From Armatimonadota bacterium (GTDB lineage Bacteria; Sysuimicrobiota; Sysuimicrobiia; Sysuimicrobiales; Humicultoraceae): 40,359 nucleotides of DNA. Made by a program: the position numbers and the translations under genes. The DNA is taken from the NCBI GenBank assembly GCA_031081585.1, contig JAVHLY010000001.1, positions 159,722-200,080 on the forward strand, read 5' to 3'. Of this stretch, positions 1 through 40,359 are shown in pieces; within the stretch, counting starts at the first letter, position 1, and each line of letters starts with the position of its first letter. The notes beneath the pieces are model-generated. The model was not told the DNA's origin. It searched no databases and saw only the letters and a program-made list of their open reading frames with translations.

Positions 1-756
1 CTGGCGGTCTTCGGCCTCTTCCTGGCGCTGGCCGCGCTCTTCGCGCGTACCCGCGGGGTGACGGCGGTCGTGGGGCTCGGCGTCACCCTGCTCGTCCTGG
101 CCGGGTTCATCGTCCCGCAGATCCTGGCCGGCCGCCCGCCCCTCCTGGTGAGCCTGGCCGGCGCCCTGCTCATCGCCTGCACCTCGATCTACCTGGCCCA
201 CGGTGTGAGCCGGCGCACCACGGTCGCGCTGGCCGGGACCCTCGCCACGCTGGCGCTGGCGGGCGGCCTGGCGGTGGTGGCGGTCAGCCTCACCCGCCTC
301 TTCGGGCTGGGGTCGGAGGAGGCGCTCTACCTGCAGGCGCCGCTGGAGGGCCTGAACCTGCGCGGGTTGCTGCTCGGTGGCATCATTCTGGGGGCGCTCG
401 GCGTCCTCGACGACGTCACGACCAGCCAGGCGGCCGCCGTGGCGGAGCTGGCCCGGGCGGCCCCGCACCTCTCCGGGAGCGAGCTGGTCGCCCGGGGGCT
501 GGCTGTCGGTCGCGAGCACATCACGGCGCTCGTGAACACGCTGGTGCTCGCCTACGCCGGCGCGTCCTTCCCCCTCTTCCTCCTCTTCTCGGTGAACCGC
601 GAGCAACCGCTGTGGGTCATCCTCAACGGCGAATTCGTGGCCGAGGAAGCGGTGCGAACGCTGGTGGGGAGCATTGCGCTCGTGGTGGCGGTGCCGATCA
701 CCACCGTCCTTGCGGCCCGGTGGTTGCGCGGAGACGACGCCGCCGGCCACCCGTGA
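1..756 (+). CDS. YibE/F family multipass membrane protein (5' end outside window)
   Basis: The frame is open from base 1, so the N-terminal part lies outside the window; about 250 residues remain. They form several hydrophobic segments followed by a conserved cytoplasmic-loop region around LDDVTTSQAAAVAEL and a final pair of membrane segments (LVNTLVLAYAGASFPLFLL, then LVGSIALVVAVPITTVLAA). The DDVT...Q pattern and the late NTLVLAYAGAS helix are typical of YibE/F proteins, a widespread family of unknown transport-like role. The gene stops 153 bp before the convergent regulator gene; that gap holds no recognisable gene or clear terminator. The family call is good; no substrate can be given. 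Confidence 0.8.
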   Translation: MAVFGLFLALAALFARTRGVTAVVGLGVTLLVLAGFIVPQILAGRPPLLVSLAGALLIACTSIYLAHGVSRRTTVALAGTLATLALAGGLAVVAVSLTRLFGLGSEEALYLQAPLEGLNLRGLLLGGIILGALGVLDDVTTSQAAAVAELARAAPHLSGSELVARGLAVGREHITALVNTLVLAYAGASFPLFLLFSVNREQPLWVILNGEFVAEEAVRTLVGSIALVVAVPITTVLAARWLRGDDAAGHP

Positions 757-909
757 GCCGTCGGCGCCTCACCACGCCCGCAGGGTCGCCGGGCGGGTGG
801 CAGTGGGTGACCGCGGCATGGACGAGCCCGGAACGCGCGGCCCGGAGCGCCCGCGGGCTGCCGGCGTTGACGTCAGGGGCCAAGGGTCAGGCCCGTCCTG
901 CCGCCAGGT

Positions 910-1503
910 TTACGGTCCGGGACTCTCCGGGTCGGCGCCCGCCAGGACCGCCTCGGCCACGGCGCGGAGCGGTCGCCGGGAGTTGCGGCTGGCCCGCTGC
1001 AGGCGCAGGTAGGCCTCCTCTTCGCTCAGTCCGTAGCGGCGCATGAGGACGCCCTTGGCCCGCTCCACCACCTTGCGCGTGGCCAGCTGCGCTTCCAGCT
1101 CGGCCACCCGTGCCGCCCCGGCCTGCAGGTCGCGGAACCGGGCCAGGGCCAGCTCGATGGCCGGCACCAGGTCGCTCTCGCGCAGCGGCTTCATCAGGTA
1201 GGCCATGGCGCCGCTGCGGCGGGCCCGGTCCACCAGAGCCCGGTCGCCATAGGCGGTCAGCACGATCACCGGCACCTGCTCCCGCTGCGCCAGGGCCTCC
1301 GCAGCGGCCAGCCCGTCCATCCCCGGCATCTTGATGTCCACGAAGACCAGGTCCGGGCGCAGCTTGCGCACCAGGTCCACCACGCGCGCCCCGTCCCCCG
1401 CCTCACCGACGACGCGGTACCCCTGTTCCTCCAGCATGGTCCGCAGCCCCATGCGGATGACCGCCTCGTCGTCGGCGATGACGATGCGTAGGGGTGCCGG
1501 CAC
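910..1503 (-). CDS. pdtaR: ANTAR-domain response regulator, PdtaR-like
   Basis: 197 residues. A receiver domain spans about 5-120 with acidic residues D11/D12, phosphoacceptor D56 (VFVDIKMPG), T83 and K105. A linker helix leads into a C-terminal ANTAR RNA-binding domain at about 140-188 (VVERAKGVLMRRYGLSEEEA). ANTAR regulators act by binding paired RNA hexaloops and preventing transcription termination; the mycobacterial PdtaR partner is the HisKA_2 kinase PdtaS. Here the kinase gene lies one base upstream on the same strand, so they form a co-transcribed pair. The symbol rests on architecture and pairing, not on sequence comparison. No obvious dual-hexaloop target was found by eye in the window. 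Confidence 0.9.
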   Translation of the reverse strand: MPAPLRIVIADDEAVIRMGLRTMLEEQGYRVVGEAGDGARVVDLVRKLRPDLVFVDIKMPGMDGLAAAEALAQREQVPVIVLTAYGDRALVDRARRSGAMAYLMKPLRESDLVPAIELALARFRDLQAGAARVAELEAQLATRKVVERAKGVLMRRYGLSEEEAYLRLQRASRNSRRPLRAVAEAVLAGADPESPGP

Positions 1504-1504
1504 G

Positions 1505-3121
1505 TCAGGTCCCCTCCGGGTGGGGGAAGGAGAGGGTGACGACCGTGCCCTCCCCCGAGGCGAAGACCACCTCTCCCCCCAGGTCTTCGGTGGCCAGCGC
1601 CCGCACGATGCGCAGCCCCAGCGTCTCGCCGTTGCCCTGGGCGGCGGCCAGCCCCACGCCGTCGTCGCGCACCTCCACGACGCACCGGCCGTCCTGCCGC
1701 CCCAGGTGGATGGCGATGCGCCCGCGCCTCCGGCCGGGGAAGGCGTGCTCGAGGGCGTTCTGCACCAGTTCGTTCACCGCCAGGGCCACCGAGGTGGCCG
1801 GTTGCGAGGGCAGGTAGAGGTCGTCCCCCGTCACCGTCAGCTCCACCTCCAGCGGCGGGCGGGCCATGTTCTGCGTGACGGTGCGGGCGACCCGCTCGAG
1901 CAGCTCGCGCACGTTCACCATGCGGAACCCTTCCACCGAGAGGATCTCGTGGACCGCGGCGATGCTCAGGATGCGATTCACCGTCTCGGTGAGGACCTCA
2001 CGCCCGGAGACCTCGCGCCCCCCGCGCAGCTGCAGCCGCAGGAGCATGGCGATGGTCTGCAGGTTGTTCTTCACGCGGTGGTGCATCTCCCGCACCACGG
2101 CCGAGCGCACCACCAGCGTGCTGTTCTCGATGGCCAGCGCCGTCTGGTGGGCCAGCGTGGAGAGGCGCTCGACCTCGTCGGGCGACCAGCGATGGGGGCG
2201 GGCGCGGGCGGCCAGGAAGACGCCGATGGCCTTCTCCCGCACCACCAGCGGCACCGCCAGCGCCGCCCGCAGCGCCGCGCCGGGGACGGTGGGAGCCAGG
2301 TCGGGGACGGGCACGGCCCGTTCCTCACGGAGCGCCTGCGCCGCCAGGTCGGCGAAGGCGGCCGCCTCAGGGCCCACGGCGGCCCCGTGCGCGGCGGTGG
2401 GCTCGAGGCGCCCCTGCTCGTGGTCGTAGAGGAGGAGCGCGCAGTGGTCGGCGGCCATCAGCCGCGCCGCCATCTCCACGATCACCCCGACCATCTCCTC
2501 GACGTAGAGCGGCGAGGTGAGCGTCTTGCTGGCCTCGGCCAGGGTGGAGAGCTCGTGCAGCCGCCGGCGCATCGAGTCGTACAGCGCGGCCTTCTCGATG
2601 GCGCCCGCGGCCAGGTCGGCGATGGTCTCCAGGAGCTCCAGCTCGTCGGGGCCGTAGGCGTGCACGGCGGTGGTCTGGACGTTGAGGGCCCCCAGCACCC
2701 GCGCCCCGCTGCGCAGCGGCACCGCCGCCAGCGAGCGAAACGCCGTCTCGCGCGTCTCCGGCAGGTAGACGAAACGGGGGTCGCTGGCGGCGTCGCTGCT
2801 GGCCACCGGGGTCTCGTGGGCGGCCGCCCATCCGGTGAGGCCCTCCCCCCAGCGCAGGCGGGCCCGGCCCACCGCTTCCGGCGCCAGACCCGTCGTGGCG
2901 CGCAGCACCAGGTACTCGCCGTGGGGATCGAGGAGGTAGATGGAGCAGGAATCCATGCCCATGACCTCGGCCGTCTTGCGCGTGATGAGGGCCAGCGTCG
3001 TGTCCAGGTCGAGGGTGGAGCCGATGGCCCGGCTGATCTCGCGCAGGGCGGCCAGCTCGGCCTCCTTGCGGGCCAGGCGCTCCTGCAGCGCCGCCGGATC
3101 AGGCAGAGCGGAGTCGGTCAT
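1505..3121 (-). CDS. pdtaS: GAF-GAF-HisKA_2 sensor histidine kinase, PdtaS-like
   Basis: 538 residues, no membrane segment, so a cytosolic sensor. A short N-terminal coiled coil (about 10-30) is followed by two GAF domains (about 30-178 and 190-335). The HisKA_2 dimerisation helix carries the phosphoacceptor motif MHHRVKNNLQTIA (H347/H348), and the ATPase has an N box (NELVQNALEHAF, about 450-461), a G1 box (DDGVGL, about 486-491) and a second glycine motif (GETLGLRIVRAL, about 498). HisKA_2 kinases typically phosphorylate ANTAR or other atypical regulators, and the ANTAR regulator gene follows after one base. PdtaS of actinobacteria is GAF-PAS-HisKA_2, so the second GAF differs from the model. 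ATG start 27 bp after the DUF192 stop. Confidence 0.9.
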   Translation of the reverse strand: MTDSALPDPAALQERLARKEAELAALREISRAIGSTLDLDTTLALITRKTAEVMGMDSCSIYLLDPHGEYLVLRATTGLAPEAVGRARLRWGEGLTGWAAAHETPVASSDAASDPRFVYLPETRETAFRSLAAVPLRSGARVLGALNVQTTAVHAYGPDELELLETIADLAAGAIEKAALYDSMRRRLHELSTLAEASKTLTSPLYVEEMVGVIVEMAARLMAADHCALLLYDHEQGRLEPTAAHGAAVGPEAAAFADLAAQALREERAVPVPDLAPTVPGAALRAALAVPLVVREKAIGVFLAARARPHRWSPDEVERLSTLAHQTALAIENSTLVVRSAVVREMHHRVKNNLQTIAMLLRLQLRGGREVSGREVLTETVNRILSIAAVHEILSVEGFRMVNVRELLERVARTVTQNMARPPLEVELTVTGDDLYLPSQPATSVALAVNELVQNALEHAFPGRRRGRIAIHLGRQDGRCVVEVRDDGVGLAAAQGNGETLGLRIVRALATEDLGGEVVFASGEGTVVTLSFPHPEGT

Positions 3122-3148
3122 GGCGGGGTCGTGTCCGCTGCGGGCGGG

Positions 3149-3631
3149 TCAGTCATACCGGGTGAAGTGCACGCGGGCGCCAACGGCGATCCCCTTCCGG
3201 CGGAAGAGCCCCTGCCGCACCTCCAGCGCGTACCGGGCGGGGGCGCGCGGCTGGTAGACGGGGAAGGGCCCGTGCTCCGGGTCGGACGCCGGCGCCATGT
3301 CCAGGATGTCCACCACACGCCAGGTCCGGTCGATGAAGGCGATGGAGAGGGGGATGAGGGTGTTCTTCATCCAGAACGCCCAGCGGGCGTCCTCCTCGAA
3401 GATGAAGAGCATGCCCCGGTCGTCCGCCAGCGTGCGCCGGAACATCAGCCCGCGCGCCCGGGCCTCCGGGGTCTCCGCCACCTCCACGCGCAGCACCAGC
3501 CGGCGGTCGCCCTGCTCCAGGACGACCCGTCCGCGACCGAAGAGGCGCCCGTCGGCTGCGGGCTCCGGCGTGGCCCGGTCGGGCACGCCGACGAGCAGGA
3601 GGAGCAGGACCAGGGGGATGAGTGCACGCAT
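3149..3631 (-). CDS. DUF192 family secreted protein
   Basis: 160 residues from the ATG at 3631, which has a GGAGG ribosome site about 10 bp upstream; an ATG twelve codons earlier is less likely because it would precede the signal peptide. MRALIPLVLLLLLVG is a signal peptide, so the protein is exported. The body has the DUF192 pattern: LRVEVAETPEARARGLMFR, GMLFIFEEDARWAFWMKNTL and LSIAFID, ending in a short beta barrel (ALEVRQGLF...GIAVGARVHF). DUF192 proteins are small extracytoplasmic barrels of unknown function. It is first in a minus-strand operon with the kinase and ANTAR regulator, so a sensory or envelope role is possible but not shown. Confidence 0.85.
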   Translation of the reverse strand: MRALIPLVLLLLLVGVPDRATPEPAADGRLFGRGRVVLEQGDRRLVLRVEVAETPEARARGLMFRRTLADDRGMLFIFEEDARWAFWMKNTLIPLSIAFIDRTWRVVDILDMAPASDPEHGPFPVYQPRAPARYALEVRQGLFRRKGIAVGARVHFTRYD

Positions 3632-3760
3632 GGGGACGAATCCTCCGATCCGCTGTTCGCCTATCACGGTAACAGGGGGGCCGGGGCCTTTCCACCGTCC
3701 GACCCCTGCGGGGCGGTGGCCTGCCGGTTCCAGAGATGCCCAGGCCCGTCCCCGTCCTAG

Positions 3761-3904
3761 TCAAGCCGCAAGCCGGGGGCCGGCGCCGCCAGGCTGCCCG
3801 TGCACGCCGACGACCGCGTCGTGGGGACCACGCCGGCCGTCATCGCGACCGCGCGGGGCGCCCTGCGGGTGCTGGCCTCCGGCCCGGCCCAGGGACTACA
3901 CTGA
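3761..3904 (+). pseudogene. C-terminal remnant of a diacylglycerol kinase (YegS/BmrU) family lipid kinase
   Basis: A 47-codon frame with strongly GC-biased third positions runs from an in-frame TAG at 3758 to a TGA at 3902. It reads RLPVHADDRVVGTTPAVIAT then ARGALRVLA, which matches the end of DAGK-family lipid kinases, where a strand of the type 'VHVDGE-VVGTTP' and a closing 'PGALRVLVP' complete the substrate-binding lobe. The catalytic N-terminal part is absent; upstream bases give no continuation in any frame. A GTG at 3800 could start a 34-residue peptide, but decay is the simpler reading. It stops 5 bp before the flavoprotein start, which hints that an intact lipid kinase once preceded that gene. 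The family call comes from remembered consensus only. Confidence 0.45.
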
Positions 3905-3909
3905 GCCCC

Positions 3910-5244
3910 GTGAACGCCGGGCGCTGGGAGGTCGTCGTCGTGGGGGCCGGGCCGGCCGGCGGCAGCGCCGCGCTGGCCGCCGCCCGGTTGGGGCTACGGA
4001 CGGTGCTGCTCGAGGAGCACCCGACGGTCGGGGCGCCCGCTCACTGCACCGGGAAGCTCTCCGTGCACGGCTTCGCCGAGTTCGGCGTCCCGCGCGCGTT
4101 GATCCGCAGCGCGCTGCGGGCCGCGGCCCTCTACGGGCCCGACGGCACCGTCGCCCGCGTGCGGCGCGACGCCGTGGACTCCTACGTGGTGGACCGGGAC
4201 GCCTTCGACCGCTGGCTGGCCGCGGCGGCCGCCGAGGCGGGGGCGGAGGTGGTCACCGGCGTCCGGATGGGGCGGCTGGCCCGGCGCGACGGCCGGGTCA
4301 TCGTGGAGGGCGAGCGCCGCGGGCAGACCTTCCGGGCCGAGGCGGGCGTGGTGGTAGATGCCGAGGGCGCCCGCGCCCTCCTGCCCGCCACGCTGGGGGT
4401 GCGCCCGCGCCGCGTCCTCGTCCACGGCCTGCAGTACGAGATGGAGGGCCTCCACCTGGACGCGGAGGACATGCCGGAGCTGTACTTCGGCCGCCAGTGG
4501 GCGCCCGGGTTCTTCGCCTGGATCATGCCGCTGGGCGGCCGGGCCGGCCGTGTCGGCGTGTGCGTCGACCCGCGCCTGACCCGCCGCCCGCCGCGCGACT
4601 ACCTGGAGCGCCTCCTGCGGGACCACCCCGTCGTGGCCCGCCGGGCCTCGGGGGCGCGTGTCGTGCGCAAGCTGGCCGGCCGGATCCCCATCCTGGGAGG
4701 CCGGCGGCCCTCCTTCGCGCCGGGCCTCCTCGTCGTCGGGGACGCGGCGGGACACGTGAAGGCCACCTCGGGGGGCGGCATCTACTTCTCCCTGGTGGCC
4801 GGACGCCTGGCGGCCGAAGCTGCGGCGCGGGCACTGGGCGGCGACGCCGCGGCCTACCGGGCCTACGAGCGGGCCTGGCTGCGCCGCTTCGGCCGCGAGG
4901 TGCGCTTCACGGTGGGCGTGCGCCGCATGCTGAATGCCCTCCCTGACGCCGACCTGGCCCGGCTGATCGCGGCCATCGCCCGCAACCCGCTGCTGCAGCG
5001 GGCCATCGAGGAACACGGGGACACCCAGTACCAGTCCCGGCTGCTCCGCCCCGTGGCGGCGCAGGTCCTGCGCTCGTGGCGCGACCTGCCGCTCGCCGCC
5101 CGGGTGGTGCGTGCGCTGATCCGGGGTCTGCTGGAGGGAGACCGCGACGCGGGCCCGGACCCGGTCGGGCCGGAGCGGGAGGTCGGTGTGCCGCCGGAGG
5201 CTGGCAGACGAGCGCCTGCGGGGTCCCCGGAGGGCGGAGCGTAG
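3910..5244 (+). CDS. Geranylgeranyl reductase family FAD-dependent oxidoreductase
   Basis: 444 residues from GTG 3910, chosen because the nucleotide-binding strand begins at residue 6. The N-terminal Rossmann motif VVVGAGPAGGSAALAAAR is followed by an acidic strand end (LLEEH) and the Cys-containing loop HCTGKLS. A second FAD motif, GDAAGHVKATSGGGIYFSLV (about residues 277-296), is diagnostic of the geranylgeranyl/digeranylgeranylglycerophospholipid reductase family. Such enzymes saturate prenyl chains of chlorophyll, quinones or archaeal lipids. The acceptor here cannot be told from sequence; with no photosynthesis genes in view, a quinone or isoprenoid lipid is likelier. The last 45 residues are low-complexity Arg/Pro/Gly. 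It follows a lipid-kinase remnant, which fits lipid metabolism. Confidence 0.85.
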   Translation: MNAGRWEVVVVGAGPAGGSAALAAARLGLRTVLLEEHPTVGAPAHCTGKLSVHGFAEFGVPRALIRSALRAAALYGPDGTVARVRRDAVDSYVVDRDAFDRWLAAAAAEAGAEVVTGVRMGRLARRDGRVIVEGERRGQTFRAEAGVVVDAEGARALLPATLGVRPRRVLVHGLQYEMEGLHLDAEDMPELYFGRQWAPGFFAWIMPLGGRAGRVGVCVDPRLTRRPPRDYLERLLRDHPVVARRASGARVVRKLAGRIPILGGRRPSFAPGLLVVGDAAGHVKATSGGGIYFSLVAGRLAAEAAARALGGDAAAYRAYERAWLRRFGREVRFTVGVRRMLNALPDADLARLIAAIARNPLLQRAIEEHGDTQYQSRLLRPVAAQVLRSWRDLPLAARVVRALIRGLLEGDRDAGPDPVGPEREVGVPPEAGRRAPAGSPEGGA

Positions 5245-5343
5245 GGACGCGCGGGCGAAGGCTCCGCGTGTTCGGATGCGTCCGTCCTGGGATCTGAAGC
5301 CGGACTACTAGGGAAATCCTCCCCGCCCGTCTAACACCTCCCT

Positions 5344-6609
5344 ATGCGGGTCATCGCCGATCTCCACCTCCACTCCAAGTACAGCCGCGCCACCAGTCGG
5401 GACATGGACATCGAGCACCTGGCCCGCTGGGGTCAGCTCAAGGGCCTCACCCTGCTCGGCACTGGGGACTTCACCCACCCAGTGTGGTTCCGGGAACTGC
5501 GCGCCCGGCTCACGCCCACCGGGCGGGGGCTCTTCACCGCCGGGGGGATGCACTTCGTCCTCTCGGTCGAGGTGGCGAACATCTACCCCCAGGGCGGGCG
5601 GCTGCGGAAGATCCACAACATCCTCCTCGCCCCCTCCTTCGAGACCGCCGAGCGGATCAACGCGGTGCTCGGACGCTTCGGCTCCCTCATCGCCGACGGG
5701 CGGCCCTCCCTCTCCCTGCCCTCGGACAAGCTGGTGGAGTACGTCATGGAGCTCGACCCCCAGTGCCTGGTCATCCCGGCCCACGTCTGGACCCCCTGGT
5801 TCTCGCTCTACGGGTCGAACTCGGGCTTTGACAGCCTGGAGGAGTGCTTCAAGGACCAGACCTGCCACATCGCCGCCGTGGAGACCGGGCTCAGCAGCGA
5901 TCCGCCGATGAACTGGCGCCTCTCGGAGCTCGACCGGGTGGCGCTGGTCAGCAACTCCGACGCCCACTCCCCGGCCAAGCTGGGACGGGAGGCCAACGTC
6001 TTCGAGATGGCCGAGCTGGACTACGGGGAGCTCGTGCGCATCCTGCGCCAGCGGGACACGCGGGGCTTCCTGTACACCATCGAGTTCTTCCCCGAGGAGG
6101 GGAAGTACCACTACGACGGCCACCGCAACTGCGGGCTGCGGCTCACCCCGAAGGAGACGCGGGCCCTCGGCGGAGTCTGTCCCACCTGCCGCCGGCCGCT
6201 CACCGTGGGGGTGATGCACCGCGTCGAACTGCTGGCCGACCGGGAGGAGGGCTTCGTCCCGGAGGGGGCCGTCCCGTACCGCAACCTGATCCCGCTGGAG
6301 GAGGTCATCGCCGAGGCCAGGGGCGCCCAGGTGGGGACCGGCGCTGTGCGCGAGGAGTACCTGACGCTGTGCCGGGAGTTCGGCGGGGAGTTCCGCGTGC
6401 TGCTGGACGTGCCGCTCGAGGAGGTGGCGCGCCACGCCTCCCCGCGCGTGGTGGAAGGGCTGCGCCGGATGCGGGAAGGGTGCGTGGTGATCAAGCCCGG
6501 CTACGACGGGGTCTTCGGGGAGATCCACCTCTTCGAGGAGGCGGAGGAGGTGCGGGCCGAGCTGCTCCCGGACCGGGAGGAGGCGGCCGCCCAGATCAGC
6601 CTCTTCTGA
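5344..6609 (+). CDS. Endonuclease Q-like PHP-domain DNA repair nuclease
   Basis: 421 residues. The N-terminal PHP domain has the metal motif DLHLHSKYS (D6, H8, H10), GTGDFTHP (D42, H45), VIPAHVWTPWFSLYG, and SNSDAHSPAKLGRE. A zinc-finger-like block follows: C263, C279-x-x-C282, H292 (CPTCRRPLTVGVMHR). The PHP plus treble-clef layout and the sequence ETGLSSDPPMNWRLS match endonuclease Q, which nicks DNA 5' of deaminated bases (uracil, hypoxanthine, xanthine) and abasic sites. EndoQ is best known from Thermococcales and some methanogens, with scattered bacterial copies. The C-terminal 60 residues are acidic and end in QISLF, resembling a PCNA/beta-clamp interacting tail (inference). The ATG is the first codon of the conserved domain; no strong ribosome site is visible. 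Confidence 0.88.
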   Translation: MRVIADLHLHSKYSRATSRDMDIEHLARWGQLKGLTLLGTGDFTHPVWFRELRARLTPTGRGLFTAGGMHFVLSVEVANIYPQGGRLRKIHNILLAPSFETAERINAVLGRFGSLIADGRPSLSLPSDKLVEYVMELDPQCLVIPAHVWTPWFSLYGSNSGFDSLEECFKDQTCHIAAVETGLSSDPPMNWRLSELDRVALVSNSDAHSPAKLGREANVFEMAELDYGELVRILRQRDTRGFLYTIEFFPEEGKYHYDGHRNCGLRLTPKETRALGGVCPTCRRPLTVGVMHRVELLADREEGFVPEGAVPYRNLIPLEEVIAEARGAQVGTGAVREEYLTLCREFGGEFRVLLDVPLEEVARHASPRVVEGLRRMREGCVVIKPGYDGVFGEIHLFEEAEEVRAELLPDREEAAAQISLF

Positions 6610-6621
6610 GCGCTCCGTGGC

Positions 6622-7818
6622 GTGGCCACCGTCACCCTCAAACCGGGCAGGGACGCCCGCCTGCTGGGCGGCCACCTGTGGGTCTACGCGGGCGAGGTGG
6701 CCCGGGTGGAGGGGTCCTACGAGCCCGGCGACGCGGTGGACGTGCGCGCCGCCGACGGCACCTTCCTCGGGCGCGGCTACCTGAACCCGCGCTCCACCAT
6801 CGCCGTGCGCCTGCTGACCCGGCGGCGGGAGGCCGTCGACGCAGCCTTTTTCCGCCGGCGCCTGGAGGCGGCACTGGCGCTGCGCGCGGGCGGGATCCTG
6901 CAGGCGGGGCCGGCACCGGCCAGCGACGCCTACCGGCTGGTCTACAGCGAGGGCGACTACCTCCCCGGGCTGGTCGTCGACCGGTACGGCGACGTGCTGG
7001 TGGTCCAGGTGCTCACCCTGGGGATGGCCCGCCAGCAGGCGTTGCTCGTCGACCTGCTGCGTGAGCTCACCGGGGTGCGGGCCATCTACGCCCGGAACGA
7101 CGCACCGGTGCGGGCGCGGGAGGGGTTGCCGCGCGAGCAGGGGTGGCTCTGGGGTGAGGGCCCCGAGGTGGCGGAGATTCACGAAGGGCCGGTGCGCTTC
7201 CGGGTGGCCCTCACTGGGCAGAAGACCGGGTTTTTCCTGGACCAGCGGGAGAACCGGGCGGTGGCCGCCGCCTACCTCTCCACGCTCGGGCCGGCCCCGG
7301 AGGCGCTCGACGCCTTCTGCTACACGGGGGCCTTCAGCATGCACCTGGCCCGCGCCGGGGCGCGGGTGCTCGGGATCGACATCGACCCCGACGCCGTCGC
7401 CGCCGCCGCCGCGCACGCACGCCTGAACGGCGTGGCGGACCGCTGCGCCTTCGAAGCCGTCAACGCCTTCGACCGCCTGCGCGCCCTGGTGCGGGAGGGG
7501 CGGCGTTTCGACCTGGTCGTCCTCGACCCCCCGGCCTTTGCCCGCACGCGCGCCGCCCTGCCCCGCGCGGCGGCCGGCTACAAGGAGATCAACCTGCGGG
7601 CGCTGCGCCTGCTGCGGCCCGGCGGGATCCTGGTGACCTGTTCCTGCTCGGCGGCGGTGAGCGAAGCCCACCTGCTGGCCCTTGTCGCCGAGGCGGCCTA
7701 CGACGCCCGCCGCGAGGTGCGCCTGCTGGAGTCGCGCACCCAGGCGCGCGACCATCCGGTCCACCCGGGGATGCCCGAGACGCGGTACCTGAAGTGCCTG
7801 ATCCTGCGCGCCTCCTGA
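6622..7818 (+). CDS. rlmI: RlmI-type 23S rRNA (cytosine-C5) methyltransferase
   Basis: 398 residues from GTG 6622, 12 bp after the endonuclease Q stop. The N-terminal PUA RNA-binding domain (about 1-75) starts with TLKPGRDARLLGGHLWVYAGE, a central EEHEE-type region follows, and the C-terminal Rossmann methyltransferase has the SAM motif DAFCYTGAFSMHLARAGA (230-247) with GIDID after it, and the catalytic VLDPPAF (300-306) and YKEINLRAL. A further Cys-rich strand (TCSCSA) completes the fold. E. coli RlmI makes m5C1962 in 23S rRNA; whether the exact site is the same cannot be read from sequence. The family covers close paralogues (RlmK, RlmL C-terminal halves), but PUA at the N-terminus favours RlmI. 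Confidence 0.87.
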   Translation: MATVTLKPGRDARLLGGHLWVYAGEVARVEGSYEPGDAVDVRAADGTFLGRGYLNPRSTIAVRLLTRRREAVDAAFFRRRLEAALALRAGGILQAGPAPASDAYRLVYSEGDYLPGLVVDRYGDVLVVQVLTLGMARQQALLVDLLRELTGVRAIYARNDAPVRAREGLPREQGWLWGEGPEVAEIHEGPVRFRVALTGQKTGFFLDQRENRAVAAAYLSTLGPAPEALDAFCYTGAFSMHLARAGARVLGIDIDPDAVAAAAAHARLNGVADRCAFEAVNAFDRLRALVREGRRFDLVVLDPPAFARTRAALPRAAAGYKEINLRALRLLRPGGILVTCSCSAAVSEAHLLALVAEAAYDARREVRLLESRTQARDHPVHPGMPETRYLKCLILRAS

Positions 7819-8693
7819 CCGGCGCGCACGGCGGAGATCCTGCGGGGGCGGCGGGTGGGGGTGCGGTCGCCTCCGGGGACCCCGGACGCGCCGGAGCCGG
7901 CGTAGGGGAGGCGCCGCTCGCCTTCGACCACGCCGTGGTCCTCGTCCCCGACCTGGAGGCGGCGGTGCGGGAGTGTACCGGGCTGGGCTTCGTGGTCGTG
8001 CCGGGCGGCGTCCACGAGGGCGGGGCCACCCACAACGCGCTGATCCCGCTGGCCGACGGGACCTACCTGGAGCTCCTGGCTCCCACCCCCGGGCGGACCA
8101 TCGAGGTCGCCGGGCCGGGTGCGGCCGGGCATCTCCCGGCCACCTTCGGCGATCGGCTGCGGCGCGTGGCCGGCCGCTGGGGGTTCGTGGACTTCGCCCT
8201 CCTCTGTGCCGACCTGGACTGGACCCTGGCGACGCTCCGCCGGCGCGGTCTGGCCTACGCCGGTCCGGTCGCGGGCCGTCGGCGCCGGCCCGACGGCGTG
8301 CAGGTGGCCTGGCGTGCCGCCTTCCCCGCCGACCGGGTCCTCCCCTTCCTCATCGAGGACCGGACCCCGCGGGCGCTGCGGGTGCCGCCTGCTCCTGCGC
8401 ACCCCAATGGCGCCTCCGGCGTGGAGGAGGTGGAGGTGGCTGCCCGGGACCTGGACGCCGCCAGGCGGGCCTGGAGCGCCCTGCTGGGGCTCCCCGCCGC
8501 CCCGGCCGCCGCGGGCCGGGAGGGGAGCCCGGGAGGCCGTGCCGCAGAGAGCCCGGGTGTGAGCGTGGCTGTAGGACCCACGAGGATCGTGCTCTTGCCC
8601 GCCGGCGCAGATGCTCCGGCGGGGATGGACGGGCCGCAGACCCTCCGGCTGCGCGGGGGCCCGTGCTTGTCCCCCTCGGGCTGGGGCATATAA
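7794..8693 (+). CDS. Glyoxalase-like (VOC superfamily) protein
   Basis: The only start candidate before the conserved domain is GTG 7794, overlapping the rlmI end by 25 bp; the first 45 residues are low-complexity Gly/Ala, so the true start is uncertain. The core starts at FDHAVVLVPDLEAAVRE and continues GLGFVVVPGGVHEGGATHNA and YLELLAP, the Glyoxalase_3-like pattern. A second, weaker VOC half follows (VEEVEVAARDLDAARRAW, LLGLPAAP). Members bind a divalent metal and act on small carbonyl or aromatic substrates; the specific reaction is unknown. The stop codon TAA is part of the TATAAT that serves as promoter for the next operon. Confidence 0.7.
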   Translation: MPDPARLLTGAHGGDPAGAAGGGAVASGDPGRAGAGVGEAPLAFDHAVVLVPDLEAAVRECTGLGFVVVPGGVHEGGATHNALIPLADGTYLELLAPTPGRTIEVAGPGAAGHLPATFGDRLRRVAGRWGFVDFALLCADLDWTLATLRRRGLAYAGPVAGRRRRPDGVQVAWRAAFPADRVLPFLIEDRTPRALRVPPAPAHPNGASGVEEVEVAARDLDAARRAWSALLGLPAAPAAAGREGSPGGRAAESPGVSVAVGPTRIVLLPAGADAPAGMDGPQTLRLRGGPCLSPSGWGI

Positions 8694-8694
8694 T
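8667..8694 (+). promoter_or_regulatory. Sigma-70-type promoter for the R3H-tmk-darA-holB operon
   Basis: TTGTCC at 8667-8672, a 16-bp spacer and a perfect TATAAT at 8689-8694. It sits at the end of the glyoxalase-like gene, giving a predicted start near 8701 and a leader of about 170 nt before the R3H ATPase gene. The -10 is exact; the -35 matches 4 of 6. Confidence 0.6.
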
Positions 8695-8700
8695 AGTAGA

Positions 8701-8816
8701 GTGCACGGAGTCGTGAGGCCCTGTTGACATCGGGCTCAGATCACGCGTTCCAGGGCTCAGCGGACGGTTGGGCCGGTTCCGGTGGGAGGGAACCTCGGGT
8801 TCCCTCCTTTGCTTTG
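8701..8816 (+). ncRNA. Structured leader or small RNA with alternative stems
   Basis: The 5' segment 8714-8723 can pair with 8751-8759 (TGAG, bulged G, CCCTG against CAGGGCTCA), but its TGAGGCCC can also pair with a second copy of GGGCTCA at 8732-8738. The motif GGGCTCAG occurs at 8732-8739 and 8753-8760, so two foldings are mutually exclusive. The element ends in a strong hairpin and short T-rich run (8785-8816). It follows a good promoter and precedes the R3H ATPase. It matches no riboswitch or RNA family that I recognise (SRP, 6S, tmRNA, RNase P and ydaO-type motifs were looked for). It may be a regulatory leader or an independent small RNA. Confidence 0.4.
8785..8816 (+). terminator. Strong hairpin with T-rich tail in the leader of the R3H ATPase operon
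   Basis: A perfect 10-bp stem (8785-8794 with 8798-8807, GGAGGGAACC / GGTTCCCTCC) closes a TCG loop, followed by TTTGCTTTG. It is the best intrinsic-terminator-like structure in the window. As it lies between promoter and gene, it could act as an attenuator, end a short RNA, or stop read-through from upstream. Confidence 0.55.
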
Positions 8817-8873
8817 CCGGCCCGGTGCGGTGCTGTGCCGGACCTGTCCAGAAGCAAGGAGTGACCGCGAGCG

Positions 8874-10418
8874 GTGGTGCCGCGACAGATCCAGATCACC
8901 GATGACCTGGACCTCCTCCTGGGGGTCCTGCCACCCCCCATCCGCGCCGCGCTCGAGCGGTTGCAGCGGGCAGACCAGCTCCTCGAGGTGGTCCTCGACC
9001 TGGGGCGCCTCCCCGAGGCGCGCTTCCCGGGGGAGGTGGTCTACCTCGGGGGAAGTCACGTCACCCGGGAGGACCTGAAGTACGTCACCAGCCGGGTGGG
9101 CGCCTTCGGCAAGGACAACCGCGCCGGCATCGAGCGCACGCTGCACCGCATCAGCGCCATCCGCAACCGGCAGGGCGAGGTGGTGGGCCTGACCTGCCGC
9201 GTGGGGCGGGCGGTCTTCGGCACGGTGGACATCGTGCGCGACGTCATCGAGTCGGGCAAGTCCATCCTCCTGCTCGGCCGCCCCGGGGTGGGCAAGACGA
9301 CGCTGCTGCGCGAGGCGGCGCGCGTGCTGGCGGACGAGCTGCGCAAGCGCGTCATCGTCGTGGACACCTCCAACGAGATCGCCGGTGACGGGGACATCCC
9401 CCACCCGGGTATCGGCGGGGCGCGGCGCATGCAGGTGCCCGAGCCCGCCCTCCAGCACGCCGTGATGATCGAGGCGGTGGAGAACCACATGCCCGAGGTC
9501 ATCGTCATCGACGAGATCGGCACGGAGGCGGAGGCGGCCGCGGCCCGCACCATCGCCGAGCGCGGCGTGCAGCTCATCGCCACGGCGCACGGCAACACCC
9601 TCGACAACCTGCTGCAGAACCCCACCCTGAGCGACCTCATCGGGGGCATCCAGGCCGTCACGCTCTCCGATGAGGAGGCGCGCCGGCGCGGCACCCAGAA
9701 GACGGTGCTGGAGCGCAAGGCGCCGCCCACCTTCGACGTCGTCATCGAGATTCAGGAGAAGGACCGGCTGGCGGTGCACCACGACGTGGCCTCGGTGGTG
9801 GACCGCTTCCTGCGCGGCGTCCCGCCGCGTCCGGAGCTGCGCATCCGCACCACGGAGGGCGAGGTGGAGATCACCCAGGCGCCGCCGGCGGCCCGGCTGG
9901 AGGCGCTGCCGCAGGGGCGCTTCGCCGTGGCCCCGGTCGAGCCCGACGGCCGGCCGGGCCGCCGTCCCCTGCGCATCTACCCCTACGCGGTGAGCCGCAA
10001 CCGCCTGGAGCGGGCCATCCGCGAGCTGCGCGTGCCGGCGCTGGTCACCGACGCGCTGGGCGACGCCGACGTCCTCCTCACCATCCGCTCCCAGGAGAAG
10101 CGGCAGCCGAAGAAGCTCCTGGACGCCCAGGCCCGGGGCGTCCCCCTGCACGTCATCAAGAGCAACACCGTCGCCCAGATCCAGGCCTTCCTGCGGGAGC
10201 TCTTCGACGTCGACGAGCTGGACACGGAGGAGGCCTCGGCGCTGCGCGAGGTCGAGGAGGCCATCGCGGAGGTCTTCGAGTCGGCGCAGCCGGTGGAGCT
10301 CAGCCCCCAGAACGCCTTCATCCGCCGCCTGCAGCACCAGCTGGTCCAGCGCTACGGGCTCGCCTCGGAGAGCCGCGGAGAGGAGCCGATGCGGCGCGTC
10401 GTCATCTACCCGCGCTGA
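8874..10418 (+). CDS. R3H domain-containing AAA ATPase (Ycf45/SpoIIIAA-like)
   Basis: 514 residues from GTG 8874, with AAGGAG 12 bp upstream. An N-terminal region (about 1-110) contains [10 protein letters not shown] and [17 protein letters not shown], typical of SpoIIIAA-like ATPases. Walker A is GRPGVGKT (135-142), followed by [13 protein letters not shown]; Walker B is [12 protein letters not shown] (from 209) and [12 protein letters not shown] is a sensor motif. The C-terminus has [15 protein letters not shown] and ends in an R3H single-stranded nucleic-acid-binding domain (about 455-514). Ycf45-type proteins occur in Firmicutes, Deinococcus, cyanobacteria and plastids; their role is undefined but likely nucleic-acid-linked. 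It heads an operon with tmk, darA and holB, one base before tmk. Confidence 0.88.
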
Positions 10419-10419
10419 G

Positions 10420-11139
10420 GTGGCGGCGGACGACCGGCGTGGCGTCTTCATCACCCTGGAGGGCGTGGAGGGGGCGGGCAAGACCACGCAGGCGCGGCGG
10501 CTGGTGGCGGTGCTGGAAGCCCGCGGAGTCCCGGTCCTGTACTCCCGCGAGCCCGGGGGGACGGCCATCGGCGAGCGCATCCGGGAGATCCTCCTGGACG
10601 ACCGGCACGGCGAGATGGCCGCCGAGACGGAGATGCTGCTCTTCGCCGCCTCCCGCGCCCAGTTCGTGCGGGAAGTGGTCCTCCCCGCGCTGGCCGCTGG
10701 CCGGGTGGTCGTCTCCGAGCGGTACGTCGAAGCCTCCCTCGCCTACCAGGGGTACGGCCGCGGGCTCGATGTCGGGGTGGTCCGCGCCGTGAACGCGGTG
10801 GCCACCGCCGGCTGCGTCCCCGACCTGACCCTCCTGCTCGACCTCCCGCCCGAGGTCGGATTGGCCCGCGCCCGCCACGCGCCGGGGAAGGCGGGCACCC
10901 CGGGACGCGGCGACCGCCTGGAGCAGGAGACGGAGGCGTTCCACCGGCGCGTGCGGGAAGGATTCCTCGCGCTGGCGGCAGAATCGCCCCAGCACATCGT
11001 CGTCGTGGACGCGTCGCGCAGTGTTGACGAGGTGCACGCGGCGATCCTGGCGGCGGTGGACCGCCTGCTGGCCGCCCGGGACTGCCGTCCCCCGGAGCCC
11101 CGGCCGGAGCCCGGGTCGGCGGAGCGCCGTGGCGGCTGA
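10420..11139 (+). CDS. tmk: Thymidylate kinase
   Basis: 239 residues from GTG 10420. It phosphorylates dTMP to dTDP for DNA synthesis. Walker A is GVEGAGKT (15-22), the dTMP-binding loop is SREPGGTAIGERIREILLD, and the lid region is RARHAPGKAGTPGRGDRLEQE-like with several Arg. The usual DR(Y/F/H) motif reads SERY (99-102), followed by the normal VEASLAYQGYGRG; Glu replaces Asp, an uncommon but chemically conservative change. The C-terminal 25 residues are Arg/Pro-rich beyond the family's usual end. It is one base after the R3H gene and overlaps darA by 11 bp, an arrangement resembling the Firmicute tmk-darA-holB block. Confidence 0.95.
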   Translation: MAADDRRGVFITLEGVEGAGKTTQARRLVAVLEARGVPVLYSREPGGTAIGERIREILLDDRHGEMAAETEMLLFAASRAQFVREVVLPALAAGRVVVSERYVEASLAYQGYGRGLDVGVVRAVNAVATAGCVPDLTLLLDLPPEVGLARARHAPGKAGTPGRGDRLEQETEAFHRRVREGFLALAAESPQHIVVVDASRSVDEVHAAILAAVDRLLAARDCRPPEPRPEPGSAERRGG

Positions 11140-11491
11140 GTGCGCGCCGGAGGAGGGGGCCATCAAACTCGTCCTGGCCGTGGTCCAGGAGCGCGACGCC
11201 GGCAAGCTGATGGACGGGCTGACGGCGGCCGAGTTCCAGGCGACGATGCTGGCCAGCACCGGCGGGTTCCTCCGCGAGGGCAACACGACGATCCTCATCG
11301 GGGTGGACGACCGGCAGGTGGACGAGGTGCTGGCCATCATCCGCAAGACCTGCCACCGCCGCGAGCAGCTGCTCACGCCCATCCCGCCGGTCGTCGAACC
11401 GGTGGACTCCTACGTGGCCTACCCCGTGAAGGTCGAGGTCGGGGGCGCCATCGTCTTCGTGCTGACCGTCGACCGCATGGAGCGCATCTAG
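11129..11491 (+). CDS. darA: Cyclic-di-AMP receptor, DarA/PstA-like (DUF970)
   Basis: 120 residues from GTG 11129, inside the end of tmk; a longer frame upstream is an Arg/Trp-rich shadow and not used. The sequence IKLVLAVVQERDAGKLMDG, TMLASTGGFLREGNTT and VGGAIVFVLTVDRMERI is the trimeric PII-like c-di-AMP receptor family. In Firmicutes DarA (also called PstA, unrelated to the phosphate permease) binds c-di-AMP at subunit interfaces; downstream partners are unclear. Synteny with tmk and holB is the same as in Bacillus. It implies the organism uses c-di-AMP; no diadenylate cyclase lies in this window. Confidence 0.9.
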   Translation: MAAECAPEEGAIKLVLAVVQERDAGKLMDGLTAAEFQATMLASTGGFLREGNTTILIGVDDRQVDEVLAIIRKTCHRREQLLTPIPPVVEPVDSYVAYPVKVEVGGAIVFVLTVDRMERI

Positions 11492-11514
11492 CCTTACCGC
11501 CCTCGCCCCACCCC

Positions 11515-12546
11515 ATGGCCTTCCGCGACGTCGTCGACCAGCACCACGCGGTGAGGTTGCTGCGCACGGCCGTTCGGACCGGCCGGCCGAGTCACGCCTA
11601 CCTGCTCGTCGGACCCGTCGGTGTGGGGCGCCGCACGCTGGCCCTGGCCTTCGCGCAGTACCTCAACTGCCCCCAGGCCGACCGGGACGCGTGTGGGGTC
11701 TGCCGCGATTGCGTCCGCATCGCCCAGGGGCAGCACCCCGACGTACGGGTGTTGGACATGGCGGCGGACCGCTGGTTCATCCCCCCGCCCCGGGAGCACC
11801 GCGGGCGGGAGATCCCCATCGACCAGGTGCGCGCCCTGCGGCAGGATGCAGCCTACCCGCCCTACGAGGGCCGGGTGAAGGTCTACATCATCGCCGACGC
11901 CGAGCTGCTGAGCCCGGGCGCGGCGAACAGCCTGCTCAAGGTCCTGGAGGAGCCGCCACCTGACGTCGTCATCGTCCTCATCGCCGAGTCGACCGTATCG
12001 CTGCCCCCCACGGTGCTGTCGCGCTGCCAGGTGGTCCGCTGCGCCTTGCTGTCGGCCAGCGAGGTGGAGCGCGCCCTGGTGGAGCGCTACGGGGTCCCTG
12101 CGGAGCGCGCCCGCTTCCTGGCGGCTATCAGCGCCGGACGGCTGGGCCGGGCGCTGGCCTGGGCGCAGGACGAGTCGCGGCTGGCGGCGCGCCGCCGCTT
12201 CCTCGACCTGCTGGGCGAGCTGGAGACGGCCACCGACACGCAGCGGCTCGACGCCGCCGAGGCCCTGGCCCGCGACCGGGACCTCCTGCCAGACCTGCTG
12301 GAGCTGGCCGCCTTCTGGTACCGCGACCTGCTGGTGTGGCAGGAGACGCAGGATCCGACGCTGCTGGTGAACCGGGACCGGGAGGCGGAGATCCGGCGCT
12401 GGGCGGCGATCCTCACGCCCGAGGACCTCCACCGCCGCTTCGACGCGGTCGAGCACGCCAAGGATTCCCTGGCGCGGAACGTCCAGCCCCGCCTCCTGCT
12501 GGAGCGCTTCTTCTACCAGCTCCGTTCCCCGGCCGTCCCCGCCTGA
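11515..12546 (+). CDS. holB: DNA polymerase III delta' subunit
   Basis: 343 residues from ATG 11515 (MAFRDVVDQHHAVRLL). It belongs to the clamp-loader complex. The AAA domain has a Walker A-like GPVGVGRRT (33-41) with Arg at the usual Lys, as expected of a non-hydrolysing delta'. A zinc module has C52, C60, C63 and C66. LLKVLEEPPPDVVIVL and the Arg-finger motif LSRCQVV follow, and a helical C-terminal collar domain ends the protein. It closes the R3H-tmk-darA-holB operon, 23 bp after darA. dnaX-type subunits would differ by having a canonical Walker A Lys and a long tail, neither seen here. Confidence 0.92.
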   Translation: MAFRDVVDQHHAVRLLRTAVRTGRPSHAYLLVGPVGVGRRTLALAFAQYLNCPQADRDACGVCRDCVRIAQGQHPDVRVLDMAADRWFIPPPREHRGREIPIDQVRALRQDAAYPPYEGRVKVYIIADAELLSPGAANSLLKVLEEPPPDVVIVLIAESTVSLPPTVLSRCQVVRCALLSASEVERALVERYGVPAERARFLAAISAGRLGRALAWAQDESRLAARRRFLDLLGELETATDTQRLDAAEALARDRDLLPDLLELAAFWYRDLLVWQETQDPTLLVNRDREAEIRRWAAILTPEDLHRRFDAVEHAKDSLARNVQPRLLLERFFYQLRSPAVPA

Positions 12547-12585
12547 CGCCCCCGCGTCCGGGACTCACCGGCTCTCACGGCCTCC

Positions 12586-14295
12586 TCAACCGCGAGCGCC
12601 ATCCGCCGCGTCCCCCTGCGCCGCCGTCTCCTCCTCCACCCGCCACCGCTCCAGGTAGGTCCGCAGCGCTTCGCGCGGGACCCCCAGCCGCTCCCCGGCG
12701 TGGCGGATCAGGGTGAGGCCCGCCTCGTGCTCCGGGTGGATGACCTCGTCGGCACCGGCGGCGTGGAAGAGGGCGTGCTCCTCCGGTGCATGCGAGCGCA
12801 CGAGCACGGGCAGGTCGGGGCGGAGCACCCGCAGCCGGGCCAGCGCCAGGCGCGCCCTGGTCACGTCGGGGATGGCCACGATGGCCAGTCGCGCGGAGGC
12901 GGCCCCGGCCTCCCGCAGCACCGTCTCGCTGGCGGCGTCGCCGAAGACGCAGGGCACCCCGCGCCGCTGCAGCCGCTCGATCACCCGGAAGTCCAGGTCG
13001 ACCGCCACGTAGGGGATGCCGAAGACGTCCAGAGCACGCCCCACCGTGGCCCCCACCCGCCCGAACCCGATGATCAGGACGTGGTCGCGCGGGGCGCTCC
13101 GCGGGCCGGCGGCCGCCGGGCTCGGGGCTTCCCGGGGCTCCTCGATCCACCGGTGCGCCAGAGCCGACAGGGCCACCGTGGCGACGATGGAGAGCAGCGA
13201 CGCCGCCAGGATGGCGTTGGCGAGGGCCGGAGGGATCAGGCCCGCCGTGCGCGCCACCTGGGCGAGGACGAAGGTGAACTCCCCCGTCTGGGCCAGGTGG
13301 ACGCTGACCAGGCCCGCGGCGGCCCAGGGGTAGCCGAAGGCTCGCAGGACCAGCGTGCGCGTCAACGCCTTCCCGCCGAGGATCAGGGCGAGGAGGACCA
13401 GCACCGCCGGCAGGTCGGTGAACAGGTCGGCGGGTCGGACGAGCAATCCCACGGAGGCGAAGAAGAGCGCCGTGAAGACGTCGCGGAGCGGCAGGAGGCG
13501 CGCCAGGATCTCGTGCGTGAAGGGCGACTCGCTGATGACCAGCCCGGCCAGGAACGCGCCCAGCGCCACGGAGAGGCCGAGCGCGCTGGAGAGGCCGGCC
13601 GTGCCGACGGCGATGCCGAGCGCGACCACGAGGAAGAGCTCCATGTGCCCCCGTCGCGCCACCCAGGCCAGCACCGGCGGGGCCAGCCGCTCGGCCACGA
13701 TGTAGAAGGGGACGATCAACGCCACGGCGCGGCCCAGCGCGCCGAGCAGGGGCAGGAGCCCGGCAGTGCCGTCCAGGCCGGCGAGGACCGGCAGGAGCAC
13801 GATGAGCCCGACGGTGATGAGGTCCTCGGCCAGCGAGGTGGCCACCGCCAGCCGGGCGTGGGGCGCGTGGATCTCCCCCCGCTCCAGGAAGAGCTTGGCC
13901 GCCACCATCGTGCTGGCCACCGAGATGGTCATCCCCACGGCGGTCGCCTGCAGCGGCGGCCAGCCCAGCGCGGCCCCCGCCAGCACGGTGAGCAGGATGA
14001 GCAGGGCCATGGTGGCCGGTGCCCCTACGGTGGCCGGGGGCCCCAGGCGGCGCAGCTCAGCCAGCGAGAACTCGATGCCGATGGAGAACATCAGCAGGAC
14101 GACGCCGATCTGGGCGAAGACCTCGAAGAGGCGTACCTCGCGCACCCCCGGACCGGGGGTGAAGGGATTCACCAGCAGCCCGCCCAGCACGTAGCCGAGG
14201 AAGAGCGGCTGCCGGAGCAGGACCGCCACGCCGGCGCCGACCAGGATGGCAGCGAAGACCAGCGCGAGGTCGCGGAAGACCGGGGCCTCCGGCAC
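12586..14295 (-). CDS. Kef-type CPA2 cation/proton antiporter with TrkA-N domain
   Basis: 569 residues from GTG 14295. About twelve or thirteen hydrophobic helices fill residues 1-390, including the re-entrant motif LGYVLGGLLVNPF, GVVLLMFSIGIEFSL and the ion-binding helix ATSLAEDLITVGLIVLLP, whose Asp is the CPA2 transport residue. After a Pro-rich linker a Rossmann RCK/TrkA-N domain starts at DHVLIIGFGRVGATVG (about 413), with VDLDFRVIERLQRRG and GDAASETVL. KefB/RosB-type proteins exchange K+ or Na+ for protons under nucleotide or redox control. It is last in a minus-strand operon, 3 bp after the endonuclease IV stop, and converges on holB with a 39-bp gap. Confidence 0.87.
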   Translation of the reverse strand: MPEAPVFRDLALVFAAILVGAGVAVLLRQPLFLGYVLGGLLVNPFTPGPGVREVRLFEVFAQIGVVLLMFSIGIEFSLAELRRLGPPATVGAPATMALLILLTVLAGAALGWPPLQATAVGMTISVASTMVAAKLFLERGEIHAPHARLAVATSLAEDLITVGLIVLLPVLAGLDGTAGLLPLLGALGRAVALIVPFYIVAERLAPPVLAWVARRGHMELFLVVALGIAVGTAGLSSALGLSVALGAFLAGLVISESPFTHEILARLLPLRDVFTALFFASVGLLVRPADLFTDLPAVLVLLALILGGKALTRTLVLRAFGYPWAAAGLVSVHLAQTGEFTFVLAQVARTAGLIPPALANAILAASLLSIVATVALSALAHRWIEEPREAPSPAAAGPRSAPRDHVLIIGFGRVGATVGRALDVFGIPYVAVDLDFRVIERLQRRGVPCVFGDAASETVLREAGAASARLAIVAIPDVTRARLALARLRVLRPDLPVLVRSHAPEEHALFHAAGADEVIHPEHEAGLTLIRHAGERLGVPREALRTYLERWRVEEETAAQGDAADGARG

Positions 14296-14298
14296 GGG

Positions 14299-15210
14299 CT
14301 AGGACCGTTGACGGGTGCGGGCGCCGGTGCGGGGCGAGGGGGCGGGCCGCCGACGGGTCGGCGGCCCCAGGCGGCGGAGACGCTTGAGGACCTCCAGGTT
14401 CTGGCGGTCGGGCCCCCTGCGGTCGCCGAAACCCGGCGTCTCGATGAAGCCCGGGAGGTGGCGGGTGCGGGGGTCGTGGATCAGGGCGCGGAAGCCGGGC
14501 AGGCCGATGGTCCCCTGGCCGATGTTCTCGTGGCGGTCCACCCGGCTCCCCAGCGGGGCGCGCGAGTCGTTGAGGTGGAGGGCGCGGAGGCGGTCCAGGC
14601 CCACCGTGCGGTCGAAGGCCCGCAGCGTCGCGGCCACCCCCTCGGGCGTGCGGATGTCGTAGCCGGCGGCGAAGAGGTGGCAGGCGTCCAGGCAGACCCC
14701 CAGGCGAGGGTGGCCGTCGAGGGCGTCGAGGACGGCGGCCAGCTCCTCGAACCGGCTGCCGATGGCATCACCCGCCCCCGCGCTGTTCTCCAGCAGGATC
14801 ATCACCCCGGGGGTCGTGTCCAGCGCCACGCGCAGGGCCGCCGCCACCCGGCCGAGGGCCTCAGGCCAGGGTTGCCCCATGCGGCTGCCGATGTGGGTGA
14901 TCACCCCGAGCCCCTCCAGGCGGCGGATCTCCTCGAGCCCGGCGATGAGCGCGGCCACCGACCGGGCGTAGAACTCGTCGTCGGGGCTGGCCAGGTTGAT
15001 CAGGTAGGCCCCGTGGGCGACCAGCGGCTCGAGCCCGGCCTGGGCCCGCTTGCGCCGGAAGAGGGCGACGTCCTCCTCCGGGTAGTCGATGCGCCGCCAC
15101 TGCCGCGGGTTGCCGACGAAGATCTGCAGGCACTCGCAGCCGATGGCCACGGCCCGGTCGACGGCCAGGTGGATGCGGCCGCTGATGGAGACGTGGGCGC
15201 CGAAGCGCAC
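14299..15210 (-). CDS. nfo: Endonuclease IV (apurinic/apyrimidinic endonuclease)
   Basis: 303 residues from GTG 15210. The TIM-barrel sequence MRFGAHVSISGRIHLAVDRA, CECLQIFVGNPRQW, VAHGAYLINLASPD, ITHIGSRMG, LLENSAGAGDAIG, CLDACHLFAAGYD, LHLNDSRAPLGS, DRHENIGQGTIG and GFIETPG contains all the clustered His/Asp/Glu ligands of the three-zinc site. It cleaves 5' of abasic sites in base excision repair. It lies between a Nudix hydrolase gene (10 bp upstream) and the Kef antiporter gene (3 bp downstream), on one transcript. With endonuclease Q earlier in the window, two enzymes handling deaminated or abasic DNA are encoded within 10 kb. A Pro/Arg-rich tail of about 25 residues follows the fold. 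Confidence 0.93.
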   Translation of the reverse strand: MRFGAHVSISGRIHLAVDRAVAIGCECLQIFVGNPRQWRRIDYPEEDVALFRRKRAQAGLEPLVAHGAYLINLASPDDEFYARSVAALIAGLEEIRRLEGLGVITHIGSRMGQPWPEALGRVAAALRVALDTTPGVMILLENSAGAGDAIGSRFEELAAVLDALDGHPRLGVCLDACHLFAAGYDIRTPEGVAATLRAFDRTVGLDRLRALHLNDSRAPLGSRVDRHENIGQGTIGLPGFRALIHDPRTRHLPGFIETPGFGDRRGPDRQNLEVLKRLRRLGPPTRRRPAPSPRTGARTRQRS

Positions 15211-15220
15211 GCGTGCGCGC

Positions 15221-15664
15221 TCAGTCCAGGTCGGTGGCCCACCAGGTGGCGCGCTCTCCCGCCACCCACCGGCGGATGCGCTGGCGCAGGGGCGCCGGGA
15301 GGAGGTTGCGGCGGTCCAGGTCGTCCAGCGACGACCAGAAGAACTCCAGGTGGGGCTCCCGCGAGACCGGCGGGGTAGGCGGAGCGAGGTCCTCGGCGAC
15401 GACCTCGAAGACGTGATTGATCTCGTGGTGACGGCGCCCGCCGTCCTCCCACAGCGCCTCGAGGCCGCCCAGGTACCCGACGACCCGCACGGCCACGCCC
15501 AGCTCCTCTTCCAGCTCGCGGGCGAGGGCCTGGGTGAGGGTCTCGCCCGGGTGGACGGTGCCGCCGGGCAGGAAGGTGTTCCCCCGTCCCAGCGCGTGTG
15601 CCAGGAGCACGGTGCCGTCCTTCAGGATCACCGCCCGCGCGAGCAGCCGGATCGTCTCCGCCAC
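15221..15664 (-). CDS. Nudix hydrolase
   Basis: 147 residues. The Nudix box is complete: GTVHPGETLTQALARELEEE followed by LGV, fitting GX5EX7REUXEEXGU. N-terminal IRLLARAVILKDGTVLLAH and later HHEINHVFEVVAED are typical strands of the fold. Substrates may be oxidised or unusual nucleoside di- or triphosphates; the sequence gives no specificity motif such as the ADP-ribose or MutT marks. Its operon with nfo suggests a nucleotide-sanitation role (inference). Starts 116 bp from the divergent PLP-enzyme gene. Confidence 0.88.
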   Translation of the reverse strand: MAETIRLLARAVILKDGTVLLAHALGRGNTFLPGGTVHPGETLTQALARELEEELGVAVRVVGYLGGLEALWEDGGRRHHEINHVFEVVAEDLAPPTPPVSREPHLEFFWSSLDDLDRRNLLPAPLRQRIRRWVAGERATWWATDLD

Positions 15665-15714
15665 GCCCAGCAGGTTCGCGTTGCGCGGCCCCCGCCCCTG
15701 CCCGCGAGGCCGCC

Positions 15715-15720
15715 TATAAT
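15715..15720 (+). promoter_or_regulatory. -10 element for the trans-sulfuration enzyme gene
   Basis: A perfect TATAAT in otherwise GC-rich DNA between two divergent genes. No good -35 is seen at 16-18 bp; TTGCGC at 15681 is too far. A start near 15727 would leave a leader of about 54 nt before GTG 15781. Confidence 0.45.
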
Positions 15721-15780
15721 GCCCGTGACGGTGGCGTCCTGGGGGACGCGGCCGTCACCACAGGGGGAGGAGGCGGAGCG

Positions 15781-16953
15781 GTGGCGGTGCGAGGGTTCAA
15801 CACCAGAGCGGTGCACGGCGACGGGTGGCGCGACCCGCTGGGCGCGGTGAGCCCGCCGATCTACGAGTCGACGACCTTCCGCTACCGCACCGTGGCCGAG
15901 GGGGCGGCGCTCGGTGCGGACCGCGGCGAGGGCTACTACTACACGCGGTGGGGCAACCCCACGACGCAGGCCCTGGAGGCGCGGGTCGCCCTGCTGGAAG
16001 GGGCGGAGGCGGCCATCGCCACGGGGTCGGGGATGGGGGCGATCAGCACGGTGGTGCTGGGACTGGTGGGCCGCGGCGACCTCGTGGTGGCCCCGCGCGC
16101 CGTCTACCAGGCCACCTACGAGCTCTTCACCCAGGTGCTGCCCGCCTACGGCGTAGAGGTCACCCTGCTCGACCGCCCGGCGGTGGAGGCGTACGAGGCG
16201 GCGCTGCGGCCGACCACGCGCCTGGTCTACGTGGAGACGCCGAACAACCCGTTGCTCGACATCACCGACATTGCCGCGGTGGCCCGCCTGGCGCGTGACC
16301 GCGGCGCCCTCACCGTGGTCGACAACACCTTCGCCACGCCCTACAACCAGCAGCCGCTGGCCCTCGGCGCCGACCTGGTGGTGCACAGCCTGACCAAGTA
16401 CCTGGGGGGCCACGCCGACGTCACCGCCGGGATCTTCTGCGGGTCGCGGGAGCTCGTGCTGCGGCTGCGGCCGCGCTTCCGCATCTTCGGCCCCGTGCTC
16501 GACCCCTTCGGCGCCTGGCTGGTCCTGCGCGGGGTGCGCACGCTGGGGGTGCGCATGGAGCGGCACAACCAGAACGGGCAGCGCCTGGCCGAGTTCCTGG
16601 CCGCCCACCCGCGGGTGGAGCGGGTGCACTACCCCGGGCTGCTGGACCATCCGGGCCACGCCGTGGCGCGCCGGCAGATGCGCGGCTTCGGCGGCATGCT
16701 CTCCTTCGAGGTGCGGGGCGGCTTCGAGGCCGGGGTGCGCGTGGTGGAGGGGCTGCGCCTGGCCACGATGGCCGTGAGCCTGGGGTCGCTGGAGACCCTC
16801 GTCACCCACCCGGCCTCCACCACCAGCGTGGGCATCCGGCCGGAAGACCGGGCCCGGGCCGGGATCCGGGAGGGGCTGATCCGGGTCTCGGTGGGGATCG
16901 AGGACGCCGACGACCTCATCGCCGACTTCGGCCAGGCGCTGGACCGGGCCTGA
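15781..16953 (+). CDS. Cys/Met metabolism PLP-dependent enzyme (cystathionine gamma-synthase/lyase family)
   Basis: 390 residues from GTG 15781, preceded by GGGGGAGGAGG at a good distance; longer frames upstream are not conserved. The N-terminus GFNTRAVHGDGWRDPLGAVS, then PPIYESTTF and YYYTRWGNPTTQALE, is typical of the family. VETPNNPLLDITDI and VVDNTFATPYNQQPL bind PLP, and the Schiff-base lysine is K206 in SLTKYLGGHADV. The C-terminal SLGSLETLVTHPASTTS and LIRVSVGIEDADDLI complete it. Candidate reactions are cystathionine gamma-synthase, cystathionine gamma-lyase, O-acetylhomoserine sulfhydrylase and methionine gamma-lyase; motifs do not separate them, so no symbol is given. Monocistronic; a TATAAT lies upstream. 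Confidence 0.88.
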   Translation: MAVRGFNTRAVHGDGWRDPLGAVSPPIYESTTFRYRTVAEGAALGADRGEGYYYTRWGNPTTQALEARVALLEGAEAAIATGSGMGAISTVVLGLVGRGDLVVAPRAVYQATYELFTQVLPAYGVEVTLLDRPAVEAYEAALRPTTRLVYVETPNNPLLDITDIAAVARLARDRGALTVVDNTFATPYNQQPLALGADLVVHSLTKYLGGHADVTAGIFCGSRELVLRLRPRFRIFGPVLDPFGAWLVLRGVRTLGVRMERHNQNGQRLAEFLAAHPRVERVHYPGLLDHPGHAVARRQMRGFGGMLSFEVRGGFEAGVRVVEGLRLATMAVSLGSLETLVTHPASTTSVGIRPEDRARAGIREGLIRVSVGIEDADDLIADFGQALDRA

Positions 16954-16999
16954 TCCGGAGGGAACCTGGAGGCGCTGCACGGGAGGCCGGCAGCGAGGG

Positions 17000-17032
17000 C
17001 TTGACGCACCCTTGTCGTCGTCTTGACACATC
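17000..17032 (+). promoter_or_regulatory. Pho-box array, three 11-bp direct repeats, upstream of the DUF47-winged-helix gene
   Basis: Units start at 17000, 17011 and 17022: cTTGACgcacc, cTTGTCgtcgt, cTTGACacatc. The 11-bp period and TT(G/C)AC core fit PhoB/PhoP direct-repeat boxes (compare GTTCACC units in Streptomyces and TTAACA units in Bacillus). The last unit ends 5 bp before TATGCT at 17038-17043, a likely -10. The same repeats occur before pstS. Confidence 0.7.
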
Positions 17033-17050
17033 TCGTCTATGCTGGCGCTG

Positions 17051-18007
17051 ATGGCCGCGAGCCCACCGTCGGCAGGCCCGGGTCGGAGCGCCGCATCCGA
17101 ACCGGCTCCCTTCGCCCGCGAGTTCGCCCTCCTCGAGGAGATGACCCGGACGATCGAGGCGGCGGCCCAGGCCCTGGTCGCCGGCCTGGAGGGGCGTGAG
17201 CCCTTGTCCCAGGTGTGGGCCCGGGTGCGCGACCTGGAGCACCAGGGGGACGCCGTGGCCCGCGACCTGTTCGATGCGCTGGTCACCCCGCGGGTGGGCG
17301 GTCCGGCGCCTGAGGCCTTCAAGGCCCTCACCGGGCTGCTGGACGACGTCCTGGACGCCGTCGAGGCGGCGGCCGCCCGGCTGGCCCTCCACCGCATCCG
17401 CCGCGTGCTGCCGGCCGCGGTGAGCCTCGGGCGCATCGTCCTCGAATCGGCCGGGGTCCTCCGCCAGGCCGTGGCCGCGCTGCGGGGGACGCAGGACCTC
17501 TTCCCGCTGACCCGCGCCCTCCACCGGCTGGAGAACCAGGGGGACGACGTATTGCGGGACGCCATCGAAGCCCTCTTCGCCGGGGAGGCCCACCCCAGGG
17601 ACATCATCAAGTGGAAGGACATCTGCGAGATCCTGGAGCAGGGCACCGACCGGTGCGAGGACATCGCCAACGTGCTGGAGACCTTCCTGGTGCAGACCGG
17701 CGGCGGGGACCACCTGGTGGCGGGGCAGGTGGTCCTGGACGTGGGACGCCACGAGGTGCGGGTGGGCGGCGCTCCCGTCCCGCTCTCGGCCAAGGAGTTC
17801 GGGGTGCTGCACCTGCTGCTGCGCCACCAGGGGAAAGTCGTGCGGCGCGAGCGGCTGCTGCACGAGGTGTGGGGCGGGGACTACTTCGGCGACGCCCGCA
17901 CCCTGGACACCCACATCGGCTGGCTGCGCAAGAAGCTCGAGGCCCGGGGCGGCGTGCGCATCGTCGCCGTCCGCGGCATCGGCTACCGGCTGGACCTGAC
18001 GGGCTGA
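17051..18007 (+). CDS. DUF47 (PhoU-like) domain fused to a PhoB-type winged-helix DNA-binding domain
   Basis: 318 residues from ATG 17051; an in-frame ATG at 17039 adds four residues but overlaps the predicted -10, so a leaderless start at 17051 is preferred. Residues about 20-214 are an all-helical DUF47/PhoU-like domain with the two repeat motifs LEHQGD (62-67) and LENQGDD (160-166), LLDDVLDAVEAAA, and DIIKWKDICEILEQ followed by TDRCEDIANVLE. Residues about 220-318 are an OmpR/PhoB effector: LSAKEFGVLHLLLRHQGKVV, RERLLHEVWGG, DARTLDTHIGWLRKKLE and VAVRGIGYRL. No receiver domain or phosphoacceptor is present. The frame is continuous, so this is a true fusion. Followed by the pst operon and preceded by Pho boxes, it probably senses phosphate status and binds those boxes directly, perhaps autoregulating. 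DUF47 proteins usually accompany PiT transporters. Confidence 0.85.
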   Translation: MAASPPSAGPGRSAASEPAPFAREFALLEEMTRTIEAAAQALVAGLEGREPLSQVWARVRDLEHQGDAVARDLFDALVTPRVGGPAPEAFKALTGLLDDVLDAVEAAAARLALHRIRRVLPAAVSLGRIVLESAGVLRQAVAALRGTQDLFPLTRALHRLENQGDDVLRDAIEALFAGEAHPRDIIKWKDICEILEQGTDRCEDIANVLETFLVQTGGGDHLVAGQVVLDVGRHEVRVGGAPVPLSAKEFGVLHLLLRHQGKVVRRERLLHEVWGGDYFGDARTLDTHIGWLRKKLEARGGVRIVAVRGIGYRLDLTG

Positions 18008-18091
18008 GGGCGCGGTGTCGCTCCTGCTCCACGCTGCCTGAACCCCGCCCGCACCCCGGACGTGGCGCTCCGCGGCTGGCCGCGGCCGCGA

Positions 18092-18146
18092 ATTGACCTG
18101 CGCTTCACCGACAGTTCCCCTACGCTTCACCCAGCCTTGCCTCTGG
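18092..18146 (+). promoter_or_regulatory. Pho-box array, five 11-bp direct repeats, upstream of pstS
   Basis: Units start at 18092, 18103, 18114, 18125 and 18136: aTTGACctgcg, cTTCACcgaca, gTTCCCctacg, cTTCACccagc, cTTGCCtctgg. The period is exactly 11 bp throughout. The array ends 5 bp before TAGCGT at 18152-18157, the same spacing as upstream of the DUF47-winged-helix gene. This is the probable activation site of the pst operon under phosphate limitation. The remaining 18008-18091 part of the 255-bp gap shows nothing else. Confidence 0.75.
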
Positions 18147-18161
18147 CACGGTAGCGTGCAG

Positions 18162-18208
18162 GACGGCGGCGGGATCCTCGCCGCGCCGTCGGGGGGCGCG
18201 GACGCGCC
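18162..18208 (+). promoter_or_regulatory. Two hairpins in the pstS 5' leader
   Basis: Hairpin 1 pairs GACGGC 18162-18167 with 18185-18190 and GGCG 18168-18171 with 18179-18182, leaving a 2-nt bulge. Hairpin 2 pairs GGCGC 18195-18199 with 18204-18208 around a GGAC loop. They begin at the predicted transcription start near 18164 and could protect the 5' end of the abundant pstS mRNA; no terminator run follows. Confidence 0.35.
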
Positions 18209-18262
18209 GTAGGCGGTGTTGCTGCCGCCGCACATCCGATGCGGGGAGAGGAGGAGACGGTG

Positions 18263-19258
18263 ATGCGCAGCGCGTTGGCGCGGATGGTTGGCGCCCTGGT
18301 GGGGCTGGTGCTGGCGGTGGTGCCGGCAGCGGCCCAGCAGCCCATCAAGCTCGACACCCGCCTGGTGGCCTACCGGCCGGTGAGCGGGATCAGCGGCAAC
18401 CTCACCAGCGTGGGGTCCGACACGCTCAACAACCTGATGACGCTGTGGGCGGAGGGGTTCCGCCGCTTCTACCCCAACGTGCAGATTCAGATCGAGGGGA
18501 AGGGGAGCAGTACGGCTCCGCCGGCGCTGATCGCCGGCACCGCCCAGCTCGGCCCCATGTCCCGGCCGATGAAGGCCGGCGAGGTGGACGCTTTCGAGAA
18601 GAAGTACGGGTACAAGCCGACGGCCGTCCGGGTCGCCGTGGACGCACTGGCGGTCTTCGTCCACAAGGACAACCCCATCCGGTGCCTGACCCTGGAACAG
18701 GTGGACGCCATCTTCTCGAAGACGCGCCGGGCGGGGCACCGGGAGGACATCAGGACCTGGGGGCAGCTCGGCCTGACCGGAGAGTGGGCCAACCGACCGA
18801 TCAGCCTCTATGGCCGCAACTCCGCCTCGGGAACCTACGGCTACTTCAAGGAGCACGTCCTGCGGAACGGTGACTTCAAAGACGAGGTGAAGGAGCAGCC
18901 CGGGTCCGCCGCTGTGGTGCAGGGCGTGACCGTCGACCGCTACGCCATCGGGTACAGTGGCATCGGCTATGCCACGGCAGGGGTGCGGGCTGTTCCGCTG
19001 GCCGAGCAGGCCGGCGGGCCCTGCGTGGAGGCCAACCAGCAGAACGCTTACGCCGGCACCTACCCGCTGGCACGGTTCCTCTTCATTTACGTGAACAAGC
19101 CGCCCACCCGTGGCGTTGACCCGCTGGTTCGAGAGTTCCTTCGGTTCGTCCTGTCACGGCAGGGACAGGAGATCGTGGTCAAGGACGGCTACTTCCCCGT
19201 CTCCGCGCCGATTGCGCTGGAAGAACTCGCCAAGGTGACGGCCGGGGGCGGGAGCTAG
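18263..19258 (+). CDS. pstS: Phosphate ABC transporter substrate-binding protein PstS
   Basis: 331 residues from ATG 18263, which follows GGAGAGGAGGAG; a GTG-type start eight codons earlier would precede the signal peptide. Signal peptide [20 protein letters not shown] then PAAAQQ, without a lipobox Cys, so a soluble or wall-associated export. The binding-protein fold shows the phosphate-loop patterns [40 protein letters not shown] and [20 protein letters not shown], plus [12 protein letters not shown] and [13 protein letters not shown]. It delivers orthophosphate to PstCA. It opens the pst operon, with Pho boxes upstream and pstC 7 bp downstream. Confidence 0.93.
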
Positions 19259-19265
19259 CGTCGCG

Positions 19266-21527
19266 GTGGCGCTCCCGCAGCTGAAGCCGTTGCCTGCCGG
19301 CGGGCCCTCCGCCGCGGGGGCCCGTCCCGCCCCCCCGGCGGCTGCGCCCGCCTGGCGTCTGCGGGCGGACCGGCTGGCCGCGGGAGTCGTCCGCCTCGGC
19401 GGTCTGGCCGTCGTCCTCTCCATCCTGGCCATCCTCGCCGTCATCCTGGTGGAAGTCTTGCCCCTGGCGCGTCCGGCCCGGGCTCGGGCGGTCGGAACGG
19501 TCCCGGCGGTGGGGGTGGGCCGGCCGCTGGTGGCGGACGTGGACGAGCACCGCCAGGTCGCGGTCGTCGTCGGCGACGGCGGGTTGGGCGTCGTGCCCAT
19601 CGGCCCCGAGGCCCGCCGGCCGGCAGACCTGCCGCTTTGGGACGTGCCCGTGGCCGGGGCGGCGCGGGCGGGGCGAACGCTCCTCCTCGGGCTGTCCGAC
19701 GGACGGGCGCTGGGCGTGGAGGTGGCGTACGACGTCGTGTTCTCGGCCGACGGCCGGCGGACCGTCACGCCGCGGGTGTCGGGGGGAGCACCGCTGGTGG
19801 TGGATCCCTCGGGCCGCTCCCTGGCCCGGGTGGCCTATGCGCGGACACGCGCGGGGCCGGTGGTGGCAGCGCAGACCGGGCCGCGGGAGGTCACCCTGGT
19901 GCGCGTCCGGGAACGCCGGGCCCTCGTGGGAGCATCGACCCGCGAGGTGGTGCGCGACCGGCTGACCCTGCGGATCGCGGGGGAGGTCACCGCCCTCGCC
20001 CTGGACGGGCGGGGTGACGCCCTCTTCGTCGGGACTTCGGTGGGCCAGCTCCTGGCTCTGGCGCCGGCCGGCCCACGGCCTCGGGTCCTGGCGGTGGCCC
20101 AGGTCAGCCGCCAGGGGACGGCCATCACCGTGCTGGGCTTCCTCCTGGGGGACCGCACGGTGATCACAGGAGACGCCGCGGGGCGGGTGGCCTCGTGGCA
20201 GCTCCTCGGCCAGACCACCGGGCGGCTGAGGCTGCAGCGCATCCACGAGTTCGCGCCGCTGGCCGCACCGGTGACGGCCTTCGCCGCGTCGCACCGGGAC
20301 AAAGGGTTCCTGGTGGGGGACGCCGACGGCCGGGTGCACCTGGGTTACGGGACGACGGGGGAAACCCGGCTGCGGGTGCGGGCGGTCCGCGGAGGGCTGC
20401 GCGCCCTGGCGTGGGCGCCGAAAGGGGACGGCTTCCTCGCCATCGACGCCGCCGGTCGGCTGAGCCACTGGGCGCTCGAGGTGGGGCATCCCGAGGCCAC
20501 GCGGCACACGCTCTTCGGCAGGGTCTGGTACGAAGGCTACGAGGCGCCGGCCTACGTGTGGCAGTCCACCGGTGGCACCGATGACTTCGAGCCCAAGCTC
20601 AGCCTGACGCCGCTGGCCTTCGGGACGCTCAAGGGCACCGCCTATGCCCTGCTCGTCGCCGTGCCGGTGGCCCTGGTGGGTGCGCTGTACGCGGCGCAGT
20701 TCATGCACCCGACGCTCCGGGCGCTGGTGAAGCCCGTCGTGGAGATCATGGCCGGGCTGCCGAGCGTGGTGCTGGGCTTCCTGGCCGGCCTGTGGCTGGC
20801 TCCGCGGGTAGAGCGGGTGGTCCCCGGCATCATCCTCATGCCGCCCGCGATGGCCGCGGCGATCCTGGCCGCGTTCCTGCTCTTCCGCCTGGTGCCCGCC
20901 CCGGTCCGGGGCCGGGTGCGCCCGGGCATGGAGCTGGTCGTGCTGGTCCCCGCCGTCCTCCTGGGAGGGTGGCTGGCGCTGCGGCTGGGCGGCCTGGTCG
21001 AGGCGGCCCTCCTCGACGGGGACTTCCGCACCTGGCTGCCGCGTGCGGTCGGGCTCACCTATGACCAGCGCAACGCCCTGGTGGTGGGGCTGGCCATGGG
21101 CTTCGCCGTCATCCCCATCGTCTTCACCATCGCCGAGGACGCGCTGGCCAACGTCCCGCCGCATCTGGCGGCCGGCGCGCTGGCCCTGGGCGCCACTCGC
21201 TGGCAGACCGCGCTCCGGGTCGTCCTGCCGACGGCCAGCCCCGGCATGTTCTCCGCGGTGATGGTGGGCTTCGGGCGCGCCGTAGGGGAGACGATGATCG
21301 TCCTCATGGCCACCGGGAACACGCCGGTCATGGACTGGTCGCCCTTCAGCGGCTTCCGGGCGCTCTCGGCGAACGTCGCGGTGGAGCTGCCCGAAGCGCC
21401 CTACGGAGGGACCCTGTACCGCGTCCTGTTCCTGGCGGCCCTGCTGCTCTTCGTCACCACGTTCCTGGTGAACACCGCGGCCGAGGTGGTGCGCCTGCGG
21501 CTGCGGCGACGGTATCAGGCGCTGTGA
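19266..21527 (+). CDS. pstC: Phosphate ABC transporter permease PstC, long form with extra N-terminal domain
   Basis: 753 residues from GTG 19266, against about 300 for a short PstC. After a Pro/Ala-rich cytoplasmic start, a helix at about 40-67 (VVRLGGLAVVLSILAILAVI) leads into a 370-residue beta-rich region (about 70-440) of repeated short strands such as ALDGRGDALFVGTSVGQLLA and VTAFAASHRDKGFLVGDADG, resembling a beta propeller. The permease proper starts near LSLTPLAFGTLKGTAYALLV, and the ATPase-contact EAA loop is [20 protein letters not shown]. Long PstC forms with an extracytoplasmic domain are known in Pseudomonas and Vibrio and pair with long PstA. Its stop overlaps the pstA start by 4 bp. 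Confidence 0.9.
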   Translation: MALPQLKPLPAGGPSAAGARPAPPAAAPAWRLRADRLAAGVVRLGGLAVVLSILAILAVILVEVLPLARPARARAVGTVPAVGVGRPLVADVDEHRQVAVVVGDGGLGVVPIGPEARRPADLPLWDVPVAGAARAGRTLLLGLSDGRALGVEVAYDVVFSADGRRTVTPRVSGGAPLVVDPSGRSLARVAYARTRAGPVVAAQTGPREVTLVRVRERRALVGASTREVVRDRLTLRIAGEVTALALDGRGDALFVGTSVGQLLALAPAGPRPRVLAVAQVSRQGTAITVLGFLLGDRTVITGDAAGRVASWQLLGQTTGRLRLQRIHEFAPLAAPVTAFAASHRDKGFLVGDADGRVHLGYGTTGETRLRVRAVRGGLRALAWAPKGDGFLAIDAAGRLSHWALEVGHPEATRHTLFGRVWYEGYEAPAYVWQSTGGTDDFEPKLSLTPLAFGTLKGTAYALLVAVPVALVGALYAAQFMHPTLRALVKPVVEIMAGLPSVVLGFLAGLWLAPRVERVVPGIILMPPAMAAAILAAFLLFRLVPAPVRGRVRPGMELVVLVPAVLLGGWLALRLGGLVEAALLDGDFRTWLPRAVGLTYDQRNALVVGLAMGFAVIPIVFTIAEDALANVPPHLAAGALALGATRWQTALRVVLPTASPGMFSAVMVGFGRAVGETMIVLMATGNTPVMDWSPFSGFRALSANVAVELPEAPYGGTLYRVLFLAALLLFVTTFLVNTAAEVVRLRLRRRYQAL

Positions 21528-23158
21528 GGGGCGGCGCAGCGGCGGTGCGGCGGGAGGGCTCCGGCGGGCTGTGGCGCAGCGGCGACCTCTTCGTCTGGCT
21601 CAGCGGCGGCGCGCTGGCCCTGGCCTTGCTCATGGTAGCCGGCCTCGTCGGGCTGGTGGCGGCCCACGGGCTCGCGTACTTCTGGCCGCGCCAGGTTGAG
21701 CATTTGGCGCTGGCCGACGGGACGGTGGTCCTGGGCGAGGTGGTAGAGCGGGAGGCCATGCCCGGGTCCGCCGGGGCCTACCGGATCAAGGTGAAGCAGG
21801 GCAACCGCGACCTCACCGGCCAGGACTTCCGGTGGATCCCGGAGGCGCTGATTGTCACCCGGACCCGACCTCGGGAGGCCATGGTGGTGGAGCGTCGGGA
21901 GTGGGGTCACCTCTACGGGACCCTGCGCGCCGTGGCCGACGGTGAGCGCATCGTGGCCCAGGGCCCCCAGGCCTGGCCGGCGCTCTTCCCCGCCCTCCGG
22001 GAAGCCCAGGCCCTCGTGGCCCGCATCCGCCGTCTCGAGCGAGTGGAGGTAGGAGCCATCAACCGCCGCCAGGAGCGCATCCGCCTGGCCCTGCGGCGGT
22101 TGGAGCTGCGCGGCGTCAGGGCGGGTCCGGAGGTGGACCGGCTCCACGCCGAGGCGGCGGCCTGGCAGGCGCGCTACGAGGCCGTCCGCGCCGAGGTCGA
22201 GCGCCTGCGCGCCCGACAGACGGCGGCGGCCATCGTCACGGTGGCCGATGGGCGGGAGGTGCGGGTCCCCCTGGCGCAGGTGGTGCGCGTCGTCCGTCCC
22301 AACGCGCTGAGCTGGGCGGGGCGGCTGCGCGTCTACGGCAGCAGGCTGTGGGAGTTCTTCACCGCCGAGCCCCGCGAGGCCAACACCGAGGGGGGCGTCT
22401 TCCCCGCCATCTTCGGCACCGTGCTGATGGTGCTGCTGATGACCGTGGTCGTGACACCGCTGGGGGTGCTGGCCGCCCTCTACCTGCGGGAGTACGCCAG
22501 GCAGGGGCCGTTCACCAGCGCCGTCCGCATCGCGGTGAACAACCTGGCCGGGGTGCCCTCCATCGTCTTCGGCGTGTTCGGCGTGGGCTTCTTCATCTAC
22601 CTGGTGGGCGGCACCCTCGACCGCCTCTTCTTCCCCGAGGCCCTCCCCACTCCCACCCTGGGGACGGGCGGGCTCCTGTGGGCGTCGCTCACGCTGGCGC
22701 TGCTCACCGTTCCCGTGGTCATCGTGGCCACCGAGGAGGGGCTGGCGGCGGTCCCCCCCGGGATGCGGGAGGCGGCGCTGGCCCTGGGCGCGACCAGGCT
22801 CGAGACCACGGTGCGGGTCGTCCTCCCGGCGGTGCTCCCCTCCATCCTCACGGGTCTGATTCTGGCCATGGCCCGGGCCGCCGGGGAGGTGGCCCCGCTG
22901 ATGCTCACCGGGGTGGTGAAGCTGGCGCCGGCCCTGCCGGTGGACGGCACACCGCCTTTCGTCCACCTCGAGCGGAAGTTCATGCACTTGGGCTTCCACA
23001 TCTACGACGTGGGCTTCCAGTCGCCGAACGTGGACGCCGCGCGCCCCATGGTCTTCGCCACGACCCTGCTGCTGCTGGGGGTGGTGATCTGCTTGAACCT
23101 GTTCGCCATCGCCCTGCGGGCCCGGCTGCGCCGTCGGCTGGTCGTGGCGGGGGTGTAG
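21524..23158 (+). CDS. pstA: Phosphate ABC transporter permease PstA, long form with coiled-coil insertion
   Basis: 544 residues from GTG 21524 (GTGA overlap with pstC). A first membrane helix (about 25-50, [20 protein letters not shown]) is followed by about 220 extra residues: a beta region with [17 protein letters not shown] and a Glu/Arg-rich coiled coil (about 165-240, [20 protein letters not shown] then LALRRLEL). The standard permease core begins at [20 protein letters not shown], with [19 protein letters not shown] and the EAA loop [20 protein letters not shown]. The layout matches long PstA proteins carrying a DUF3333-type domain. It forms the phosphate channel with PstC. Confidence 0.9.
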
Positions 23159-23172
23159 GGGGGAGGGTGCGC

Positions 23173-23988
23173 ATGGACGGACTCCGGGTGGAGGTGCGGA
23201 CGGACCGGGAGGCAGGCGCCGCCGACGTCGTCGAAGCGCCGGCGGTGGAGATCGAGCGCCTCTCGGTGTGGTACGGGGCGAGCCCGGCCCTCCGCGAGGT
23301 GACCATGACCATCCCGCGGAACCGCATCACCGCTTTCATCGGCCCCTCCGGGTGCGGGAAGACGACGCTCCTGCGCTGCCTCAACCGCCTCAACGACCTC
23401 CTGGACAACGTCCGCATCGCCGGGGCGGTCCGCATCGGCGGGGTGGACATCTACGACCCGCGAGTGGAGGTCACGGAGCTGCGGCGACGGGTGGGGATGG
23501 TCTTCCAGAAGTCCAACCCCTTCCCCAAGTCCATCTACGAGAACGTCGCCTTCGGCCCGCGCCTGCTGGGCGTGCGCCGCCGGGCGGACCTGGACGCCAT
23601 CGTGGAGCAGAGCCTGCAGCGGGCGGCGTTGTGGGAGGAGGTGCGCGACCGTCTCCACCAGTCGGCGCTGCGCCTCTCCGGCGGGCAGCAGCAGCGGCTG
23701 TGCATCGCCCGGGCCATCGCCGTGGAGCCCGAGGTGCTGCTGATGGACGAGCCCTGCTCCGCCCTCGACCCCGTGGCCACGGCCAGGATCGAGGACCTGA
23801 TGCAGGCGCTGCGGGAGCGCTACACCATCGTCATCGTCACGCACAACATGCAGCAGGCGGCCCGCGTGTCCGACTACACCGGCTTCCTGCTCCTGGGAGA
23901 GCTGGTGGAGTTCGGGCCGACCCGGGAGGTGTTCACCACCCCGGCGGACCAGCGCACGGAAGACTACATCACCGGGCGGTTCGGGTGA
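23173..23988 (+). CDS. pstB: Phosphate ABC transporter ATP-binding protein PstB
   Basis: 271 residues from ATG 23173; GTG 23167 is an alternative two codons earlier. Walker [10 protein letters not shown] (57-65), the PstB-specific [11 protein letters not shown]-loop [20 protein letters not shown], signature [19 protein letters not shown], Walker [16 protein letters not shown] and H-loop [19 protein letters not shown] are all present, so the ATPase should be active. It energises phosphate uptake by PstSCA. It starts 14 bp after pstA. The N-terminal 22 residues are a variable extension. Confidence 0.96.
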
Positions 23989-24060
23989 TGGGGCGGAGCG
24001 ACGGCCAGGGCACTGCGCGGCGCGTGCGCCTGCGGCCTGCGCTGCCCGGGAGCCCCACGG

Positions 24061-24066
24061 TAGAAT
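24061..24066 (+). promoter_or_regulatory. Possible internal -10 for phoU
   Basis: TAGAAT in the 116-bp pstB-phoU gap, 5 of 6 matches to TATAAT, would place a start near 24073, about 32 bp before the phoU GTG. No convincing -35 is seen. It could let phoU be expressed apart from the pst operon. Confidence 0.25.
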
Positions 24067-24104
24067 CCGGAGCAGACCACGCCCAGCGCGCCGGGAGGAG
24101 TGAC

Positions 24105-24770
24105 GTGAAGCACCTCCGTCAGGCCTTCGACCGCGAACTGGCCGCCTTGGAGCACGACGTCGTGCACATGGGCCGCCTGGCCGGCCAGCTCATCCGACGG
24201 TCCGTGGAGGCGCTGCGGACCCGGGACGTCCTGGCGGCCGAGGCCGTCATCCGGGCCGACGACGCCATCGATGCGCTCCACCTGGAACTGGAGCACCGCG
24301 TCGTCGCCCTGCTGGCCACCCAGCAACCCATGGCCGGCGACCTGCGCGAGGTCGCCTCCATCCTGGCCATCTCCATCGACCTGGAGCGTCTGGCCGATCA
24401 CGCCGAGGGGGTCAGCCGCGCCGCCCGACGGCTCAGCACGGAGAGGCCGATGCCGGAACTCGAAGCCATGCTGGTGGTGATGGAGGCGGCGGTGCAGGAG
24501 ATGCTGGCCGACGTGCTGGAGGCCTTCCAGCGCCGCGACGCCGCACTGGCCGAAGGGCTGGGGGCGAAGGAGGACCGTGTGGACGCTCTGCGCGCCCGGG
24601 TCTTCCACACCCTCCTCAGCGCGATGGCTGCCGACCCGCGGGCGGTCACGCGGGGGCTGGAGTACCTCCTGGCCGCCCAGCACCTGGAACGGGCGGCCGA
24701 TCACATCACCAACGTCGCCGAGCGGGTCATCTACATGACGACGGGCGAGATGCGGGAGATCAACCGGTAG
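24105..24770 (+). CDS. phoU: Phosphate signalling protein PhoU
   Basis: 221 residues from GTG 24105, with GGGAGGAG four bases upstream. Two three-helix-bundle repeats carry the PhoU metal motifs: EAVIRADDAIDALHLELEHR and DLREVASILAISIDLERLAD followed by HAEGV, then EDRVDALRARVF and LEYLLAAQHLERAADHITNV. Length matches the family. PhoU restrains Pst uptake and phosphate-starvation signalling, usually by bridging PstB and a PhoR kinase. Here it lies last in the pst operon, while a second PhoU-like domain is fused to a DNA-binding domain at the operon's head. No PhoR is encoded nearby. Confidence 0.94.
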   Translation: MKHLRQAFDRELAALEHDVVHMGRLAGQLIRRSVEALRTRDVLAAEAVIRADDAIDALHLELEHRVVALLATQQPMAGDLREVASILAISIDLERLADHAEGVSRAARRLSTERPMPELEAMLVVMEAAVQEMLADVLEAFQRRDAALAEGLGAKEDRVDALRARVFHTLLSAMAADPRAVTRGLEYLLAAQHLERAADHITNVAERVIYMTTGEMREINR

Positions 24771-24786
24771 CCCGTCCGCGGTCCCT

Positions 24787-24805
24787 CAGGCCGGCACGCG
24801 GCCTG
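24787..24805. terminator. Hairpin between convergent phoU and VWA genes
   Basis: A perfect 7-bp stem, CAGGCCG (24787-24793) with CGGCCTG (24799-24805), around a GCACG loop, in the 62-bp convergent gap. It lacks a T run, so a bidirectional terminator role is only suggested by position. Confidence 0.3.
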
Positions 24806-24832
24806 GCCGCTGCGCCGGTCCGGGCGGAGGGC

Positions 24833-25825
24833 TCAGGCCACGGGGCGCAGGGCGATGGCCGCCCCGAGCGCCCCCACCAGCGCCACGGCCGCCACCAGCG
24901 CGGCCAGCGCCGGCACCTCCACCGGGCGGCGCTCCCACCCCACGTCGCGAGCCAGCCGCCGGTAGATCTGGTGCAGGCTGCGCGCGCTGGCGGCGTGGAC
25001 GTAGCTCCCGCCGGTGGCGGCGGCGATCTCGCGCAGCGTCTCCTCGTCCAGCGTCCCGCCGATCGTCCACGCGGTGTTGGGCGCGGAGGGCTGCCCCACG
25101 CCCACGGTGTGGACCACGATCCCCTGCCGGCGGGCGAAGGCCGCCACCTCCAGCGCGTCGACGCCCGCATTGCTGCGCCCGTCCGAGAGCAGCACCACGA
25201 TGGCCGAGCCCGGTCGCACGGGACGGGCGTCGGGCGGGACGACCAGCGGGGTAGGCGTACCGCTCCACGGGTCGGGCGCCGGGCGCGAGGCGCCCAGGAT
25301 GGCCATCACCGCCTCGAGCAGCCCCTCGCCGATAGCGGTGCGGCGGATGAACCCCAGCCCGTCGATGGCCGCACGCAGGCGCTCCCGGTCGGTGGTCGGG
25401 GGTACCACCAGCTCCGCGTAGCCCCCGAAGGCCACCAGGCCCACACGCAGCCCCCGGGGCAGGGCGGCGACGAACGCGCCCGCCGCCGCCTTCGCCGCCT
25501 CCAGGCGGTTGGGGGCGATGTCTTCCGAGCGCATGCTGCCGCTGGTGTCGATGGCGAGCATGACGACGGAGCGGTCCGCGGGGACGGGGAGCGGGAGCGT
25601 GGGGCGGGCCAGCGCCAGCAGCGCTGCGGTGAGCGCCAGCAGCAGCAGCGCCGCGGGGAGGTGACGGCGCCAGCGGCCGGCGCCCGCCGCCGCGGCTGCG
25701 AGGGCGGCCGACTGGGGGTGGAGGACCGCCTCGCGGGGGAACTGCCGCAGGTGCGCCACGTACAGCGCCGCCGCGGCAGGGACGAGTATCAACGCCCACA
25801 GGGCCGAGGCCATGGCAAAGCCCAT
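24833..25825 (-). CDS. BatA/BatB-like membrane protein with von Willebrand factor A domain
   Basis: 330 residues from ATG 25825 (an ATG four codons later is also possible). A first helix (ASALWALILVPAAAALYVA), a second (LPAALLLLALTAALLALA, about 56-73) and a C-terminal helix (ALAALVAAVALVGALGAAIA) surround a periplasmic or external VWA domain. The metal site is intact: D93-x-S95-x-S97 (DTSGS), T in RRTAIGEGL, and LSDGRSN. This is the Bat/YfbK-like layout. Such proteins usually sit beside a MoxR ATPase and DUF58 gene; here none is present and the neighbour is an exporter, so its partner is unknown. It follows the exporter gene by 61 bp on the same strand. Confidence 0.85.
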   Translation of the reverse strand: MGFAMASALWALILVPAAAALYVAHLRQFPREAVLHPQSAALAAAAAGAGRWRRHLPAALLLLALTAALLALARPTLPLPVPADRSVVMLAIDTSGSMRSEDIAPNRLEAAKAAAGAFVAALPRGLRVGLVAFGGYAELVVPPTTDRERLRAAIDGLGFIRRTAIGEGLLEAVMAILGASRPAPDPWSGTPTPLVVPPDARPVRPGSAIVVLLSDGRSNAGVDALEVAAFARRQGIVVHTVGVGQPSAPNTAWTIGGTLDEETLREIAAATGGSYVHAASARSLHQIYRRLARDVGWERRPVEVPALAALVAAVALVGALGAAIALRPVA

Positions 25826-25886
25826 CGACCGCCTCGCCTCCTGTCGCCCAGATCGGCGCGGGCCCTCCCCCGGCGCCGGCTCCCGC

Positions 25887-27491
25887 CTACCCGTTCCAGG
25901 CGCCGGGTATCCCCTCCTGCCCGGTCGCCACCGCCTCGCCGGGGGCGGGAGGGCGGGTTCGGCGCAGGGGGAGCTCTGGCAGCGCCAGCATCAGCGCGCC
26001 GGCGAGCAGCGTCAGCGGGATGGCCGAGGCGTAGACGCGCAGGATGCTCACGGCGAAGCCGCGGCGCACCGCCGCGCGCATGGCGGTCCCGTCCGGGCCG
26101 GGGGCGGCGGTCACCATGAGGCGGCCCCCCGCGCCCGATCCGCGCAGGGACGCGCGCAGCGCCGCGGGGTCGACGCTGCGCCGCACCCCCGGCGGCAACT
26201 GCGCTAGCGCTGGCCGCAGCGCGGCCTCCACCGCCTCCGTGAGGGTGGCGGAGAAGATCGCCCCGAAGACGGCTACGCCCACGACGCTGCCGATCTGCAT
26301 GAAGAACTGCCGGCTCGCCGTGGCCGTGCCCACCTGCCCGGGCGGCGCAGCGTTCTGCACCACCAGCGTCAGCAGCGGCATCGACGGGCCCAACCCCAGC
26401 CCCAGCACCACCATGCGCCAGACGACGCCGCCCTGCGTGACGTGCTCCCCCATGGTGGCCAGCAGCGCCATCCCGACGGTGGCCACCAGGTAGCCCGCGA
26501 CGATGACCCACTTGTACCGGCCGGTGCGCTGGACGACCTGCGCGGAGAGCAGCGCTCCCGTCACCACGGCGAGGGTCAGCGGGACCAGGGTGGAGCCCGC
26601 CGCCGTCGCCGAGACGCCGACGACGTTCACCATGAAGAGCGACAGGAAGAACAGCGCCCCGAAGAAGGCCGCCCCGGTGAGCAGGGAGGCCGCGGCGATC
26701 AGGGTCACGGTGCGGTTGCGGAAGAGCCCCAGCGGCAGGATCGGCGACGGGGCGCGGCGCTCCACGACCAGGAAGGCGGCCGCGGCCAGCCCGGAGGTGG
26801 CCAGCAGCGCCAGCGTGAAGGGGGCGTGCCAGGGGAAGAGCGTGCGGTCCAGGGTGAGCGCCAGCAGCAGCGGGACGACCGCGGCCAGCAGCAGGACCGT
26901 CCCCGGCCAGTCGATGGGTGCCCGCACGCCGCGGGCCATGGTCGGCATGCGCAGGAGCACGACGGCCAGCGCCAGCGCGCCCACCGGCACGTTCACGTAG
27001 AAGACCCAGCGCCAGCCGACGGTGTCGGTGAGCACGCCGCCCAGAGGGGGCCCGACCAGGCTGGCCAGGGCGAAGACGGCGCCGAAGAGGCCCTGGTAGC
27101 GCGGGCGCTCCGCCGGGGCGAAGAGGTCGGCGGGGATGATGAAGGCGGTCGAGGTGAGCGCCGCTGCGCCCACGCCCTGCAGGATGCGGAAGGCGATGAG
27201 CTGGAGCATCGACTGCGCCACCCCGCACAGGGCGGAGCCGGCCAGGAAGGTGACGATGCCGGCCACCAGGATGCGGCGCCGGCCGTGGAGGTCGGCGAGT
27301 CGGCCGTAGACCGGCACCATCGCCGTGCTGGCCAGCAGGTAGCCCGTGGAGACCCAGGCCAGCAGGTCCAGCCCGTGCAGGTCGGCCACGATGGCCGGCA
27401 GCGCGGTGGCGACGATGGTCTGGTCGAGGGCGGCCAGGAAGAGGCCGAGGAGGACGCCCACTAGGATGAGCAGCCGGTCCCGGGAGGTCAC
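25887..27491 (-). CDS. DHA2-family (EmrB/QacA-type) major facilitator exporter
   Basis: 534 residues from GTG 27491. About fourteen hydrophobic helices; motif D1-like LDQTIVATALPAIVADL in helix 1, motif A GRLADLHGRRRILVAG, motif C ALASLVGPPLGGVLTDTVGW, and WRWVFYVNVPVGALALAVV, all standard for proton-driven multidrug exporters of the 14-helix class. A loop between the last two helices contains a roughly 75-residue extracytoplasmic segment. The substrate cannot be read from sequence. A TATACT lies 8 bp before the GTG, implying a very short or absent leader. It may be co-transcribed with the VWA gene. Confidence 0.9.
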   Translation of the reverse strand: MTSRDRLLILVGVLLGLFLAALDQTIVATALPAIVADLHGLDLLAWVSTGYLLASTAMVPVYGRLADLHGRRRILVAGIVTFLAGSALCGVAQSMLQLIAFRILQGVGAAALTSTAFIIPADLFAPAERPRYQGLFGAVFALASLVGPPLGGVLTDTVGWRWVFYVNVPVGALALAVVLLRMPTMARGVRAPIDWPGTVLLLAAVVPLLLALTLDRTLFPWHAPFTLALLATSGLAAAAFLVVERRAPSPILPLGLFRNRTVTLIAAASLLTGAAFFGALFFLSLFMVNVVGVSATAAGSTLVPLTLAVVTGALLSAQVVQRTGRYKWVIVAGYLVATVGMALLATMGEHVTQGGVVWRMVVLGLGLGPSMPLLTLVVQNAAPPGQVGTATASRQFFMQIGSVVGVAVFGAIFSATLTEAVEAALRPALAQLPPGVRRSVDPAALRASLRGSGAGGRLMVTAAPGPDGTAMRAAVRRGFAVSILRVYASAIPLTLLAGALMLALPELPLRRTRPPAPGEAVATGQEGIPGAWNG

Positions 27492-27499
27492 GGGTCAGC

Positions 27500-27505
27500 A
27501 GTATA
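27500..27505 (-). promoter_or_regulatory. -10 element for the exporter gene, leaderless geometry
   Basis: On the minus strand TATACT (5 of 6 to TATAAT) ends 8 bp before GTG 27491, so transcription would start at or next to the start codon. No good -35 is visible at 16-18 bp. Confidence 0.4.
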
Positions 27506-27627
27506 CGCTCGTCCGCGCTCCCCGAGCACCACCGCCACCTCCTGCACCGATGTGTCACCTTCCCCACCTCCGCCCCCACCTCCAGGCCCGTCGAGGCCTC
27601 GGCACATCCGCCGTCTAGGGAGATGCA

Positions 27628-27729
27628 ATGAAGTCCCCGGGCAAGCCTGGTAGAGCGATCGTGGGCAAGCTGGGATCTTGGGGAGAAGGAATCCGCGGGG
27701 TCAGCCGCGAAGCATCAAAATTAGACTAA
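27628..27729 (+). CDS. Possible 33-residue small protein upstream of the XRE-cupin regulator
   Basis: ATG 27628 has AGGGAG about seven bases upstream and opens a 33-codon frame (MKSPGKPGRAIVGKLGSWGE...) ending at TAA 27727. It is basic and Gly-rich, with no recognisable domain. It falls in the 276-bp divergent gap between the exporter and regulator genes, and its stop lies inside the AT-rich operator region. Short frames arise easily in such DNA, so support is only the ribosome site and position. Confidence 0.2.
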   Translation: MKSPGKPGRAIVGKLGSWGEGIRGVSREASKLD

Positions 27730-27742
27730 AGGAAATTTTAAT
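27717..27742 (+). promoter_or_regulatory. AT-rich operator palindrome and -10 for the XRE-cupin regulator
   Basis: AAAATT (27717-27722) and AATTTT (27734-27739) form an inverted repeat with an 11-bp spacer, one of the few AT-rich patches in the window. TTTAAT at 27737-27742 (5 of 6 to TATAAT) overlaps the right arm, about 25 bp before the regulator ATG. A dimeric XRE regulator binding here would block its own promoter. Confidence 0.45.
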
Positions 27743-27767
27743 AAACCGAAAGACTCCCAGGCAGGCT

Positions 27768-28367
27768 ATGGGACACGCCGAGACATTGCTTGGACCGCCT
27801 GATGTGAGTGCCGCCCTTCACGAATTGGGCCTCCTCGTCCAAAAGGTCCGTGAGCAGCGCGGCCTGACCCTTGAGCAGCTCGCCGAGCGGTGCGGGGTGA
27901 GCGCCGCGACCCTGAGCCTCCTGGAGAGGGGCCAGGGCAATCCCTCCTTCGCCACCCTTCTGAGGGTGGCCACCGGCCTGCGGGTTCCCATCGCCACGTT
28001 CTTCCAGTCGGATGTCCGCCAGGACGGGATTGTCGTGCGGGCCGAGCACCGCAAGCGCCTGGTGGTCGGCCAGAGCGAAGGGCGGCGCTACGAGCTCCTC
28101 TCCCCCGACGTCACCGGCGCGATCGAAATGTTATGGGTGCGGCTTGAGCCGGGGGTGTGGACGGAGGACGAGAAGGTCGCACACGAGGGGGAGGAGTGCT
28201 TGGTGGTCCTGGACGGGCGACTGGAGGCGCATATCGGGCAGGGCCCACCCCACATCCTGGAGCCCGGGGATTCCATCTACGTGCGCAGCGAGATCCCCCA
28301 CTCCTACCGCAGCAGTGACGATGCCCCCGCGACCTTCGTGATCGCCATCACGCCGCCGTCGTTCTAG
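27768..28367 (+). CDS. XRE-family transcriptional regulator with C-terminal cupin sensor
   Basis: 199 residues from ATG 27768; a longer upstream frame is AT-rich and lies across the operator. Residues about 14-75 form an HTH_3 domain: LGLLVQKVREQRGLTLEQLA, SAATLSLLERGQGNPSFATL and LRVATGLRVPIATFF. Residues about 120-197 are a cupin barrel (VAHEGEECLVVLDGRLEAHI, LEPGDSIYVRSEIPHSYRS). XRE-cupin proteins control nearby catabolic or transport genes by binding a small ligand in the barrel. It stands at the head of the creatininase/ureohydrolase/BMP-transporter cluster, 40 bp before creatininase, so it is the likely regulator of that cluster and of itself. Confidence 0.9.
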   Translation: MGHAETLLGPPDVSAALHELGLLVQKVREQRGLTLEQLAERCGVSAATLSLLERGQGNPSFATLLRVATGLRVPIATFFQSDVRQDGIVVRAEHRKRLVVGQSEGRRYELLSPDVTGAIEMLWVRLEPGVWTEDEKVAHEGEECLVVLDGRLEAHIGQGPPHILEPGDSIYVRSEIPHSYRSSDDAPATFVIAITPPSF

Positions 28368-28407
28368 GGGTCGAGGGCTCCGCTCCCGGGGGTGGGCGGT
28401 GAGGACA

Positions 28408-29178
28408 ATGGGGCAGCCGGTAATGATGGACGAGCTCACCTGGGTGGAGTACCAGGAGCGGGTCCGGGCTGGCGCGCCGCTCTTCCTCGTGGCGGGCTCC
28501 ACAGAGCAGCACGGCCCTCACCTTCCTCTGGGAACGGACGTCTTCCAGGCCGTGGCCGTGGCGCGGGCGGCGGCAGAGCGGGTGGGAGGCATCGTCGCCC
28601 CGCCGCTGGCCTACGGGTACAAGAGCCAGCCCAAGAGCGGTGGCGGACAGCAGTTCCCCGGGACAACGAGCCTGGACGGGCAGACCCTCGTGGCGGTCGT
28701 GCGGGACCTCCTGAGGGAGTTCCTGCGACACGGCGTGCGCCGCATCGTCGTGGTCGACGGTCACTACGAGAACGCCATGTTCCTCACGGAGGGCATCGAC
28801 CTCGCCCTGCGGGAAACCGGTGTCTCCGACGCGAAGGCCGTCGTCGTCCACTGGTGGGAGCTCATCCCCCCCGGCACCGTCGATGCGATCTTCGCCGGGG
28901 AATTTCCTGGATGGGCCCTGGAGCATGCGGCGGTCGTGGAGACCTCGGTCACGGCGGCGGTGCGGCCGGACCTCGTGCGGTGGGATCGCCTCGTGGACGA
29001 TCGCGCGGACCGCCAGCTCCCCTACGAAATCTACCCACCGCCCTCCGACGTCGTGCCCCCCTCGGGGGTGCTCTCACCGGCGCGCCGGGCCAGCGCGGCG
29101 CACGGGCGTCGGATCGTCGAGGAGGTGGTGCAGGCTCTGGTGGAGATCGTGCGGACTGAGTTCGGGCTGGCAGGTTAG
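28408..29178 (+). CDS. Creatininase (creatinine amidohydrolase)
   Basis: 256 residues from ATG 28408; GTG 28399 would add three residues. Numbered from the GTG, the two-metal site is complete: E36, H38, D47, H122 and E124 (STEQHGPH, GTDVF, GHYENAMF). These sit two positions after the E34/H36/D45/H120/E122 set that I recall for Pseudomonas creatininase. The block LAYGYKSQPKSGGG followed by FPGTTSLDG, a WW pair near 152 and GWALEHAAVVETS are also those of true creatininases rather than of distant family members such as MftE or FAPy deformylases. It converts creatinine to creatine reversibly, in the cytosol. It is the first enzyme gene of the cluster and ends 12 bp before the first ureohydrolase gene. 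Confidence 0.85.
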   Translation: MGQPVMMDELTWVEYQERVRAGAPLFLVAGSTEQHGPHLPLGTDVFQAVAVARAAAERVGGIVAPPLAYGYKSQPKSGGGQQFPGTTSLDGQTLVAVVRDLLREFLRHGVRRIVVVDGHYENAMFLTEGIDLALRETGVSDAKAVVVHWWELIPPGTVDAIFAGEFPGWALEHAAVVETSVTAAVRPDLVRWDRLVDDRADRQLPYEIYPPPSDVVPPSGVLSPARRASAAHGRRIVEEVVQALVEIVRTEFGLAG

Positions 29179-29190
29179 GGAGGGAGGCGT

Positions 29191-30162
29191 ATGGGCGCGG
29201 AACGGCTCAACCTGCCCTTTACCGGGATCACCTCCTTTTGCAAGCTCCCGGTGCACACGGACCTGGACACGCTGGAGGCGGACGTGGCCATTCTGGGGGC
29301 CCCGTTCGACATGGGGACCCAGTACCGGTCCGGGACGCGCTTCGGCCCCCGGGCCATCCGGAATGCCTCTGCGATCTACGCGCTGCGCGGTGTGGGGTAC
29401 TACGATCACGAGTTCGACACCATCTTCCTGCAGGGGGTCCGGATCGTTGACTGTGGAGACGTCGACATGATTCACATGCGGCCCGAGGCGTGCCTGCAGA
29501 ACATCCGGGAGGCAGTGGAGAAGATCCTGGCCCGGGGTGCGCTGCCCGTCGTGCTGGGTGGAGATCACTCGGTCCCCATCCCCGTACTGCGGGCCTTTCG
29601 GGACCGGGGACCGCTCTACGTGATCCAGATTGACGCGCACCTGGACTTCGTGGACGAACGGTTCGGCGTGCGCGAGGGGCACGGGAACGTCATGCGCCGG
29701 GTGGCGGAGATGCCTCACGTGGAAGGCTTCGCACAGATCGGTATCCGCGGTCCGGGGAGCAGCGACCCGTCGGACTTCGCGGACGCGCGGCGCATGGGGA
29801 GCCTCATCATCGGTCCGCGGGAGATCCGCCGCCGGGGTGTCGACGGGGTACTGGCCCGCATCCCTGACGGAAAGCGGTACTACGTGACCATCGATATCGA
29901 CGCCTTCGACGCCGGTGTGGCCCCCGGGTCGGGCTCGCCGTCGGTGGGCGGCCTGGACTACTACGAGGTCACCGACCTCCTGCGGGGTGTGGCCGCCAAG
30001 GGCGACGTGGTGGGCTTCGACTTCGTGGAGGTGGCCCCGCAGTACGACCCCACGGAGGTCACCGCCCAGCTCGCTGCGCGGGTGATCCTGGACTTCCTGG
30101 GAGCGATCTTCTATGAGCGCACGCGGCGGGCCGTCCCGGCGGGGGTGCAGGAGGGGAGGTGA
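29191..30162 (+). CDS. Agmatinase/ureohydrolase family amidinohydrolase (copy 1)
   Basis: 323 residues from ATG 29191, behind GGGAGGGAGG. The binuclear manganese site is intact: H126 (GGDHS), D148, H150 and D152 (DAHLD), and D235 and D237 (TIDIDAFDAG), with APGSGSPSVGG after it. The family splits guanidino compounds into urea and an amine or amino acid (agmatinase, guanidinobutyrase, guanidinopropionase, guanidine hydrolase). Substrate cannot be assigned. Lying directly after creatininase, it could hydrolyse creatine or a related guanidino acid in place of the usual creatinase, which is missing here. Only about one third of its residues appear shared with the second copy downstream (estimate by eye). 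Confidence 0.88.
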   Translation: MGAERLNLPFTGITSFCKLPVHTDLDTLEADVAILGAPFDMGTQYRSGTRFGPRAIRNASAIYALRGVGYYDHEFDTIFLQGVRIVDCGDVDMIHMRPEACLQNIREAVEKILARGALPVVLGGDHSVPIPVLRAFRDRGPLYVIQIDAHLDFVDERFGVREGHGNVMRRVAEMPHVEGFAQIGIRGPGSSDPSDFADARRMGSLIIGPREIRRRGVDGVLARIPDGKRYYVTIDIDAFDAGVAPGSGSPSVGGLDYYEVTDLLRGVAAKGDVVGFDFVEVAPQYDPTEVTAQLAARVILDFLGAIFYERTRRAVPAGVQEGR

Positions 30163-30209
30163 GACCGCGCGCGGAGGCACCAACATCGGAAGAAGGGAGG
30201 AGTGTGCGC

Positions 30210-31181
30210 ATGGGGGACATGGCGAAGGGTCGAGTGGCTGCCCTGGTCGTGGCCGTGCTGCTGGGAGCGCTCGTGGGCACGGTGGCGGACGCGGGCACCC
30301 CACGCCTGCGGGTGGCGGCCGCCCTCCCAGGGATCATCACAGACAAGGCATGGAACCAGACCGGCTACGAGGGGCTAAAGATGATCGAGAAAGAACTGGG
30401 CGCGCAGATCGCCTACACGGAGCGCGTGGCCCAGCCCGACCAGGTCGAGGTCATGAGCGACTACGCCCGGCGAGGGTACGACCTCGTCTTTGGCCACGGC
30501 GGGGAGTTCGACTCTGCCGGGAAGCAGGTCGCCGCTCGGTTCCCGCGGACGAAGATCGTGATCAACAACGGCGTGTCCACGGCCCCTAACCTCGCCACGT
30601 CGCAGATCAACCACTTCCAGGTCAGCTTCCTGGCGGGAGTGGTGGCGGGACTGATGACCAAGACGAACAAGATCGCTGCCATCAGCGCCCAGAAGTTCCA
30701 GGCCATCGACGAGAGCATGATCGGTCTGGAGCAGGGGGCAAAGTACGTGAACCCACGGGTGCAGATGTTCACCTCCTACACGGGCGACTGGGACAACGTG
30801 GGCAAGGGCAAGGAGGCAGCCCTGGCGCACATCGCCCGCGGTGTGGACGTCCTGTACCCGCTGCTGGACCACGCTATGCTCGGAGTGATCGAAGCGGCGA
30901 AGGAGAAGAAGGTCTTCGTCATTGGGTACCCGCGGGACCAGCTCAGCCTGGCGCCCGAGACCGTCCTGACCTCGGCCATTGAGAACATTGCGGTGGCGAT
31001 GCTGGAGGTGGCCAAGCTCGTGGCCGCGGGCAAGTTCCAGGGGAAGGGGTATGTCTTCGGCATCGAGAACCCCGCCGCCGCCCGGCTGGGGCGGTACGGG
31101 GCCATGGTTCCCCAGCGCGTGCGAGATCGCGTGGAGGAGGTCAAGAAGCTGCTGCTAGCCGGTAAGATCCAGCGGAAGTGA
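30210..31181 (+). CDS. BMP-family ABC transporter substrate-binding protein
   Basis: 323 residues from ATG 30210 with GAAGGGAGGAG seven bases upstream. Signal peptide ALVVAVLLGALVGTVADA, with no lipobox Cys. The mature protein has the PnrA/BMP pattern: LPGIITDKAWNQTGYEGLKM, YDLVFGHGGEFDSAGKQVA, SFLAGVVAGLMTKTNKIAAI and NPRVQMFTSYTGDWDNVGKG, ending in helices. BMP proteins bind purine nucleosides, and some bind other small ligands such as autoinducer or amino-acid derivatives. In this cluster creatinine, creatine or a nucleobase-like ring is plausible (inference). It is separated from the ATPase gene by a strong hairpin, fitting higher expression of the binding protein. Confidence 0.92.
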   Translation: MGDMAKGRVAALVVAVLLGALVGTVADAGTPRLRVAAALPGIITDKAWNQTGYEGLKMIEKELGAQIAYTERVAQPDQVEVMSDYARRGYDLVFGHGGEFDSAGKQVAARFPRTKIVINNGVSTAPNLATSQINHFQVSFLAGVVAGLMTKTNKIAAISAQKFQAIDESMIGLEQGAKYVNPRVQMFTSYTGDWDNVGKGKEAALAHIARGVDVLYPLLDHAMLGVIEAAKEKKVFVIGYPRDQLSLAPETVLTSAIENIAVAMLEVAKLVAAGKFQGKGYVFGIENPAAARLGRYGAMVPQRVRDRVEEVKKLLLAGKIQRK

Positions 31182-31191
31182 GACCGGGACG

Positions 31192-31215
31192 GGGGGGCCT
31201 CGGCGGAGGCCCCCC
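31192..31215 (+). repeat. Strong intercistronic hairpin between binding-protein and ATPase genes
   Basis: A perfect 10-bp stem (31192-31201 with 31206-31215, GGGGGGCCTC / GAGGCCCCCC) closes a GGCG loop. No T run follows, so it is not a standard terminator. Placed just after the substrate-binding gene, it would stabilise the upstream mRNA end and lower expression of the ATPase and permeases. Confidence 0.5.
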
Positions 31216-31231
31216 GGGCGTACGGTGCGCC

Positions 31232-32761
31232 ATGGACACTGCCGCCGTCCTGCGGATGGAGGAGATCACCAAGCGGTTCGGGCCGATTGTGGCCAACGAC
31301 CGCGTCACGCTGGACGTCCGCGCAGGGACCGTACACGCGCTCCTCGGCGAGAACGGCGCGGGCAAGACGACGCTGATGAACGTCCTCTACGGGTTGTACC
31401 AGCCGGACTCGGGCCGCATCTACCTGCGGGGCGTCCCGGTCCGCTTCTCCTCGCCACGCGACGCCATCCGGCAGGGGATCGGAATGATCCACCAGCAGTT
31501 CATGCTCGTCCCCCAGCTGACGGTGGCCGAAAACGTCATGCTCGGTCTGCCGCCCCGGCGGGGTCCGTTCCTGGCCCGGGGGGCGGTGGAGACGGAGATC
31601 GCCACCCTGGCGCGGACGTACGGACTGGACGTCGACCCCCGGGCCGCTGTCTGGCAGCTCCCGGTAGGAGCACAGCAGAGGGTGGAGATCCTCAAGGCCA
31701 TCTACCGTGGAGCAGACCTCCTCATCCTGGACGAGCCCACCTCGGTGCTCACCCCGGCGGAGGCCGAGGCCCTCTTCGCCATCCTCCGGCAGTTCGTCCG
31801 GGAAGGGCGGTCCGTCATCTTTATCACCCACAAGCTCGAGGAAGTCATGCGTGTCAGCGACGAGGTGACCGTCCTCCGTCAGGGGCGGGTCGTCGGTACG
31901 GTTGCCACCCGCGAGACTAGCGCGGAGAGCCTGGCGCGGATGATGGTTGGGCGCGAGGTGGTCCTGCGACTGCAGAAGGACCCCGTCGTCATCGGGGAGG
32001 CCGTGCTGGAGGTCCGGTCCCTCCAGGCGCTGAACGACCGGGGCGTGGCGGCGCTCCGGGGAGTTTCCTTCCAGGTGCGGCGGGGCGAGATCTTCGGTGT
32101 CGCCGGGGTCGACGGGAACGGACAGACGGAGCTCGCGGAGGCGGTCGTGGGCCTGCGCCCCGTCCAGGGCGGGCGCATCCTCCTGCGGGGGCGGGACATC
32201 ACCGCTGTTCCCGTTCGCGAGCGTATCGCCTGCGGTATGACGTACATCCCCGCAGACCGGGCGCGCTTCGGGGTCATCGGCGACATGGCCGTCGCGGACA
32301 ATCTCGTCCTCAAGGTCGTACACCGACCTCCCTACTCCCGACGGACACTCCTCGACCGCGTTGCCATCGCCGCGCACGCCCGGGGACTTGTGAGCCGATT
32401 CGACATTCGCCTCGCCCATGTCTTCCAGCCGGTCCGCCACCTCTCGGGGGGGAATCAGCAGAAGGTGGTGCTCGCCCGGGAGGTGGGCGCGGACCCGGAC
32501 GTCCTTGTGGCCGTCCAGCCGACGCGCGGGCTGGACGTGGGGGCCGCGGAGTACGTCTTGCGAACGATTCTCGCGCAGCGGGCGCGGGGGACGGCGATCC
32601 TGTATATCTCCACAGAGCTGGACGAGTTGCTGACCGTGAGCGACCGGCTTGCGGTGCTCTTCAACGGGGAGATCATGGGCGTCGTCGATCCGCGGCTGGT
32701 CTCACTGAGGGAGATCAGCCTCATGATGACGGGGGCGTTGCGCCAGGCGGCGGCAGGATGA
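31232..32761 (+). CDS. BMP/nucleoside-type ABC transporter ATP-binding protein (two ABC domains)
   Basis: 509 residues from ATG 31232; a GTG at 31178 overlapping the preceding stop would translate through the hairpin and is unlikely. Domain 1 has Walker A GENGAGKTT, Q-loop IGMIHQQFMLVP, signature LPVGAQQRVEI, Walker B LLILDEPTSVLTP and ITHKLEEV. Domain 2 has a degenerate Walker A (GVDGNGQTE, no Lys), signature LSGGNQQKVVLAREV and VQPTRGLDVGA. This asymmetry is the rule for YufO/RbsA-type two-domain ATPases, so one site likely hydrolyses ATP. It overlaps the first permease gene by 4 bp (ATGA). Confidence 0.93.
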   Translation: MDTAAVLRMEEITKRFGPIVANDRVTLDVRAGTVHALLGENGAGKTTLMNVLYGLYQPDSGRIYLRGVPVRFSSPRDAIRQGIGMIHQQFMLVPQLTVAENVMLGLPPRRGPFLARGAVETEIATLARTYGLDVDPRAAVWQLPVGAQQRVEILKAIYRGADLLILDEPTSVLTPAEAEALFAILRQFVREGRSVIFITHKLEEVMRVSDEVTVLRQGRVVGTVATRETSAESLARMMVGREVVLRLQKDPVVIGEAVLEVRSLQALNDRGVAALRGVSFQVRRGEIFGVAGVDGNGQTELAEAVVGLRPVQGGRILLRGRDITAVPVRERIACGMTYIPADRARFGVIGDMAVADNLVLKVVHRPPYSRRTLLDRVAIAAHARGLVSRFDIRLAHVFQPVRHLSGGNQQKVVLAREVGADPDVLVAVQPTRGLDVGAAEYVLRTILAQRARGTAILYISTELDELLTVSDRLAVLFNGEIMGVVDPRLVSLREISLMMTGALRQAAAG

Positions 32762-33855
32762 GGGCGCGGGGCTGGGTGGCCAGCTCCCTCCCCCTCTGGG
32801 CAGTCTTCGGGGCCCTTCTGCTCGGCATGGTCCTCGTGGGGGTGGCCGGTGCGCACCCCCTGCGCGCCTACGGGGAACTGCTCCGGGGCGCGGTGGCCGA
32901 TGTCTTCGGGCTGTCCACGACCCTGGTGAAGGCGACCCCCCTGCTGTTTGCCGGCTTGGGTGTGGGCATCGCTCTGAGAGCGGGCCTCTTCAACATCGGG
33001 GCAGAGGGGCAAATCTACCTCGGCGGGCTCGCCGCCGCCCTGGTGGGCCTCTACCTCCAAGGCCTTCCCTCCCTCCTCCACGTCCTGCTGGCCCTCGCGG
33101 CCGGATTCCTGGCGGGAGCGGCGTGGGGGCTCGTGCCGGGGCTGCTGAAGGTCTTCCGTGGGGTCAACGAGGTCATCACCACCCTGCTCATGAACTATGT
33201 GGGGATCTTGCTGATCAGCCTCATAGTCAGCGGCCCCCTCATCGAACCGGGGGCCCCCTATCCGTATACGCGTCCCCTCGCCGACTCCGCACTCCTGCCG
33301 GTGATCATCCCCGGGACTGACGCGCACGCCGGGATCGTCCTCGCACTGGTGACGGCCCTGCTCCTGCACGCGCTTCTGGCGCGGACGACACTGGGATTCT
33401 ATCTGCGCAGTGTGGGGCTCAACCCGTCCGCCTCCGCCGCGGCGGGCATCAACGTTCGCGCTGTGCTCCTCGTGGCTATGGCGGGTGCGGGGGGGTTGGC
33501 CGGTGTGGCCGGTGCGGTCGAGGTGATTGGCCTGAAGCACCGCCTCTTCGAGAATTTCTCCCCCGGCTACGGGTACGATGCCGTGGTGGTCGCCTTCCTC
33601 AGCAACGGGCAGCCGCTGGGGGTCGTGGCTATGGGGGTCTTCTTTGGGGCCCTTCGGAGTGGGGCGAATATCATGCAGCGGAGCGTGGGAGTCCCCGTCG
33701 CCATCGTCTTCGCCATCCAGGGCCTCGCCGTGCTCTTCCTCGCTGCCAGCCTGGCGGTGCAGCGACGGTGGACCCTGCCCACCCTCGTGGCCGCTCCGCG
33801 GTCAGAGGCTCCCCGCCTCGCCGCGTCCATCGGTGCCAAGCATGAGTCCTCTTGA
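32758..33855 (+). CDS. BMP-type ABC transporter permease, subunit 1 (YufP-like)
   Basis: 365 residues, about ten hydrophobic helices. LLFAGLGVGIALRAGLFNIG and AEGQIYLGGLAAALVGLYL are the family's signature, and AAGINVRAVLLVAMAGAGGL plus GYGYDAVVVAFLSNGQPLG mark the BPD_transp_2 fold. It forms one half of the inner-membrane channel. Translation is coupled to the ATPase gene (ATGA) and the second permease gene begins inside its last 14 bp. An Arg/Ala-rich C-terminal tail is cytoplasmic. Confidence 0.9.
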   Translation: MRARGWVASSLPLWAVFGALLLGMVLVGVAGAHPLRAYGELLRGAVADVFGLSTTLVKATPLLFAGLGVGIALRAGLFNIGAEGQIYLGGLAAALVGLYLQGLPSLLHVLLALAAGFLAGAAWGLVPGLLKVFRGVNEVITTLLMNYVGILLISLIVSGPLIEPGAPYPYTRPLADSALLPVIIPGTDAHAGIVLALVTALLLHALLARTTLGFYLRSVGLNPSASAAAGINVRAVLLVAMAGAGGLAGVAGAVEVIGLKHRLFENFSPGYGYDAVVVAFLSNGQPLGVVAMGVFFGALRSGANIMQRSVGVPVAIVFAIQGLAVLFLAASLAVQRRWTLPTLVAAPRSEAPRLAASIGAKHESS

Positions 33856-34774
33856 GTACGTCCTCGTCCTCTCCTACCTCACGGCGACGGTCCGCCTGAC
33901 CACTCCCATCGGCCTGGCGGCCATGGGGGGCGTCCTTTCCGAGCGGTCGGGTGTCTTCAACATCGCCCTGGAAGGGATGATGCTCTTCGGGGCGCTGACG
34001 GGAGTCCTGGGTTCCCACTACTGGGGGAGTCCCTGGGCAGGGACTGCCGCCGCTGCGGGAGTCGGCGCGGTCCTCGGCCTCCTCCTCGCGTACCTGAGCG
34101 TCACCCTGGGGGCCAACCAGATCGTCTCCGGCGTGGCCCTTAACCTGTTCGCCTTCGGGTGTACGACTTTCCTGGCGCGGGTCCTGCTGCGCCCCGCCGG
34201 GATCGAACAGGTCCCGGCTTTCCAGCCCCTGGTGGTGCCCTACCTTGCCGACCTGCCCCTGATCGGACCCGTGCTCTTCCGGCAGACGCCCCTGGTCTAC
34301 GCGGCCCTGGTGTTGGCCCCCGCACTCACCCTCTTCCTCTTCCGGACCCCCTGGGGGCTGGGCCTTCGGGCGGTCGGGGAGCACCCACGGGCCGCCGACA
34401 CGGCGGGGCTGAAGGTGGCCCAGATGCGCTACGGTGCGGTCGTCGCCAGCGGGATGCTGGCCGGGACGGCGGGAGCCTTCCTCTCCCTGGGGCACCTCAA
34501 CCTGTTCACGGAGAACATGAGCGCAGGCCGGGGGTTCATCGCTCTGGCGGCGGTGATCTTCGGGAAGTGGCACCCACTGGGGGCCTTGGGTGCGGCCCTG
34601 CTCTTCGGCGCCGCCGACGCCTTTCAGCTCCTCATCCAGACCTACAACCTCGGGGTCCCCTACCAGGTGCCCGTTATGCTGCCGTACCTCTTGGCCCTCC
34701 TGGCCCTCACGGGTCTGGTGGGCCGTATGGCGCCGCCGGCGGCGGCAGGGACTCCCTACCGCGCCGAGGAGTGA
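33842..34774 (+). CDS. BMP-type ABC transporter permease, subunit 2 (YufQ-like)
   Basis: 310 residues from ATG 33842, overlapping permease 1 by 14 bp. Signature PIGLAAMGGVLSERSGVFNI then ALEGMMLFGAL, followed by VTLGANQIVSGVALNLFAFG, GLGLRAVGEHPRAADTAGLK and SAGRGFIALAAVIFGKWHPL, all typical of the smaller partner in nucleoside/BMP importers. About nine hydrophobic helices. With the binding protein, ATPase and first permease it completes an importer encoded in one operon. Confidence 0.9.
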   Translation: MSPLEYVLVLSYLTATVRLTTPIGLAAMGGVLSERSGVFNIALEGMMLFGALTGVLGSHYWGSPWAGTAAAAGVGAVLGLLLAYLSVTLGANQIVSGVALNLFAFGCTTFLARVLLRPAGIEQVPAFQPLVVPYLADLPLIGPVLFRQTPLVYAALVLAPALTLFLFRTPWGLGLRAVGEHPRAADTAGLKVAQMRYGAVVASGMLAGTAGAFLSLGHLNLFTENMSAGRGFIALAAVIFGKWHPLGALGAALLFGAADAFQLLIQTYNLGVPYQVPVMLPYLLALLALTGLVGRMAPPAAAGTPYRAEE

Positions 34775-34777
34775 GCC

Positions 34778-35812
34778 GTGGTCCCGGGAGCCACCACCGC
34801 GGACCGGATCGTGGCCCCCACCGATGCCGGACGCTCGCGGATGGGGTTGGGGTTCCTGGGCACACCCCCCGTACCCCGCATGGTGGAGCTGGCGCAGGCG
34901 GCGGAGGCCGCCGGATTCGCGTCCGTGTGGGTGGCCGAGACTCGGCTGCGCCGGGACGGCATCACCGCGGTCGCCGCCATCGCCGTGGCCACCCGCCGGG
35001 TATCGGTGGCGACGGGCCTGGTGAATGTCTACACGCGGGGGCCCGTTCTCCTGGCCCAGACGGCCGCCACCCTCGCTGAGCTCTCGGGCGGCCGGTTCGC
35101 CCTTGGGGTGGGAGCGGGATCTGCGGAGATCCTGCGGGCTCAGGGCATCGCCCCGGATCGGCCCTTCACCCGTTTGCGCGAGTACGTGGACGTCCTGCGG
35201 CCGCTGCTAGTGGGGCAGACCGTCGAGTACGAGGGACGGGTGGTCCGGGTGCGCGGGGCGCGACTGGAGGTGGTCCCGCCGGTGCCGCCTCCCCTGTACC
35301 TGGGCGTCACGGGGCCCCGCGGCCTGCGGCTGGCGGGACGGGTGGCGGACGGGGTGCTGCTGGACGCGTTCGTACCGATGGCGTACATCCAGCGGGCGGC
35401 GGAGGTCGTGCAGGCCGCGGCTGGCGAAACTGGGCGGGGGCGGGTAGACATCGCGGGGATCGTGATGACAGCCATCGCCGAGAATGGGGCCACCGCGCGG
35501 GAGAGGATGCGGGCCGCCATCGCCCGATACTACACGCTCTTCCCCACGATCGCGGCGGTCAGTGGGCTGAGCCCCGACGAGGTGGAGCGCCTCCAGCGTG
35601 TCACGCGGCAGGAGGGGCCTCGGGCCGGTGGCCGTTACCTCAGTGACGCGCTGGTGGATGCGGTCTGCCTGGCGGGGACGCCAGAGGAATGCCGACGGGG
35701 CCTCCAGCGCTTCCGGGCGGCTGGCCTGGACCTGCCTGTCCTCATGACGCCGGACGACCCCGCGGATCTGCTGGAGGCCTTTGGCCAGAATGCCACGTCC
35801 GGTGAGGGGTGA
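34778..35812 (+). CDS. LLM-class F420/flavin-dependent oxidoreductase (methylenetetrahydromethanopterin reductase-like)
   Basis: 344 residues from GTG 34778; an in-frame ATG at 34841 directly before GLGFLGTPPVPRMVELAQAA may be the true start. The bacterial-luciferase-like TIM barrel shows GFASVWVAETRLRRDGITAV, VATGLVNVYTRGPVLLAQTA, LAELSGGRFALGVGAGSAEI and PPLYLGVTGPRGLRLAGRVA, patterns of Mer-type F420 enzymes. Members reduce or oxidise diverse substrates with F420 or FMN, including ring-opening monooxygenations such as RutA. Lying between the importer and the amidohydrolase, it probably acts on the imported compound or a product; the reaction is unknown. Confidence 0.85.
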   Translation: MVPGATTADRIVAPTDAGRSRMGLGFLGTPPVPRMVELAQAAEAAGFASVWVAETRLRRDGITAVAAIAVATRRVSVATGLVNVYTRGPVLLAQTAATLAELSGGRFALGVGAGSAEILRAQGIAPDRPFTRLREYVDVLRPLLVGQTVEYEGRVVRVRGARLEVVPPVPPPLYLGVTGPRGLRLAGRVADGVLLDAFVPMAYIQRAAEVVQAAAGETGRGRVDIAGIVMTAIAENGATARERMRAAIARYYTLFPTIAAVSGLSPDEVERLQRVTRQEGPRAGGRYLSDALVDAVCLAGTPEECRRGLQRFRAAGLDLPVLMTPDDPADLLEAFGQNATSGEG

Positions 35813-35816
35813 GCGC

Positions 35817-37226
35817 ATGAACCGACCCGAACGGCTCGATCTGCTCCTCGCGGGGGGGACGGTCATCACCATGGACCCGGATCGCCGCATCCTGGAGCGC
35901 GGGGCTGTAGGCGTTCGGGGCTCCCGGATCGCCGTGGTGGGCCCGGCCGAGGATCTGGAGGGGGTCCCGGCGGCCCGTCGCCTCGACGTCTCCGGGAAGG
36001 TCGTCTTCCCCGGCTTGGTGAACACCCACACCCACCTCTTCCAGACACTGCTCAAGGGGCCGGCGGACGACCGCGTGCTGGAGGAGTGGTTCCGCGAGGT
36101 CGTGGCCCCCGCCGCCAGCGAGCTCACGGAAGAGGACTGCTATGTGGCCGCGGCGTTGGGGTGCGTCGAGGCCCTGCGCTCGGGCACGACGACGCTCAAG
36201 GACTTCATGTACGTGCACCCCCGCCCCCATCTTTCCGACGCGGTGATCCGCGCCATGGTGGAGACGGGGATCCGGGGAGTGTTCGTGCGCGGTTACATCG
36301 ATATGGGCGACGAGTACGGCATTCCGCGCGCCCTCATCCAGTCCACCGAGGACGTCCTGGCCGACTGTGAGCGGGTGGCCAAGCGTTACCACGGGGCCGC
36401 CGACGGGCGGATCACCGTGCGCTTCGGTCCGTGCATGATCTGGTCGTGCACCGCAGAGGGGTTGCGGGCCACGCAGCACCTGGCGGCCCACCTCGGCCTG
36501 GGACTGACGATGCACGTGGCGGAGACCCCCTTCTCCGTGCAGAACGCCATGGCCCGTTTCGGTGTGGGCGACCTCGCGGCCCTGGAGCGGTTGGGCGTGT
36601 TGGAGACCCCTACCCTGGCGGTGCACTGCGTCCACCTCACCCCCCGTGACCTGCGCATCCTCAAGGCGCGGGGTACTGCGGTCTCCCACAACCCCACGAG
36701 CAACATGTACCTGGCGGCCGGTGTGGCCCCGGTCCCTCAGATGCTCCTCGCCGGCATCCCCGTGGGTCTGGCCACCGATGGCCCGGCGAGCAACAACAAC
36801 CAGAACATGATCGAGGCTCTCAAGTTCGCGGCCCTCCTGCACAAGGTGCACACGGGCGACCCCACCGCGATCACCGTGGAGCAGGTCTTCGAGATGGCCA
36901 CACTGGGTGCGGCTCGTGCCCTGGGCCTGGAGGGCGAGGTGGGGTCCTTGGAGGTTGGCAAGCGGGCGGACATCGCCGTGGCCGACCTCTGCACGGCCAC
37001 GGCCTCCCCTGTCCACCACCCCGTCTCATCGCTGGTGTACTCCGCGATCGGTTCGGAAGTGGAGACGGTCATCATCGATGGCCGCCTAGTCATGGAGGGT
37101 GGTCGGATCCTCACCGTGGATGAGGGGGGCCTCCTCCGGGAGGCGCAGCGCGCCGCCCACGCCCTCCTGCAGCGTGCCCGCATTGCGCCGCCTGCGGCCC
37201 GCGCCTGGCGCGCCCTGGCCTTCTAG
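35817..37226 (+). CDS. TRZ/ATZ-type amidohydrolase (aminohydrolase of the MtaD/SsnA group)
   Basis: 469 residues from ATG 35817, after GAGGGGTGAG. An N-terminal beta sandwich (LLAGGTVITMDPDRRILERG) surrounds a TIM barrel with H71-x-H73 (NTHTHLFQTLLKG), H233 and E236 (MHVAET), H270/H273 (VHCVHLT) and D321 (TDGPASNNNQNM). This single-metal set, with Glu in the HxxE motif, marks deaminases and dechlorinases such as methylthioadenosine/adenosylhomocysteine deaminase, guanine or 8-oxoguanine deaminase and atrazine chlorohydrolase. A cyclic-amidine deamination is therefore likely, and creatinine, its hydantoin relatives or a purine are candidates. Its stop is 3 bp before the second ureohydrolase start. 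Confidence 0.88.
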   Translation: MNRPERLDLLLAGGTVITMDPDRRILERGAVGVRGSRIAVVGPAEDLEGVPAARRLDVSGKVVFPGLVNTHTHLFQTLLKGPADDRVLEEWFREVVAPAASELTEEDCYVAAALGCVEALRSGTTTLKDFMYVHPRPHLSDAVIRAMVETGIRGVFVRGYIDMGDEYGIPRALIQSTEDVLADCERVAKRYHGAADGRITVRFGPCMIWSCTAEGLRATQHLAAHLGLGLTMHVAETPFSVQNAMARFGVGDLAALERLGVLETPTLAVHCVHLTPRDLRILKARGTAVSHNPTSNMYLAAGVAPVPQMLLAGIPVGLATDGPASNNNQNMIEALKFAALLHKVHTGDPTAITVEQVFEMATLGAARALGLEGEVGSLEVGKRADIAVADLCTATASPVHHPVSSLVYSAIGSEVETVIIDGRLVMEGGRILTVDEGGLLREAQRAAHALLQRARIAPPAARAWRALAF

Positions 37227-37229
37227 GAC

Positions 37230-38186
37230 GTGGGCGCCGACCGCGACCTGCGCCCCCCGGACGCGCTGGAGAGCCCGCGCTTCGCAGGAATCCGCACCTT
37301 CATGCGCCTCCCCCACCGACCTGCGGCGGCAGGGGCTGACGTCGTCGTCCTGGGGATCCCCTTCGACACGGGCGCCACCTTCCGCGTGGGGGCGCGCTTT
37401 GGTCCTGTCGCGATCCGGGCCGCCTCAGTCCTCCTCAAGCCGTACTCGGTGGAGCAGGGGGTGGACGTCTTCGCCGCCTGCAGCGCCGTGGACCTCGGCG
37501 ACGTGGACGTCGTCCCGGGCTACCTGGACGACTCCTACGCGCGCATCCGGGAGGCGGTGGCCGCGGTGGTGGCCGCGGGCGCCGTCCCCCTGGCGCTGGG
37601 CGGGGATCACTCCATCACCCTTCCGGAGTTGCGCGCCCTGGCGGGGCACTGGGGCCCGCTGGCCCTGGTGCAGTTCGATGCCCACACCGACACCTGGGAC
37701 TCGTACTTTGGGCGAAAGTACACGCACGGCACGGTGGTACGGCGCGCGGTGGAGGAGGGCCTCATCCTCCCCCAACGCTCCACCCAGGTGGGGATTCGTG
37801 GACCTCTCTACCGCGCGGACGATGTCGAGGAGGCGCGCCGTCTGGGATTGGAGGTCATCCCGATGACCACCGTGCGGCGCCAGGGCGCGGAGGCGGTGGC
37901 TGAGGCGATCCGTCGGCGGACGGCGGATGCCCCGGCCTTCCTGTCGTTCGACGTCGACTTCCTGGATCCGGCTTTCGCCCCCGGGACGGGGACACCCCAG
38001 GTGGGCGGGGCTACCTCGGCGGAGGCGCTGCAGATCCTCCAGGGGTGCGCCGGCCTGACCATGGCCGGCGCTGACGTGGTGGAGGTCGTCCCTGCCTACG
38101 ACGTGGGGGAGATTACCGCTCTGCTGGCGGCGCAAGTTGTCTTCGAGTATCTGGCACTGGTTGGCCGGCAGCGGGTCGGGGGCTGA
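37230..38186 (+). CDS. Agmatinase/ureohydrolase family amidinohydrolase (copy 2)
   Basis: 318 residues from GTG 37230. Metal ligands H127 (GGDHS), D150, H152 and D154 (DAHTD), and D241 and D243 (SFDVDFLDPAFAPGTGTPQV) are intact, with the fuller DPxxAPGTGTP motif than copy 1. Cleaves a guanidino group to urea; guanidinobutyrase, guanidinopropionase and guanidine hydrolase are alternatives to agmatinase. The two copies flank the importer genes and differ clearly in their N-terminal and specificity loops (YSVEQGVDVFAACSAVDLG here), so they probably act on different substrates. It is followed after one base by the decayed deaminase-like frame. Confidence 0.88.
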   Translation: MGADRDLRPPDALESPRFAGIRTFMRLPHRPAAAGADVVVLGIPFDTGATFRVGARFGPVAIRAASVLLKPYSVEQGVDVFAACSAVDLGDVDVVPGYLDDSYARIREAVAAVVAAGAVPLALGGDHSITLPELRALAGHWGPLALVQFDAHTDTWDSYFGRKYTHGTVVRRAVEEGLILPQRSTQVGIRGPLYRADDVEEARRLGLEVIPMTTVRRQGAEAVAEAIRRRTADAPAFLSFDVDFLDPAFAPGTGTPQVGGATSAEALQILQGCAGLTMAGADVVEVVPAYDVGEITALLAAQVVFEYLALVGRQRVGG

Positions 38187-38187
38187 G

Positions 38188-38495
38188 GTGGTCCCGACCC
38201 ACGACCTCGTCATCCCGTCCTTCGTCAATGCTCACCTCCACCTGGACAAGGTGTGCACGCGGGATCTCGTGGCCGACGGAGCACAGGAGCAGAACGCCAG
38301 CGGGGCGATGGGGGGCGCCATGAGGCGATCGAGTGGGCCGCCGCCATCAAGGATCGCTACGCGGGAGAGTGCGTCTACGGAATGCGCGCCGGGCAGTGCG
38401 GGAGGAGTTGCGCCACGGCGTCACCCACGTCCTGGCGTTCGCCGATACAGACACCCGGCCGCGACTGGAAGCCGCGGCAGCGCTGGACAGAGTCA
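38188..38495 (+). pseudogene. Broken cytosine-deaminase/AtzC-like amidohydrolase
   Basis: GTG 38188, one base after the ureohydrolase stop, opens a frame reading LVIPSFVNAHLHLDKVCTRD, the HxH signature of CodA/AtzC-like amidohydrolases. The family continues in a second frame (HEAIEWAAAIKDRYAGECVY, from about 38319) and a third (NARRAVREELRHGVTHVLAF, ADTDTRPRLEAAAAL, from about 38381). Each step fits loss of one base. About 45 residues normally before the HxH and roughly 300 after are absent. The piece therefore lost both ends and carries two frameshifts. Cytosine deaminase, N-isopropylammelide hydrolase and creatinine deaminase are relatives. Confidence 0.65.
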
Positions 38496-38553
38496 GAGGG
38501 AGCAGGAAGAAAGACCCAATACCTGTGCAGCTCGGTTGGCAAAATCCCAGTTC

Positions 38554-38814
38554 TTACCCTGTGCGGCGGCTGGGCGGACAGGTGGGCGTGGGGACCGGTG
38601 GGCTCAGGGCGCCCAGCACCCTGAGCCCGCTTCCCGCCTCCGCGTACGCCCTGCTGATCTCCCGGCCAGCCCGTGCCCACCATGCGTACCCGTACGAGCC
38701 CATGTCCTCCTTCACGAACCGGGTCACGACCGGGTCGTCCACATGCTCCAGCCACTGCTCCCGAACCGTGTAGAGCTCCAGGGCCAAAGGCCACCGCCAT
38801 GCTGCAGGGGGCAA
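38554..38814 (-). CDS. Unrecognised short reading frame, possible gene fragment
   Basis: An 86-codon frame from TTG 38814 to a stop at 38554. Its central 55 codons (LELYTVREQWLEHVDDPVVT, RFVKEDMGSYGYAWWARAGR, EISRAYAEAGSGLRVLGAL) show the strong G/C third-position bias of real genes here, while both ends do not. No family was recognised. It lies 42 bp downstream of the DUF3592 gene on the same strand and may be a decayed piece. The rest of 38496-38856 holds nothing else that can be supported. Confidence 0.3.
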   Translation of the reverse strand: MPPAAWRWPLALELYTVREQWLEHVDDPVVTRFVKEDMGSYGYAWWARAGREISRAYAEAGSGLRVLGALSPPVPTPTCPPSRRTG

Positions 38815-38856
38815 CGCTGCGCTATGGGTGGACGGTCTGGGGGCGATGCCGCGGCC

Positions 38857-39264
38857 CTATCTCCCGCAGCGGAATCCGGCAGGGCGGAGCCGATGATCCT
38901 CCGGGCGGGCTGGGTTGTAGCAGACCTTCACCGCATCACCGGGCTTGTAGGTCTCGTCCTGGGTGCGGAGGCCTTCGTACACGCGCCCGGCGACCCGATA
39001 GCGGTAGGTGATGTCGTACCCCTCGTGGACCTCCATGCTCTCCTCATCCTGTGTCGTCCAGGTGACTTTGCGCACCTCGACGACTTCCGCCAGGGCCTCC
39101 GCCGAGCGGCTCCGGTCAGCCTGCACCTCCGCCAGGACGATCCAGAGTGCTGCGCCCAGGAAGAGCCCCACACCGGCCAGAGGCATCCACTTCCACCGCT
39201 CCCGCTGCGAGCTGCGGGGAGCGGGACGGTCAGACGTGTGCGTCGACGTCGGCACGATCGACAC
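38857..39264 (-). CDS. DUF3592-like single-pass membrane protein
   Basis: 135 residues from GTG 39264, with AAGGGGGAG upstream; a longer frame is Pro/Ser-rich noise crossing the previous gene. A helix WMPLAGVGLFLGAALWIVL anchors a small extracytoplasmic domain: AEALAEVVEVRKVTWTTQDE, YDITYRYRVAGRVYEG, and PGDAVKVCYNPARPEDHRLR. The last stretch, 'YxVGD-V-V-YNP-P', is characteristic of DUF3592. Function unknown. It starts 19 bp after the PsbP-like gene stop, so the two are co-transcribed. Confidence 0.72.
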   Translation of the reverse strand: MSIVPTSTHTSDRPAPRSSQRERWKWMPLAGVGLFLGAALWIVLAEVQADRSRSAEALAEVVEVRKVTWTTQDEESMEVHEGYDITYRYRVAGRVYEGLRTQDETYKPGDAVKVCYNPARPEDHRLRPAGFRCGR

Positions 39265-39283
39265 CTCGGCACTCCCCCTTCGG

Positions 39284-39818
39284 CTAGGATCGGCTAAAGC
39301 GAAGGCTCTGGAGCATCTGCTTGAAGAGCGGTTCCACGCGCTGCCACTCGCGGGTCGGTGATTCGTACATGACAAAACCGGCGGCGGTGTGCTGGGCGCC
39401 GGGAACGGGTTGTGCGCCGATGAGGATCCAGGCGCGTTTGGGGGTCCGGCTCTCCGGGTACGTCCACTCCCACGTGGCCTCGATGCTGCTCGCGCCTGAC
39501 GCATCGCTGGCCGGTCGGACCCGCCGGCTGAGTACCCGGTAGCCCGGGAGCGTGCCGAACTCGTCCACCACCAGGGACTGGAACCGGGTCTCCACCACTA
39601 CCCGGCCCTCCAGCTTGATGGTGGGCAGGATCGAGAAGAAGGTCAGCCCGTCGCCGGGTGTGAACGCCGTGACCCCGCTGCGCTTCTCGACCCCATCCCT
39701 TGGGGTAGAAGATCGAGAACAGCCCGGCGGCATCCCGGTAGGGTTGCAGGGTCTCCGCCCGGATGGCGGAGACCGCGACCAGGACGACCAGAGCCGTGAT
39801 CCCCAGCACCTTCCACAT
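39284..39818 (-). pseudogene. PsbP-like secreted protein gene with a one-base frameshift
   Basis: ATG 39818, behind GGGAGGGATGG, gives MWKVLGITALVVLVAVSAIR, a signal peptide, then LQPYRDAAGLFSIFYPKGW. The frame is then lost at a GGGG run (minus strand; plus positions 39691-39694); removing one G restores VEKRSGVTAFTPGDGLTFFS and the rest, to EPLFKQMLQSLRFSRS. The 'FSIFYPKGW' opening and 'MLQSLRF' ending fit PsbP/DUF1795-like small domains. In bacteria these are exported proteins of unknown role. The break may be real or an assembly error in a homopolymer. Joined, it would encode about 177 residues. Confidence 0.65.
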
Positions 39819-39860
39819 GACACCATCCCTCCCATGCCCCACACGGGCCGCCCCGGCACG

Positions 39861-40359
39861 CTACCGGGTCGCCGGCAGGGCAGCGTACCAGCCCTCGGCC
39901 AAGGTGCGGGCGGCACCGCGCAAACCGCGGTCGTCTGGCCGAAGGGGGCGTGGCACAGGACGTCGCCGACAGCTTGCCCCTTGGCGAATTGCAGCTCGTA
40001 CCCCCCGTCGGGGTACCGCGTGAAGGCGGCGGAACGGCCCACCGCGCCGGGATGGAGGGAGTGCTGTTGCCGGACCTCGGTACGAAAGGCCTCCACCCAC
40101 TCGGCGGTGTGTTCGGGTGTGGCAAAAAACATGTAGGTGGCCTCCACCACGTGCGTGGGGTCGACGCGCAGGCCGTACCGACGCATCGTGACCTCGTCCA
40201 CTCCGCCCCGCTGCAACGCGGCCAGCACCCTCACGGGATCCTTGGCGGTGTCGGCCAGGGCCCAGGCGTGTGGCGGGAGGACTGCGGTGCCGCGGACGGG
40301 CCCGACGCCGGCTGCCACCGGGGTCGGGGGGAGCATCGAGGCGAGACGCGCGGGGAGGG
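39861..40359 (-). CDS. Unrecognised protein, N-terminus outside window, probable frameshift near its end
   Basis: The minus-strand frame is open from the window edge; an ATG at 40336 is internal to it. It encodes an unknown protein with HVVEATYMFFATPEHTAEWV, EAFRTEVRQQHSLHP, FTRYPDGGYELQFAKGQAVG and DVLCHAPFGQ. After about 39930 its codon use becomes poor, while a neighbouring frame offers GLRGAARTLAEGWYAALPATR with good third positions and stops at TAG 39861, so one base may be missing. Left uncorrected, the frame would run on through the next gene. No domain was recognised. Confidence 0.5.
   Translation of the reverse strand, partial: PPRASRLDAPPDPGGSRRRARPRHRSPPATRLGPGRHRQGSREGAGRVAAGRSGRGHDASVRPARRPHARGGGHLHVFCHTRTHRRVGGGLSYRGPATALPPSRRGGPFRRLHAVPRRGVRAAIRQGASCRRRPVPRPLRPDDRGLRGAARTLAEGWYAALPATR

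Follow-up and report, generated by a model that had tools for sequence, protein, structure and literature searches.

In the classical route of creatinine breakdown, found in P. putida and Arthrobacter, creatininase acts together with an M24-fold creatinase and sarcosine oxidase. To our knowledge, the M24-fold creatinase is the only established enzyme for the conversion of creatine to sarcosine and urea. It is unrelated in fold to the ureohydrolases, and its substrate, creatine, is an N,N-disubstituted guanidine. Creatinine is also degraded in Corynebacterium glutamicum by a creatinine deaminase route composed of CodA, HyuAB and CshA, which creatininase can accompany (PMC8864220). Among the ureohydrolases, neither human guanidino acid hydrolase nor the comammox guanidinase hydrolyzes creatine (PMC9772407, PMC11410670). 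Dimethylguanidine hydrolase and metformin hydrolase, both members of the ureohydrolase family, convert N,N-dimethylguanidine to dimethylamine and urea (PMC11399263). Since these enzymes cut a disubstituted guanidine, as the cleavage of creatine would need, this reaction type lies within reach of the family.

Here we analyzed a 40,359-nucleotide stretch of DNA (the window) from Armatimonadota bacterium contig JAVHLY010000001.1, in which ten genes on the + strand occupy positions 27768-38186. Pfam and NCBIfam profiles, together with comparison to solved structures, provided the family assignments. In order, the genes encode an XRE-cupin regulator, a creatininase, a ureohydrolase (URE1), a BMP-type substrate-binding protein, an ABC transporter ATPase, two permeases, an LLM-class oxidoreductase, a TRZ/ATZ-type amidohydrolase (AMH) and a second ureohydrolase (URE2). 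The original prediction had placed these genes on one strand with short gaps, and our coordinates match it: the intergenic distances are 40, 12, 47, 50, -4, -14, 3, 4 and 3 bp, a range of -14 to 50 bp. The profiles also confirmed its family assignments for the two ureohydrolases, the deaminase-type amidohydrolase, the complete BMP importer and the XRE-cupin regulator. The window lies in the interior of a 244-kb contig, indicating that the operon is not a contig-edge artefact; the genome is 2.88 Mb and 96% complete. Creatininase is present in 3 of 43 genomes of the source phylum at E 1e-60, and we therefore rejected the idea that it is conserved phylum-wide. This rarity, combined with an operon GC content of 0.696 compared to 0.739 for the remaining window up to 27.5 kb, fits acquisition by transfer.

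The creatininase (28408..29178; Creatininase 4e-59), a member of the binuclear metal creatinine amidohydrolase family, scored 326 bits against the curated TIGR04448 equivalog model, well above the cut-off of 235, and its best match among solved structures was 1j2t (4.6e-72). As had been predicted, alignment to 1J2T revealed that all the metal ligands are kept (E34, H36, D45, H120 and E122 in P. putida numbering). The substrate-site residues W154, W174 and H178 are likewise kept in this alignment. Both tryptophans are also present in the three M24-creatinase-linked creatininases that we compared (L017, L018 and L020), the isochorismatase-linked creatininases compared have F174, and those from Deltaproteobacteria have I154 and thus lack W154. 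These features suggest that the window protein resembles a true creatininase and predict that it hydrolyzes creatinine. Membership in TIGR04448 does not guarantee this substrate, since an isochorismatase-type amidase is the partner of many creatininases that this model recognizes. In loci L034-L110 (mostly Pseudomonas) and L161-L175 (cyanobacteria), the TIGR04448 creatininase very often adjoins such an amidase, which is biuret-hydrolase-like and is accompanied by an SsuA-type importer and an SDR gene.

The original prediction held that the gene set matches neither known creatinine pathway, and this is supported. The operon lacks an M24 creatinase, and the best match in the genome has 32% identity over residues 157-396 of 404 and is not a convincing creatinase. 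Compared to the classical route, which is also encoded on the Rhizobiales plasmids L017 and L018, the window shares the creatininase equivalog family, a dedicated ABC importer and the proposed products sarcosine and urea. It differs in having a ureohydrolase in place of the M24 creatinase, a BMP-type rather than a PotD-type importer, and no sarcosine oxidase within the operon. Away from the operon, the same genome contains a gene resembling sarcosine/N-methyltryptophan oxidases (L121:1492-2664, G000 contig 5; 467 bits against a cut-off of 257), whose product could take sarcosine further. With the C. glutamicum route the window shares amidohydrolase-superfamily ring deaminases, namely AMH and a decayed CodA-like remnant. 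An intact CodA-HyuAB-CshA set is absent: the CodA-like gene is broken, and Pfam searches of the operon genes identified neither a hydantoinase nor an isochorismatase/N-carbamoylsarcosine amidase.

We judge it marginally probable that the operon imports and hydrolyzes a cyclic acylguanidine, most likely creatinine, and that a ureohydrolase replaces creatinase. The substrates and order of steps that we infer would be as follows. The BMP/ABC importer would bring the ring compound into the cell, and creatininase would open the ring to a guanidino acid, converting creatinine to creatine. URE1 would then split the guanidino acid into an amino acid and urea, yielding sarcosine from creatine; URE2 would perhaps do the same on a related guanidino acid. 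A ureohydrolase would thereby stand in for the unrelated M24-fold creatinase of Pseudomonas and Rhizobiales. AMH, acting as a ring deaminase, probably forms a side branch that was once completed by the now-decayed cytosine-deaminase-like gene. This reading retains the originally proposed creatinine or guanidino-compound operon with its own importer and refines what is new about it, which would be the ureohydrolase at the position where creatinase usually stands. Counting against a creatinine route are the inactivity of human guanidino acid hydrolase and the comammox guanidinase on creatine, the lack of W154 in the Deltaproteobacterial creatininases, the failure to find a urease in the window's genome, the lack of a clear place for the LLM oxidoreductase and AMH, and the occurrence of the importer without creatininase in genome G028.

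Conserved neighborhoods were sought by scanning genomes for creatininase, the synteny comparison proposed with the original prediction. It revealed creatininase, ureohydrolase and BMP importer together in Deltaproteobacteria, and creatininase-ureohydrolase pairs in cyanobacteria and Rhizobium. In three Deltaproteobacterial MAGs (L031, L032 and L067, of which L031 is recorded only as Pseudomonadota), URE1 (66-68% identity) is followed by the BMP protein, ATPase, two permeases and creatininase; in the L031 assembly, the reading frame of URE1 is broken close to its 5' end by an in-frame stop or a frameshift. We detected no second ureohydrolase in these operons, and AMH and the LLM gene are absent as well. 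In Rhizobium CIAT894, creatininase directly adjoins a GpuA-type ureohydrolase with a 0 bp gap. A ureohydrolase is adjacent or within ~4 kb at 7 of 19 cyanobacterial creatininase loci (L167, L168, L170, L173, L176, L177 and L178), and six of these seven ureohydrolases are of one orthologous type. An isochorismatase lies within a few kb at ~10 of the 19, and none has both partners. Thus, the linkage of creatininase with ureohydrolases is conserved across bacterial phyla. TIGR04448 scored over its cut-off in a single genome of 395, in the phylum of G045, and a model this rare makes it unlikely that the repeated trio arose by chance. In Roseateles XES5, BMP-ABC-URE1 occurs without creatininase. 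Elsewhere, creatininase is partnered by an M24 creatinase at L017, L018 and L020 and adjoined by a cytosine deaminase at L019; the creatininase-linked M24 enzymes from two proteobacterial classes share 67% identity. In genomes with the creatininase-ureohydrolase pairing, M24 matches reached at most 34% identity, and none was a convincing creatinase. We found no description of this pairing in the openly accessible literature searched, outside which most subscription papers fall.

In a tree of 38 ureohydrolases, URE1 was sister to the creatininase-linked ureohydrolases of Deltaproteobacteria (support 98/92; 67% identity), and URE2 was sister to a cyanobacterial ureohydrolase (L062; support 100/99) that has a creatininase 3 kb away. 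Linkage to creatininase was best accounted for by 4 changes on this tree, of which at least 3 are forced by well supported branches. In the creatininase tree, the partner switches between isochorismatase and ureohydrolase twice within cyanobacteria. The window creatininase falls outside the isochorismatase clade, with weak support for its exact placement. A bolder proposal, which we regard as possible but somewhat short of probable, is that at least three or four separate ureohydrolase lineages from several phyla, two of them in this operon, are arginase-fold creatine amidinohydrolases and that the BMP importer carries creatinine.

URE1 (29191..30162; Arginase 9e-80) and URE2 (37230..38186; Arginase 2e-93; GpuA 3nip 2e-82) both have complete GGDH, DAHxD and DxD metal motifs, and they share fold, metal motifs and family with GpuA/GbuA and the D. 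radiodurans agmatinase (1wog). Both exceed the cut-off of the broad agmatinase model TIGR01230, which also accepts other creatininase-linked ureohydrolases. We rejected the idea that either is the housekeeping agmatinase: it is a third ureohydrolase of this genome, on contig C13, that resembles those of all relatives searched, and URE1 and URE2 are distinct from this third enzyme. In GbuA, the active site is capped by R72 from a neighboring subunit, which may contact the carboxylate of the substrate (PMC9772407). Position 72 is alanine in URE1 and lysine in URE2, whereas position 161 is arginine in URE1 and tyrosine in URE2. R161 and K72 would therefore make a cation available in both pockets, which would suit guanidino acids. 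URE1 is a proposed creatine/guanidino-acid hydrolase and URE2 is guanidinopropionase/guanidinobutyrase-like. In favor of the proposed route, a ureohydrolase of the URE1 clade in the relative G011 (L024, contig 475, 14591-16783) has as neighbors a DAO-family amino acid oxidase and a gene for a peptide-type ABC importer.

The presence of two ureohydrolase genes in one operon raises the idea that URE1 and URE2 form a single heteromeric hydrolase like metformin hydrolase, a heteromer of two ureohydrolases (PMC11399263). In that enzyme, metal ligands reside only in the alpha subunits and the beta subunits are metal-less; URE1 and URE2, by contrast, each have the full set. Moreover, their genes are ~7 kb apart, the proteins belong to distant clades, and the Deltaproteobacterial operons have URE1 without a detected partner. 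The intact ligands and distant clades led us to reject this arrangement as highly improbable. A link between metformin hydrolase and creatininase is not described in the passages of PMC11399263 consulted.

The importer is complete and consists of the BMP protein (30210..31181; Bmp 6e-57), which aligns with AtzT, Med and Lbp, an ATPase with two ABC domains (31232..32761; ABC_tran in two stretches, 9e-47), and permeases 1 (32758..33855; BPD_transp_2 1e-38) and 2 (33842..34774; BPD_transp_2 7e-41). Guanine is a ligand of AtzT, which is the BMP protein of a related importer (PMC6834077). The pADP-1 system to which it belongs combines the BMP-type importer AtzTUVW with Atz amidohydrolases, as BMP-type importers and TRZ/ATZ amidohydrolases are combined in the window and in G028, but it serves an s-triazine pathway with neither creatininase nor ureohydrolase alongside. 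The guanine binding of AtzT supports an alternative in which the same two-step logic is applied to another ring (glycocyamidine/guanidinoacetate, guanine, a pterin or another 2-amino-oxo heterocycle) that AMH would deaminate. The aromatic sandwich of AtzT is kept in the window's BMP protein, with Y45 and W194 corresponding to W and W. However, S97, E165 and N220, with which AtzT contacts guanine, are not conserved, nor are its guanine/hydroxyatrazine contacts, and the active site of the window creatininase matches that of a true creatininase, both tryptophans included. Most other members of the group to which the window's BMP protein belongs share its HGGE motif and an Asp. Creatinine is attacked by a cytosine-deaminase-type creatinine deaminase (PMC6742649, PMC8864220) as well as by creatininase. 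That both kinds of enzyme found with this importer are known from other systems to attack creatinine is an argument for creatinine as its ligand, if not a proof, and we consider this assignment plausible.

AMH (35817..37226; Amidohydro_1 2e-72), probably a ring deaminase, also bears on the other-ring alternative. Its best PDB match is AtzA (4v1x, 7e-82) and it is close to deaminase models such as 8-oxoguanine deaminase, both consistent with a ring other than creatinine. An orthologue with 74-75% identity adjoins the orthologous importer in G028, where three ring-deaminase-like enzymes accompany the importer without creatininase. The LLM-class oxidoreductase (34778..35812; Bac_luciferase 7e-63) fits the other-ring alternative insofar as LLM oxygenases such as RutA open pyrimidine rings elsewhere. 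Its match to RutA is weak, and its best PDB matches are F420-dependent methylene-H4MPT reductases. The original description of this protein as an F420-type oxidoreductase thus holds for the family, which is Mer-like; dependence on F420 is probable, as CofE is present in the genome, indicating F420 synthesis. Taking both sides together, we regard hydrolysis of a different ring as unlikely, if the most serious rival to creatinine.

Directly 3' of URE2 we identified an eleventh gene that is decayed and was absent from the original list. This cytosine-deaminase-like (AtzC/CodA-type) remnant (38203..38497, + strand; tblastn against L201:16168-17397, E 3e-16) consists of fragments in different frames at 38203-38310 (50% over 36 aa) and 38381-38497 (69% over 39 aa). 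In G028, a relative from the same taxonomic order, the importer (65-71%) and AMH (74%) precede an intact cytosine-deaminase-like gene (L201:16168-17397) and a second amidohydrolase; a search of this contig found neither creatininase nor ureohydrolase. With related importer operons carrying cytosine-deaminase-like genes, a deaminase branch probably once belonged to the window's operon. The fragments and their intact counterpart further suggest that this importer may first have belonged to a deaminase-type operon, the creatininase, ureohydrolases and LLM gene being added or kept as the deaminase decayed. Overall, G028 contig 73 (L201, L202) carries the orthologous importer followed by AtzA-like, cytosine-deaminase-like and 8-oxoguanine-deaminase-like amidohydrolases, and a divergent second set that includes a nitrilase-like gene; these genes look like a ring multi-deaminase cascade.

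The G028 arrangement of BMP-ABC-AMH-deaminase is also what would be expected if the window's operon were a composite serving no single pathway. In that case, an importer and ring deaminase for nucleobase or nucleoside salvage would have received creatininase and guanidino-acid hydrolases as insertions with independent nitrogen-scavenging roles. The lower operon GC content and the separate occurrence of the importer, AMH and the ureohydrolases in other genomes are consistent with this idea. In opposition to it, Deltaproteobacteria keep URE1, importer and creatininase side by side in the absence of AMH and LLM, and creatininase accompanies the BMP importer without a ureohydrolase in L033 and L088. 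We consider a composite operon distinctly improbable. In L033, ~3 kb upstream of the creatininase-BMP importer operon, an ORF at 6047-7192 appears by eye to be amidinotransferase-like, with no NCBIfam match at 1e-10. On a Pantoea plasmid (L118), a BMP importer-cupin-isochorismatase-amidohydrolase cluster contains an amidohydrolase with 49% identity to AMH, suggesting that an amidase can act on the ring product of AMH. A creatininase-family gene near this cluster was dropped as support, as it lies beyond a LysR gene among sugar-type genes.

Returning to creatinine as the favored substrate, the creatininase-ureohydrolase pairing points to a possible alternative route of creatinine breakdown and to a candidate second, independently evolved creatinase. 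If this is true, many genes annotated as agmatinase would need correction, creatinine users would be more numerous, with cyanobacteria, Deltaproteobacteria and the source phylum among them, and alternative enzymes for creatinine assays might become available.

The XRE-cupin protein (27768..28367; HTH_3 5e-15, Cupin_2 4e-15) has a PuuR-like layout, scores 63 bits against the PuuR model, far under its cut-off of 211, and is probably the regulator of the operon. A search for operators 5' of its gene yielded weak inverted repeats only. The intergenic region at 27480-27800, between a divergent MFS gene and the regulator, contains a short AT-rich part and is a possible promoter/operator region.
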